The translations under genes and the position numbers were made by a program. 64,000 nucleotides of DNA from Thysanoteuthis rhombus (lineage: Eukaryota > Mollusca > Cephalopoda > Oegopsida > Thysanoteuthidae), in contig OY735233.1 in assembly GCA_963457665.1 (NCBI GenBank), positions 24,664,928-24,728,927 of the forward strand. Direction: 5' to 3'. Below the pieces are notes generated by a model. That model did no database searches, was not told the origin of the DNA, and saw only the letters and a program-made list of their open reading frames with translations. Shown piece by piece: positions 1-64,000 of the stretch. How positions within the stretch are numbered: the first letter of the stretch is position 1; each line of letters starts with the position of its first letter.

Positions 1-640
1 ATACAGATTACCACCAAATTATGGCCATTCCCTCATCAATATTTATAAGTATAATGTTTCCAATGTATCAATATCTATTTTGATTTTTCAGTCATGTCTG
101 TGGGGCTGTTGATATAAAGACAATTGACATCAAATATGATCTGCCTATTAAAGCCTTGACATCGAGCCGGACCGATTCGTGACTGGAAAGTGGAATTTGT
201 AAATCTTCTTTGAAGTCGACAAACCTTGGTTGGAAAAGCAGAAGGAAAAACCATTAAAATAAATTGTATTAAGGTTGTTTCGATACGCCATCTTTTAGCG
301 TCATCATGATGTTAGGAGACATTTGATTGGAACCAAGAAATAGTTCTCAATATGCATACATACATACGAATAGTATATAATTTTGGATGACGGTTTATCC
401 TGCAATATGAGAATGAAATGACGATATCATAAAGCCATGTTTAGCACAGTCTCTAAATAAATCCTTATAATTTTACTAATCACTGTCCACATATAAGAAA
501 CGCCATTTCATATATTTCTCCAGTATTATTTCCTGATAAAGGCAGTTTACACTGACGAAACGTTGAAATTGAAGGGATTCGTTGGTACAAAACATAGCCT
601 TCTGATATTGTCATCTCACTTTTATACGTACATGCATACA
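1..640. other. AT-rich sequence without a recognised gene
   Basis: I see no coding region, RNA gene or clear repeat here. Near 540-570 a short stretch (gataaaggc, then gacgaaacgttg) resembles tail motifs common in invertebrate LINEs and SINEs, but it is too short to assign. Confidence 0.4.
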
Positions 641-654
641 GCCGTTTTAAGTCT

Positions 655-1010
655 CCCGCCTGACTCTTTCCCATCTCGTTCTATGATGATTGTATCGATC
701 CTTGCCATGTCATACCGGCAAACTTTCCGATATCATCCTTCCATCTTATATCTTGTCTTATCCTACTGTGTTTACTGTTTCAGGGGCACTGAGTGTTTAG
801 TCCATCACTCCATCTGCTGTCTCTTCTACCCGCTATGTGCCCAACCCATCTCCATTTTTGTTGCTCAATTGCTTGTACAGTATCCCTCACCTTGGTCCAC
901 GTTGACATCTTTCTATTTTGATGAGTTATTCCTAACATAAGCCTTTCCGTTGCTCTCTGCACTGTTGTTTGTTTTCGAGTGGTTTTGTAAATTCCCAGGC
1001 GTCACATCCT
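655..1010 (-). pseudogene. RTE-type LINE 3' end relic
   Basis: The minus strand encodes a degraded version of the extreme C-terminal part of RTE-clade ORF2 proteins. Recognisable pieces are MQRATERLMLGI, then KVRDTVQAIEQQKWRWVGHIA, then RRDSRWSD. In RTE proteins this segment follows the reverse transcriptase domain. Frame breaks and stops follow, so it is dead. It belongs to a different, more diverged lineage than the plus-strand copies at 1222 and 19588, whose equivalent reads VRDIIESIKNLKWQWAGH. Confidence 0.6.
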
Positions 1011-1221
1011 TACGTCTGTTATTATGGATTGATTTCATACTTTGCATTTTAAGCATATTGCCAATCTATTCTTCGGTATGTCTCTATTGGTGTAGTGTTT
1101 GGGTAGTCGCCCTTGGAGCGCATCACCCCCATCCAAAGCAAGTGATGTGGCTGGGCCTTTTGGTACCGAGGTTCCAGCAGGAACGGCTGATATAATTTTT
1201 AGTGTGTAAACTATTAGGAGT

Positions 1222-1540
1222 GATTATGCTGGGCCTCACCTGGAGAGACCACAGGACAGCACAGTACATCCGAGAAGAGACAAGAGTTAGGGACATCAAA
1301 GAATCCATTAAAAAGCTCAAATGGCAGTGGGCTGGCTATATTGTAAGAATGGTGGACAACTGATTGACATCACAACTCACGACTTGGATCCCCCCAGATC
1401 ACATGTGCAACCGAGGCCGGCAGAATATTAGATGGAGAGACGATCTAGAGAAATTCAGAGAGTGCTGGCTCCGCGACGCCCATGATAGAGAAGTATGGCG
1501 AATCCTGACGTTAAAAGACTGATTATGATGATGTCACTAT
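1222..1540 (+). pseudogene. RTE-type LINE 3' end copy
   Basis: This is a 5'-truncated copy of the commonest LINE in the window. Its conceptual translation contains MLGLTWRDHRTAQYIREETR, then IKKLKWQW, then IPPDHMCNRGRQNIRWRD, with scattered stops. It ends with the family ending gttaaaagactga followed directly by a short ATG-rich tail. The 5' end lacks the usual preceding segment that starts NLTKR. Short 3'-end-only copies like this are typical of target-primed reverse transcription that stopped early. Confidence 0.8.
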
Positions 1541-1559
1541 TTAGGTCGAATGGTTTACA

Positions 1560-1850
1560 TCAATTGTTGTAAGTCCACTGCTGGATGAAAGTCTTTCCTA
1601 TCTTTTTCCCTGATGAATGTGATTGTGCAAGCCTCGACAAATCTTTCAGTTTTGCCTGTCCATCTTATGCCTGGTCTTTTCCAGCTGCATTCGCTCTCCC
1701 ACCGGCACCTATCAGTTATTTCTCTGCTCCACCTATTGTCCTTCCTTGCTATGTGTCCTGCCAATCTCCATTTTCGTTACTTGAATATCTGTATACTATC
1801 CTTCACCTTGGTCCTTGATCCATGTTGATCTTTTTCTATCCCTCTATCTG
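1560..1850 (-). pseudogene. Diverged RTE-type LINE 3' end relic
   Basis: The minus strand reads MAGHIARKDNRWSREITDR followed by WKRPGIRWTGKTERFVEA, matching the conserved C-terminal segment of RTE ORF2 (GHIAR, then DNRW, then GRP..RW.D). It lies close to the oppositely oriented copy at 1222-1540. Sequence drift and missing flanks show it is an old non-functional fragment. Confidence 0.6.
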
Positions 1851-2258
1851 TGTGTGGTACTTAATCACTTCAGTACGTTCCCATGTCTTGCACCTGTAGA
1901 TATATAGATATGTATTTTATTTCTCTTCATTTTTCCATCTCACTGATGATGTGAGGTCACGATCTTCAAAACGTCCGTGGATAAATACTTATTCACCAAA
2001 TCTGTGTTTTCTTCCATGTCTATGGAAAAAATTCACGATATATATGTATGATACGAAATAGTGTATCAATTTTTTCCAAAGTTTTTTGTCTTTCACTATA
2101 TTTGCTCTGAGAAGATGTATCTTAAAACTAAGTCTTTACCATACAAAGTTACTGAGCACTCTTACTGATGACTTTTGGGAAAAGTATCACTTCCAAAATA
2201 CTATATAACTGTCAACCATGGAAACAAACACTTCCATGATTTAACAGCTACTTATTAC

Positions 2259-2263
<5 letters not shown>

Positions 2264-2322
<59 letters not shown>
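2264..2322. repeat. (TA)n microsatellite
   Basis: Nearly pure TA dinucleotide run of about 58 bp, abutting the hammerhead-bearing fragment that follows. A second short TA run lies at 2408-2434 on the other side of that fragment. Confidence 0.95.
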
Positions 2323-2326
<4 letters not shown>

Positions 2327-2403
2327 GTGTCATCCACAGACAGCTGTTTCGTTGTAGTACAACTCTTCCGTGTGGCTATAGACTTTCCATCATCCCATCC
2401 AGT

Positions 2404-2412
<9 letters not shown>
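2327..2412 (-). mobile_element. Retrozyme-like element fragment (hammerhead end only)
   Basis: This 85 bp fragment carries only the ribozyme-bearing terminal segment of the family found complete at 21586 and 38319. It reads on the minus strand and is bounded on both sides by TA runs. It keeps the sequence from the ggatgggat region through the hammerhead to the gatgacac end. Confidence 0.75.
2329..2383 (-). ncRNA. Degenerate type I hammerhead ribozyme (copy a)
   Basis: On the minus strand, stem I CCACA/TGTGG, stem II GTTGT/ACAAC with loop ACT, GAAA and the GTC cleavage triplet are all present. The first core segment, however, is CGGAAGA instead of CTGANGA. The invariant U4 has become G, so this copy is predicted to be inactive. 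Confidence 0.7.
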
Positions 2413-2440
<28 letters not shown>

Positions 2441-3096
2441 ACCTGTATTAATATTTCATATATAGAGTATATGGAGGCTGTAGATTGTCTACTGATATGT
2501 TTTGGTCTAATCCATTTCATTTAAAGTTGGTAGTTTTTCAATTGATTTGGAAATGTTACAGGTAAAAATGCATCGATATATACACGGGGAATTATGAGAG
2601 AAAAATATTGCTTCAAAGCTTCTGTTCTGGAATATTGGAATGCTCAAAGTTTTCCAATACATATTCCTGGTAATTACTTCATCACTATGTTTGTGTGTGT
2701 GCGTGTGCGCGCGTGCTCATCTTCATATACAGATACAAGTACACACATACTCAGTTACATGATGTACGTATCAGGAAATGACACGATAAAAGTGGATGAA
2801 TTTTTCCTAAATCAATTACATTTTTATGGACTCTGACCGGACAGAAAATCATTGAGTAAAATTTATATAGATATAGATTTCAAAATAAATCCATCAAAAT
2901 CGTATCCAAATTACCAGATATACGTGGACATTGGTCATTAAATCGGTTTTATACAAAATCAAAAGGACGGACGTGTCTTAGACACTTTTGTGATCATGAA
3001 ACCGCTGATAGAAATAACGATGAACTCATCGAAGCCTCTTGGACACTACCTATATGGACATAAACCTATTGCATGAATTTAATATAGTTTATATTG

Positions 3097-3500
3097 CATC
3101 AACCTAACCAAGAGACAGATCTGCAAATTGAGAACTATGCAACGTGCACATAAAAGAATTATGCTGGACCTCACATGGAGAGACCACAAGACAGCACAGT
3201 ACATCTGAGAAAAGACAAGAGTAGGGACATCATAGAATCCATTAAAAATCTCAAATGGCAGTGGGCTGGCCTTCTTGCAAGAATGGCGGACAACTGATGG
3301 ACGTCACGACTCACGACATGGATCCCCCAAGATCACATGGGCAACCGAGGCCGGAAGAATATTAGATGGGAAGATGAGCTAGACAAGTTCAGGAAGTACT
3401 GGCTCCGCGACGCTCATGATAGAGAAGTGTGGCAAATCCCGGGGAAGGTGTATGTCCAACGACGGACGTTAAAAGACTATCGATGATATTGTATCTGGAA
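3097..3500 (+). pseudogene. RTE-type LINE 3' end copy
   Basis: Starts with the family segment aacctaaccaagagacag and continues through the C-terminal block LDLTWRDHKTAQYI, SIKNLKWQWAG and RKYWLRDAHDREVW to VYVQRRTLKD. Internal stops and small deletions disable it. The usual TGA stop plus ATG-repeat tail is altered to atcgatgatatt. Confidence 0.8.
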
Positions 3501-3860
3501 ACTATAAAAAAACATCTCTATTTGCGTGGGTGTGAACTCAGTGCCGGATCAAGATTTCGTAGACCCCTGGGTGACGGGTACAGTGGAGCCTCCAGCAATA
3601 TTTCCAAAGAGGGAATAAAAAGAATTTAAAAAATCGGATTTATATCTATGAAGCGAACATCAATTAAAATTCGAACATTTGCTTTGTATATTTTTACGGA
3701 AACAGATTTCTAGAAAACATCAATGAATTGAAATTTCTTGAGAAAATCGTTTTCTGTTGAGAAGAGGAGACCAATTCTGTTTTGGTTGTTATTAGAAGTC
3801 ACAAACTGTCATACGATAGATGCATACGCAGGACAGTATTTCTTTTTGCTGTGGAATGTT

Positions 3861-3862
<2 letters not shown>

Positions 3863-3911
<49 letters not shown>
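3863..3911. repeat. (TA)n microsatellite
   Basis: Uninterrupted TA dinucleotide run. Confidence 0.95.
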
Positions 3912-3915
<4 letters not shown>

Positions 3916-4208
3916 GAGGGAAAAAAGCCGATACGGTATTTCAATGCACGACTAATGCATATCCTCGGGGAAATGGATTGATCTGTTCTGTTACGATTGA
4001 TTCTGTGCATTGAAATACTATATCGTGTTTTTGTTTTTTACTACATTTATTCCAACAAAATCAATCTTAAAACTCAGATTTTTGCAATATTAAGTAGTCG
4101 AGCACTCTAAGTACTGATTTGGGGAAAAAAGTATCACTACCGAAATGCTATGTAACTGTTCACCCATGGAAACAAACACTTCCTAGATTTAGCGGTTACT
4201 TATTCTAA

Positions 4209-4209
4209 T

Positions 4210-4257
<48 letters not shown>
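4209..4257. repeat. (TA)n(GT)n compound microsatellite
   Basis: About 20 bp of TA followed by 28 bp of GT, directly abutting the retrozyme-like body that follows. Confidence 0.95.
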
Positions 4258-4421
4258 ATGCTCTTCCAACTCTGGAATGAAGTACTTTGGTAGATAGGGA
4301 ATAGAGCATAAGTAGATATATCGCTTAATTCAGTCCTACTGGCCGTCCAGTTCTGTATAGGACAGGGGTAAAACGTGTGCCTCTGGGTCTGAAGCGAATG
4401 GTTTTACCCTACCTGGCATCG
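4257..4421 (+). mobile_element. Retrozyme-like element, body fragment without hammerhead
   Basis: Matches the internal body of the hammerhead family, from gatgctcttccaactctgga to ctgggtctgaagcg and the decayed B-box region. It stops just before the position where the hammerhead begins in complete units. It runs straight into an RTE copy at 4425. Confidence 0.75.
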
Positions 4422-4424
4422 TCT

Positions 4425-5075
4425 TCTTTGGTAAGAACTTTCCCGATCTCCTACAAAAATGCTGGACGAAAGAAAGAAAATTGGCCTCTACATGAATTTC
4501 AGCAAAACAAATGCCATGTACAAAAAACATGTTGAGATCAAGAACAGAACAACGAAATCGAAAACGGAGAGCTGGAGAAAGTAGACCACTACGTAGAACT
4601 GTGAGTTCCCATGAAGTCCTCAAAAAAGATGAAATCAAGTGATGAAGCAATCTCGGGTTGCAAGCCTTCGGCAGAGCAAACTCAACCTTCAAAAACAAGA
4701 AAATCACACTAGTTCTAAAAAAAAAGGTATATAAGCAATTCATCCTCTCGACAGTCACCTATGGAGCAGAGACATGAAGCCTACGAAAAAGATTGACATC
4801 CAAACTGAGAACCATGCAACGTACACATGGAAGAATCATACTCAACATCGCATGGCGAGATCATATGACAACACAGTATATCAGAGAAGATATTCGGGTA
4901 AGAAATATCATACTATCCATTATAAAACTCAAAAGGCAATTGGCTAGTCATATTGCAAGAATGTCAGACAGCTGCTAGATATCACGACTCACTGCATGGA
5001 TCCCCAGAGATCATATTCGCAGTAGGATAATGTGCTGATAGGTAGACAGTTTCAGAGATCACTGGCTAATGATGA
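4425..5075 (+). pseudogene. RTE-type LINE fragment including distal RT region
   Basis: A longer copy that starts in the region after the reverse transcriptase catalytic motifs. It covers GLQAFGRANSTFKNKKI, then VTYGAET, then KLRTMQRTHGRIILNIAWRD and HIARMSDSC. It has several stops and frame changes. The last block (RKYWL to RRTLKD) is scrambled or lost, so it is an old pseudogene. Confidence 0.8.
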
Positions 5076-5775
5076 TGAAAGGTAACATTACCGTATAGCT
5101 AGTTCCCAAAACTAAGCCATACCATATACCTATTTCATCGTCTGAAAAGACCCACACTGATGGGTCTCTGTATTGGTGCCCGCCAAGGAAAAGAAAAACC
5201 TGGGCCATAAACCCCTTAGATGGCAGGCTAACAAAATAAACTTGAAATAACAATTCCCGCTTGTTATCAAAAAAATTTATCTCATTAGGTCGGACGAAAA
5301 GAACCCAAATTTGCAAGTCCTATATCGATATTTTTTTCTCTTTTCAAACTTTTGACAGCATTGGGCTCTTCTTCGAGCAAAGCTGCAAAAGTGCTACAAA
5401 TTGACTATTCTGGAACCTGGATGAAAACATATACAAGACTGACCGTTAGATAAGCAGGTTGAGAAGAGAAAAAAGCAGTTCTAAAATGAACACACACATG
5501 TATATATGATGAGGGATTTGTTAATGGGGTTAACTTTTAAATGCTAATCATAAAACGATCTACTATCATTGATATCATTCTTCATTTATTTGCAAATGCA
5601 TTGAATCCGGTTTGTTTTAAACACATCAGATTGCACACTTTTTCTCTCAAAAGGTTATCTAACGAGTCACGAGGTTGTCTGGTGAATTAAGCAAATAGAA
5701 AGTGATTTGACATCGAACAAACGGCCACCGTAGGAAACCTTCACGCAAATTTTAATACAAAAGTTTTTTTCTGCT

Positions 5776-5776
<1 letters not shown>
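5076..5776. other. No recognised feature
   Basis: AT-rich sequence with no convincing coding, repeat or RNA signature. Confidence 0.4.
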
Positions 5777-5845
<69 letters not shown>

Positions 5846-5867
5846 TTATATATATATATATATATAA
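5777..5867. repeat. (TA)n microsatellite
   Basis: About 90 bp of TA with one internal interruption (tttattta). Confidence 0.95.
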
Positions 5868-6624
5868 TTTTATGAGTCAAAATCTGCCATTCCTTGTAGC
5901 GTATTTATAAAAAATGAATAAGTGTGAGAATATTTATAAGTGATGGAGACACTGCACCAAATAGGTCAGTTTTTACCCTGCCGAATCTGTCACTACAAGG
6001 TGTTATAAATAACGACAAACTTAACAGGGAGGAAAAAAATTTAATAAGGGAAAAAGAAATGAAAAAAGTATTTCCATCGCGTTGAGCACATGATGCAACA
6101 GACTATGATGTCCAAACTAGCTTCTTTACTAAGCATTCTTACTTATCTTTTCTCCATAAATGTATATCAGAATTTTTCTCTACCCAATGTATCCCCTGTA
6201 AAATGGAACGTTGTTTACCGTAACAAGTGAAACTTTTCATACAATGAGATTCTTGTTGTTTCTTCAACACTGTCTTTGCCAGCCTCGGGTTAATTTCAGT
6301 CGGTTGGAGAGGCCCATAAATTATAAAGAGAACCAATTTGGGCCACTGGCTTCCCCACCTTTGCCAAAATAATCAGGAGTGGCATCGCTGCTGACTTGAG
6401 ACTTTTCTTCGGGAAGTAAAAACCATTTTTCTGGTGAAATACTGACGCCTCCAGTCAGCAGACGGCCTCCTGATTCGGACAAAATTGTTTCTTTATGATC
6501 AATGTAAGAAATCTGCTTCTCATTTTAGATTTCTTCTCTCTTTTTCTGTGTTTCTTCATGACCTACGTAAAAATATATCGATGCATCTGTAATTCTAATG
6601 TATGTATGTGTGTGTGTGTGTGTA

Positions 6625-6835
6625 TTTACATGAATTGCGTTATATTATATTGGAACTCTCATTTGGAATTACCTTTCGTTATTACAAGAGGAATATATCA
6701 TTTGGCCTAGACAAAGTAAATAGAATGAATAATTCAAGAAAATTGCAGGAATGGAACTTGCGGCTGGTACGATAGATGCATAAACGTAGCGTTGCTCTTA
6801 CCATTGAGCTAAACTGCTACCGCTAATGCAAAGGC
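6625..6835 (-). mobile_element. tRNA-derived SINE, family A
   Basis: Read on the minus strand, this begins with a tRNA-like head with an A-box-like TAGCTCAATGGTAAGAGC followed by aacgctacgtt. A B-box-like aagttccattcc comes next. The body contains ttggcctagacaa reversed and a tail related to the other family A copies. A GT run (6600-6625) sits at the tail end. The A and B box spacing supports a Pol III-type internal promoter. Confidence 0.7.
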
Positions 6836-6922
6836 CCATAGAGCTGTTTTATTCCAAATTTTCTATACTTTTTAATAATATGTATTAACATTAACAAATA
6901 TTCGGATATTTAGTGTTTAAAG

Positions 6923-7046
<124 letters not shown>

Positions 7047-7059
7047 ATTAGGCAGACAT

Positions 7060-7345
7060 GCATGAGTACGTATGTTTGTTCTAACAAAGCCTGGTCAGAA
7101 AATATCCAGCCATATCTGAAAATTGAGTATCTCGAGAACCGGTTGTGCAGCATTGATGGGGGGAATTCCCTGTGCATTCGTAAGCAGACTTTCTCCCGGA
7201 GGGTCACTCAGCGACGAGATGCCATTGAGTGTGATTATGTACTGTGTGACTGTCACGTTCAAAATAACCGAGCGAGTCATTCTTCATGTCTGTCGTTCGG
7301 GTTTCCGGCAAATTTACCTTACTTTTTTTATTGCACATTGACGGT
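7060..7345. other. Unclassified non-simple segment
   Basis: A balanced-composition segment between a TA run and unique-looking DNA. It has open frames on both strands of up to about 100 codons (for example TGSRDTQFSDMAGYF on the minus strand). That mosaic resembles decayed transposon sequence, but I cannot assign a family. No start, splice or catalytic motif supports a gene. Confidence 0.25.
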
Positions 7346-8456
7346 TATATAATGGTCATGAAGCACCAAATGAATTCATACTCGTAGATTTTTAGTTTTC
7401 TTCTACAGAAGTCTCTCTCCTTCTCAAATATCTAAATTTCTAAATGATCATATCATCCATCAAGCCACACTCGGATGATGGCCAATCTTATGATATAACT
7501 AGGTAGACCCTAAACGTAGCAAAGAAAAAGGCGTTTGTTGAAACATCCGTTAAGCAACATACTTGTTGGCGATGGAACAATGGGTTATCTTTTTGCGAAA
7601 TATATAACAGATGCTCCTAGTAGAAATAACTCTGGAAAAAGAATGTTTTGTAAGAATTATTGAACTTCTATTATGAATTTTGTTGATGGGTTTTTTCATC
7701 ACCGTGCATGCTCAACAGATATATTTTCCTCGTCTTTGTTATTTATATTAAACAGCGTTTCGATTGTATAACCTTCGGCCTTCTGCGGGTGTGTTCAATT
7801 TTGTTCTGGATTGTAAAATTTCCGGTACTCTACAAGAAAATCCCGTGCGAAATATTACCCCCAGTGTGACCCAAAACAATATCCGTGCAAAAGAATTTTA
7901 GTGACATAACGATTTCGGTTTCAATTTTGATGGCATAATTTTTTACAAGAATTTTTCTTCAATTTGAATAGATTTAATAATTCTTATTCAATTTTGCAAA
8001 CTTAAGCTATAATGGTTTTATTCATTGCTGTCATGTGACGTAGAAATTTAAAGTTTAAATTTTAAATTTTACCCAATCCACCGAAAAAATTATCCGCTCA
8101 AGTCGTCAAAATCGTTAGTACTTAGTCATTTACTATAAATGATTAATTTTACGACTATTTTACCTTCATCCTAATAATCTACACGATTTTTACTGCAATT
8201 TATTTCATTTCATTTCAGGTGTTTGCAACAAAGCATAACACATATGGAGCTACTAGAGACTTCCTACGAAATATTTTTTGAATTGAAATAAATAAAAAAA
8301 AACATCTAAATTAAATCAAAATAAATTATTTTGAAAAAATATTAGTATCGAATAAATATTTTTCTTCCGAACTTGGTATTAAATTATTGCGTTTGCTATG
8401 TAAATTTCTGTTTGTTTTGTAAAGAGTTGGAAAGGGAAGAGAACTCGTCATCACAG
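7346..8456. other. No recognised feature
   Basis: AT-rich, stop-dense in all frames. I see no repeat shared with the rest of the window. Confidence 0.4.
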
Positions 8457-8763
8457 TCAATAATTGAACAACATTTAAAGTCATATAAAAAAAAATTATC
8501 GAAGGATGAAAATGGTCAGAAAGAAATTCCACCGGAAACATCTAAAATACAGTAAGAAAATAATCTAGGAACATTCATATTCTGCAGAATCTAGATCTTT
8601 TTTTTAAACCCGTCAGAATAAGGCCGTTGCATTTTTAAAAAGCAGTGGAGTGGAGTACTGATGCCAATTTTCCAATCTGTTGACAAAACGGTATGACCAA
8701 GAGCGCTAGGACTATTAAACGAGCAAACTAACAAACGAATACAAAAACAAACGCACGCACACA

Positions 8764-8823
<60 letters not shown>

Positions 8824-8868
8824 AGAGAAATCAATGCCATCTTTGACGGTTGCGATTGCTCAGTTTAA
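8457..8868 (-). mobile_element. MITE family Y, copy 1
   Basis: Bounded by imperfect inverted ends: taattgaacaac on the left and, on the right, catctttgacggttgcgatt, the reverse complement of the family left end. The interior matches copies at 34161 and 48423, including a segment around ccggaaaacatctaaaata. A (TA)n run at 8767-8820 lies inside it. No transposase is encoded. Confidence 0.65.
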
Positions 8869-9234
8869 TGAATATTGTGGAACTATCCTCTGCATGGTTA
8901 TCATTTTGGTTAACACCGGTATAATATTTCGCAGTTGATTCTTTTTCGTTTTTGTCCCCACCAATGAAATCGGAAATCCTGTCCCACTTATTGCAGGTTT
9001 ATTTTCTGCGGAAGGAAGTTCAAATAAGGTCTTTGTCAATGATCACATTCAAAGTCTCGTATAGTCTCGTGACAAATCTCAAGCAAGCTCGTCTCTTTTG
9101 TGCAAAGACATAATCAATAACTTTGTATGTTCAACAAAGAAAATTTATATGCTTCATCTTGTGTAACATATTGTGGGATTTTTTTTTCATCTAATCATCT
9201 TAACAAAGGTTTATGTAGGCATAATGTAAATCGA

Positions 9235-10091
9235 GGCAGTCAAATTAAGGTAGATAGATATGAATCTGACGGATGGATGGATAGTTAGATCAATAGAGAG
9301 AGGGGGGAGATGAACCAACTGAGAGATATGGATGGAGAGAGGGATAGATAGATACATCAGTAAATAGGCACGAGCAGAGATAAATAAATACATAGATATG
9401 AAGAGACTGGGATAAATATGAATCGGACTGATAGATGGGTAGATATATATATATGTATATATATAGAGAGAGAGGGATGAGCTAACTGAGATAGATTTGA
9501 ACAGAGATGGATGGAGAGAGAGGGAGATATGAGCCAACTGAGATCGACAGATAGACCGAGAGAGAGAGAGACTGAGAACCAACTGAGATAGATATGAAGA
9601 GAGAGGGAGATATAAGCCTCTTGAGATCGATAGATACATCGGTAAATAGGCATGAACATAGATAAATACATAGATATGAAGAGACTAGGATAAATATGAA
9701 TCAGATTGATAGATGGGTTAATATATCGAGAGAGATGAGCCAACTGAGATAGATTGATATGAACAGGAATGAGAGAGAAATGAACTTACTGAGATCGATT
9801 GCTAGATAGATAGGCGTGAACAGAGAGAGATGAATAGATGGATACGAAATGACTGGGATAGATGTGAATCAGAATGAGATAGATATGGACTAACTGATAT
9901 ACTTAGATAAGAACATATCGTGATAGATAAAAGGTGAGATCGATCGATATGAACAAACTGAGCTAGATATGCTAACACACACACACAAACATATATATAT
10001 ATATATATGAACAGAGATAAATAGATATGAACAGTGATAGATATGCTAACACACACACACACACACACACATACACACATATAAATATATA

Positions 10092-10132
<41 letters not shown>

Positions 10133-10275
10133 TATATATATACATATATATATGAACAGTGATAGACAGATATGAACAGACTGTGATAGATCAGCATAAA
10201 GCCGTGAACAGATAAATAAGCTGATAGAAACTGACAGATATTGGTAGAGATGGAGAGTGAGAGAAGGTACGTAAC
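9235..10275 (+). repeat. Degenerate GATA/GAGA minisatellite block
   Basis: About 1 kb built from irregular units of roughly 25-40 bp. They contain agatagatatgaac, ccaactgagat and gagagagaga variants, with purines strongly on the plus strand. TA and CA runs interrupt it (10050-10155). The long serine/leucine/tyrosine-rich frames on the opposite strand are by-products of the repeat and not genes. Related motifs recur at 25440-25650. Confidence 0.8.
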
Positions 10276-10611
10276 TAGATGAAAGCTGCTCATTCATCCA
10301 TATAATAAGCAAATTTATACTTATACTCTCAAGTCCCCGATCGGTGATCAGCAACGTGATTGAACACTCTTTGTAGTTTCATCGATTTTCAAAAGTATTG
10401 TCCTCACCGAATGCGCCAGGCATTCAACATGCCTCTCTCAATGGTAATTTTTATTTCTTTTTTTGCGAAATCAATGACTGCTTGTTATTGAACCTTTAGA
10501 AAATAGACACCTTGCAGCCTGAACAAGATTGTTAGTTATTTCATTCACAGTTTACGATGGAAAATAAATTCGGAATTATTTTTGTCGAGCTCTATCCCAA
10601 GACTGTAGTTG

Positions 10612-10720
10612 ATTCTGTTTGGGTTTTTTTTTATTACCGTAACAAGATCGGAAACAAGAACAATCCTCGCCTAAGTCTGGAGTTGACTTTATTTTTCTAT
10701 CGTAACAACAACAACAATAT
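10612..10720 (-). mobile_element. SINE-like family G fragment
   Basis: Contains gttgactttatttttctat and the cgtaacaacaacaac stretch that also occur at 33595 and 42155. It is a fragment without the tRNA-like head. Confidence 0.4.
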
Positions 10721-10904
10721 ATCTCTAAATTTTTTGAAAGAGTCGGCCCATATGCTAGGCAAGAAAAACTGCCTCAGTAATCCTAGCATTGAAATGGATA
10801 CAGTATGGGAACCTCTAATAATGAAAGACAGAAAACAATAACATCAAAAACAAAAAAAAACTGTCACTTCAGGTTTAAGGCTCCTAAAAATTAGCACCTG
10901 TTGT

Positions 10905-10990
10905 CCACATAGACACATAGCGTAATGGTTACAGCAAAGTAATCTGATGGTTCTGGGTTCAATCCTCGTGTGAGACAATAATACTACTAC
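10905..10990 (+). mobile_element. tRNA-like SINE head
   Basis: An A-box-like tagcgtaatggttacagc is followed about 33 bp later by a B-box-like gggttcaatcctcg. This is the arrangement of a tRNA-derived Pol III promoter. A region containing cctgatgaaggccgtaga follows at 11090. Confidence 0.55.
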
Positions 10991-11139
10991 TAATGCTAAG
11001 AGGGGAGTGCGGTCAATATACCCCAGTCAGATAAATAAAGGGTTCGGTTCGTTACTTCCCCCGCACCTACCAGATGATACCTGATGAAGGCCGTAGAGTG
11101 CAACAGCTGAAAGGTTGTATGAAAAACAACCAAGATGAG

Positions 11140-11355
11140 GATGGTCCGAATATTAATAGAAATAACAACAACAATAACAAAAATCCTCATCGAATTTAAG
11201 GGAGTAAAATCTTCATTGTTTGTCTCTCCCGTCACATCAAACCAAACCGATATATAAAATTGACACTTCCTCTACCGTGTTATGAAATCAGGATCAACCG
11301 ACTGTTAGGCAGCTCTCTTACCGACAGAGCTAAGGTCGTACATATCTATGAAAAT
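11140..11355 (-). mobile_element. tRNA-derived SINE, family G
   Basis: The minus strand starts with a tRNA-like head, ttagctctgtcggtaagaga then gtcggttgatcctga (A and B box). It continues into the family body that ends with gaggatttttgttattg. It faces the plus-strand tRNA-like head at 10905, so two SINEs may lie end to end here. Confidence 0.6.
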
Positions 11356-11435
11356 TCATGTTGTTATATATACAATACAAAAGTCGTAGTAATCATCCTC
11401 AGACGGATGCAAGTTGGGGTGAAGTATGGCTGGCC

Positions 11436-11852
11436 TGCTATAGCTGTAGCCAACAAAGGTGGCGAAGGGTTGTATCCTATTTCATATGTGTGTGTGCGTG
11501 TGTGTTTCAGTGCTCCTGGCAATACTGTTTTGACATAAACATAAATCAATACTCAACAGGACCCAAGCTAAAAATGCATTTTTGTTTGTATGTTTGTTTG
11601 TTTTTTTTTGGGGGGGGGGGTTCTTTTAAATTTCTTTGATCTCTTGGGGCTTTCATTCTGATTCCCCCAAATCTACATGTTTTTAGATGTTTATTTGTTG
11701 TTGCTTTTTTTTTTGACTCTATTTTACATGTTTTCCCCTGGAAAACACCAGTGATGTCATAAATAAAACTTATTCAGACCATATTTACTCTTCGATGGAT
11801 TTTTTTTAATTACATGACTTCAGATTTTGACGCTACGGTTGTTCAATTATGG
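11436..11852 (+). mobile_element. MITE family Y, copy 2
   Basis: Starts with a decayed left end (gtagccaacaaaggtggcga) and ends with gctacggttgttcaattatg, the inverted counterpart. The interior holds tgctcctggcaatactg and the later cccctggaaaacaccagtg block found in Y3 and Y5. A T9G11-like tract occurs inside. Confidence 0.7.
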
Positions 11853-11929
11853 ACTTTGACGGCGAGTTTTCATTCTCCCCTTAAACTATGTGTCAACATA
11901 GGACCATCTACCGTTGACACCTGGCAGTT

Positions 11930-12345
11930 ACGTTGAGGTTGAAACGGTAAAATTGAAGATAATACTCAGGACAAGTCTTGTGACCAACGACTTTTTGGTA
12001 GCATTCTGTGTTAGGGGTGATCAATGAAGTTACTTCTCTCGCCTTTTGTTGGGTGGTCATCTCTAAAAAGTCCAAACTTTCAGAGAAAAAAAGCCGGTCA
12101 CAAATCGAAGAGCCAATTACGCATAAACTTACACTGTAAGTTGAGCCTCCCCTAAAACCCATTGAGGGTATTTCTACGAAAATCTAAACAATAACGTGCA
12201 AATGTTTAAACCTTTAGCCCTCTAGCTCCGTTGGTGCGACCTGTATGTACGACCCGTTATTGCCTGCCAATTAGCCCCTCTTAAAAAATGAAAAAAATTT
12301 ATGTTGATGTTGATAATTTTGATAGTTTCAGATAGTTTCTTCAAA
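11930..12345 (+). mobile_element. MITE family F, copy 1
   Basis: Interior blocks shared with the other F copies include gggtgatcaatgaa, gagaaaaaaagccggtcaca, agctccgttggtgcgacctg and a terminal ttgataattttgatagtttc. The ends are decayed compared with F2 and F7, so the boundaries are approximate. Confidence 0.65.
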
Positions 12346-12944
12346 TGACAGGCACAGTGTATACCTACTTGTCAATTTCTAGGATGATTTGTACGTTCAT
12401 TATGTATGTACATTACAATGAACCATGACTGAGAATAACAATGCTTCATCACAGAACCAAAGCGAGAACTTTAAAGATTATTCTCATAATATAAAAAAAA
12501 TATCACTTAGTTTGTTTGTTCATTAGTTTTCTGTCGCGCTAAAGGAAGAGGGGAATAGGGCACTGCAAAGACACCGATAGAATAGGGTGCTATTGGTAAA
12601 AAAAATCAACTGCGTCAGAGTGTTTGCTGGAAGAAGGTAACTGATGTTGGCAACATCGGTACTAGCGCTGATGGTGTTTCAATTTCGTTTTGAACACAAA
12701 TCTGCTACTTAGTGTTTAGAAATTATTCAAAACCAGGAATTATGAAGAGATGCAGGAAATCGATGGTAAATCAAATTTCATTTGGGGTTTGCATTTTTTT
12801 TCTTTTTTTGGTTTGCAATGAATATATTTATATTAATATATGTTTCTACAATTTATCCATACGTAAATATTTACATCATTTTTTACGGGTATTTTGATCG
12901 TAGATACAATAAGTATCAAAATTTTCCGCAGAAATATAATACTG

Positions 12945-13414
12945 TCTCTCTTTACACCTTTCTTTTTTTCTTCTCTTTTTACCTTTCTTTTCTTCTCTTT
13001 TCACCTTTCTTTTCTTCTCTTTTCGCTTTTCTTTTCTTCTCTCTTCGCCTTTCTTTTCTTCTCTCTTCGCCTTCCTTCTCTCTCACTTTCTTTCTCTCTC
13101 AAAATCCGTCTCTCTCCTTCTCTCTTTTCTTCTCTCTCTTTTTCTCACAAACAGACGCAGATACAACCCCTCTCGCTTTTTATCACTAGACCTCTCTTTG
13201 TTTCTCTGTCTTTCTAATCTTCTCTTGCCCTTTCTCTCTCTCACATACAGACACAGTTTTTTCTCTCTTTTTCTCTGTCTCTCTCACACTCACAGTCTCT
13301 CTTTTTCTCTCTTCAGTATTCCCTTCCTTTCTCTCTCTCACATTCACTGACACACTGACGCTCTCTTTCTCTCTCATAGACAGATAGATACACACATGCA
13401 GCTTCTCTCTTCAT

Positions 13415-13465
<51 letters not shown>

Positions 13466-13598
13466 CCTCTCACACTCGGTCTCTCTCTTTCTCACTTCAT
13501 CATTCCCTTCCTTTCTCTCTCTCACACACCCACATTCACAGACACACAGAGGCTCCCTTTCTCTCTTTCTCTCTCATAGACAGATAGACACACACATG

Positions 13599-13684
<86 letters not shown>

Positions 13685-13690
13685 AATTCT
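12945..13690 (+). repeat. Polypyrimidine tract (CT/TTTC-rich)
   Basis: About 740 bp dominated by C and T on the plus strand, with (TC)n runs at 13410-13460 and 13600-13680. The first part shows a roughly 22 bp period (ctttcttttcttctcttttc). Long homopyrimidine runs like this can form triplex DNA. The apparent proteins on either strand are low-complexity artefacts. Confidence 0.9.
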
Positions 13691-13820
13691 GTGACAATAA
13701 AAAGAAATGTCTCAGCCTTTCCGGTTGTCCTTTGACGATTTGCCGTGAATTCTGATAATCGATAATAACCACTCAAGACATTGTGTTGGAGTTTTAAGCA
13801 AAAAAGAAACAACTCTGTTT

Positions 13821-14272
13821 AATCACAATAGAAACTTTCACGTCTTTAGGCAGCATGTCATGTTGGAGGTGATCAATTAAATATTTGAAAGAGGTCTCAC
13901 CAATAGATAAGAATAAGAATGAATAAGATCTTTCCTCGTCTTTAGTTGGGGATAATCAGTGAAAAAGAGTTTGTATTCTCAAAATAAAAGTGTGAGCACT
14001 GCCGGTGACAGACTAAAGGACAAATCTAAAATAAACTTACTTAAATTGAACCCTCCCTCTAAAAAAATCTTATTTAGGTGTGCATTTAAAAAAAAAACAA
14101 ACAATAAACTTTGTTTCTCTAAACCTAACATGGAGTAAATATTTTCATTTTCAGTCCTATAGCTCCATTGGTGCGACCTGTGTGCATCATACGTTCATCT
14201 TTTTCCAGACAGACTGAGCTAAAAACTGAAGAAACCTATGTTGACAGTCTTGATTGACGGTTTATAATCAAT
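13821..14272 (+). mobile_element. MITE family F, copy 2
   Basis: A near full-length F copy of about 450 bp. The left end aatcacaatagaaactttca and right end gacagtcttgattgacggtt form an imperfect terminal inverted repeat. The interior keeps ggtgatcaatta, agctccattggtgcgacctg and aaaaactgaagaaacctatg. There is no coding capacity. Confidence 0.7.
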
Positions 14273-15302
14273 GAATTTATCGTAGCAGAAAATCGTAAGT
14301 TTTCTACCCTTTTGTTTATCACTGCCAACGAATCGTAAGAGGTGTTTGTATCAACACATGTTTGTCTATTCGTCCATACTATATCTCCAAAAGTTCTCCA
14401 AATATTCCTATGACATTATGTAGAAGGGTGGGCAATGAGCTAATGGAGAATCGATCGAATTCAGAGGCAGATTCGAGAGATATACTTTCATATATCAAGA
14501 CAATGGTCCTAAATACGAAAAATCGCAAACACTAACATTCCATGCATCATAGGTATATAGTAACAATAACGTTGGAAGATGTATGCGCTCTCTGGGTGCT
14601 TTTTGGTCGTTGTTGTTTTGTTTTTGTTTTTTTTTTCTTTTCTTAGAGTTCCAATAATGTGCAAAAATCAATATACAGTGATCATTCGTTTGATGTTTGC
14701 TAAGAACAATTCAAAAACTGCAAACTCATCTTAGTGTGAAATTAAAGTTTGCCACGATTTGAGGCGTTATGCTCAAGTCTTCATCTTGTGAAAAAGATTT
14801 TTTTTACATGTGCCAGAATCTCGGGCATCGATTGCAGCCATAGACTGACGTGCTGCTTGGTTTTGTCCAACTGTTCAGGGAGCCAGACGTGAATTCAGCC
14901 ATTGGTCTTAAATCCCCGAAAGTTCGTTTGATCATCATCTGATACTATTGAATTGTCACAACTTCCGTCGTAATGGCGGTCTGTGTTCCTGATTAGATGG
15001 ATCCACAGGAAGTCAGTTATCTCGTCGATGGAAATGTTTAACGTTGTGTTCTTTGTTCAATGTTTCTGGGTCAGGGCCCTTGATCAATGCTGCCAATTTT
15101 CATGTTTTCCATCTGGATCTAGTTGGTTTTGGATGTCAGAAACTACTGTTCAGATGGGGTTAGGACAATAAGAAATGTTCTTTCAATTTATAGTAATAAA
15201 ATGAGTGATATTAATAAATTAGGTAATATCTAAATAGAATAAATATTTGAAAAAGATAAAGTCACGTTTAATTCATTAATAATATTCAATGTATTTCCTA
15301 GA
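14273..15302. other. No recognised feature
   Basis: Mixed-composition DNA. Open frames of about 60 codons occur but have no recognisable domain. Confidence 0.4.
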
Positions 15303-15329
15303 TTATATATATATATATATATATATATA
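15303..15329. repeat. Short (TA)n microsatellite
   Basis: TA dinucleotide run of about 26 bp. Confidence 0.95.
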
Positions 15330-15699
15330 AGATCTACTCCAAATCAACTCAGTGTTGAGTGTATCGGGCACTTAATGGTATAAACCAATCACACATCGGA
15401 TGTTGTATTGTATCATATTGTATTCCTGATTTGTATTGTACATATACATGTGTGTGTGAGTGTGTGTATTTAAAGATGGTTTACTCAATTGTATATGTAT
15501 TTGGCTATACATCCCTTGCTAGAAATCCTCACAAAGGACTAGCGCAGCTATGCTCTAACTTTCAGACTTGTTTAATAATAAGGAACCCTGCATAAAATAT
15601 GCTAGAAATCATTTTCTTGTCTCAACCAAAAGACTCTGGTATTTGACGGTGTCTGTGGTTATTGAGTGACGCGTATATATATAAGCCAACTAATCATCA

Positions 15700-16095
15700 T
15701 CTTTTTTCTTATCTTTCTTTCTCTATCTTCCTTTTTCCTCTTCCCCTTTTTCTCTTTCTTCTTTTCTCCTTTTCTTTATCCAACTCTCTTTCTTCTACTT
15801 CATTTTTTTTATCTTTCTTCTTTCTCTCTTTCTTTCACCATCTTCCTCTATCTTTCTTTTTCCTCTTCTCCTTTATCTCTTTCTTCTCTCCTCCTTCTTC
15901 TTTCACTCCATCCGTCTTCTCTCTATCAATTCTTCTCACGTTTTTCCTTTCATTACGTTTTACTTTCTCTAGGTCCCGTTATACTCTATTTTTCTCCTTC
16001 TCTCTCTCTCTCTGTATTTCCATCCTTTCATTCCCCCCCTTCTTTCATTCTTCTATGTTCCTATCATCCTTCTTTCTCTTTCCCAGGATGTTCTC
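15700..16095 (+). repeat. Polypyrimidine tract
   Basis: About 400 bp of T/C-rich sequence with tttct, ttcct and ctctct motifs, same strand polarity as the blocks at 12945, 32450 and 40555. It yields spurious Ser/Phe/Leu-rich frames. Confidence 0.85.
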
Positions 16096-16342
16096 CCATT
16101 AATCGTTCGCCATATGTCTGTCTCAAACATGTCCCGCCTACGAAACGATTCGAGGAAGATGCACACTTTCCCAGCCCAGCCCTGCCCCCTGGACCTTCCA
16201 GTAGTCCCACTTTGATGCAGTCCCTTCATTATGACGTTATCTCATTCTTTTCGAAGCGCCGACCAATCCTGACTCATAACCTGTCGTCATGTAAATACAA
16301 ATCCTCGATTGAAGTCTTTCCATGTTTATGTGTTATTAATTC

Positions 16343-16467
16343 GTCAGGAACGAACCGACTAATTTGCTTATTCATAGAAACAAACGCCCACCAGGGAATC
16401 AACTGGGATGACGTGGGATTCAATGCCTTCATTTGATCATCAAATCATTAAAACAGCGAACGCCGAA
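16343..16467 (+). repeat. Left member of a 125 bp direct repeat
   Basis: Shares caggaacgaaccgact, ttattcatagaa, acgcccac and the final gcgaacgccg with 16770-16893. Identity by eye is clearly above background. Between the two lies an inverted repeat at about 16483-16511 and 16718-16753 (gtgggtggagagag against ctctttctctgacccac). Confidence 0.65.
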
Positions 16468-16769
16468 TTATACAACGGAGACTGTGGGTGGAGAGAGAGA
16501 GAGGGGGGGGGACACACTCACGTAGGCAGAGGCAGAGACTCTGAAGGAAACTGAGTACAGTGAATCGGACACAGACCAAGTTGCTACACTGCTGAGAGAT
16601 ACATAAGGCAGTCCAGGCGTCGCACCGTGTACGATCTTCTGCCTGTCTGGTGATGCCGTTCCGGGTTCTCTTGACTAGTCTAAGGTCCCTCTCCATTATC
16701 TGTCACCGGCTCATCTTGGTCCATCCCCCCCCCCACTCTTTCTCTGACCCACTGGCATCCATTTAGCTT

Positions 16770-16893
16770 ACCAGGAACATACCGACTGATACGTTTATTC
16801 ATAGAATCGAACGCCCACGAGTGTATCAATTGGGATGTCGAGCAATTAAGTGTGTTCATTTGACCGTTAACTCAAATCAAATAGCAAATGCCG
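16770..16893 (+). repeat. Right member of a 125 bp direct repeat
   Basis: Second copy of the repeat at 16343-16467. The pair could be the ends of a small element or an old duplication. Confidence 0.65.
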
Positions 16894-17607
16894 TAGAATG
16901 TAAAAGAAAGAGAAACTAGGGTTTACAGTTTGATTATGGTTTGACCAATTTTCCTTGATTATCATTATCAAACTCTAGAGTTGACTTTGTTTTCGTAGGG
17001 TAGCAATATCAAGTCAACGAAATCTAATGAGTCATACAAGCAAAACTATAACGTACACACAAACTGATAACGTGTCGAAGAACAACGAAAAATGACAGTG
17101 TCTGATTTCTTGCATACGATGAATAGAATAGAATACATTTTATTACACGAAACGAACAATAACAAATTAATTTTCGTATAATCATTCCTAGGTAAGAAAA
17201 CTGACGGATTTAAGAAAAAATTGATCGATTTTAAAACTGTATTCCTTGCAGTGTTTTGTTTGTTTCAAAGTTAAAAGGTATTTTTTGCAAACTTTGAATC
17301 TCTTTCTAATACAGGAATTGAAACTGGATACGTAGTTTTGGAATGATATTGTATGGGAAGGGGAATTCTGTTTTGTTTACTTTTTAGAATTGCATGAAGC
17401 AAGGGAGTTGACCCTAGTGCAGCCACACTTGAAAATAAAAAGGCTTCTTATTGTTTGATTTTTATCGAAAATTGTTGATCTTAATCGTTGAATACGAAAA
17501 GTATTTTATACTTTTAATTGATTTTCTTGATTTAAATCAATAATCACCGAAAACTTATCCGGTTCAACGAGTCGCTAAATTACCGTTCCATCTATCGGAA
17601 AACTTTG

Positions 17608-17935
17608 TTGGCAGATCTACAAACTCTTTTACGCCAGGAAGTTGTTTATGTACGGTGCTGCTCAACCGACTAAGCTACTGGAGTCCTTACCACTTGGATT
17701 CATCTTTCATTTTTTCCCATGATCGTTCGGTGTCATATCTGTTTTTGCTTTTCGGTACATTTGTTGTAACAATATAATTGATAGTATTGGCAGATCTACA
17801 AACTCTTTCACCCCAGGAAGTTACCTATGTGCAGTACTGCTCAACCGACTAAGCTACTGAAGTCCTTATGGCTTTAATTCATATTTCATCTTTTCCCAAG
17901 GTCGTTGAGTGCCATATCTGTTCGAGAAAGCCTGG
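17608..17935 (-). mobile_element. Tandem pair of tRNA-like SINE fragments (family B)
   Basis: Two direct copies about 180 bp apart begin at 17608 and 17788 with ttggcagatctacaaactct. Read on the minus strand, each contains an A-box-like gtagcttagtcggttgagca. The repeats continue through ccca(t/a)g(a/g)tcgtt and catatctgtt. No clear B box remains. Confidence 0.6.
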
Positions 17936-18174
17936 CAGCCGGATAAGAGTGATGAAGCAGCGACAATGAGAATACTCGTTTGAATACTCGTTGAATAAAC
18001 ATTTTGACTCCTCGTATGATTTTAGATACAGGCATTATCTTTTTTATACAGCAATTTTTGTTAGATAAAATAAAAAAATTATTATTGATTATTGCCTGCT
18101 ATTAAACTTCATCTTAATTTTTGCTGCTTTTTATTAAAACTCGAAACCAGGCGAGAGTGATTCCTCACTTGATA

Positions 18175-18605
18175 TCTTCTTCTTTTGAGGATTTCAAGGA
18201 GATTCGTTATTGGAACCTAACCATTAGATTGAATTTTAAACTGAGAAGCATGCAACGCGCCCGAAAGTGAATCATGCTCAACATCAGATGGAGTAATCAC
18301 ATGACAGCTCAGTATATCAGAGGAAAGACAGGGGTTCGAGATATCATGAAAATCTTTAGGAAACTCAAATGGTAGTGGGTTGGTCATGTTGCAAGAATGT
18401 CAGACAACCCCTGGAGACCACGACTCACAACATGGATCCCCAGAGATCATATGCAAAAATATGGCTGGCAAAATATGAAATGGCGTGACGGACGACAAAT
18501 TTAGAAAGTATCGGTTCTGCAACGCTCATGATAGAGAGGTTTGCCAAATCTTGAAGAAGATTTATGTCGAACGACAGGTGCTAAAAGGTTGCTGATGATA
18601 AACTC
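18175..18605 (+). pseudogene. RTE-type LINE 3' end copy
   Basis: Keeps aaactgagaagcatgcaacg, then IRWSNHMTAQYIRGKT and RMSDNPWRPRLTTWIPRDHM, and ends near gctaaaaggttgctgatga. Frame breaks (for example after KWRDG) show decay. It is the first of three RTE copies clustered in 1.8 kb, all on the plus strand. Confidence 0.8.
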
Positions 18606-18634
18606 AGACCATCAATTTGAGTAAACATTGGTAA

Positions 18635-18715
18635 TCGGAAATGAGAAGTAGCTCCCGGTGAGACTCAAACTCACGTCCCTTTTGTAAATGAGTAATGTGG
18701 TAATGAAATACGACT
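18635..18715 (-). mobile_element. tRNA-like SINE fragment
   Basis: The minus strand contains a B-box-like gtgagtttgagtctcaccgg, with a possible A box upstream. Only the head is recognisable. Confidence 0.4.
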
Positions 18716-18973
18716 CCTGGCCACAACTGAGGACAAGTTGTCTCATGCCATATGATCAGAATGTATGAATCTATACGCTTATACGCTTGTATATCTCAAA
18801 AATCTCTTTCCTCCCTGCCAACATCAACCAGGAAAACAGGATTTCATACTGAAGTCACGACTTCCTAGGACCAGCGACCACGAGATAATATCTTATACAT
18901 ATGTAAGTGTACTTACAGTGAATACAACATGCAAACACACCATCTGTATCCAGCGCAAATAATACCGATAAAA

Positions 18974-18983
<10 letters not shown>

Positions 18984-19057
<74 letters not shown>

Positions 19058-19065
19058 ATATATAT
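18984..19065. repeat. (TA)n microsatellite
   Basis: About 80 bp of TA, abutting the RTE copy that follows. Confidence 0.95.
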
Positions 19066-19445
19066 CAAGAGACAAACCCACAAACTGAGAAGCATGCAAC
19101 GTACGCATGAGAGAATCATGCTCAACCCCACATGGAGAGACAGCACAATGTATCAGGAAGAAAATGGGGGTCAGAGAAATCATTAGAATCCATTATAAAA
19201 CTCAAATGGCAATGGGCAGGCCATGTTGCGAGAATGAAAGACAACCAATGGACATCACAACTCACAACATGGATCCCTACAGACTGCATGCAAAACTAAG
19301 ACCGACAAAAGACAAGATGGACAGATGAACTAGACAAATCCAGAAAATACTGGCTCTGCGATGCCCATAATAGAGAAATGTGGTGGATCCTGGGGAAGGT
19401 CTATGTCCAATGACGGACGTTAAAACACTGATGATGATACATATA
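19066..19445 (+). pseudogene. RTE-type LINE 3' end copy
   Basis: Begins at aagagacaaacccacaaact directly after the TA run and ends with gttaaaacactgatgatgat. The stop codon merges into the tail. It carries a frameshift within the TAQYIRKK block. A retrozyme-like fragment follows within a few bases of the tail. Confidence 0.8.
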
Positions 19446-19448
19446 TCA

Positions 19449-19555
19449 TTGTATCATCCACAGACAGCTGTTTCGTTGTATTACAACTCTTCAGTGTGGC
19501 TATAGACAATCCGTTATCCCATCCAGTATCACGAGGTAGGATTGAAACCTGGCGA
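19449..19555 (-). mobile_element. Retrozyme-like element fragment with hammerhead
   Basis: The minus strand runs from the B-box-like ggtttcaatcctacctcgtg through ggatgggat to the hammerhead. It sits between two RTE copies, immediately after the ATG-repeat tail of the first. The body upstream of the B-box region is missing. Confidence 0.8.
19453..19507 (-). ncRNA. Type I hammerhead ribozyme (copy b, core intact)
   Basis: On the minus strand all core elements are present in order: CCACA (stem I), CTGAAGA, GTTGT-AAT-ACAAC (stem II), GAAA, a stem III made from ACAG/CTGT, the GTC cleavage triplet, and TGTGG (stem I). The distal part of stem I is GTC against GAT. Cleavage is predicted right after GTC. 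Confidence 0.85.
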
Positions 19556-19587
19556 ATAGAAAAACATAATTAGGACGATGGTAACCT

Positions 19588-19933
19588 AACCAAGAGACAG
19601 ACCCATAAATTGAGAACCATGCAACGTACACATGAAAGAATTATGCTGGGCCTCACATGGAGAAACCACAAGACAGCACAGTACATCCGAGAATCCATCA
19701 AAAATCTCAAATGGCGGTGGGCTGGCCATGTTGCAAGAATGGCAGACAACCGTTGGACATCACGACTCACGACATGGATCCCCCAGGATCACATGCGCAA
19801 CCGAGGCTAGCAGAATATTAGATGGAGAGACGAGCTAGACAAGTTCAGGAAGTACTTGCTCCGCGACGCCCATGATAGAGAACTGTGACAAATCCGGGGA
19901 TAGGTCTATGTCCAACGACAGACCTTAAAAGAC

Positions 19934-19970
<37 letters not shown>

Positions 19971-19971
19971 A
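19588..19971 (+). pseudogene. RTE-type LINE 3' end with intact ATG-repeat tail
   Basis: This is the best preserved 3' end. It reads [40 protein letters not shown] and TSRLTTWIPQDHMRNRG, then a stop inside the next block. It ends gaccttaaaagactga directly continued by (TGA)n/(ATG)n of about 35 bp. There is no 3' untranslated region between the ORF end and the tail. RTE-clade elements are known for very short 3' ends with such repeats. Confidence 0.85.
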
Positions 19972-20303
19972 GTAGACCGTTGTCAAAGTTAACAATAACA
20001 ATCTAAAGATATGTTTATAAGTCTTTTTACTTCCGTGTACTTTTCAAGGTACGATGTTCGTTTATGGAATGAAGTGTCGCTTTGTCTTTGAACATTGCAA
20101 ATATTTGAACAATTGCTCTGTGTATTTATTTATGACTTCGTTCATATGCACGGGGGGGGATAGGCATTGTTCCGTCCCTGTGTCTCGAGACAAACTGCTT
20201 GAGGAAATCGCTTAAGTGATCACAAAAACAAATGCTCCAAACTTGTAACGGAAGTAGAATTCTTTTTTTTTTCATGCCCTTTTTCACCCTTTTTTTTTTT
20301 TTT

Positions 20304-20447
20304 TCGTCTAATTATTACAACGCCATTACTCAGCGCCATTTTGAATATCGCGGAAAAGATTTTTTCCCTTTTTCTAAATCCATTAGTAATCCTAAAAGTA
20401 AAACCTAAATAATTGGAGACGGAAAAATGTTGAGACTTGAGTGACTT
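20304..20447 (+). repeat. Left direct repeat of a possible TRIM-like unit
   Basis: Begins tcgtctaattattacaacgc and ends gagacttgagtgact. It matches 20768-20916 along its whole length with scattered differences. About 320 bp lies between. No polyprotein, primer site or polypurine tract can be firmly recognised, so the LTR interpretation is tentative. Confidence 0.6.
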
Positions 20448-20767
20448 GACACACTTGACTCAAGGCAGTCCGTCGACATCGAAGATGGTGGCCTCTATTC
20501 CTGTTCTCGGTATCAATTTTTTTGGTTTTAAGATTGATTTGTCTTTGGTTTTGTCTTTTGGCTTCCATTATTTGTTAGGGTTTTGTCTTCATTGTCCATG
20601 GGTTTGTTGGTGGCTTCTCGGGCCAAAGTTGGACGCACACAACTTAAGATCGGGTCGGCGATACCGTCCCTCGGAGCTTGGGACCCCGGGTCGTCCTCTC
20701 ATATCAGCGAGAATATCGTTGGTTCCAGGCAGCTTTGCATATTTCTTTCTCTTTTCCCCGCTTTCTC

Positions 20768-20916
20768 TCGTCTAATCATTAAAACACCATTACTCAATGT
20801 CATTTTGGATATCACGAAATAGAACTTCCCCTCTTTCTAAATCCATTAGTTATCCTGAGAGTAAAAATAAAATAATTGAAGGCATAAGAAAAAAAAAGTA
20901 GAGACTTAAGTGACTA
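20768..20916 (+). repeat. Right direct repeat of a possible TRIM-like unit
   Basis: Second copy of the 20304-20447 repeat (tcgtctaatcattaaaacac to gagacttaagtgact). The interval 20448-20767 is richer in G and C than its surroundings and has short open frames only. Confidence 0.6.
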
Positions 20917-21283
20917 CCATTTAGGCATTAAAACATTTTATTTCGCTTTCACATTGGCTTACATTGTCCAAAAATATGTTTATGACAGCTGTTTATATTT
21001 CGCTTTTATTGAGTGAAGAACTATCTTCGACTTCGTTGTCTTTATCATCTGGGAGAAATGTTTAGAATAAAGGCAATGCCTCATTCCCGAATTCAAGACA
21101 ATACAGGAAGGCTGAAGATTTTATCGGTCGAAATGTAGTGTTAAAAATATCTTATATCATGACAAGGTCCGAAAACTACATCTGCATTGTTATCGCTGAT
21201 TTAGATTAGGATTATCTCTTGATAATCTCAACTCATATTTTTTTGTTCCCTCTCTACCTCGGGTGTACTTCTAGTGTTAGAAA

Positions 21284-21478
21284 TCGTCAATCAAAACTGT
21301 CGCTAAAACTGTCAACATTGGTTTCTTTCAGTTTTCAAGTTGGTTTGGCTGAATATGTATGTATGCCTACAGACCGCACCAATAGGGTTCGAAGGCTAAA
21401 AATATTAACATACTCCTTCTTATGGCTACAAGAATGTTTTTTGATTCTGATTTTCAAATTAGCCCCAGTAGGTTTCTA
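21284..21478 (-). mobile_element. MITE family F, copy 3 (first half, interrupted)
   Basis: Starts at the inverted end cgtcaatcaaaactgtcgct. It continues through tggtttctttcagtttt and the agaccgcaccaatagggtt block (reverse of the family sequence ending ggtgcgacc), as far as agccccagtaggtttctag. The other half of the same orientation resumes near 22050. The simplest reading is one F element split by a later insertion. Confidence 0.65.
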
Positions 21479-21586
<108 letters not shown>

Positions 21587-21605
21587 CTGGAAGGGATAAT
21601 GGATA

Positions 21606-21660
21606 GTCTATAGCCACACTGAAGAGTTGTAATACAACAAAACAGCTATCTGTGGATGAC
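21606..21660 (+). ncRNA. Degenerate type I hammerhead ribozyme (copy c)
   Basis: CCACA, CTGAAGA and stem II GTTGT-AAT-ACAAC are intact. G12 of the GAAA segment is A, and the cleavage triplet is ATC instead of GTC, which also weakens stem III. This copy is predicted inactive. Confidence 0.8.
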
Positions 21661-21943
21661 ACGATTATTTAATCATTATTATTATGATTAACGCTCCCTT
21701 ATTTAGGATTGAAGACTCTTTAAGTAAGGTAACTCGTTCATTATAAGCTATTATGGCAATGCTCTTCTAACTTTGGAATGGAGCACTCTGATGGATGGGG
21801 AATCGTGTGTAAGTTAATATATCGCTTAAATTCAGCCTTACAGACCGTCCAGATCGGCGTAGGGCAGGGGTCAGAATGTCAGCCTCTGGGTCTGAAGCGG
21901 AGGTTTCGATCCTACCTCGTGGTACTGGATGGAATATTGGATA

Positions 21944-21998
21944 GTTTATAGCCACACTGAAGAGTTGTGATACAACGAAACAGCTGTCTGTGGATGAC
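21944..21998 (+). ncRNA. Type I hammerhead ribozyme (copy d, core intact)
   Basis: CCACA, CTGAAGA, stem II GTTGT-GAT-ACAAC, GAAA, CAGCTGTC and TGTGG are all present. Distal stem I is GTT against GAC. The predicted cleavage site is after position 21988. Confidence 0.85.
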
Positions 21999-22049
21999 AC
22001 AATTATTTAATTATAATATACATATATACACACACATATATAGAGAGAG

Positions 22050-22263
22050 AGAAACTAAATGGTCAAAATTGCTGCATGGATGCCTTAGTTTGAATCCACT
22101 TTTTTTTTAAATTCAGACATGTTTAGTGATCACTACCCAACAAAAGGCGAAAGAAGTACTTTATTCATTAATCAACCCTTTTCTTAATTTTTTTTAATTG
22201 ATCTACCCCAACGAAGCCAATTGCCAAAATGCGGTCGTTGCGTGACAGTTTCAATTGACTGAC
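22050..22263 (-). mobile_element. MITE family F, copy 3 continued (second half)
   Basis: Contains tagtgatcactacccaacaa, ggcgaaagaagta and ttcattaatcaaccctttt, and ends in gacagtttcaattgactgac. That end is the inverted partner of the end at 21284. Together with 21284-21478 it forms one full F element interrupted by 21479-22049. Confidence 0.65.
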
Positions 22264-22280
22264 GAATCATTGTTTTTTCT

Positions 22281-22490
22281 ATTTTCTTCTATTCAGTTTC
22301 TTCTTTCTCCACCCAGTAGTCTGCTAGCACAGCCAGGTCTACGATCAGGCAAATTTTTTTTTCCACGATCATAGTGACTAAATCTGGTATTTGATGGGAT
22401 GGCCTGTCTGGTCCGTGCAATTCCAGAGTATTTTACGCTTTTAATCTTCCTGAATAGCCTCTGATTAGTGCTCATATTGTTGCCTGCCCT
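22281..22490 (-). pseudogene. Relic of a restriction-like endonuclease LINE domain
   Basis: The minus strand encodes IPDLVTMIVEKKICLIVDLA followed by VLADYWVEKEETE. This aligns by eye with the endonuclease segment of the R4-type protein at 43416-47105 (RPDLVIVDKKRKACQIVDVA, VPADHRVKKKEAEK). The PD and D residues of the PD-(D/E)XK-like site are kept, but upstream stops show it is dead. It is too diverged to be a copy of the same element, so it marks a second related lineage. Confidence 0.6.
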
Positions 22491-22702
22491 TTCTTCTCAG
22501 TGCTTCAACAAGCATGAAAAAATGAGAGAATGGAGACAGAGGAAGAGATGCAGAGAAAGAACTCCTGTAGAGTCTTCAAATTCAATTATTCACTCAATTC
22601 CAAGAATGACAGTGGATTCTTGGATTAATTCCAATGTTTTCCATTTCTCTCTTACTTAGTTTCTCGAAATCATGGAATAAAGAACAAAAAACAGGTCTGC
22701 TT

Positions 22703-23095
22703 AGTCACTCAATAGCAACCATCATGCGACCAATATCTTTGGGCAACACACCTCGTTGAGGGTGATCAGTTCGAAAAAAGGGGTGATCAATGAAAAGTTG
22801 ATTCTTGCACCTTTTTTTAGATATTGATCACAAGAAAAACAATCGTGATTTCTACCAGACACAAGCAAAAGGACAAATTTAGCTTAAATTTATTTTGGGG
22901 ATTTTCAAAAACAAAAACAAAAACAAAATGGTTTTCTAGACATAATGAATGATTAAATCTTGAATCATCTAACTATTGGTGCGATCTGTGCGTGTGATAC
23001 ATACGTTCACAACCAGCCAACCAGTCGGACCTAATTAAAAACTGAAGAGACCTATGTTGACAATTTTGTTGACTGTTTTCTTTGACGGTCACCGA
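22703..23095 (+). mobile_element. MITE family F, copy 4
   Basis: The left end agtcactcaatagcaacc resembles the family terminal repeat. The interior holds ggggtgatcaatgaaaag, a variant of the gtgcgatctgtg block, and aaaaactgaagagacctatg. It ends near tgttgactgttttctttgac. Confidence 0.65.
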
Positions 23096-23099
23096 AAAA

Positions 23100-23878
23100 G
23101 CAACAAAAGACCAGAATTAATATCCGAAGTCAATAAAGGAAATATAGATGTTTACTTCAAATTTTGGAAGCAGACGTTACTTATCTCAAAAAAAAATATT
23201 GTTTAGATATGCTTTATACGAATATCCTTTTAGCATAGCCATTCATGAAAAAAGAAAAACACCGTAGCTACTCTCGATTAATCTCAAATAGTCAGTGCCC
23301 AGATAATGCTTTACAACCCTTTCCCGAAAGTGAAAGATAAAATTCACGAAGTCTTGTCTCCTCGGTGCCAAAGAGTTTTTTTCTTGTTTGTGAGTTGAAA
23401 AGGGGTGTACGAATAAACAAATCGTTTATTAACACATTCAACACCGATGTTTTTTTCGGTGACATGTGTAGGCCAAAAGTAAAACATTGGCGAATCTCCA
23501 GACACTAAATAACATTGCTGGAAGATGGACATTAGTCGGAACAACGTACGGAGGACAAAAAGAAAACAAAGCATGAATTTCAAAGAGCGGGGTTATTTAA
23601 CGTCGTTTAGCGCTCAACGGGTAAAGAATCGTAAATGCTGATTAAGTTCGTTTGGCTCTAAACCAGTTGAATAATTAACAAGTCCGTCTAATGCATAGTT
23701 AAATTCCACCCTGGCAGAAGCTTATAAGTTTTTCAAATATTTCGACTTTTGTAAAAACATTTTCCTTTAACTGGAAAAGATCATCTAATTTGGCCATGGA
23801 AGGGGGTTGATAAAATAATGTCAAGATATTTTTCTAGATAAATGGTTCGAAAATCTAGATAATTCTAGATATAAGAAT
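23100..23878. other. No recognised feature
   Basis: AT-rich DNA without identifiable coding or repeat content. Confidence 0.4.
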
Positions 23879-23879
23879 A

Positions 23880-23881
23880 AG

Positions 23882-23917
<36 letters not shown>

Positions 23918-23947
23918 ACTCTCTCTCTCTTCTCTTCTCTTCTCTCT
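23880..23947 (+). repeat. (TC)n tract
   Basis: About 65 bp of CT repeats with a few interruptions. Confidence 0.95.
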
Positions 23948-24428
23948 TTAGCCATTATTTCGAACTTTTCGCTTTTTTGTCTTAACCAGAAGTCTGAAAT
24001 TGTCATCATTGTTAGGTGAGGGAAACAAAATGAACTTACTTGGAGTTTGACAATAATCAAACTAAACAAAGACATTGTAGTCAATCAAGGAACGACGTTT
24101 CTTTACTCCAATTCGTTGAATGATGAAAAGGCTTCCCTGATTTCGAAACATCTGACCAACTCAAACAATGTGGCTGTAATCTTCCACCTACACACATTAA
24201 AGCGCTAAGTGCTTCAATGACAGGAAAGAGGAACCTGGGCAAGGATGTTGATGCACTGATTATTGTGGCTTATTGGTCACATTAATGATTTGAATAGCTG
24301 AGGTAACATTTTCATGACGTGTACTTGAGTCACACGATTAGTTTACGTGTATTGTTCCCATCAACCACGTGTGTCACAGTCGTCTTTCTCAAATATGGCA
24401 TCCACAATTTTATCCTACATAAAGCCAC

Positions 24429-24429
<1 letters not shown>

Positions 24430-24495
<66 letters not shown>
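24430..24495. repeat. (TA)n microsatellite
   Basis: Uninterrupted TA run of about 65 bp. The flanks 23948-24429 and 24496-25225 show no recognised feature. Confidence 0.95.
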
Positions 24496-24497
<2 letters not shown>

Positions 24498-25309
24498 GCC
24501 CGTATATGAGAAATAAATGACAAAATTGGATGTTTTGTTTTAAAACATTGAAATTGTATTTCTGACAGTTCGTCCATTTTGTCACTGAGAAGTGACTGTT
24601 CATAGGTGATATTTGAATTATGGGCGACACCGGTTCAAGAAGCACACAACTGTTTCTAAGGAATGAAACACAATTTTGCCTAACCAATACTCAAGCTTCA
24701 TCTACAAACAGTTGCCCCTTTGTTTTGTTTTTCACATCGATTCCCTTTGAAAAGGTCCAAAAAATGGACAAAACACCTGGAATAAAGTCTCAACAATTGA
24801 AACCAGAACTTCCAATATCGTCATTCATATTACCAATAATTGACAGCAATATTCATTCATACACGTACGTATAAGTATGTATACGTACAAGCAACATAGA
24901 TTATTATTATTATCAAAACCTCGAACTTCTCGAATATTTTGGAATGGCCCGAGGAATGAATGTAATATGCCTAATCAATATGTTTGTTCAGACTATTCAA
25001 TTTGATACTGTGCTAAAACGATTCAGGGTTGAAGAGAAATTATATTTTTCCAGTGTTGATTCAATTCTAATTAAAAATTAATTAACTGAACTTAAATTAA
25101 AACAGACCATTCTAATTCAGAGCTAACAATTATAATCACAATAAATGGAAAAGGCAACAACAAAAAATAATACGGATGAAATAAAATAAAGCAAAAATAA
25201 TCAGAAAAAAACATTTTGCCATATAGATAGATATAAACAGACTGATCTATCTATCTATCTATCTATCAACATAAAGTATTTATAAAGCATATGTAAAACA
25301 GAAGAAAAC

Positions 25310-25412
25310 ATTTTCTTATATTTACGTTGTCTAGGCCAAATGATACATTAACCGTGTAATGACGGATGATCATTTCAAACGAGTTTCTATATAATGTTAA
25401 GGAAATTTATAA
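25310..25412 (+). mobile_element. SINE family A tail fragment
   Basis: Contains tttacgttgtctaggccaaa, attaaccgtgtaatgacg and gagtttctatataatgt, the body and tail blocks of SINE-A at 27772. The tRNA-like head is absent. A short (CTAT)n run lies just upstream at 25243-25267. Confidence 0.65.
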
Positions 25413-25439
25413 CTTTATATGTATAAAGAAAGAGAGAGG

Positions 25440-25655
25440 GAGCCAGAGAGTTGACCAAACTGAGGTATATATACATATATGTGTATATCTATGTTTATAT
25501 TTGTTTATGGAGAGGGAGAGATGGAGACAGAAATAGAGACAGATTAACATACTGGGATAGAGAGACGAAGGATGTAAGATATATAGATAGATTTGAACAA
25601 ACTAAGATAGATAGACAGACAGACGAACAGACTCAAATTGATATGGAAATTTCCA
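25440..25655 (+). repeat. GATA-like degenerate minisatellite
   Basis: Contains ttgaccaaactgagg, gggatagagagacg and atagatttgaacaaactaag, the same building blocks as the 9235-10275 block, so the two share an origin. Confidence 0.65.
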
Positions 25656-26121
25656 GAATCGATGATGCCAATGAAATTTTAAAAGCTAAAATAGAATAAA
25701 AACTTTTTTTCCAATTGGAGCTATGACACTCGTCCTTAGATGATTTCAAGGAACATTCAAAATAGAATTTGCATTTCTCATTAAAAACAACGTCTGTCGT
25801 TATTTTGAGCATTTGACAAGTGGTTTAATAATATCGTGTGAATATATAAGGATATTTGTTCTTGCTTTATTTCATTTTGTCTCATTTTCTTATTTTGATG
25901 TTCGTCTTTATTCGATCCTCGCTCAGAGAAGTTAAACCAAGCGAAAAAGAATCTTTAATATCGGAAGGTTTAGAAAAATTAATTACCAAAACGCAAAGTA
26001 GTTTCTGATGATTTCTCAAATCTGAAGGCACCACGAAGAGAATCAACCATCAAACATTCATTTGAAAAGGATCTTATTAAAAATCTACTTTAAATTTCAC
26101 AAACAAAAAAGTTATTTCGCA

Positions 26122-26125
26122 TGTA

Positions 26126-26191
<66 letters not shown>
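26122..26191. repeat. (TA)n microsatellite
   Basis: TA run of about 65 bp. The DNA from 25656 to 26121 and from 26192 to 26640 has no recognised feature apart from a T9G10-like tract near 26440. Confidence 0.95.
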
Positions 26192-26192
<1 letters not shown>

Positions 26193-26639
26193 TCATTTCG
26201 TAAAAATACAAAATGAAAGAAAACCTGATTGGTAGATGGAAGAATACGTTATCCAAATGTAAATAGGCATTTTGTTTTCACAATTACAGAAAAAACATGT
26301 TGCTGGGAAGTGCGGTAGGCATGAAATGTTAACATCCACCTGGTTTATATCTTTATAATTCTTATATAGAAAAATAGATATATAGTCTAGAAAGCTTTAC
26401 AGCTTTGAAGACTAAACATTAAAAAACTTTTTCAATATTTTTTTTTTGGGGGGGGGGTCACTTCATTCACCCATTTATCAATATATATGCAAATTATGTA
26501 ATCTTCAGAAGTGTTTTTCTTTTCTCTGTTTTCCCTATGCTTTGTTATTATTGTACAATGTATAAATTGTCCCTGGTTGGGATCGTCAATTGTTTATCGT
26601 GTAACTGTTTAGGGGATTTTAAAAACAAAACACTTGTAT

Positions 26640-26975
26640 TAACGAATATATGTGTATATACAATGTGTCTGTGTATGCCAGATATAAACCTCTGATTATG
26701 CTTATATATAAATGTATGTATATAAGTCTATATGTTCATATGCTCACGTATCAATCTCTATGTGTAAGAACATAAGAACTTGTAAATATAAGTATAATTG
26801 CATTTACATGCTTATATACTTATGTACCCGAATGCAAAGCTGTTAGCAATGAATCACATCTACATATATAGAGAGAGAAAGAGTATAAGCATGTATACAC
26901 TTATTAACACGTCTATCTATAGTAATAGTGGCATATTCATATATGTATGTGTTTAAAATTATGTGCATAAAACTT

Positions 26976-27067
<92 letters not shown>
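26640..27067. repeat. TA-rich cryptic simple sequence with (TA)n and (GATA)n
   Basis: Irregular tatgta/cattta-rich DNA ending in a (TA)n run (about 26978-27030) and a (GATA)n run (27031-27067). Similar cryptic sequence lies at 27580-27770 and 28000-28130. Confidence 0.75.
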
Positions 27068-27068
<1 letters not shown>

Positions 27069-27073
27069 ATATA

Positions 27074-27550
27074 TGAATCATCATCATCAGTCCGTCGTTG
27101 GACATAGACCTTCCCCTCACTTCTCTATCGTGGGCTTCGCAGAGCCAGACTTTTCAAAATTTGTCTATTTCATTTCTCCATGTTGTTTTTTGTCGACCTC
27201 GATTTCACACGTGATCTCTGGGGATCCATGTTGTGAGTCATGATGTCGATCGGTTGTCTGTCATTCTTCAACATGGCCTGTCCAAGTTTTTTAATAGATT
27301 CTATGATATCTTGGACTCTCGTTTTCTGTCTTGTGATCTCTCCATGTAAGGTTGAACATGATTCTCTCATGCCCACGTTGCATGCTTTTCAGTTTGCAAG
27401 TCTGTCTCTTGGTTAGGTTCCATGTTTCAGCTCCATTGGTGACTATCGGGGAAAGCATTGGATGTATACACTTCTAAGGATTATTGAAATCGACTTGTTT
27501 TTGAAGGTTGAGCTTGTTCTGCCGAAGGCCTGCCATCTAAGGGTGATTCT
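27074..27550 (-). pseudogene. RTE-type LINE 3' end copy
   Basis: Minus-strand copy whose 3' end is the catcatcatcag tail next to the (GATA)n run. The translation includes HERIMFNLTWRDHKTEN-like sequence broken by frameshifts, then DIIESIKKLGQAMLKNDRQ. The RKYWL to VYVQRR segment is shortened by a deletion near 27115-27160. Confidence 0.75.
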
Positions 27551-27771
27551 TCACTCCTTTGTGGGTTTCATGAAGATTTGTATATATATTCATGCACATA
27601 TATATTTAAACATGTTCATATGCCATATATATATATAAGTTTATATACTCACATATATACATTCATACATGCATGAATGTGTTTGTATGTATAATTTATA
27701 TAAATACTTACGTATATGTCTGGATATGTTTTTAGACATATATACATAAACATCTGCGTGCATATATATTT

Positions 27772-28002
27772 ATACCTTGGCTCAATGGTAAGAGCAACGC
27801 TACGTTGAAGCAACCATCCCATTGGTCACAGGTTCAATTCCTGCAGCAACTCAATTCTCTTTAATTGTTTATTTTATTTACGTTGTCTTGGCCAAATAAT
27901 ACTTTAACCGTGTAACAATGAGAGATCATTCTGAAAAAATCGTTTTATTCTATATAATGCAATCCATGATCATTCTGTCGCACCATATATATCCATTTCC
28001 TG
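27772..28002 (+). mobile_element. tRNA-derived SINE, family A, near-complete
   Basis: The tRNA-like head has A box tggctcaatggtaagagc and B box ggttcaattcctgcag, followed by tttaattgtttattttattt. The body blocks cttggccaaataatac and accgtgtaacaatga come next. The tail is cattctgtcg then catatatatccatttc. Both boxes match Pol III promoter consensus well. This is the reference copy for the family. Confidence 0.8.
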
Positions 28003-28134
28003 ATGTATACGTATATATATAAATGCTTATATATTCATGTACAAGTAAATATATATTTGCAAAAGTATGTATATACTTATACGTCAATAAGTATATGTGT
28101 AATCATACGTAAATACGTAAGCTATCTATCTATC

Positions 28135-28140
28135 CATCTA

Positions 28141-28207
<67 letters not shown>

Positions 28208-28244
28208 TGACATATGTATTCAGGTCAATGTATGTTTGTAAACT

Positions 28245-28292
<48 letters not shown>
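28135..28292. repeat. Compound microsatellite (CTAT, TA, GA, CA, TA)
   Basis: Successive runs of CTAT, TA (28143-28176), GA (to 28204), CA (28244-28272) and TA. Confidence 0.95.
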
Positions 28293-28399
28293 CATATTAG
28301 TTAATATATCAATCCTTTATGTTTATCTTGCTTTATTTGAAAACTTCCAAATTCTTGCAAAGCATGTACGAAGTTAAACTCATAATGTATATTAAATTC

Positions 28400-29068
28400 T
28401 TCCTATTTTTGAAAATTATCTTTCGCATCAATCTTCTTTAGACTTTGGTAATAAATTTGTTTGTTTTTTTCAAATTTCATCTTTCCTATCTCCGTCCTTC
28501 CAGTGCCAACCACTTGCATGATGCGATTCCTTGCCTCTTCTCTGTCCTACTGATTTCGAAAAAAACTCAATCGATAAAATCGGGCCATAAAAGACAAGAA
28601 ACAAGAAAACAAAGAAGAATAAAACCTTGTGATAAATGCTAGAACACAGTTTCAATCTTGATTCGTATTTGGATCCGAATTAGCTGGAAAGATGGAATTA
28701 AAAAAGACAAAAGACTCAGGATTAATGTCCTCCAAGAGTGGAAACAACATAATATGATACATTGTCCTCAAAGAACTCCATACAAATCCTGTGTTTCCCG
28801 ACATTCTGATGAAGTTGTCAGAGGGAACATGTTAATGTAATAGATTGTTTTCATTTTTAACAATTCAATTTTCTTTCCAGTTTTTAATACCAGGCAGATC
28901 ATCAGAATCGACATTGAACTGTATGCCCCGTGGAAGATAGATGTTTAGATACTTAGTCAATGTTTCGTGTAATTTCTGTAGCTTTTCGTAGAAAATTGAA
29001 GTTATTGAGGAAAATCAAACGTTGTCCGTGTCAAGAACTGCACAGAGTTGAAACATTTTTAGCTATAA
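28400..29068. other. No recognised feature
   Basis: Non-repetitive-looking DNA. Short frames on both strands lack known domains. Confidence 0.35.
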
Positions 29069-29069
29069 G

Positions 29070-29225
29070 ACATTGATTTGTTTGAGGCCGCTACGAGAAT
29101 AAGATTTCCCCTCTCTTTTCCGATTCTGTATTTTAATGTTTGCCAATCAAAAATAGATGAGGAAAACATAGAATTCCCGAACCCAGCAACGCATACTCAA
29201 TGAAGTCGGCCGGTCTGATGAATTA
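29070..29225 (+). repeat. Dispersed repeat H, copy 1
   Basis: Shares acattgatt, ggccgct, aatcaaa and aaagtcgg(t/c)(g/c)gg-type blocks in the same order with 39275-39435. Family unknown. Confidence 0.5.
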
Positions 29226-30510
29226 GAAAGGCAGGCAGTAGTTTCCCGAGTCCCGATTTACAAGAATGCTGAGCTGTTATGGTGGGTCATTCACGGCATC
29301 TGTCAGTCAACTGGAGGTTCTTGGTGGTACACACTCTTTTTCATGTGTCATATGACAGGAAGTACCAGGTTAAGGTTGGTCGGATGATCTTGGAGATTAT
29401 CAAGACGTAATGTCGGGTCCTTCATTGCATCTTATGAGCAAGAGGGGTGACTAAGCGATACCCATCTCCTCTCAAAGTAGGCGGGTAATACTGGCTTGTA
29501 AGGTAAAAAAAAAAGAATTAGAAGGAAAAAGAGGCAGAAATAAATTAAGCTTACAAACCGGAACAGGAAATGGACTTTCACCATCTCTTACGTCAACATT
29601 TGTGCGTGGACGTTCTTTACTGACTCTTCTTGTTGGCGACCATTTGAAAAAAAGCAAAACAAATTATTAATGTATTTGGAGTAAACATGTCCCCAGATGT
29701 TATCATGCTGGTCTCCAAAGACTATGAAAATAGGATTGACTCTGGTATCAATTACCTTATTAAAACTTATACTCGAAGGCTGGATCTTTCATCAGGATAT
29801 CCGTAAGGCTTTGAACCACTCCACACACCCACGCTAGTTGCGCCATATGTGAAACTTTTTTTCCTAGGGACCTTGTATTGGCAGTGGCTTTCAATATTCA
29901 AAATCCACCCACGTTGGGATGAGGTAAAATCATTTGGTTTAATATTAATTTCTCGTATTGCAGGCTTAGAAAAGTTATCTCAAAGACGCTAATTCAGAAT
30001 AATAAGGCAAATTCTCGCCCTCTGAACGTATTATTATTATTCGTTTGCTTTTCGTAATTATACCTGTCGTAACACCATTATCTATTTTGTCAACAGTTGT
30101 AATAAAAAGTTGTCACACATGAAAAGTCGATTTTTGCATCATAAAATATGATGCTAAAAGCGGAATAGTTACTAATGTTATCGTATTTTTTTGCAAAATC
30201 AAAGATTCTCTATTTTTACGGTCCCATCTCACCCAAAAGGATATTGAATATAAAAACAGTAGAAAGTAAAAGTCAGCATCCTTGAGGAAATATTGATGAG
30301 CTCAGCTTGCCTTTTATAAAATCAATGTTTTTCATAAACCTTATATGCATATAAAAAAGGAACATATTACTGCGCACTGTTCGAAACCGCTCTATCCAAG
30401 GTCTTTTTATAATTCAAAGCGTTTTTCCAGCTAATACATAGTTACATTAATTTGTAACAATACGTCATCGAAAGCCACAGTAATCAAAACTGCACTATTC
30501 AAGCAATTGC
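29226..30510. other. No recognised feature
   Basis: No coding region or shared repeat that I can support. Confidence 0.35.
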
Positions 30511-30511
30511 T

Positions 30512-30543
<32 letters not shown>
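30512..30543. repeat. (TA)n microsatellite
   Basis: TA run flanking the left arm of an inverted SINE pair. Confidence 0.9.
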
Positions 30544-30544
<1 letters not shown>

Positions 30545-30547
<3 letters not shown>

Positions 30548-30735
30548 TGTAAATTGCGTTATATTATACAGCAACTCTTATTTGATATGATCTCCCGTCA
30601 TTACACGGTTAATGCATCGCTTAACAAAGACAACGTAAATAGAATAAACAATTAAAGAAAATGGGGCTGCTCCAGGAATCGAACCTGCAACTGATAGGGT
30701 AGCTACTCAAACGTACCAATGAGATCGAGCTAAAC
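30545..30735 (-). mobile_element. tRNA-derived SINE, family A (left arm of inverted pair)
   Basis: On the minus strand: a head with tttagctcgatctcattggt and B box ggttcgattcctggag, then tttaattgtttattctattt and the accgtgtaatgacg body. It faces the copy at 30738 head to head with almost no spacer. Confidence 0.8.
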
Positions 30736-30737
30736 AG

Positions 30738-30919
30738 CCGCTAGCTCCATGGTGATAGCATCGCTACGTTGAAGCAGCTACCCTATCGGATGCAGGTTCG
30801 ATTCCTACAGCAACCCCATTTTCTTCAATTTTTTATTCTATTAGATTATTTCAAATAAGAGTTTTTGTATAACATAACGCAATTCACAATCATTCTGTCG
30901 GATCATATATATCCATTTC

Positions 30920-30925
<6 letters not shown>
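30738..30925 (+). mobile_element. tRNA-derived SINE, family A (right arm of inverted pair)
   Basis: Head with tagctccatggtgatagc and B box ggttcgattcctacag, then the cattttcttcaatttttta region and the tail cattctgtcg plus catatatatccatttc. A deletion removes the gttgtcttggcc to gtgtaatgacg block, so the arms pair over most but not all of their length. Confidence 0.8.

Positions 30926-30969
<44 letters not shown>
30924..30969. repeat. (TA)n microsatellite
   Basis: TA run between the SINE tail and MITE F. Confidence 0.95.
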
Positions 30970-30970
<1 letters not shown>

Positions 30971-31400
30971 CAGCATGTCGGATTAGGGGTAATGTTTTTT
31001 TTTAAATTGGAAAAAGTGGTGATCAATCGATAAGCTCGCGTCTTGTTTGGCAGTGATCACTAAAAAAGTCTGAATTTTCAAGAAATGAAGGTGAATTCAC
31101 CTGGACACAAACCAAGGGACCAATATAGCGTAAACTTACATTGTAATTCAATTCGATTCGATTGAATCATCGCTAACAGCTTACTTCGGATGGAAATTTC
31201 AAAGAAACGTTTTGTTCCGTTTTTCTAGACATGAGAAGTAAATGTTTGAATGTTCAGCCCTGTAGCTCCTTAGGTGAGATATATACAGATACATAAATGC
31301 ATAGCCAGTTAACCAGACAGACAGACCAACCTGAAAATATGAAACCCATGCTTTCAGTCTTGGTGACAGTCTTGTTCGATGATTCCTGATTTGAAGTTGT
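30970..31400 (+). mobile_element. MITE family F, copy 5 (left end lost)
   Basis: Starts within the family at aacagcatgtcggattaggg directly after the TA run. It keeps ggtgatcaatcgataag, ggcagtgatcactaaaaaag and tgaatgttcagccctgtagc, and the right end gacagtcttgttcgatgatt. Confidence 0.7.
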
Positions 31401-32250
31401 GTGGTTTATTTGCACGTAAATAACAATTTTCCAGATTCTAACGTTCGTTGTTTTCAGGTGTGTTTGCTTTGCTCTTTTCCTTCTTCCCCATCAGTACAAC
31501 GACCTTGCATCTTATCTTTGAAACTTGAACCTCTGTCAGTCCGCAGAAGTGACAACGAGTGTCCCCTGCTTCCACACATCGATTTTGGAAGTCTGAATTG
31601 TTTTATCTATTCTCAGCGCTTATCATTTCAGGTGGGCAAAGTCGAATTTCATTCATTAATTCATTCTTCTTCTTTTTTTTTTTTTCCTTGTAGATATACT
31701 CTTATAATCTTCTTCTTATTCTCACGGTGTCGTAGAAACCAGGTGGAAACGGCGGTTGCGTGAATTCGCCCGTCTGTCACTATGCATCTCTAATTTACCT
31801 GAGAAATCTACTGACATTATAGGCTACGGGTGTGTCGATAGTTTTTCTTAGCAATATTTCTCAACGAGATCATTATCAAATATTAATTGTAGAATAGTCT
31901 CTCATAATTATTTTTTCTTCCAAATACATAGAAAATTCGAGTTCGTTCCAGTTCAACACAAACAATGAAATACAAAAAAAACTTAATATTTCTTACATAT
32001 TTTTCAAGTACAATGTGGCCTCAAAATTATTCGAATACCACCGTCATTTTTTTGTGTGAACGTGTTCATTATAATTCACCTGGCTTGCTAAACCCGTCGA
32101 AGACTCACCAGATCCCCTTCAGTAGTACTATTTGGGAACATGTTCACCACTCTGCTCGTTGACTCAGCCTTTCACAACGAGCGGTTGGAACTTCTCGGTT
32201 TGAAATTGAAGTTGTCTATCTCACAGATTGGTTGCCAGCCATGGCAGAAG
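31401..32250. other. No recognised feature
   Basis: A 120-codon open frame at 31401-31763 has no recognisable domain and uses a long T tract as polyphenylalanine. I do not consider it a gene. Confidence 0.35.
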
Positions 32251-32254
32251 AGTT

Positions 32255-32350
32255 AAGTTTTCCCTGTTATGAACCCATAGCAAAATTCCTGAGCTGAACT
32301 TTGAACTCAGTTTGCTGATTCTATAATTGTTAACCGTTGGGCCACCGGCA
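32255..32350 (-). mobile_element. tRNA-like SINE head
   Basis: On the minus strand, ggtggcccaacggttaac (A-box-like) is followed about 20 bp later by gagttcaaagttc (B-box-like). Only this head is evident. Confidence 0.45.
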
Positions 32351-32449
32351 CCTGTGCTGTGTAGATATTGATTATGTTAAAACCAAGTCCGTTCTTTCTT
32401 TCTTCTCAGAATTTCATAGAACTAGACGATAGCGTTTAAGACGTGGCAT

Positions 32450-32988
32450 TATCGTCTCCCTCCTCTTCTTTTTAACTATATTTACTCTCTCCCTTCCCCC
32501 TCTCTGTCTTTCTCTGCCTCTTTCTTTGTCTCTCTTATTCTTTCATCAATTCCTTCTCTCTTCAATCTCTCCTTTTCTCTTTCTCTCCTTTTTCTTTTTC
32601 TTTCTCTTTCTTTTTCTCTGTTTCACCTTCTCTCTCTTTTACCTTCTCTCCCTTTTATTTTCTCTCCCTTTCACCTGCTCTCCCTTTCTCTTTCTATTTT
32701 CTCTCTCTCTGTCTTTCTTTGCCTCTCCTTTTCTTTCTTTGATTCCTTCTCTCTTTCATCTCACCCTTTCTCTTTCTTCCCCTTTCTCTCTCTCCCATCA
32801 TCTCTCTTCCAACACCCCTCTCTCTCTCTTTCTTTGCCTCTCTTTTTCTTTCTTCAATCCCTTCTATCTTTCATCTCTCCCTTTCTTCCCTTTTTCACTT
32901 TCTCTCTTTTTCTCTTTCTCTTTCTTTTTCTCTCTTCCACCTTCTCTCCTTATCTCTTTCTTTCTCCCCCTTTCTTTCACTCTCTCAA
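32450..32988 (+). repeat. Polypyrimidine tract
   Basis: About 540 bp of T/C-rich sequence with recurring ctttctctc and ttcacct words. The long Ser/Phe/Leu frame across it is an artefact. Confidence 0.9.
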
Positions 32989-33594
32989 AGTCCGGTAAAA
33001 AGTCTGGAGTTGTTTTTAAAATCTAGTACTGAAGACTAGAACAATGGTTTTCAACCCAAACCCACCCTGATCGAAATTTTAAGCCTCATCAACCCCGGTT
33101 ACCGAAGATTCAGACAAAGCATAAAAAGAAATGACACAAAAAACATATGGATGTAAGATTGCAATCCAATACTACTGATTTTTCTTCCAAATTTCGGTTT
33201 CTGTATTCCTAAAATGACACACCAACATAATCCACATATCACGTGTGCCAAATCGTCACACTCAGAGAAAAAAATACTCACAACAAAAAATACACCTTCA
33301 CTTGCTCTGAAAATACGTTCAACGGCTTTCGGAAAATTATTTCATTTCACACTATTGTTCAGGTTCAGTGTGATCTTCAGGTCTCACTTCTTTCCACGAG
33401 TTTCTTAATGTCAGTCTACATTGGGGATAGACATCTCATACCATCTTTTATATCAGCTTTTTTCACTGTGTTTGCTTTCATCTCCAGCATTTTACACAGA
33501 CTTCAGAATGGAATAAAACTTCCTCACTAGGATTTTGAAATCCCCCCGCCCCGGGGGAATTCTCCCTGAGTGAGAACAAATGGTCTAGAGTTTT

Positions 33595-33800
33595 GTCAAA
33601 GTACTGGAGTTGATTTTATTTTCTTACCGTAATAAGAACAAGAGCAATCCTCATCAAAATGAGGGATGTAAAACGATATGTAAAACCCACATTCCCCTAT
33701 CATGATTTAAACACAACATAGACAGGATGCCGTCTTACTGACTTTGCTAGATTGACAACTTTTGGGAAATTTATTGCACCGATACACGCGAGTCTAATTG
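33595..33800 (-). mobile_element. tRNA-derived SINE, family G
   Basis: The minus strand carries an A-box-like tagcaaagtcagtaagacgg and a degraded B box, then tgggttttacatatcg, gaggattgctcttgttctta and aataaaatcaactcc. It matches 11140-11355 and 42155-42330. Confidence 0.6.
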
Positions 33801-34160
33801 ATTCTGATAAATGATCCCAATCTTTCAAAAAATTATATATTTTTATCAATTTTTATTCATTATATATACAATACAAAACTTGCAGTAATCATCTTCATTC
33901 TGAATATAACTTGGAGTGGAATTTGACCTTGCAGCAACGAGGTTTATCCTATTCTCTTATTGGACTACCTAAAGTGTGATGCTCAAACGATAGTGTAATA
34001 ATATATAGATAATGGTGGTTACGTGTATTATCATTTAAATGACCGGCATGTATGATTGGTGGATTAGTTACGAATTAGTGTAACCCATTTAGCGCTGTTG
34101 TTTCAGTACAAGGCACATAATGAAATATTTCTATTATAATCATTATTATTATTATTATTA

Positions 34161-34576
34161 TTGAACAACTGCAGCCATCAGAGATGGCAAAGGGTTTTAT
34201 CCTTTGTTCATAAGTGCATGTACTTTTTGTCGTTTTTTTTGTTTGTTTATGTACTTGGTTGTGTGTGTTCCAGCATCTCTGGCCATACCGTTTTGTCTAC
34301 AGACTTGAAAATTGGCATCAGTACTCCACTAGACACCTGCTAAAATTCTTATCTAAATTTTTTGCAAAAACGTTTTTGACATTTGGGGATCTTATTTCGG
34401 CGGGTTTATCAATACCATAAAGATCTCCACAATCTAAAAGTTTCTAGATTTTTTTTCTCACTATTTTGAATGTTTTCCAGTGATGGCATGAATTGAAATT
34501 ATTCTGACTATATTCATTGTCTAATGGAATTTTTCTACATGACTCCAAATTTTGACGGTACAGTTGTTCAATTATT
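34161..34576 (+). mobile_element. MITE family Y, copy 3
   Basis: Best inverted ends of the family: ttgaacaactgcagccatca on the left and gacggtacagttgttcaatt on the right. The interior has gagatggcaaagggtttt, gcatctctggccataccg and tccagtgatggcatgaat. It follows an (ATT)n run. Confidence 0.75.
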
Positions 34577-35312
34577 GAATTTGATCGCAAGTTATTATTA
34601 TTATTGTAAGAGCTTCCTTATTTGAAGATCGATTTTTTTCTTCGATCTGTCCTTTTCTTTCCAAAGTATGCAATAGATTTTTTCATCTCATGATAATTTT
34701 TCTCCACTATTTTTAAAGATCTTATGAATAATGTGATACTAAAAAATTTAGAATGGTGAAATTTCTTATAGCTAAATTTTAGGACAAATTCGGATATGTT
34801 TTAATATTCAAATGAATAAATCAATCTTTTTTAATGTCACTTTTCAACATCATCTTTCTTTTTTTTTTAGACCTGAGTTTTATATTATTTTAATGGTCAT
34901 TTCTCTTATGTATGTATATTTTACCGTTCGTCAGTTTTTTGAATGCTTTCTTATAATGTAATTATGAATGTTCAGTTTCGAAGCAACGCTGTGGAAATTA
35001 GATTTTGAAGCTACGTTTTAGGAGCCGATTCTCGATAAACATACTAATATATTTACAAACGATTTTCTTTTTCTTTTTTTGTGATTTTAGTTATCTTGCA
35101 AAATTTAGTAGGAAATGTCAAACCTTAAACAAAATTGATTGTAAAATAAGAAGATATCTACAATAATAATAGTAAAACTATAATTCAAGTGGAATTAAGC
35201 TAAAAAAAACTGCTAGTTTGAGAGAAAATTACTTGGAAAAACGAAAACGCTGAATGAATTTGGGAAGACTTGAATAACCGATCACCGTGACCAAATGAAT
35301 CATCGTTGAAAT
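34577..35312. other. No recognised feature
   Basis: AT-rich DNA. Nothing supported. Confidence 0.4.
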
Positions 35313-35314
35313 CA

Positions 35315-36130
35315 TCAAAATCAGCAGCAGCCTTTCAGCGTCAGACCTTGCCATTGATTTGCTTCTCTATCATGGGCGTCGCTGAGCCAGTACTTTCTGA
35401 AGTTGACTAGTTGATCATGCCATCTTACATTCTGCCGGGTATCAACCTTATGAGTTATGAAGTCCGGCGTTTGTCTGGCATTCTTGCAACATGATCAGCC
35501 CATTGCAATTTCAGTTTGTTTTTTGTTCTGTTTTTTATCGATTCTATGATACTTTTGACTCCTGTTTTTTTCTAAAATATACTGTGCTGTCTTGTGATCT
35601 CTCCACGTGAACATGATTCTCTCATGTGCTCGTTGCATGCCTCTCGGTTTGTAGGTCAAGCTTTTGGTTAGGTTCCATGTTTCAGCTCCATAAGTGAATA
35701 TCGAGAAGATACATTGGTTCTATATCCTTCTTTTTAGAATAAATGGGATTTTCTTGCTTTCCCGAAGGCTTGTCATCCCAGTGTGATTCTTGATTTTTCC
35801 TTCTTTTGAGAACCTCATGGAGATTCATTGCCCTAGGTATATGTAGTGGTCTACTTTTTCCAGTCCTGCATTTTTAAATCGTGATGATTGTCTTTGTTCT
35901 CTTCATGTTTGAGGTACGTGACATTTTTTTTTACTGATTTCCATGTGAAGATCAACTTTCTTGCTTTCTTCATTCAGTTCGTCTAACATTAGTTAGAAGT
36001 CATGAAGGGTTTCAGAAAAAAAGGGTGATGTGGTCAGCGATTCGGAGGTCACTTAGGACTCCGCCGTCGATTCAGATTTCTTTGTTTTCCCGGTCTAGGT
36101 TTTGGAAGATTATCCCGAGCCAGAACGACA
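35315..36130 (-). pseudogene. RTE-type LINE, longest copy in the window
   Basis: The minus strand includes the region after the catalytic YADD position of the reverse transcriptase: a degraded DHITLFSETL-like segment (written in the DNA with frameshifts) then LMLDELNEESKKVDLHMEIS. The YIYLGQ motif follows, then YGAET*NLTK, MQRAHERIMF and RKYWLSDAHDRE. Multiple stops and indels make it a pseudogene. It shows that the short fragments elsewhere belong to an RT-encoding LINE. Confidence 0.75.
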
Positions 36131-36199
36131 AAATGACTGGGCACTGAAATTGGACTAGCCCATAAAAGAGAAATGTGTTCTACAAAGGAGTTTTTCACA

Positions 36200-36325
36200 A
36201 TTTTCGTTCGTACAGATAGTCGAATCTAGAACATTCAGTGCGCGAGGCAGATGAGCTAGCTATTAGACTATCTGAGCGGATTAATAGTCAGGAAGAGCCT
36301 TGCAAAAAGTTTCGAAAAACTGGGA
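36200..36325 (-). mobile_element. tRNA-like SINE fragment (family C), copy 1
   Basis: Shares gaatctagaac(a/c)ttcagtg, gagctagc, gagcggat and gaagagc blocks with 37930-38058. Read on the minus strand the pair contains a B-box-like (a/g)ttctagattc. Confidence 0.5.
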
Positions 36326-36437
36326 ACATATATATATATATATAATGCACAGATATTAGACTCTGATCTTAGATAGAAGCGCCAAATCATACGTAAATAA
36401 TCCCGTCATTTTTACGAAGAAAACCCAGGAGAAAGAG

Positions 36438-36484
36438 AAATACCGCTCTGTTGTTGTTGTAGTAGTTGTAGTAGTAGTAATAAC

Positions 36485-36519
<35 letters not shown>

Positions 36520-36805
36520 CAATAATAATAGTGGTAGTAGTAATAATAGTAGCAGTAGTAATTATAATAGTAGTAGTAATAATAGCAGCAGTAGTAATAA
36601 TAATAGTAGTGGTAATAATAATAGCAGTAGTAGTAGAAGTAATGATAATAGCAGTAGTAGTAGAAGTAATAATAATAGCAGTAGTAGTAGTAATGATAAT
36701 AGCAGTAGTAGTAGTAATAATAGCAGTAGTAGTAAAAATAATAGTAGTAGTTGTAGTAGTAATAATAACAATAGTAGTAATAGTGATGATAATAATAAAA
36801 ATGAT
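36438..36805 (+). repeat. Imperfect (TAG)n/(TAA)n trinucleotide tract
   Basis: About 365 bp of tag, taa, taatag and cagtag triplets kept in one register. This produces long low-complexity frames (poly-Thr/Ile, poly-Tyr, poly-Val) in several frames. These are not genes. Confidence 0.9.
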
Positions 36806-37063
36806 AATGTGCGAGACGTACCACTTTTGGTTCCGGTGCCTTGCAGTAAGGCGATGCTCAAGTTCGGGCCAATCGTGTTTAAGAGTGATAAACCTGAGAC
36901 GATCATTCATCATATCGATCGATTTTTCCAAAGATTTGATTTTTTGGCCATGTTCTAATTTGTAATCGTCCTCCCCGCACAAAAATGTGTAACAAATACC
37001 ATTCATTACAACAGAAACATAAAAAGGTTTTAACCCACCTCTAAAATTAATTAATGACTGCAT

Positions 37064-37925
37064 TAGTTTTCAACAAATTCGGAGCACAGTTTATGCTTCG
37101 ATTTTGTTAGTTTGTTTTTTTAGGCAATTGTATAACGCATAAAGTAGCACTAATTTGAAAGCGAGTTTTAATTGGCGTAACACAGTTTAAATTTGGGTTT
37201 CAAGAGACTCAAGTCATTGCTGCTGGACAACGTTAACTCCAGATTCTGAACGGGAAGAATGACATTTCGGAAATATGAGACGCTCGAAGCAATTTAGGAT
37301 TTAATGCATCGACTCGTTTTATCCATGAAATTAAACAGAATCCTGTCAGAATGACTAACTGTAAACGAGAAAACTTAGCGGGTATGACCCAATGGTTGGA
37401 ACAAGGACGAAAAAAAAAAGATTTGAGTTGACTTATAATCACCCAGCCCCTCACTGTCTGGAAGTTTAGTTGATGAACGGTTTGGGGGATTTAAAGATTA
37501 AGATTGATAACCTAATCTATACCAGGAGATAAAACATTGTCATGTAACAGAAACTAGGATAAAAAGATGTCAACAAGCAGATTTAGCAACTCAAGTAGAC
37601 TCCACGGCTTAAAAATGAAAAAAAATTACAAAACGTAGGTGTATCAACATCATGTCAGCGAACTAAAAAATGTAAGAGTTCCCATCGTTACTGGAATGAT
37701 TGGGGTGATTCGGAGAGTAAGGTAAAGCGTCTGTCCCCCAATGACGAACTAAGGCCGGTGACCAAGTCCTGATTTCTGTCATATGAGTCAGCTTAGCGAT
37801 CCTTGCGAGTCTTAAGTCTCGATTTTATTCCAATTTTTATAACCACCCCCTTTGCAGGATCCAGGTCCATCAAAGGGGATACCGCCACCCTAATCTAATC
37901 ACTCTGGTCCTTCTGAAGAGTTTTC
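37064..37925. other. No recognised feature
   Basis: Nothing supportable apart from weak similarity of 37735-37800 to 29370-29460 (gtcatatga context). Confidence 0.35.
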
Positions 37926-37929
37926 CTTA

Positions 37930-38058
37930 CTTTCGCTCCTATTGATAATGGAATCTAGAACCTTCAGTGTGTGAAGCAGACGAGCTAGCGAGTAAATTAT
38001 CCGAGCGGATAAAAGGTCGTGAAGAGCTTCACGAAAAGTTTCGAAGAACTGGTAACGC
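37930..38058 (-). mobile_element. tRNA-like SINE fragment (family C), copy 2
   Basis: Second copy of the repeat at 36200-36325. On the minus strand gaaggttctagattccatta gives a better B box (ggttctagattcc). Confidence 0.5.
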
Positions 38059-38262
38059 TGCAATGAATTGTGACTCTGCAGACAATAAAATCCTATGAAT
38101 CAGCACACGAATGGATTAGCGCTGGGTTGACGAAATCTTTATCTTTTTTAAGAAGGTGGGGGGTGAATTAGAAATGTTTATGTCTTGCAGGCCAAACAGA
38201 ATTTTTTTTAAAATGCATGAATAATCATACAAGGCTATGGAAAGGATTTTTGGGGGGTACTA

Positions 38263-38263
<1 letters not shown>

Positions 38264-38318
<55 letters not shown>
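38264..38318. repeat. (TA)n microsatellite
   Basis: TA run abutting the retrozyme-like unit. Confidence 0.95.
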
Positions 38319-38320
<2 letters not shown>

Positions 38321-38365
38321 GAAGGTTTCGATCCTACCACTTAGCGCTGGATGGGATATTGGGTA

Positions 38366-38420
38366 GTCTATAGCCACACTGAAGAGTTGTTATACAACGA
38401 AATAGCTGTCTGTGGATGAC
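38366..38420 (+). ncRNA. Type I hammerhead ribozyme (copy e, core intact)
   Basis: CCACA, CTGAAGA, stem II GTTGT-TAT-ACAAC, GAAA, TAGCTGTC and TGTGG, with distal stem I GTC/GAC. Stem III contains T where other copies have C, giving a G-U wobble, so pairing is preserved. Cleavage is predicted after 38410. Confidence 0.88.
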
Positions 38421-38689
38421 TTAATTATCATCATCATAATTAACGATCACTTCTTTAGGGTTGCGTACTCTTCAAGTAGGGAAACTCGTCCATTATAAGC
38501 TACAATAAAAATGCTCTTCCAACTCTGGAATGGGGCACTCCGGTGGATAGGGAATTGTGCGTAAGTAAATATATCACTAAAATTCGGCTTTACTGACCGT
38601 CCTGATCGGTGTAGGGCAGGGGCAAAATGCCAGCCTCTTGAAGTGAAAGTTTCGATCCTACCTCGTGGTACTGGATGGGATATTGGATA

Positions 38690-38744
38690 GTCTATAGCCA
38701 CACTGATGAGTTGTTATACAACGAAACAGCTGTCTGTGGATGAC
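38690..38744 (+). ncRNA. Type I hammerhead ribozyme (copy f, core intact)
   Basis: This copy has the commonest natural core, CTGATGA, together with stem I CCACA/TGTGG, stem II GTTGT-TAT-ACAAC, GAAA, CAGCTGTC and distal stem I GTC/GAC. Cleavage is predicted after 38734. Confidence 0.9.
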
Positions 38745-38852
38745 TTAATTACATATATATAAACTTCTATGTACAGTCAATCAATGTAAACAGTGAAATT
38801 TTTTTTTAGGGCAAAGTACGGTTTAATTTTGTATATAACTGACCATCACAGT

Positions 38853-39247
38853 CAATAATTGAACAACTTCAGCGTCAAGTCATGTAAAACAATCAAAGGA
38901 TAAATATGGTAAGAATAAGTTTTATTTTTGAAAGCACTGGCGTTTTCCATTGGAAAACATCTGAAATAGAGTAAAAAAATCATCCAGAAATAACAACATT
39001 CTGGAGAATTTAGTCGTTAGTAATAAACCAGTCAAAATAAGGCCCCGAGAAGGTCGAAAAAGCTTTTTTTCCAAAAATAAAGGGGAAAAAAAAGAAAAAT
39101 TGGAGTAATGATGCCTATTTTCTAGTCTGTTGACAAAACGGTATGGTCAGGAGTGCTTGAACACACAAACTTACATAGAAACAAACAAACACGTGAAAAA
39201 GGATAGAACCCTTCGCCATCTTTGATGGCTACGGTTGTTCGATAATA
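38853..39247 (-). mobile_element. MITE family Y, copy 4
   Basis: Left taattgaacaacttcagcgt and right catctttgatggctacggtt then gttcgataata form the imperfect inverted ends. The interior contains cattggaaaacatctgaaat. Confidence 0.72.
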
Positions 39248-39274
39248 GAACGTCAGGAATGTGTAATATTAGAA

Positions 39275-39435
39275 TGTTTTCATCTACGTAACATTGATTC
39301 ATTCGGGGCCGCTGCCAAAATGAGACTTTTTCTAAGATTTTGAATTTTATTCTTCGCAAATCAAAGATATATAGGGAAGACAAAAGAAAATCGTTTGCAT
39401 CGTCCTTATATTTAATAAAGTCGGTGGGCTGGGTG
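39275..39435 (+). repeat. Dispersed repeat H, copy 2
   Basis: Second copy of the 29070-29225 sequence, in the same orientation. It directly follows a Y element. Confidence 0.5.
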
Positions 39436-39453
39436 AAATGAATCCACGGACTA

Positions 39454-39569
39454 GATTTAGTCTACAGACCGGAATTTGGTCTGCAGACCGGATTTAGCCT
39501 ACAGACCGGATTTAGCCAGCGGACCGGATTTGGCCTGCAGAGCAGATTTCGCCACAGATCGGATTAGCC
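39454..39569 (+). repeat. 18-bp minisatellite, about six units
   Basis: Units such as gatttagcctacagaccg, gatttagccagcggaccg and gatttggcctgcagagca follow one another with 17-19 bp spacing. The repeat is GC-richer than its surroundings and is not in an open frame of note. Confidence 0.85.
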
Positions 39570-39665
39570 AACTCTCAGATTAGTACGCTGGATATTCGAG
39601 GAGACTTGCTGACCCTTGATCTCCAGGAAAAACCACTGGATACAAAAAATTAATGTATTAATCAA

Positions 39666-40097
39666 AAACAGTCAACCAAAAACTGTCTTCAAAACTGACA
39701 ACATAGCTTTCCTCGGTTCTTGAGTTGGTCTTTCTGTCAAGCTGGCTGGCTATGCATGTACATATCACGAGCACAGGCTATATCAATGGAGCTACAAGGC
39801 TTAGAATTCAAACATTTACTCCCTATTATGTCTAGAAAGAAATCTGTTGTTTTTTTTTTAATTTCTCTCCTAAATAGGTTTTAAGGTGTTCAGTTTGCAA
39901 TCCGAATTTATGCAAAATCTGTTTGGCAGCATTCACGCTTCAGTTTTGAAAATTCTGACTTTTTCAAAGATCACTGCCCAACAAAAGGTGGGTGAAGTAA
40001 CGTATTCATTGGTCACCCTTTTTTCCAATTTTTAAATTTTTTTTATTGATCTCAAGACACATTGAATACGTGGCGGTTTCTATTGAATGATCAACCA
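39666..40097 (-). mobile_element. MITE family F, copy 6
   Basis: A complete inverted copy. One end is acagtcaaccaaaaactgtc and the other gcggtttctattgaatgatc. The interior has tatcaatggagctacaaggc, cagcattcacgcttcag and gatcactgcccaacaaaagg. Confidence 0.72.
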
Positions 40098-40550
40098 GAT
40101 CTTTCGCTTATTCGCTTTACGCTATTTCGGATAGCGGGGGGAAATCTGTACTAATGTTGATCTTTCGTGAGAGCATAGAGGCGTAAAGTGAACATCTGAG
40201 AAACTAGGATATTTATATTAATAAAATTCAAAGAAATATAGTTGAACAGGAAATGAGTTTCGCTGTTTGTCGCAGATTGGTGAAAACTCTTTTGATGTGC
40301 TCAAAAGACAATAACAGGATTGTGGACAATTCATTAAAACAAAAACTTTTCTGTCCAATAGCATTTCAGTCGCATCAGTATATTAATCTATAATTCTTTT
40401 TGGTAAGATTGTCGGCAATTTAACTTGTTCACCCCTGAAATAGTCTTTTCAATTTGCGGAAAACTGAAACTAATAAATAGCCGGATTCATCAGAGAGACG
40501 AAATAATTGTATCCATGAGTAAGAAACAGGATAACGGGGATGGCCTGTCG
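40098..40550. other. No recognised feature
   Basis: AT-rich sequence without supportable content. Confidence 0.35.
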
Positions 40551-40554
40551 TAGA

Positions 40555-40606
40555 ATGGTCTCGGTCTCTCTCTCTCGGTCTCTCTCTCTCGGTCTCGGTC
40601 TCGGTC

Positions 40607-40653
<47 letters not shown>

Positions 40654-41020
40654 GTCGCTATTTCTCTCTCTCTCAGTGTCGCTATTTCTCTCTCTCTCTC
40701 TTTTTTCTTTCTCCGATTCCTTTTCTGTTTCATCTCTCCCCTTTTTCTCTCTTTCTCTTTCTTTTTCTGCTATCTCTTTCGGCTTTTCTCTCTTTCACTT
40801 TCTCTTTCATTTTCTCTTTCTTTCACAATCTCTCTCTCTCTCTCTCTTTCACCTTTTCTCCCTTTCACCTTTTCTCCCTTTCACCTTTTTTCCCTTTCAC
40901 CTTTTCTCCCTTTTTCCTTTCCTCTCTTTCACCCTTCCTCCCTTTCACCTTCTCTGTTTTTAATATTCCCTGTCTGTCTCTCTCTTTCTCTCCACCATTT
41001 TCCTTCATGTCCTGACTTTT
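40555..41020 (+). repeat. Polypyrimidine tract with (GGTCTC)n, (TC)n and a 16-bp period
   Basis: Starts with tandem ggtctc/ggtctctctctc units, then a (TC)n run. From about 40845 it has 16-bp repeats of ctttcaccttttctcc. Low-complexity frames here are artefacts. Confidence 0.9.
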
Positions 41021-41454
41021 TCAGGGTTTTTTATCTTATGATCTTTTTCACATACTGACCGCCATGACACTGGTGCACGGAATAACAAAAGGAAAACAAT
41101 TAGCCGGTAAACGTGTGCGATAATGGACACAGGAAGTTCGTACAGGTGCACTGGCGAGAGGTGGTGGGGATGGGGGTTGTGAAATTTGATTCCATTGACC
41201 ACTACTCTATCCTTTGGCAGGAGGGCGGGTGGGGGCGGTCAATGAAGCAGAAAAATTAAAGGTTGATGTCCTTTGCTACAAAGCGTATTTCCTATTAACT
41301 TCCAAATGACCTTAGAAGCCGGAAATGAACAGATATCGTCGTAAATATCCAGGTTCATCAACACTACTGGAGTCCATCGTTATAATGCAGTTTGCTATAG
41401 CACAGTTTGCAGTATAAGGCGGATAGGTAATGTACCCTCATTTTTGCCTATCAC

Positions 41455-42035
41455 TACAAAGAACAACGAATCTCCATAAGACCCTCAAAAGAAGAAGAAA
41501 TCAAGCGAAGAATCACACTAGGATTGCAAGCCTTTGGCAGAGCAAGCTCAACCTTCAAAAATAAGAAGATCCCATTAATCCTCAAAAGAAGGGTGTATTA
41601 CCAATGCATCTTCCCAGTAGTCACTTATGGAGCTGAAACATGGAACCTAACCAAGAGAAGGATCCGCAAATTGAGAACCATGCAACACGCACCTGAGAGA
41701 ATCATGCTGGGCCTCATATGGAGAGACCTCAAGACAGCACAGTAGACAAGACAAGAGTCAGGGACATCATAGAATCCATTAAAAATCTCAAATTGCAATG
41801 GGCTGGCCATGCTGTAAGAATGGTGGACAACCGATGGACATCGCAACTCACGACATGGATCCCCAGAGATCACATGTGCAACCGAGGCCGGCAGAAAATT
41901 AGATGGAGAGACGAGCTAGACAAATTCAGAAAATGCTGGCTCTGCAACGCCCATAATAGATCAGTGTGGCGAATCCTGGGGAAGGTCTATGTCCAACGAC
42001 GGACGTTAAAAGACTGATGATGATGGTGATGACGA
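41455..42035 (+). pseudogene. RTE-type LINE 3' portion, well preserved
   Basis: Runs from KTLKRRRNQAKNHTRIASLWQ-type sequence through LQAFGRASSTFKNKKIPL, then RRVYYQCIFPVVTYGAETW. NLTKRRIRKLRTMQ follows, after which a frameshift near 41745 (deletion within YIREET) leads into RVRDIIESIKNLKLQWAGHA and VYVQRRTLKD. The TGA stop is followed at once by tgatgatggtgatgac. This is the clearest view of the element's last 190 codons. Confidence 0.85.
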
Positions 42036-42154
42036 CAATTTATCCAGATAACCGTGAATAAAAAAAAAAGAATTTCATTGGAAGACTTTTTTTAATATGA
42101 TGAAAATATTTTCTTATTTCACAGTCAATTAACATATTATCACAGAGTTGTCAA

Positions 42155-42330
42155 ACCTTGAGTTAACTTCGTATATCTTCCGTAATAAGAACAAGGAAAA
42201 CAAGAACAATCCTCACCAAATTTCGGAAATTGAAAATTAACATTCCCTGACGTGATTAGAAATCATGACCAACAAATTGAGAGTTGTGTTTCAACAGACT
42301 TAGCTGAATTGACAACTCTTGATGGGTTTA
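42155..42330 (-). mobile_element. tRNA-derived SINE, family G
   Basis: On the minus strand: A-box-like tcagctaagtctgttgaaac, then gaggattgttcttgttttcc and the gaagttaactcaagg end. The B box is poor. Confidence 0.55.
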
Positions 42331-42561
42331 GATTTGCTGTCAAAAGAGTATATCGTAATCCTAAATCATTCATGTATTCACTTCTGTTTTTTTTTTTATT
42401 AATTCTCTTATCACTTTTTATTTGTGTGCCGTTTTTAACATCGAGTGAGCATGGTTGTGAAACTCAACAATTTGCAATTGAGACCATTTTAAAATCCCCC
42501 AAACGTTTACAACGTTCCAACGAATATATATATACGTATTATTTTTCAACGTTTACCAATA

Positions 42562-42604
42562 CATTATTATTATTATTATTATTATTATTATCATTATTAT
42601 TATT
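42562..42604. repeat. (ATT)n microsatellite
   Basis: ATT repeats with one ATC. They lie exactly at the 3' end (minus strand) of the truncated R4-type copy. Confidence 0.9.
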
Positions 42605-43146
42605 GATTTCACACCAGTTCCCTGGTGGTTACCGCTGAAGGCCAGTAAGTCTCCTCAGGTCTTCATCCTTCATCTCATCTCATCCCTCCCTCATCAATTA
42701 CATCATAGATATTATATTTGTAGCACTTTCCTCGGTATTCGTGCGGTTCCTAGCAGTGCTGGGGTCTGTACAGTTTCAATCTTTCCTTTATCCTGAGTTC
42801 CTCCAATCTCGCCCTCAGTGTCTTTGGGACAGTTCCTAGTGCACCTATTATTACTGGTACGACCCTGACTTTCGTATTCAACACCTTCTTCAGTTTTCTT
42901 GCCATATCCTCGTATCTTCTCCAGTTTTTGGCTTTCTCTTCTCTTTACTCTATGGTCTGCATGTACGGCTACATCTATCATTTGGTAGGTTCTCCTCTTC
43001 GTGTCTACGATTACCAGGTCTGGTATTCTCGCTTGGATGAGATAGTCCGTTTGGATGTCAAAGTCCCAAAGTAATTTGTGGTGTCCGTTCTCCAGGGCTG
43101 TCCACGGTCTGTACTTGTACCACTTTTCCATATGGTTAAATCCCAT
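42605..43146 (-). pseudogene. 5'-truncated copy of the R4/Dong-type LINE
   Basis: Encodes only the last part of the protein seen at 43416-47105. It begins at MGFNHMEKWYKYRP and keeps LLWDFDIQTDYLIQARIPDL and IDVAVHADHRVK. It then runs out of frame across the Lys/Glu-rich stretch before returning to IETVQTPALLGTARIPRKVL. Its 3' UTR holds one copy of the conserved hairpin (42612-42627) and it ends at an ATT run. The 5' truncation falls at another ATT run at 43147. Confidence 0.85.
42612..42627 (-). other. R4-type 3' UTR hairpin, copy C
   Basis: CACCAG, TTCC, CTGGTG: a perfect 6-bp stem with a 4-nt loop, about 8 bp from the (ATT)n end. It matches the hairpins at 43183 and 43298. Confidence 0.75.
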
Positions 43147-43173
43147 TTATTATTATTATCATTATTATTATTT
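43147..43173. repeat. (ATT)n microsatellite
   Basis: ATT repeats between the truncated copy and the 3' end of the full-length R4-type element. Confidence 0.9.
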
Positions 43174-43182
43174 GGAATCTCA

Positions 43183-43198
43183 CACCAGTTGCCTGGTG
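43183..43198 (-). other. R4-type 3' UTR hairpin, copy B
   Basis: CACCAG, TTGC, CTGGTG: a 6-bp stem with a 4-nt loop near the extreme 3' end of the element, followed by gtaaccgctgg and aagtctcctca as in the other copies. Confidence 0.75.
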
Positions 43199-43297
43199 GT
43201 AACCGCTGGAGTTTGAGTGACAGCAAGTCTCCTCAAGTCTCCAGCCCTCCTCTCCTAGTACTAGCAGGTCGCAGTAATTCTGCGATTTACAGTTTCA

Positions 43298-43313
43298 CAC
43301 TGGTTGCCCAGTG
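43298..43313 (-). other. R4-type 3' UTR hairpin, copy A
   Basis: CACTGG, TTGC, CCAGTG: same stem-loop geometry as copies B and C, but two base pairs of the stem differ on both strands so pairing is kept. It sits about 115 bp inside copy B, so the 3' UTR contains a partial duplication. Confidence 0.78.
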
Positions 43314-43415
43314 GTTATCGCTGAGGGCTGAGTGACAATAAGTCTCCTCAGGTCTTCAGCTAACGTCTCCTCCCTCTTTCGCATATCATGACAGAGCTAC
43401 AATTCGTTGCAGTAC

Positions 43416-46400
43416 TTATATCTCTAGCACCTTCCTCAGTACCCGTGCAGTTCCCAGTAGTGCTGTGGTCTGTACGGTCTCTATCCTCCCCCTAATCCCG
43501 ATCTCCTCCAGTCTCTCCCTCAGCGTTTTGGGGACAGTTCCTAGTGCTCCCACTATGACCGGTACTACCCTGGTTTTCATGTTCCACATTTTCTTTAACT
43601 CCCTTGCTAGGTCCTGGTATTTTTCCCTTTTTTCAGCCTCCTTCTTTTTTACTCTATGGTCTGCAGGCACAGCCACGTCTACTATTTGGCAGGCCTTCCT
43701 TTTTTTGTCTACTATTACTAAGTCCGGCCTTCTTGCCTGGATGAGGTGGTCAGTTTGGATGTCAAAGTCCCACAGTAGTTTGTGGTTGTCATTCTCCAAA
43801 ACTGCCTCTGGCTTGTGCTGATACCACTTTTCCCCATGGTTGAATCCCATTTGTTTACTTAGTTCCCAGTGTATCATCGTTGCTACTCTATCGTGTCTAT
43901 GCTTATACTCCTTCTGGGCGAGTTGACTACATTCACTAGTTATGTGGTTTACTGTCTCATCTCTTTCACCGCACATGCGGCATTTGCTGTTTGCCTGTGT
44001 TCTGTCGATTTTAGCTTTTATGTAGTTTGTCCTTATGCTTTTGTTTTGGGCTGCCATGATGAGCGATTCTGTTTCTCTCTTAAGGTTTCCCTTTCGTAAC
44101 CACGTCCATGATTTCTCGTCTGCTATATCTTTTATCTGTCTTTTAAACTCGCCGTACAATTTTTTCCCTTCCCACTTTTCTTTTCTAGTTTGCTGTACCG
44201 TTCCATTGCTTTCTACTTTGTTTGTTGCACTATCCCTCGCGCTCTTTATGATTTCTTCACTATTTGTTTGCACATATTTATCTAGGACTACTTTAGCTCT
44301 CTGGACACAATCTTCTATGCTGATGAGCCCCCTACCACCTTCTTTTCTCTTAACGTATAGTCTATCTGTATCATCCCTAGGGTGTAATGCTTTATGCATA
44401 GTCATAAGTTTCCTTGTTCGCCTATCCATTGATTGGAGCTCTTCCTTTGTCCATCCTAGGAATGGTCCTGTATACCTAACTACTGACACAGCCCAGGTGT
44501 TCATTCCTTTTATTAGATTTCTGCTATTTAATTTGGTTTCTAATATTTTCCTTATCCTTCTAAGGTATTCCCTCCTAATTTTCTCCTTCATCTCTTCCCG
44601 TTTTATCGTGTCACATTCAAGGACACCTAGGTACTTGTATCGGTCTTGTGCAGTCAATGCCCTAATCTTGTTGTTGTCCGGAAGTTCAATTCCCTCAGTC
44701 ATTGAAAGCCTTCCTTTGTGCATTACCATGATTGCGCATTTCTCTATCCCAAACTCCATTCCTATGTCCTCACTATATTCCCTTACTTCGTTGAACAGAG
44801 TCTCAAGCTCTCCCCTGTTTTTCGCAAACAATTTAATATCGTCCATGTACATTAAGTGATTGACCTTTCCTTTTGTTTTAGAGAAGTGGTATCCTTTGCT
44901 GTTTTTCAGGATTCTGTTAAGCGGTATCATTGTTAGAACAAATAATAGTGGGGACAACGAGTCCCCTTGGAAGATCCCCCTTTTTATCCCTACCTCGGTT
45001 AGTTTGTCCCCTGCGGCTGTCAAATCTACTTTCCAGTCTTCCATTGAATTACCAATGAATTTAACCACCGGTTCGCTAATTTTGAACATTCTAAGGCATT
45101 CGAGTATCCAGCTATGTGGAATCATATCGTATGCCTTTTTGTAATCTATCCATCCCATTGCGATATTCTTTCTCCTTTTCCTTACTTCTTTTAAGATCAT
45201 CTGGTCTATGTAGAGTAAATCGTTTGCCCCTTTGGTTCCTATCCTACACCCTTTCTGTTCTTCTGGTAGTAGCCCCCTTCTATCCATTGACATGTATATT
45301 CTCTCTGCTATTTGCCCGGTCAGGATTTTCCACATAAGTGGTAGGCAAGTGATTGGTCTATAGTTGCTTGCTATGTTCCCCTTTCCCGGGTCTTTTTGGA
45401 TGAGGGTGGTTCTGCCTTTAGTCATCCATTCTGGTGCTTTGCCTTCATTCAGACAATTTTGGAGTAGGTGAGTGAGTCTGCCGTGTAACGTGGTAAATTT
45501 TTTGAACCAATACCCATGGATCCCGTCGGGACCCGGTGCTTTCCAGTTGGCTACTTTCCTAAGAGTATGTTTCAATGTGGTTTCATTCAGTACTATTGGT
45601 TCTCCCTTGTCTATATCTCCTAGTTCTTTTCTCATGTTTCCTAACCATTGCGGTGTTACGTTATGTCTTTTTGGGTGCCCCCATATGCTATTCCAATAGT
45701 TCTTGGCCTCTGTGGCATCTGGTTTCATGTCCTGCCTTCTTTCCCCATTTAAATCTCGGTAAAACTTTTTCTCATTGTTTTGGAATGTGCGGTTTTGTGT
45801 GTATTGGGCCGTTCTTAGTCTATATCTTTTTAGTCTTGCCTCTTTAGCTAGTCTTTTCTGGTGTAATTCTTCGACTACAGTTGCGATGCCTTTTTGCGTT
45901 ACCTTGTATTTGTTATAAAGTCTTACTCGTGGTCTGTCTGTGTGTGGTGTATTTCTAAGCAGTGCTTCATCTCTCTGTAGTTGGGAGATCTGCCTTTGTA
46001 ACCTTCTCTCCCAGTTGGGTTTCCCTTCCCTATTATTGCTCGGGTTCCTATCTTGTGTTGTAAAGCTTTGTGCTACCATTTTCGCCCCTGCGTAAATTAG
46101 GTTGTTAAGTTCTAGGAGGGTGTTTGTTTCTATGTGCTGTAAGAGGCAGTTGACCTGCTCGGTCACTTCTCCGACTTTCTTTCTGTCTTTGTCTCTTAGG
46201 GAGGGGAGTGTTGTTTTCTCTCCTCGCATGATCTCTTTCAAAGCTTGTATTTTGGTGTTCTCTTCTTCCGTTGGTGCCTCGTCATCACCCTCTGATACAT
46301 AGCTTACTGTGGGGGTCTCATGGGGAGTTATTCTAGTTTTGTTATTGGTACTAATTGTGCTGGGGGGGCATTCTTCAGATGTGTCACCTGAACCTCTCTC

Positions 46401-47105
46401 TACATTAATGCGAATCTCTAGTAGTTCAGTCTCAGACAGCCATTTCTTCTTTTGAATTTGCTTTACTTGGTCAGCAAGGCGTTGGTTCGATACTTCCACA
46501 TCAGATTTTTCCCTCCATATTTGGAGCATACGCTCCCTATAAGATCGCACTGAAGGCTTGCTTTTAAAGTAACAAAACATAACTAGCCTATTCTCCTCCC
46601 TTGTCCATCTCTTTCTCTTGTTTTTTATAGCAGTCACTCCGAGAGGACCGCGCCTTCCCTGGGTGTCGTTAGTGGTATATGAGTCTTGGCCAACAGTAGC
46701 TATGTGACGACTGTGTCCCTCCTGAAGGCCATTAAGGGTACACGAGCCGGAGTTTTGGCCAGCAGTCACAGGATGACGACCGGGTCCCTCCTGGTGGCTA
46801 ACAAGGGAACACCTGCCGGTTACGACACACAGGTCTTGGATCTGTGCCCCGTTTTTTGCGGTAAAATGGTTTGGTTGTACTGTCATGATAGGGGTTTTTG
46901 GTTCTTTGAGGTAGCGCCAGACCTTGGTGGGTTGGTTAAGACCGATGTGGTTCAGAAATAACCGAAGAGCCCCACCAGCTCTTTTTGGTTCTTTTAAGGT
47001 AGCACCAGACCTTGGTGGGTTCGTTGAGGGCAATGAGCTCAGTGGCATTCTCAAAGTTCCACCAGTTCTTACAACCCATGGTACAAACTTACATGGATAG
47101 GCCAT
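43416..47105 (-). CDS. R4/Dong-type LINE polyprotein (reverse transcriptase plus REL endonuclease)
   Basis: An uninterrupted 1229-codon frame. Residues 1 to about 150 are poorly conserved-looking and contain an internal repeat (SGATLKEPK and VWRYLKEPK). A Myb-like DNA-binding segment starts near W167 (KRKRWTREENRLVMF). The reverse transcriptase covers roughly 500-880: AYD motif A with Asp654 (WIDYKKAYD), the GIFQGDSLSPLL motif, then YMDD at 753-756 (Asp755/756) and YLGV. A CCHC knuckle follows at C1042, C1045, H1054 and C1059, with an RHD motif just after. The restriction-like endonuclease has RPD (Asp1128), then Asp1143 in IVDVAVPAD, then a KY pair in EKREKYQDL. It ends ALLGTARVLRKVLEI. The protein would nick a target and prime reverse transcription of its RNA there. 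All catalytic residues are present, so the copy may be active or recently active. The first Met at 47105 is the longest start; Met74 is an alternative. Confidence 0.92.
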   Translation of the reverse strand: MAYPCKFVPWVVRTGGTLRMPLSSLPSTNPPRSGATLKEPKRAGGALRLFLNHIGLNQPTKVWRYLKEPKTPIMTVQPNHFTAKNGAQIQDLCVVTGRCSLVSHQEGPGRHPVTAGQNSGSCTLNGLQEGHSRHIATVGQDSYTTNDTQGRRGPLGVTAIKNKRKRWTREENRLVMFCYFKSKPSVRSYRERMLQIWREKSDVEVSNQRLADQVKQIQKKKWLSETELLEIRINVERGSGDTSEECPPSTISTNNKTRITPHETPTVSYVSEGDDEAPTEEENTKIQALKEIMRGEKTTLPSLRDKDRKKVGEVTEQVNCLLQHIETNTLLELNNLIYAGAKMVAQSFTTQDRNPSNNREGKPNWERRLQRQISQLQRDEALLRNTPHTDRPRVRLYNKYKVTQKGIATVVEELHQKRLAKEARLKRYRLRTAQYTQNRTFQNNEKKFYRDLNGERRQDMKPDATEAKNYWNSIWGHPKRHNVTPQWLGNMRKELGDIDKGEPIVLNETTLKHTLRKVANWKAPGPDGIHGYWFKKFTTLHGRLTHLLQNCLNEGKAPEWMTKGRTTLIQKDPGKGNIASNYRPITCLPLMWKILTGQIAERIYMSMDRRGLLPEEQKGCRIGTKGANDLLYIDQMILKEVRKRRKNIAMGWIDYKKAYDMIPHSWILECLRMFKISEPVVKFIGNSMEDWKVDLTAAGDKLTEVGIKRGIFQGDSLSPLLFVLTMIPLNRILKNSKGYHFSKTKGKVNHLMYMDDIKLFAKNRGELETLFNEVREYSEDIGMEFGIEKCAIMVMHKGRLSMTEGIELPDNNKIRALTAQDRYKYLGVLECDTIKREEMKEKIRREYLRRIRKILETKLNSRNLIKGMNTWAVSVVRYTGPFLGWTKEELQSMDRRTRKLMTMHKALHPRDDTDRLYVKRKEGGRGLISIEDCVQRAKVVLDKYVQTNSEEIIKSARDSATNKVESNGTVQQTRKEKWEGKKLYGEFKRQIKDIADEKSWTWLRKGNLKRETESLIMAAQNKSIRTNYIKAKIDRTQANSKCRMCGERDETVNHITSECSQLAQKEYKHRHDRVATMIHWELSKQMGFNHGEKWYQHKPEAVLENDNHKLLWDFDIQTDHLIQARRPDLVIVDKKRKACQIVDVAVPADHRVKKKEAEKREKYQDLARELKKMWNMKTRVVPVIVGALGTVPKTLRERLEEIGIRGRIETVQTTALLGTARVLRKVLEI
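46893..47024 (-). repeat. Internal direct repeat at the 5' end of the R4-type frame
   Basis: Two copies of a segment containing ttttggttctttgaggtagc and gccagaccttggtgggtt lie about 85 bp apart. They give the duplicated GATLKEPK/WRYLKEPK peptide and suggest that this part is either 5' UTR or a flexible N-terminus. Confidence 0.65.
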
Positions 47106-47584
47106 TCTGCTGCTCAGATATATCTATTTGGTGGTATGACCATCCCCTCCTAAATTCAGGCCTAAAAATTAGCACTAACCTTCGTCTGGGTGAAATTAAC
47201 AACCTTGGGGATCATACGTCTCCCTTAAATCTTGCAATCTGTGTTCTTCCCCCACGGTGGATTTCCCCCTGCTAGCTTATATCTACTGAGGGGTCCTAAC
47301 GGTCAGTGGTGGACAGACTCCATTCATTCATACTCGGGGGAGGGGTAGCTAGGCATTACTTTCCCATAAGACACCTCTCATCTCGGTGGGGGGGGTGGAG
47401 AGTTATTAATTTTAAATTATAAATTATAAATTTAATTCCACTTACCCACGTGCAGCTCCAAGAAACAACAGACCACTCTCTCAACTTTTTTTTTTTTTTG
47501 TCTTTTTCATTAGGTAGAATTTGGCAGTGGGCAATTCATCCAGGTGAAAACTTATCGGAATCGCAAAGAAAACCTTCTCAGAAG
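47106..47584 (-). other. Presumed 5' untranslated region of the R4-type LINE
   Basis: GC-richer than the flanking DNA, with a poly-G tract (about 47388) and no open frame continuing the polyprotein. Two AT-rich stretches follow at 47400-47440. A role as a 5' UTR is inferred from position only. Confidence 0.45.
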
Positions 47585-47921
47585 TAGAAATATCAATATG
47601 TCAAGAATAATCATTCTTAAAGCCTAAAGTAAAATATCTTTTGAACCTTCGAAAATCATCAAAATGTCAAGAATAGTCACTTAAAGCCTAAAGTAAAATA
47701 TCTTTTGAACCTTCGAAAATCATCAAAATATCAAGAATAGTCACTTAAAGCCTAAAGTAAAATATCTTTTGAACCTTCGAAAATCATCAAAATATCAAGA
47801 ATAGTCACTTAAAGCCTAAAGTAAAATATCTTTTGAACCTTCGAAAATCATCAAAATATCAAGAATAGTCACTTAAAGCCTAAAGTAAAATATCTTTTGA
47901 ACCTTCGAAAATCATCACAGG
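47585..47921. repeat. 64-bp tandem array, about five units
   Basis: The word tcttttgaaccttcgaaaat recurs at 47637, 47701, 47765, 47829 and 47893, an exact 64-bp period. The last four units are essentially identical and the first is slightly longer (ataatcattcttaaa). The array lies between the LINE frame and the TTA microsatellite. Confidence 0.95.
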
Positions 47922-47985
47922 GCTCATTCAGGGTAGGGGCCTGCGGTCCAAATGTTACAACTACCACTTATAATTATAATTAAAA

Positions 47986-47991
47986 TTATTA

Positions 47992-48032
<41 letters not shown>

Positions 48033-48084
48033 GAGACAATATACATATAAGAGTTTAGTCTGAGTTAGTTTTCAAAGTCAATCA

Positions 48085-48151
<67 letters not shown>
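47986..48151. repeat. (TTA)n microsatellite pair
   Basis: Two TTA runs (47986-48032 and 48082-48151) separated by about 50 bp of unrelated sequence. They form the outer boundary on the 5' side of the R4-type element. Confidence 0.95.
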
Positions 48152-48152
<1 letters not shown>

Positions 48153-48204
48153 CGTTTCATATACATTTCATGTGAATAAATATGTATATGTATTCATATA
48201 TATA

Positions 48205-48210
48205 TGTGTG

Positions 48211-48254
<44 letters not shown>
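48205..48254. repeat. (TG)n microsatellite
   Basis: About 50 bp of TG with one interruption. Confidence 0.95.
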
Positions 48255-48257
<3 letters not shown>

Positions 48258-48422
48258 AAATATACGTTTATTTACAACTTCACAATCGTAAACTTCAGAG
48301 AACAAAACAATGATGAAGTTTTATTCGATTGAAATGTCTGAACTGGCGATTCGAAATTAATTCTTTTTTTACTGCAAAACAATCGATAATGAATAAATAG
48401 ATGAATGGAATGAGATATTGTT

Positions 48423-48597
48423 TAATTGAACAACCGCAGCCATCAAAGATGGTTAAAGGTTCTATCTTTTTTTACATATGCATTTGTTTGTTTTGTTTGT
48501 TTGTACGTTTGTTTGTGTGTTTCAGCGCTTCTGGTCATATTGGTTTATCTACAGACTTGAAAATTGGAATCAACATTCCACTAAATCCCTTCCATCA

Positions 48598-48652
<55 letters not shown>

Positions 48653-48900
48653 TATAGATATATATATATTGATAGATATCTATGGAGTGAAGATTTTTTC
48701 GACCTTTTGGGGTTCTTATTCTGTAATTTAGTAAAATTTAGATTCTTCGCATCTAGATATTTCTAGATATCTTCTTACTTTATTTTAGATGTTTTTCCAC
48801 TGGAAAACGCCAGTGATGTCCTAAACAGTATTTATCCTAACCATATTCATTCTAAGAATTTTTTCATGACTTCAAATTTTGATGCAATAGTCAATTATTG
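48423..48900 (+). mobile_element. MITE family Y, copy 5
   Basis: The left end taattgaacaaccgcagcca is well kept; the right end gatgcaatagtcaattattg is decayed. The interior has cagcgcttctggtcatat, the block around cacttggaaaacgccagtg (as ttttccactggaaaacgcc) and an expanded (TA)(GA) run at 48599-48670. Confidence 0.7.
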
Positions 48901-49304
48901 GCTGTGAGGTTGAGTTTTATATTTATTTTTCTAAATGAGAGTTTTTCTTACGATACGTGCAATAATCTCCTCTCATCCTCTCTCTTTTCAAAATGTTTCA
49001 CTCGTATCTTTGATAAAGAGGGGTGAGTATAAGCCGGTATCCTTAGAGAGGAGTAGAGAGGGAGAGGGAGAGAGAGAGGGGTTTGGAGATATTAAATCAT
49101 CACTTCCTACATCGGAGTCATACTAGATTTCAAACATCAACCAATGCAACTAAATATGACCTTTTTAAAATGTGTTCAAATTGGAAATCGAATCCTCCGC
49201 TTAAAACATATTTTATGGGTTATGTCGAGTGGTTTTTGCGGTAAAACTGTTACGCACAGATGGTAAACTGTCACATGCCGGCGAACGGACGAACTGGCAG
49301 GCAG

Positions 49305-49580
49305 GACAACTGATCTCCATGAGATTCTCAAAAGAAAAGGAGATCAAGTGACAAATCACTCGAGGACGGAAAGCCTTAGGCAGAGCAAACTCAACTTTCA
49401 AAAACCAGACGATCACAATAATCCTAAAAAAGAAGAGTATATAGCCAATGCTAGATGGAGAGATGAACTAGACAAATTCAGAAAATACTGGCTCTGCGAT
49501 GTCCCTGATAGTGAATTGTGGAAGATCCTGGGGAAGGTCTATGCCCAACGACGGACAATAAGACTGATGATGATGATAAG
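49305..49580 (+). pseudogene. RTE-type LINE copy with internal deletion
   Basis: Starts with sequence corresponding to KRKGDQVTNHSRTES and ANSTFKNQTI. It then jumps at about 49452 directly to ARWRDELDKFRKYWLCDVPD and KVYAQRRT, skipping some 90 codons including the RTMQRTH block. It ends at ctgatgatgatgataag. The junction suggests template switching or a later deletion. Confidence 0.78.
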
Positions 49581-49589
49581 ATTCGATGG

Positions 49590-50930
49590 GACACTGTATA
49601 CCATCATTATTTCTTTTTATTAGGAGTCTGGCAGCAAGAATAGTTGTGATAAACATTAACTGAAGTTAAGATGAAAGAAATAGCCAGTAATTAAAACGGT
49701 TTAGCAACATTGCTAAACCTTGAGATGCGTCAGTTTCAAAATCACATAAGATATTTACTAAGCTTAGATTATAAGGAGAACTAGTCAGTAGGAAGATTGT
49801 GTTGCACCAATTTTATAACTGGAGATTTGATAATCAGCTTTCAGAATCTTGACATTTACCTGGTCCCAAACACTGACTCCAGGAGGAAAATATACAACTG
49901 CCCTATCCATCGAGTAGAATAGCGTGTTTATGTTGTTAGATTGTGAAACTAATGATTTCGTGAAATCTCTAGTGACTTTGTGGAATCCCTTACATTTCAC
50001 GATCCATGAAGTAATGGTTAACGAGCTTGCGATTTTGACCATTACTACCGTAGTAAGTCGGATCGTCATTGGTTGCCTCACTACTATGGCCTTGTGTCAG
50101 ACTTGGATAAAATGTAGTGTATGTATGTTACGTCATACAGATGAACTGACCAAGTTTTATTCACTGACCAAGTTTTATCCTTATTTTTTTCCAAAAAATC
50201 AATAAATATGTAGTTTTAATTTCAAATATCAATTTTATCAAAACAACATTATATAATAAGTGTTCCTACGGTCAAAAGTCTATGTAATCCAAGTGAATCC
50301 AAACTTTTTCTAACAGAAAATAAGTAAATTTTTCCAATTAGGCATCTTGTGTATATACATATACATATACATTGTAAATACTGAAGTAGAAATATACTTG
50401 ATATTCACAAGGCTGCTGTTGGCGATTCTGAAAAACGACTTCGCCGAATGTTTTGATATGTGGACACTTGGATAAGTGTATACGATCCCACGGGGAATAT
50501 TTGAAGTGGTCTAAAGTGCAAATGGCCGAGGTAGGCTATTTTTTGTAGACATCAAATCGATTGATACTTTCAAGATAGACTAGATGAATGGAAGACGTTT
50601 TGTGTCTTCTCCAGTGTGATAATGTGTTCGTGAATGTATACGCACAGAGTTAGGTTTACATTTGTTCATAGGTGTGCATGTGTGTGCTTGGGTGCGTTTA
50701 CTCGTGTATCAATGTGTGTGTTAGTTTTAGTGAATGCGAATGTGTGTGTATGTGTGTGTGTGCACCTGTGTGTATGTTTGATGCAATACCAATTATACAA
50801 TCATTTACGCATGCTGATCGATATACATCCCAAATGATGATGCAATTTTATTTAAGCTTAAATGCAAATTCAATAAATATGTCCAAATTGCCATTCAGCT
50901 TGAACCAACGCAGAATTCGTAACTCTTTTT
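49590..50930. other. No recognised feature apart from GT-rich DNA
   Basis: Mostly unique-looking. 50660-50790 is a degenerate TG-rich stretch that gives Cys/Val-rich artefact frames. Confidence 0.4.
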
Positions 50931-50936
50931 AGCTTA

Positions 50937-50974
50937 TATATATATGAATGTATTTGTGTGGGTATATATATATA

Positions 50975-51020
<46 letters not shown>

Positions 51021-51091
51021 CATTTGAGTGTGGGTGTGTATATATATGTATTTGTGTGTGGGTGTGCATATATATATGTATTTGTGTGTGG

Positions 51092-51169
<78 letters not shown>

Positions 51170-51292
51170 TTGTGTGTGGGTGTGTATATATATGTATTTG
51201 TATGTAGGTTTGTATATAAATATGTATTTGTTCGTGGGTGTGTGTGTATATATATGTATGTTTATATATGTGTGTGTGTGTATATATATATG

Positions 51293-51324
<32 letters not shown>

Positions 51325-51350
51325 CGTATGTATGCGTGTGAGCTTGTTTA
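50937..51350. repeat. Compound (TA)/(TG) microsatellite with 30-35 bp higher-order units
   Basis: TA runs alternate with gtatttgtgtgtgggtgt units, repeated at about 51048, 51077 and 51166, forming a small higher-order array. A related CA/TA run lies at 51493-51545. Confidence 0.9.
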
Positions 51351-51490
51351 TATAGAGAGATGTTTTGTTTGGGCTTATTCTATTATCCTATTGGCTAAGT
51401 GGGGGAAAATGCTCGCTTAGCGAATATTTCTGGAAATAAATGGCTTGAATCAACGGGGAATACGTATCTCTTTTGGGGGTAATTTACACT

Positions 51491-51526
<36 letters not shown>

Positions 51527-51942
51527 AATATATATAAAATATATTGTGCTTATTTTGTTACTCAATTTGGTTAGTGGAGAAAACTGCTGGCTTAGCGAAT
51601 ATCTCTGGAAAGAAAGAGGTTTACACAAAGCGTCACATTTGGGGATCGTAATCTTGTTTTCAAATTGGAAATGAAGGTTTTTGTTGCTACTTGACTGATT
51701 TCCTTCGGCTGTTCCCTCAATGAAATTCACTTATTCTAAGCCGTTTCGTCATCGATTTACATATAAAACCGCTGTGGCCGATTGGTTGGAAATTAACAGT
51801 ACCCGACGGACCAATAATTGTTCGTTCACATCTTGACGCTCGCAGCCAGGCCAGTCATAGAAATCGGGCTTTGGCTCTCGCTAGTGAGCGTAGTATAGAG
51901 ATTTGTCTCCTCTTTAGGACGATACAATATCATCCCCCAAGC

Positions 51943-52047
51943 AGCTTACGACACCTGGTATTCCCTGAGGATCGCTCATCTAGGGGCTGACCAGGTTGGA
52001 CGTTGCTTAACTTGGTGTGCCCCAATGCCATTTGGCCGTATGGGGCT
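51943..52047 (-). pseudogene. 5S rRNA-derived sequence, internally deleted
   Basis: The minus strand reads atacggcca near the 5' end, then cacaccaagttaagcaacgt (the box A region of 5S genes), then cctggtcagcccctagatg, and finally gggaataccaggtgtcgtaa. These match eukaryotic 5S rRNA in order, with about 20 nt missing between the first block and box A and several changes in box C. It is either a 5S pseudogene or the head of a 5S-derived SINE (SINE3-type). No T-run terminator follows. Confidence 0.8.
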
Positions 52048-52284
52048 AATTTTGATTCCTTGTGAAGCATAGTGTCGCTTTACGGTTCCAGTAGCAAGTA
52101 GGCTTTACGGAATGGAGTTGCTAGTACCATTCCCAAGCAGTAGGTTATTTCCTATCGGACTGACTTTCTCCTAAATGAACTGACATACAAGGCTAAAGAG
52201 CTCCCACTGTCCTCTTATTTACCCATAATTAGAGAAGTGGACCCATGCGCTTTTCTGATGACTGTAGTGTAAAGTGAATGCAAA
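52048..52284. other. No recognised feature
   Basis: Balanced-composition DNA next to the 5S-like sequence. It could be part of a composite SINE, but I see no second copy here. Confidence 0.3.
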
Positions 52285-52355
52285 CAATCCCAGACAAAAC
52301 TTGAACTCTGTTCACCGATACTGTTTCCCTGCACCCGTAACTGTTACGCCACTTT
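52285..52355 (-). mobile_element. tRNA-like SINE head
   Basis: On the minus strand tggcgtaacagttacgggtg (A-box-like) is followed by gagttcaagttttgtctg (B-box-like). It resembles the head at 10905. Confidence 0.45.
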
Positions 52356-52629
52356 TCACCCCTGATCTGTTTTGTATGGTACAAGGCCAGGTGAGGATGG
52401 ATTAATTCAGGACTATTGTGTAGTCCAAAGTGGCTTGACAGTTTACAACTTTGAAATTGGAATCGATGAACCGGGTTCAGTCAGTGTTAACTTCCCACTA
52501 ATGCCCTTGCGAAAGACATGAATCCAGTCCTATCCTCAGCTATGGGTAAACTTTCGAGTCAGGATTTTCTTCCATCAATAGGTGAACATCAGAGTAGACA
52601 AGGGTTTCTAGCCCTTGTAGGCGGTAAGT

Positions 52630-52730
52630 CTAGGGGACGCACCACTCTGATTCCAAACCAGGAGTACAGTCCCCAAGGCAGATTAGTTTCACTTCTTCCT
52701 GATCTAACTCCTGGTTGCTATCATGTAACC
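52630..52730 (+). repeat. Dispersed repeat J, copy 1
   Basis: Contains ctctgattccaaaccaggag followed by tcc(c)caaggcag. The block ctgattccaaaccaggaa is present in reverse at 58025-58150. The 107-codon frame through this segment (52518-52841) has no recognised domain. Confidence 0.5.
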
Positions 52731-52984
52731 CAATACAACATGCTACATATTACTTGGAGAGGAGATGGGCATTGCCTTGTAACTCCTATCGTCATGAGAA
52801 ATGTTATGGAGGGTAAGTATTCAACCAGTCTACCACGTTAAATGATAGGTAATTAAGACAGAAATATTGTATGCCAATCCTTCAAAAGAGTAGGATTTGC
52901 CAACCTTGAAAAACAGCATTCAAAATATTGGCTTTCACATTGGCTCGATCAGCGCTCACTGATACTGATGAGGAAACTGGAAAA

Positions 52985-53095
52985 ACCTTTATTCACTCAA
53001 CTTAGTCTATTTTATGATCCCTTAAGGAGGATCGAACGCACGAAACTAACGAATGGTCCGCGAGTAATATCACTCTGCGTCAAGCGCCTGTGTGC
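52985..53095 (-). mobile_element. tRNA-like SINE head
   Basis: On the minus strand, cgcttgacgcagagtgatat is followed by a B-box-like gcgttcgatcctcctta. A GT-rich region (53080-53335) lies upstream. Confidence 0.45.
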
Positions 53096-53734
53096 GTATG
53101 CATGTATTTGCACGTGTGTGTAGACGTGCGTATATGCATGTATGTGAATGTGTGTGCGAATATATGTTTGTGTGTGTGGGTGTGCCTGTGAGTATTAATG
53201 TATGCGAATCTGTCCGCGTGGAAGTGCGTGTGTGTTCTTGTATGAGTAATGTGTCTGCGTACATTTTTGTATGTGCATGGACGTGTGCGTGTGTGCCTGC
53301 GTATGTCTGTGTCCGTATCCGTGTGTGTAAAAGAGAGAGGGGGAAAAAGCCGGCGTTAGTTGGATTTCATCCAGTTAACGAAAAACTTTCGTGTATTCTC
53401 ATTATGAAATTTCCTTTTTTTTTTTTTTTCTTACAACGGGAAAAAGATAATCCTCTCTTTCCTCCTCCCCCTCCTCCTGCTCCTCCTGCTTCTCCCACTT
53501 ATCGTCTGCTTCCAACAATTCAGTGATGAATTCGATTATTACTCTTCCAGTTTGGGAACGTTCAACTCCTAACAGATAAGCGATAACATTAGTGGAAACG
53601 CTTTTATATCTAAAAACAAAAATAGCGTAGCTCTCCGATACCAGCTAACAAAGGGCTCTAAAAAGAAAACATTTATCAACGATTCAATTCGTTTTATGCG
53701 GCATGACAATTTAGATTTGTTGCGAAGCCAATTA

Positions 53735-53990
53735 GCTCATCCGGTAGTTCTCAAACTGTGTTCCGTGGCACGATAGTGCGTCGCAATTATCTCCCAAGTG
53801 TACCGCCTCAATTTTTCCAGAAGAAAAATGACGCCCCTGTGGCAACGATCTCGGACACCGACATATCCATGATATAAAAGAATAAGAGTTATCTCCCTTA
53901 TTTACCATTCCCCGGAAAAAAAAGAAAAAAAAGTTATCCACCCTTTCTTCCGTAGCAAAGATGGCCACCGTCTTCTGTACACTCAACATT
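53735..53990. mobile_element. hAT-like non-autonomous element fragment
   Basis: ggtagttctcaaactgtgtt resembles the terminal inverted repeat of hAT (Charlie-type) elements, usually CAGTGGTTCTCAAACT, and is followed by a ccgtggcacgatag stretch common in such elements. I cannot find the opposite end. A similar ggttttcaaccca motif occurs at 33042. Confidence 0.4.
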
Positions 53991-54204
53991 CATGGGGGTC
54001 CAAATGACCCGCTTAAAAAAATGCCCTTGAGGTTACAATCTCGGACACTGATATAATAATGACATGAAGAAAAATGACTAATTGCACTGTTTTGACCTGA
54101 CACTTACTTCCACCCAAAATTAGACGAGACAGTGGAAGGAGGACAGTTCGTTCTCAGGCTTCAATAGCGACGACCTCCCGTCTCAGCTTTCTGGAAAATC
54201 ACTA

Positions 54205-54285
54205 CATATGACACCCACCTGAGGAAGGCCGTAGGGTACAACGACTGAAACGTTGTACTGAAAAGACGAACTGTCATAAGCACAA
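54205..54285 (+). repeat. Copy of a conserved SINE/LINE tail motif
   Basis: cctgaggaaggccgtagggt then acaacgactgaaacgttgta. The second part can fold (TACAACG against CGTTGTA). The same motif is at 11085-11130 (cctgatgaaggccgtagagt, gcaacagctgaaaggttgta). Confidence 0.5.
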
Positions 54286-54984
54286 CAGTCTGAAAGCGCT
54301 TATACATCCATTCATATGTTCAATAACAACTAAAATGGTTAGAGAGGGGAGTTTCTTCAAGATGAAACGTATAGAAAAAATGTACGAAGTCTTCCAACAG
54401 CAGTAGAACAACTAAAGAGACTTACTTTCGTAGCAACTGATATCAATATTCTCCAGAACTCACAATTTACAGGTGTTTTGGAGAAATTTGTTTCCCAAAA
54501 CTTATGCGAAACAAAAATAAGAATTTTAATTGCTGTTAGCCTTGTATAAAAAATAAATTTGATTTTTTTTCTACAGTTTTTGTTTTCCTTTCGAAAATAT
54601 GACTGGAGGCTCCGTAGTATCTGTAGCCCGGGGCCTGGGAATCTGAATCCGGCATTGAATATTTTTCTCTAAGAATATTATAGTTTGTGACTTTTTGGCA
54701 AATTTAATTACGTGGTGTTTTATTTCATTTTTAGTTTATCCATGAAAAAGAAGAAAATGTTTGCGTTGCATTTGAAAAATATCAAGAACATTTTGTCGCT
54801 CCGCATTTTTAATCGCCGCAACACACAACAGACCAGTTTAATCCCTGTGCCTGGGTTAAGGTTATTCATATGTTCTGACGTCTATCAATCTAGACTTTGC
54901 GCAGCCCTTACAGTTCATAGTAGAAACTTGATATTTTGCACACACACTCCTCTCAATGAGAAAGAGGAATATTGTTTATTTGTT

Positions 54985-55185
54985 TGTTTTTAATTCCCCT
55001 CCAGGTTTTTAGAGGGGATTCAATTTTCAAAATAAGTTTATACTATGTGGATCATTGGTTAGTGTTTGCTTGTTTTTTTTTTTGTTTTTTTTTTCTTTGT
55101 TTTTTTTTATTCAGACCGTTTTTAGTGATCAGAAAAGGTGAGAGAAGTAGCATTCATTGATTACCCCTTCAACAGATCACCCCCT
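54985..55185 (-). mobile_element. MITE family F fragment
   Basis: Contains ccaggtttttagaggggatt, ttagtgatcagaaaaggtga and attcattgattacccctt. These match the tgttgggcagtgatcac side of the family. The terminal repeat on this side is missing. Confidence 0.55.
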
Positions 55186-55224
55186 ACGCAGCATATATAG
55201 GTAGTGGTGATTCCATTTCCCCAC

Positions 55225-55290
55225 GCTGATGCATCTTTTTGGGGGCAGACACCCATGAGAATCGAACTCACTATAATTGTAATGCTTTGA
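55225..55290 (-). mobile_element. tRNA-like SINE head
   Basis: On the minus strand: cattacaattatagtgagtt leading into the B-box-like gagttcgattctcatggg. Confidence 0.4.
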
Positions 55291-56440
55291 AGAAGATATG
55301 TCACAAAGATGCAAGAGTACTGAAAAAACTTTTAGCGTAATATCTGAATGTCCGTCTGTCAGTCGCATCTTTATAAATAAGAATGTTTGTGATGAAAAAA
55401 GTAGAGGTAAAGAGGGAGATTCTGAGAATACAATCGCTACACCAAAACTGCAAAGAAGAGAGAGGGGGTGGAGAGGTAGGATAGGGGTACGCAAAAAGGT
55501 GGGGGCTGAAATATAAAGATATAGACAAAAGAAAAACAGCTGAACTCGGTCGTCGAGAAAGGAAGAAAGACGAGAAAGTTAAATGTATGGAATTGAACTT
55601 GCTCTTCGGGGTGTGCGGTGGAACATTTCGTCAAGTGCCGGGGGAGTCGTTTCAGGCAATTTCCATGAGTTTTCTGTAGATAATGAGCTTTAGATTTCCA
55701 CCCCTAGGTATAATGTTGACTAATTAACAGACATTTAACTAAATAATACCTGCTAAATCAATTTATAAAAGAGTTACTTTATAAAATAAATCATGGAAAT
55801 ATTTGAAAAGTGTGGTTTGGAACGTGACAAGCGACATTTGAAAAAGTAGACGAGTTTAATTAAATCAAAAATCAAATTCTGCGAATAAATTTTAAACTCC
55901 ATTTCAACCTTTTGATGTATATGCAATCTACAAGGTTTCGATAGGATTCAAAATTCAAATCAAGAATTTGATTTTTGATTTAAATAAACACGTGTATTAT
56001 TTAGAAGGAGCTAATCATGTTTTGAAATAACAATCAAATACAAATGAAAGAATTAACAACACTACCGCATTAACCTTTCAAATTACTGCGTAAACATACT
56101 GACACAGGATATAGCTTCAAGTGCACTGTAAGAAAATCCACGAGTATTTACAAGTAATAATTACAATGAGACAAAGTGGAGATATGATCATAGGATAAAG
56201 GCCACTGTCACTTACAGTTCACGGGAGTCTAATCTTCTAATTCTCTAGTTCTACAGGAATGGAAAAAATTCAGATAAGAATAATGGGATTAAGTGTTTCC
56301 CTCAAGAAAGTTTTGACGTTACGGAACAATTCTTCCTAGTTTACAACACTTCAGTATAAATCAAAAGGTCAGTGATATATACCGAGACAGGGTTGCCAGG
56401 CTGAGATACAAAGGGGAATAATCAAGACTGTATCTTTGCG
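55291..56440. other. No recognised feature
   Basis: AT-rich DNA with no supported gene or repeat. Confidence 0.35.
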
Positions 56441-56444
56441 ACGT

Positions 56445-56565
56445 GATCGACGCAGGCATTGGAATAGCGTCGAATGAGTCTGGAGGTAGGATTGAACCTT
56501 TACCTTCAAACTAGCTCGATCCCCCAATTCGATGACATTCTGGGTAGCCAACACAAGGGTGGATC
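56445..56565 (-). mobile_element. tRNA-like SINE head
   Basis: On the minus strand gatcgagctagtttgaaggt is followed by aaggttcaatcctacctcc, a good B box. The A box is weak. Confidence 0.4.
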
Positions 56566-56699
56566 CGTAAGTCCGCAGCCTGACACAGTTATTTGCTGAA
56601 TTTTGATCTGAAAATTTCTCTGTATAATGTTTGATCTATGATTTGTGGAAAATCGTTGTGTTATATGCATCGGAAAAAGTTTATACAGATATAATACTA

Positions 56700-56749
56700 A
56701 CACATACACACACACACACACATTGTGTTTATATGTGCTGATACACAGA

Positions 56750-56808
<59 letters not shown>

Positions 56809-56869
56809 GCATATTATGAAAACATTTAAATTTGAATTTATATCTACATATGTCTTTAAACACACACAC

Positions 56870-56930
<61 letters not shown>

Positions 56931-56960
56931 CAGATATATATATATAGAGAGAGAGAGAGT
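56700..56960. repeat. (CA)n/(TA)n compound microsatellites
   Basis: CA runs at 56702-56721 and 56861-56882, TA runs at 56753-56806 and 56885-56945, and a short GA run. Confidence 0.95.
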
Positions 56961-57146
56961 TTATATATATAGTGTCATATAAATAAAATGTAGACATATA
57001 CCTTGATTATTGCAGTTGACTCGTTCCAAGATTTTCTGTGCTGTTCAAAGACTCATTCAATGTAATATGTTTGTTTTTCCAGCATATAGTATTTACATTG
57101 ATTCGTACAACAATGCCTTGACCGCACTATACATATATACATGTAC

Positions 57147-57184
57147 ACACAAACAAACAGACACACAGACACACAGACACACAG

Positions 57185-57263
<79 letters not shown>

Positions 57264-57394
57264 TTTGATTTGATATTTAATGATCTGTAGAGGTCGGACC
57301 AGAGACAATACTAAATATTAAACATGAACTTATCCAGTAACAAATTTAAATGTGTTTCGTCTCAGATCAAGAGTTTAACATGAAATAGGTTTGT

Positions 57395-57460
<66 letters not shown>
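57147..57460. repeat. (CAGA)n(CA)n(TA)n and (TA)n microsatellites
   Basis: cagacaca units lead into a TA run (57190-57260). A second TA run lies at 57400-57459. Confidence 0.95.
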
Positions 57461-57461
<1 letters not shown>

Positions 57462-58643
57462 GTGTGTGCAAAAGGTTCCAAGTTCTCTTTTCTCGAAAAC
57501 CAGAGCCTGATTACACAATATATTCGACAACGTGGCTCCACCAGAAACAGTCACGCTAAACGTGTTGAAAGAGCACGTCTCGCATATGCAGTAACATGAC
57601 ATGATTGAATGAAAACACCGCAAGTTACCAATAACGTGACTATGAACACGTCGCTGATCACGTGAATGATCGAGCGCACGTCATGCTGATGTGCCCATGA
57701 CTATGGGTCGCATACACGAAGAGAAAAAAATCGGTGAGAATCCTAAAAACAATACGAGGGTGAGAGCGACATTCACGCTAGTGGAAAGAATCGGTGGGGC
57801 GTCCGTTTGTTTCTGTATTTCGATCAACAAATGCTCGAACTCTTTAAGGACCATTCCTTCCTCTTCCATTTTGAACTACTCCCGCTACCTCTTGTTTCAC
57901 GTATTGTCTCTACAGACAATGAAACGGCACAAGAGCGTCCCCTTCAGGGTGTATGTCTTGGCGAAGCGCGCAGAGATGCCCAGTTGTCAGAATACTCCTC
58001 TTGGCCTTACTGATGTTGTCCATAAAAAAGCAGTGAGCGTTACGCCGTCACCTTGGTTGTTGGAGTCCCTGGAAGGACGTAATATTGGGAATCAGCCCAT
58101 TCTAAGGGGGCTCCATTTCCTGGTTTGGAATCAGAATTGTCTTTTTTCCAAGACTTCCCAAAGCTAGAGAGACAAATCTGCCCTGCTTTTTTACACATAG
58201 ATGGAGCAGGGGTTGAAGCGATGGATTCATGCCTTTCCTATGGGCATTAGTTGTACCAATCGTACTTCTGTACAGACATATAGACATATGAAGATAAATA
58301 GAGTGGTATTTGAAATGACCAACCAAGCACATACCAGCACTTCAAAAGTAGGCTGGAATTTAACCCATGATTCTTCAAAGAGTTGAATCTTGATGCTACT
58401 TGCTACCATTGCAACGCTAGAAAAGGTCAGACGATTTGATATTAGAAATCTTATCTCGTATACGACTCAGACGGTATGAAACCAGCGACCTCAGCTATTA
58501 TTCGGCTGTCTCCTTCCATTTTACATCTGAGTAAAGCTGATCGCTATCAAATAAGTAAAGCGAATGTTGATGTATCATTTTTTTCACCCCACTGCTCAAC
58601 TAGAAAATCAGTAGTCATTTGCTGACCGTCAAAATACGATTAT
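57461..58643. other. Unassigned segment with dispersed repeat J copy 2
   Basis: Starts with ttaggtgtgtgcaaaaggtt right after a TA run, which is loosely like a mariner terminal repeat. 58025-58150 (minus) shares ctgattccaaaccaggaa with 52630. Frames of up to 158 codons occur but carry no recognised domain, and the same DNA is open on several frames, so I do not call a gene. Confidence 0.35.
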
Positions 58644-58724
<81 letters not shown>

Positions 58725-58735
58725 GTATATATTGT
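58644..58735. repeat. (TA)n microsatellite
   Basis: TA run of about 85 bp with TG interruptions near its end. Confidence 0.95.
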
Positions 58736-59026
58736 ACAAGGTGATTTTTTTTCTGTTTCCTGTCTGTCTGTAATGTTGCACTCTTTCACTTCATGCGATA
58801 ATTTTGCTTATAAAAATATCTCCTACCCACAATTTTAAACTATGGACTATTCCAATTAATCGAGCTCAATCATTTATAAAACCTTAGATGAAATTGATTT
58901 GATGTAAATATTCATTCTCGCTATTAACAGCTTTGGAGTAGTGAACAATTAAGTCCAAAGATAAGTAAGAGAATATGAAGAAATCGTTATAACTCATGAC
59001 ACTTTACCAAGTCGGTCACGCCCCCC

Positions 59027-59027
<1 letters not shown>

Positions 59028-59074
<47 letters not shown>

Positions 59075-59092
59075 AGTGTGTGTGTGTGTGCA
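59028..59092. repeat. (CA)n(TA)n(TG)n microsatellite
   Basis: CA, then TA, then TG, a palindromic simple-sequence block. The DNA between 58736 and 59027, and from 59093 to 59960, shows no recognised gene. Confidence 0.9.
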
Positions 59093-59964
59093 CTGTAAAG
59101 AATGAGACTGACTCGGGAGTAAAGTGATCAGAGGTAAGGTTTATTAATCCTTAGATGTTAATGGTCCAGACATGTTTCAGGTTTTTTTCCATCAGTAGTG
59201 TGTGCTGTGTGAGTGTGTGTTTTCAGGGTTTAAAGTTCCCATGTGAAACCAGAGTCCATTATCAGGAGCTATGCCTTGTGTGTAAATATTTCATAAAGGC
59301 TGCTGGAGGCATCCTGCTGTGTGAGTGAAAGTCCAGCTAGTGATGAAGTCTATGGTTAAGCAGCTGCAGTTGGTCTTGGAGAGGGCAAAGTGTGTCAGGG
59401 TAGGAGGGAAGTGATGTGGAGTTTTGGGGGTATGTTACGGATAGTGTAAATGGAGGGGTGATGAAGTTAAGGAGCTACGTAGGTATCAACCTTAAAAGTT
59501 ATCAAAAATATGTTGGCTATGATTTGGACAAGTGGTATAACTGGCTAAGGTGGATTTTTCCTATGGGTCTGAGTGACTTTGTGATATATAAACTCTGCTG
59601 GCAAAATTATTAGTATGGCATTGGTTTCTTCAGTTTATGAAGAATAAAATTTGAAATACTATTGCAGTTGAATCATCCATTTAGGTGGGGACTTTTATAG
59701 GCGTTAGATAGATGTGTGCGCAAGAATAACTTACTATGATTATTTATTTAAAAACTTACAACAGAATTCTAAAAAAAAAAAATGCCATATCCAAAATGAA
59801 GGGATTGATAAATGTATAAATAGGACAATTATAATCTTTCATATTTAAATGATAAATAATAGGTAATAGATATTGATATATCAAAATTTATTTATTTCTA
59901 GAAGAATCTACGTTGGTGATTTTAATCGTGCTATGATTAATCACGTCATATTCTGAAGTTGAAG

Positions 59965-60735
59965 AGAGAAAATTCTGTTGCAAATAAATGTGAATGTGGC
60001 AAAAGCAAGAAACTGTCTGTCAAAGCAGAACGTAACCCTCCAAGGACTTTTGAAAATAACTCAAATATTGCTCAAATAAGGATCTTAAGAATAATACGGA
60101 ACTCGCTGGAATGAAAGTTACAAGAAATATTATTACCAAAGCCCTGCATGAAGCAAGCCATATGAGCATGCTGACCTCGTAAGACCCCTTTTTCTAAAGG
60201 CTTGTCATTCGAAACTTCGTCGAGTATTTGCAAATGAACATATTGATGAGCGTATCTCGTTCTGGGAGAATGTGTTGTGTTCAGAGGAGACAAAACTTGA
60301 ACTTTGGGTGCATGACAGGGACTTTGCTTGGAGACGTCAAAGCGGGGCTTTCAATCCAAAGAACATTTGTCCCCACAATAAAAGGGTTGGGAGGATCATG
60401 CTTTGCGGGTGTTTCACTGCAAAAGGAACAGGAGGCTTGCCAAGAGTTAATGGTTTGATAAAAAAAAAATTATTGTGAAATATTGAATATCAACTTGAAA
60501 ATCTGCTACTGAAGCACGATTGGAGCTTTATGCTTGACAGCGATTCAAAACTTACTTCTAAATTTGTTCGGAAATATCTTCAGGATAAGAATATACAAAT
60601 CTTACCTCGGCTTTCAGAGTTCCGACCTGAACCTAATTGAAAACTTAAGGGACGAATTGAAAAGACGTAAAAGAACAAGGAAACCAAAAAATCTATAACA
60701 ACTTGTAGATTATGAACATAAAGCGTGACGTAAAC
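59965..60735 (+). pseudogene. Tc1-type transposase pseudogene
   Basis: Recognisable order of Tc1 family blocks: a helix-turn-helix remnant (KSKKLSVKAERNP, then ALHEASHM-like sequence); the catalytic core with ISFWENVLCSEETKLELW; then SGAFNPKN and RIMLCGCFTAKGTG; DWSFMLDSDSKLTSK; and IENLRDELKRRK. In Tc1 enzymes SDETK carries the first Asp; here it is Glu. The second Asp (in LDSDS) and the third acidic residue (E in IENL) remain. At least three frameshifts or stops break the frame, including one just before IENL. A retrozyme-like element begins at 60738 and removes the element's right end. Confidence 0.85.
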
Positions 60736-60737
60736 AT

Positions 60738-61063
60738 GGATAGTCTATAGCCACACTGAAGAGTTGTAATACAACGAAACAGCTGTCTGTGAATGACACA
60801 ATTATTTAATTATTATAATCAACGCTCCCATATTCAGGGTTGAACACTCTTTAAGTGAGGTAACTAGTTCATTATAAGCTGATGCAATGCAATGCTCTTC
60901 CAACTTCGGAATAGAGTACTCTTTTGGATGGGGAATATATGCGTGAGTGAATATATTGCTTGAATTCAACTTCACTGACCGTCCAGTTCTGTGTAGGGCA
61001 GAGGTACAATGCCAGCCTCTGGGTCTGAAGCAAAGGTTTAGATCCTACATCCTGGTACAACAA
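60738..61063 (+). mobile_element. Retrozyme-like element with one hammerhead and body
   Basis: Hammerhead g is followed by the complete body (atcaacgctcccatattcag to cagttctgtgtagggcagag). The sequence then ends shortly after the decayed B-box region (gatcctacatcctgg). The second hammerhead is missing, so only one predicted cleavage point remains. Confidence 0.8.
60743..60797 (+). ncRNA. Type I hammerhead ribozyme (copy g, core intact)
   Basis: CCACA, CTGAAGA, GTTGT-AAT-ACAAC, GAAA and CAGCTGTC are all intact. The 3' strand of stem I is TGTGA, which leaves four pairs plus a terminal mismatch. Distal stem I GTC/GAC is kept. Cleavage is predicted after 60787. Confidence 0.85.
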
Positions 61064-61406
61064 GGTTACCGAAAAAAGATTTGAAAAGTTTATTGCTGAA
61101 TAAGGATGTACAATTGACTTTTCAAATTTCTCGTGCCATTAACTTTGGACAACCAATTATCATTTTTGTTTACTATTATTCGAAATAAATATTCAACACT
61201 TTTGTTTAGATTTTCCATCCTCGTACATATAGGTACCTCTATTTTCAAGGGAAATATCTATTAGTCAATTACCTTTGTAACTATTTCCAATAAGTTTTAA
61301 AAATTAGACTGCGCCAATAATTTCAGTCAGCAGTATAGTCTTTTGACGATTCAGTCAGTTTTGATCGATCTTTGGAACTGTAATATACTATCAATATATA
61401 TACATA

Positions 61407-61409
<3 letters not shown>

Positions 61410-61457
<48 letters not shown>
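61410..61457. repeat. (TG)n microsatellite
   Basis: Pure TG run of about 46 bp abutting the MITE below. Confidence 0.95.
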
Positions 61458-61459
<2 letters not shown>

Positions 61460-61712
61460 AACCGAATCGGCAAAATTGCCGAATCGGTGAAATTACCCAA
61501 TCGGCGAAATTTCAACATTTTTACTTCAAATTGTCAAATATGTAGTTTTAATAGAAACAAAAGCTCACTTGATGAAAACAAGGAAATATAATAACTATTT
61601 ATTTTATTTTATTTTATTTTATTACAATCAAAACTTTGTAAAATCAAACTTTTCTTTAAAAGAATTGTAAATTTTGCCAATAAGACAATTTCGTCGATTC
61701 GACGTAACATAT
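61460..61712. mobile_element. Small MITE-like element with ~33-bp imperfect inverted ends
   Basis: The left end holds ccgaatcggcaaaattgccg and gaatcggtgaaatt. The reverse complement of the right end holds tcgaatcgacgaaattgtct and tattggcaaaatt, with roughly eight mismatches over 33 bp. The left end also contains three 17-18 bp tandem units. No coding sequence. Confidence 0.6.
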
Positions 61713-62215
61713 ACATATATATAACAGATTTTCGATGAAAAAAAATCATCTCATAGGAATTCAGATATATCCATGAAGTTTTTCACGGATAATAACCAGA
61801 TGTTGAATAACCATAAAACTTGATTTATTGCATTGGTGTCGTGGCCACTCACAGCCGGATAAAAAAAAATTAAAAGAAAAATCTAAAATTTTTCCTTTTA
61901 CATCTCGCTTGATGCCTTCTGTCCGTACAGAAATGGCTGGGGGAAAAAAGCTCATTCTAAAACGAAAAAAAAAGTTGCTAGTTAATATCGCAATTTCAAC
62001 TGTCCCAAAATAGCAACACTTAAGGCAGAGCTCAAATAAAGAAATAAAAAGAAAAGCTTTCTATAAACCAAGAACAAAAGCTAATAACTTAATATCAATA
62101 CAGTGAAACAAACCTGGCTGCTACCGGGTTAAACCCAATTCGAACTTCTATTCCGATTGACTTACCAAAACGCTTTATCTACCTCTAGTTAGGAGAGGTA
62201 TATGTACTCAACCGT
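61713..62215. other. No recognised feature
   Basis: AT-rich DNA. Nothing supported. Confidence 0.4.
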
Positions 62216-62217
62216 AA

Positions 62218-62280
62218 ACTTCCGTCCGTCCGTCCATTCGTCCGTCTGTCCATCAATCTGTCCGTTCACCATACGTCCAT
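62218..62280 (+). repeat. (GTCC)n microsatellite, imperfect
   Basis: ccgtccgtccgtcc followed by decaying gtcc/gtctgtcc units. Confidence 0.85.
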
Positions 62281-62519
62281 TTTATTTTCGATGGATTCCA
62301 ATTAAATTCTACGGAATGGTGGCCGATGTGCTACGGAAGAAGTGAATATATTTTCTTCTGGATCCGTACACAGTCACTCCCCACCCATATTGTAGCTATG
62401 TCCCTATCATATGGAGAGTAACAATGACGTTGGTAGAGGTATGAGCTTTTTGAGTGCTTTCTCGTTCACCAGAAGAATTTATGTAACAAACGGTGAAACA
62501 TTGTCGTTTTTACTTTCTT

Positions 62520-62523
<4 letters not shown>

Positions 62524-62552
<29 letters not shown>
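62524..62552. repeat. Short (TA)n microsatellite
   Basis: TA run of about 28 bp. 62553-63020 holds no recognised gene. Confidence 0.95.
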
Positions 62553-62554
<2 letters not shown>

Positions 62555-63019
62555 ATAAATTTCCGTGTAACTGTCAATTCTCGATGCTTCTACTCAGGGA
62601 CCTGTTTACCTCTCAAGTGCAAAATTTTCGCGCAAACTGAAAAAAATGAAAGAATAACGTGTTCTGTCAACGTAGTTTTTTCGGCCTCTGGATTATAAGC
62701 TCAATCAGGTTCAACAGAAACACGATGGAAACTTTCGCGATAAAAAAGAAGACACTGTGTAAAAATCCTACTTTTGGGGAAATACATTTATATAGAGTGA
62801 ACGCGAAAAGTATCCAGTACATTTGTAGAACTTCATTTCGACACCCCAATGCAGTTTCAAGATTTGGACCAAAAATTGGAAATACAATGATGAAAAAAAA
62901 TGTTGAAACAATGCTGAATGTTAAAAAAAAATCGGGAATCTTTTGGTCCAAATTTTGTTAATTTTGAAGCTGTGTAATGATGTCAAAATTAACTTTCTTA
63001 AGCTAGCAACGAATTATCA

Positions 63020-63150
63020 TTGTCGGCATCGGCAGCTGTAGTCCACTGCTAGAGAGAGACCTTTCCCATCTCTTTCCATAACGACCTCGATTGCACTGAT
63101 CTTTGCCATGTCTTACCAGTAAACTTTTTCTATTTTGTCGCTTAACCAAT
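63020..63150 (-). pseudogene. Diverged RTE-type LINE 3' end fragment
   Basis: Shares gtccactgctagagagagac, ctttcccatctctttcc and gatctttgccatgtcttacc wording with the relics at 640-720 and 1560-1600. This identifies it as the 3' end of the older RTE lineage, on the minus strand. Confidence 0.5.
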
Positions 63151-63809
63151 TGTAGTCCATACAAATATTACTGCAAAAATGGTAGTGGTGTCTCGAACAA
63201 AGCCCTCTTCAGATGATTTCTCTGAGGTCAAGTATAGTTTCGGGGCGAAAGCATCATTACCACTAACCTGAGAGCACCCCAGTTGTACCTCACGATACCA
63301 TCAGACTTTGTAAGTTCATTGTCACATTACGGGAGTACTACATCCATGCAAATGCAGCCGCTGACCGATCTTAGCCTTAGTTGATAATCGGAGTCTTGTC
63401 AGGTATGTCGAAGCCGAGATGATAACGAAACTTTGGACTTTGACGACAACAGAATGTGTATTAGTTGTTCTTCTAACACCTCTGTCCGACATGAACGAGA
63501 GATGATCAATTCATCGTTATATATGAAACTTATCAAACAACTAAAAACCAGTCAATCAGGGAAGTAGAGACGAAATCGCACAAACAATTGAATCACCTAA
63601 ATTAATAGGTTACTCAGCATGTCTTTTTCTGAGTCACAAATTGCATTTAATCCTTGTGGTAACATCAACCTGTTGTCTCCCGGTCAAGGAATCGGTAGAC
63701 ACATTGTTTCTACGAAGAAACATATCCTTTTTATGTGTATCAAGAACAATTTGAATACCATTAGTTCATAAGTTAATAACAAACACGAAATAACTAGTAA
63801 TTCATAAGT

Positions 63810-63910
63810 AAACAAAAATATATCCATATAAATGCAATACGAAATGGATGTATATGATCCGATAGAATGATTATAAATTGTGTTGTATCATTGAAACTCG
63901 GTGAGTAAAG
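63810..63910 (-). mobile_element. SINE family A tail fragment
   Basis: The reverse complement holds caatttataatcattctatc, ggatcatatacatccatttc, the tail block of SINE-A. The head is absent. The DNA from 63151 to 63809 has no other recognised feature. Confidence 0.55.
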
Positions 63911-64000
63911 AGACCATATATATTTCTTGTGGTGTCTCTTGCCGTTCAGTATTCAGAGCAAAATTTTGGAACGATCTATTCATATTAGTTTTATTCACAT

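Follow-up and report, generated by a model that had tools for sequence, protein, structure and literature searches.

A dispersed family of retrozyme-like elements with type I hammerhead motifs and a (TA)n context in a decapodiform-cephalopod-like genome

Focal element and its hammerhead motifs

The window (i.e., the whole 64-kb stretch of DNA that was analyzed) contains an element composed of a left repeat, a body, and a right repeat, together with five other pieces of the same family (Table 1). An earlier note had placed two hammerhead motifs in this element; direct reading bore out their sequence and coordinates, and the same reading, combined with a strict descriptor, confirmed that every invariant core nucleotide is kept in both. 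Each motif has a stem I consisting of CCACA/TGTGG plus GTC/GAC across an internal loop (5 and 2 nt), a stem II (GTTGT/ACAAC) with a 3-nt loop II, and a stem III formed by an A-U pair and a C-G pair (U-G in copy 1) and capped by a palindromic AGCU. Core position 7 is A in hammerhead 1 and T in hammerhead 2. With only two pairs and the palindromic AGCU in stem III, a single motif is expected to be weak by itself and to lend itself to dimer formation. The G+C content of the 324-nt unit is 43%, and its longest stop-to-stop frame is 88 aa (minus strand), indicating that the unit is non-coding. The focal copy starts at unit position 235.

Table 1. Family-related features of the window, with positions counted from its first nucleotide
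Feature	Position	Strand	Remarks
(AT)n array in the 5' flank	38265..38317	.	Insertion context of the focal copy
Candidate 12-bp target-site duplication ATATATATAAAC, left copy	38309..38320	+	AT-rich, weak alone
Focal element (left repeat, body, and right repeat; 1.33 units)	38321..38751	+	90% identity to the family majority
Left 107-nt repeat	38321..38427	+	92% identity to the right repeat
Type I hammerhead 1 (CTGAAGA/GAAA/GTC)	38366..38420	+	Predicted cut after 38410; 84.3 bits with a family model built from hammerheads 1 and 2 among others
324-nt unit between the two cut sites (predicted monomer or circle)	38411..38734	+	
Region in which many other copies have their sharp 5' boundary (unit 97 to 104), with the hairpin just inside that boundary	38507..38541	+	
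Right 107-nt repeat	38645..38751	+	Direct repeat of the left copy at a spacing of 324
Type I hammerhead 2 (CTGATGA/GAAA/GTC)	38690..38744	+	Predicted cut after 38734; 85.8 bits with the same family model, built from hammerheads 1 and 2 among others
Candidate 12-bp target-site duplication ATATATATAAAC, right copy	38753..38764	+	AT-rich, weak alone
Short copy in (TA)n with one hammerhead site	2311..2403	-	Site at 2329-2383; one core base changed
Body fragment without hammerhead	4258..4414	+	
Short copy with one hammerhead	19437..19550	-	Hammerhead at 19453-19507
Copy with two hammerhead sites	21587..22005	+	Sites at 21606-21660 (G12 and another base changed) and 21944-21998
Copy with one hammerhead, ending after the body	60737..61058	+	Hammerhead at 60743-60797

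In 30 simulations of the window with a first-order Markov model, the strict descriptor returned 0.0 matches per 64 kb; it found 17 motifs across the window and loci L001 to L037, two of which were counted twice because L001 is the focal element's own stretch. Among 31 long copies (L001 to L030 and the window copy that starts at 21587), only the focal copy passed the descriptor at both sites.

In a check against the Rfam covariance models, which the earlier note had proposed, both focal motifs scored under the gathering threshold of Hammerhead_3 (25.0 bits and E = 0.0062 for copy 2; 18.1 bits and E = 0.54 for copy 1; gathering, 48.5), while a related and divergent family member whose stem II is GTC/GAC (L045:1493-1547) scored 35.6 bits with Hammerhead_1, above the gathering threshold of 34. 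This was the only locus to exceed that threshold in a genome search in which 73 of 299,496 first-look candidates were scored. Another locus (L003) scored 25.1 bits with the same model (E = 0.00087; gathering, 34).

We aligned 76 ribozyme instances (73 distinct) drawn from 83, five having been removed because they are not 55 nt long and two (L007:1492-1546 and L024:1964-2018) because they are largely flanking sequence; the focal element (L001) was excluded. When the hammerhead structure was laid over this alignment, 93.5% of the pair cells were standard, and 8 cells were changed on both sides, compared with 2.5 in shuffles (8 was reached in 1 of 500 shuffles). Stem II supplies three of the five pairs with double changes. 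A control slid by +1 column had 13 double-changed cells (i.e., more than the real 8), yet pairing is present in only 16.9% of its cells. Conservation along the unit is highest in the ribozyme stretch (0.92 to 0.94 per window of the unit versus 0.88 in the body), within which the catalytic core (0.925) shows no advantage over the remaining ribozyme (0.941). For focal copy 2, a fold other than the hammerhead has the lowest predicted energy (-15.5 kcal/mol versus -6.6 kcal/mol for the hammerhead), and the double hammerhead likewise lies above the predicted minimum (-29.1 versus -36.5 kcal/mol); these predicted energies exclude tertiary contacts. A rod-like fold of the 324-nt unit was set aside as support, its structure being not unusual (z = -0.33).

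Family size and core losses

The genome searched comprises 2.73 Gb in 514 contigs. An exact 32-nt core with one free base occurs 2,727 times genome-wide, and the first 20 nt of this core, with the free base fixed as A, occur 7,519 times; the reversed control gave 0 in each case. Two neighboring 13-mers occur 13,372 times (control, 257) and 17,475 times (control, 26) and are found jointly at 3,926 places. These joint counts give an estimate of about 58,000 ribozyme motifs, a figure that presumes independent losses and that is biased low by unequal ages. DNA searches of the genome returned at least 42 matches (40 of 9,667 candidates scored) and at least 43 matches (40 of 12,806 candidates scored), and one family fragment was present in 100 kb of stretches taken at round-number places. 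The density of the window (i.e., six family pieces in 64 kb) was rejected as a genome estimate because the window was picked for its copies. There are three exact cores in the window, compared with 0.064 expected from the genome mean, and intact cores on contig C1 seem locally clustered (e.g., several in 0.6 Mb at C1:66.0-66.6 Mb).

At the first 100 joint 13-mer places listed, GAAA was counted by eye 66 times, AAAA 22 times, and other sequences 12 times. The core is most often lost by a change of G12, which lies in a CG context, to A; G12 is kept in 69% of the long-copy set. Elsewhere in the genome, three same-strand motif pairs at spacings of 289 to 310 bp were seen among the first 100 listed places.

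It is extremely improbable that the motifs belong to a decayed satellite, or arose by chance, without any ribozyme history. Such an origin would agree with the scores of both focal motifs below the Rfam gathering thresholds, but it is opposed by the lack of matches in the simulated 64-kb windows, by the 2,727 exact cores set against 0 in the control, by the double changes in stem II, and by the distribution of the family, which occurs as dispersed copies and not as long arrays in the loci read. The focal copy is a real, well-preserved member of a large retrozyme family and is ordinary in kind.

Copy ends, (TA)n context, and routes of insertion

Copy layout was read in 40 loci taken from the list of exact cores (the first 20 on C1 and the first 20 on C2) without regard to length. 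By construction, this sample represents young or well-kept copies, and the search-derived long copies were selected by query match. At 6 of the 40 loci there are at least two ribozyme sites, with L100 having three, in a count in which some stretches were cut 300 nt downstream, and a single family match exceeds 324 nt at 7 of the 40. The arrangement that the earlier note had described, in which ribozymes flank a non-coding body as direct repeats, holds for the focal copy but is not the usual form of the family. Copies of the long-copy set span 1.7 to 1.9 units.

The 3' end of the sampled copies is fixed, some 8 to 28 nt past the cut site. Of 34 terminal 3' ends, 30 have (TA)n after them, and (TA)n is found at the 5' flank of 20 of the 40 loci, compared with 135 of 4,940 random windows. 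Six of the 40 cores (sorted by eye) are internal and run straight into another unit; that these junctions have no TA tail is partly circular, since they were recognized by their direct continuation into the next unit. Of the family's unusual traits, this (TA)n context is the best established.

The 5' ends vary along the unit, with a sharp boundary at unit positions 97 to 104 in 9 of the 40 loci (0.99 expected if ends were uniform), or in 8 of 40 if a copy counted at position 98 (L070), for which an upstream piece is the alternative start, is taken as a longer copy. The same boundary is seen in copies of about 0.75 unit and of 1.75 units (L038 to L041 and L043). Six longer copies were read together with flanking sequence, and in five of them the left end is the boundary near positions 100 to 106; the exception (L042) begins at unit position 17 and ends inside the unit. 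Such a sharp boundary fits the start of a linear RNA better than a circle, and a hairpin (-11.1 kcal/mol) starts just inside it, so that the boundary agrees better with a 5' end of the RNA than with a polymerase stop. These features favor a linear SINE-like element, in which RNA running from unit position 97 to 104 to past the ribozyme would be retroposed without circles, the hammerhead would only trim or release the RNA, and dimers would be transcripts of dimeric loci.

Other 5' ends count against a purely linear route. Three of the 40 copies start at the cut site (unit position 1 to 2; L062, L063, and L090), compared with 0.25 expected, or 0.37 for three positions if position 324 is counted too (P = 0.006, post hoc); their 5' ends, and that of L103, were set by eye, masking having shortened them. 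Another four of the 40 start at unit positions 25 to 32 (i.e., after about one lap; 0.99 expected), and these ends are fuzzy and have AT-rich flanks. Among the 19 of 57 junction loci that were readable, the cut-site start was not clearly enriched, being found in L113 and perhaps in L112, with other starts scattered within the ribozyme. As a post hoc observation, the cut-site starts are suggestive of a footprint of cleavage, and they provide the most valuable lead of the analysis. A cluster of 5' ends at positions 235 to 275 in the first 30 loci was discounted because those loci were chosen by query match.

The repeats of individual elements point in both directions. In 36 elements (L042 was excluded from this test), an element's own left and right repeats share 26 rare variants, more than re-paired repeats do (p = 0.00035). 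Own repeats are also closer to each other than re-paired ones (p = 0.003 in 10 long elements; p = 0.001 in 36 elements at unit positions 263 to 340), although in a narrower 64-nt stretch (positions 277 to 340), own pairs were not clearly closer (0.127 versus 0.130; p = 0.17). Closer own repeats that share rare variants are expected if both derive from one template unit. At the same time, the mean distance between repeats at the same position is smaller than that between repeats at different positions (p = 0.003, 0.03, and 0.02 in three comparisons; long-set distances of 0.161 left-left, 0.194 right-right, and 0.182 cross). This same-position resemblance counts against pure homogenization through circles, which would not produce it, and it adds to the case for linear retroposition made by the boundary and its hairpin. 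The shared rare variants and the locus with three ribozyme sites argue in the opposite direction, as do the starts at the cut site and after about one lap. We regard the linear route as a serious possibility, albeit a somewhat doubtful one.

Judged from its sequence, the focal copy is very probably a SINE-like retroelement that is non-autonomous and non-coding and belongs with the metazoan retrozymes. In the life cycle that we propose for such an element, transcripts would fold into hammerheads, probably as a dimer through the short palindromic stem III, and would then cut themselves. An RNA ligase may re-close some of the RNA, yielding 324-nt circles. A reverse transcriptase from another element (Penelope-like or LINE) would use a TA-rich target for priming at the AU-rich stretch that follows the ribozyme and would copy less than a lap, a whole lap, or more. 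The focal copy would then stem either from the copying of about one and a third laps or from a linear two-unit RNA.

A bolder proposal, which we advance tentatively and consider rather unlikely, is that the hammerhead retroelement targets (TA)n for insertion and that its copies keep the cut site as their 5' end, such that germ line cleavage and lap-wise copying of circles could be read from an assembly. If this is true, insertions at TA would pile up, and the element would shape the microsatellite landscape of the genome. As to how animal retrozymes re-enter DNA (i.e., from linear or circular RNA, and by which enzyme), a family with so many motifs and with readable 5' and 3' ends makes the route testable from sequence alone, and the copy ends can be compared with the cut site, one lap, and the RNA start.

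Regarding possible helper elements, the genome contains GIY-YIG fragments (L035 to L037), which we take to be Penelope-type from their motif. Two of the three have a TA run 0.35 to 0.65 kb downstream, in a genome for which random sequence contains 25 such runs per 100 kb. These fragments would agree with an origin of the family as a non-autonomous derivative of a Penelope-like element whose repeats are pseudo-LTR remnants, as would the proposal of Penelope-like elements as retrozyme helpers in the part of PMC7229834 available to us. We consider this origin improbable. Neither the strict descriptor nor a relaxed one, nor the family model, found a hammerhead in L031 to L037, and the unit has no similarity to L035 to L037. 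The hammerheads of Penelope-like elements are likewise of type I, occur in animal retroelements, and are proposed to act as dimers, but they are described in the accessible part of PMC7761336 as minimal, without helix III or loop contacts, and as lying in an autonomous element; the motifs here have a stem III and a stem I internal loop. A LINE-like open frame of 1,235 aa in the window (43416 to 47123, minus strand) contains a reverse transcriptase and a weak zf-RVT match, and a frame at 42712 to 43146 (minus strand) resembles, by eye, an incomplete copy of the C-terminal portion of the LINE-like frame. Neither the Penelope-type fragments nor the LINE-like frame is tied to the retrozyme element.

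The candidate target-site duplication of the focal copy (Table 1) is, together with that of L030, a good single case. As a family-wide trait, target-site duplications were rejected: matching of flanks gave a score of at least 10 in 8 of 33 cases, compared with 14% of swapped flanks, which does not clearly exceed chance. An 18-nt tandem repeat (GATTTAGCCTACAGACCG; 6.5 copies) lies at 39454 to 39569, 0.7 kb downstream of the focal element.

Relation to known hammerhead elements and other features

The classification as retrozyme-like made in the earlier note stands, given the type I hammerheads, the 324-nt unit with a G+C content of 43% and no long open reading frame, the dispersed copies, and the fixed 3' and varied 5' ends. 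Metazoan retrozymes, according to Cervera and de la Pena (2020) in the portion of PMC7229834 that we consulted, have a type I hammerhead and a non-coding, 170- to 400-nt RNA of low G+C content, with no LTR signals described. Their copies number in the tens of thousands (126,247 motifs in the axolotl) and form tandem repeats that range from dimers to large multimers, in hosts that include mussel and axolotl. Retrozymes seem to be without promoters, according to the portion of PMC7761336 consulted. So far as these partial sources go, the present family resembles the metazoan non-LTR retrozymes in its complete type I core, a unit within 150 to 450 bp, a G+C content of <50%, its non-coding nature, and its many dispersed copies, and it resembles the axolotl retrozyme in its short stem III with a palindromic loop (PMC7229834). 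Unlike the tandem retrozymes of that source, most sampled copies here are single-ribozyme and scattered, mostly in (TA)n, and there is a sharp 5' boundary; no mention of TA targeting was found in the consulted part of its description of retrozymes.

Newt satellite 2 and the axolotl elements HHR_Amex1 and HHR_Amex2, as presented in the same part of PMC7229834, likewise have a unit of about 330 to 350 bp and a weak, dimer-favoring stem III. Host and unit sequence differ, and stem III here has two pairs and a four-base loop, like Amex2. The schistosome W-elements also consist of short hammerhead repeats with signs of mobility but are satellite-like; the likeness is drawn from their description in the accessible part of PMC8490949. 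Three other classes were rejected: a plant LTR retrozyme, which has type III hammerheads in LTRs and 600- to 800-nt circles, compared with type I hammerheads, 107-nt repeats, and a 324-nt unit here; a Penelope-like element itself (reverse transcriptase and GIY-YIG), as the focal element has no open frame above 88 aa; and a tRNA-derived SINE, as the best A/B-box pair at a spacing of 20 to 65 was matched by 47 to 49% of 300 shuffles. Rfam scans gave no tRNA match.

The earlier note had considered the family possibly undescribed. As far as the literature was searched, with incomplete coverage, the family is new in a decapodiform-cephalopod-like genome, and no paper joining a hammerhead ribozyme with a cephalopod was found; the kind itself has already been described, including in mussel (PMC7229834, in part). 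The present data extend the retrozyme kind to such a genome and tie it to TA microsatellites.

That the host is an animal, as the earlier note had assumed, is supported by 52 genome matches to the molluscan hemocyanin domain PF14830. The best match of the hemocyanin unit tested was PDB 6r83, presumably cuttlefish hemocyanin, at two neighboring domains (708.6 and 661.1 bits). A doubled hemocyanin d unit is a mark of squids and cuttlefishes, so the host is likely, though not certainly, a decapodiform cephalopod. Nine hemocyanin-domain matches of equal score lie about 2.18 kb apart at C25:56607734-56625492 and may represent near-identical functional units arranged in tandem. Within the window, a 5S rRNA-like sequence with a shortened middle (51943 to 52043, minus strand; 40.5 bits versus a gathering threshold of 38) is possibly a 5S-derived SINE or a pseudogene, and a 64-bp tandem repeat (5.1 copies; 97% matches) is located at 47588 to 47917.
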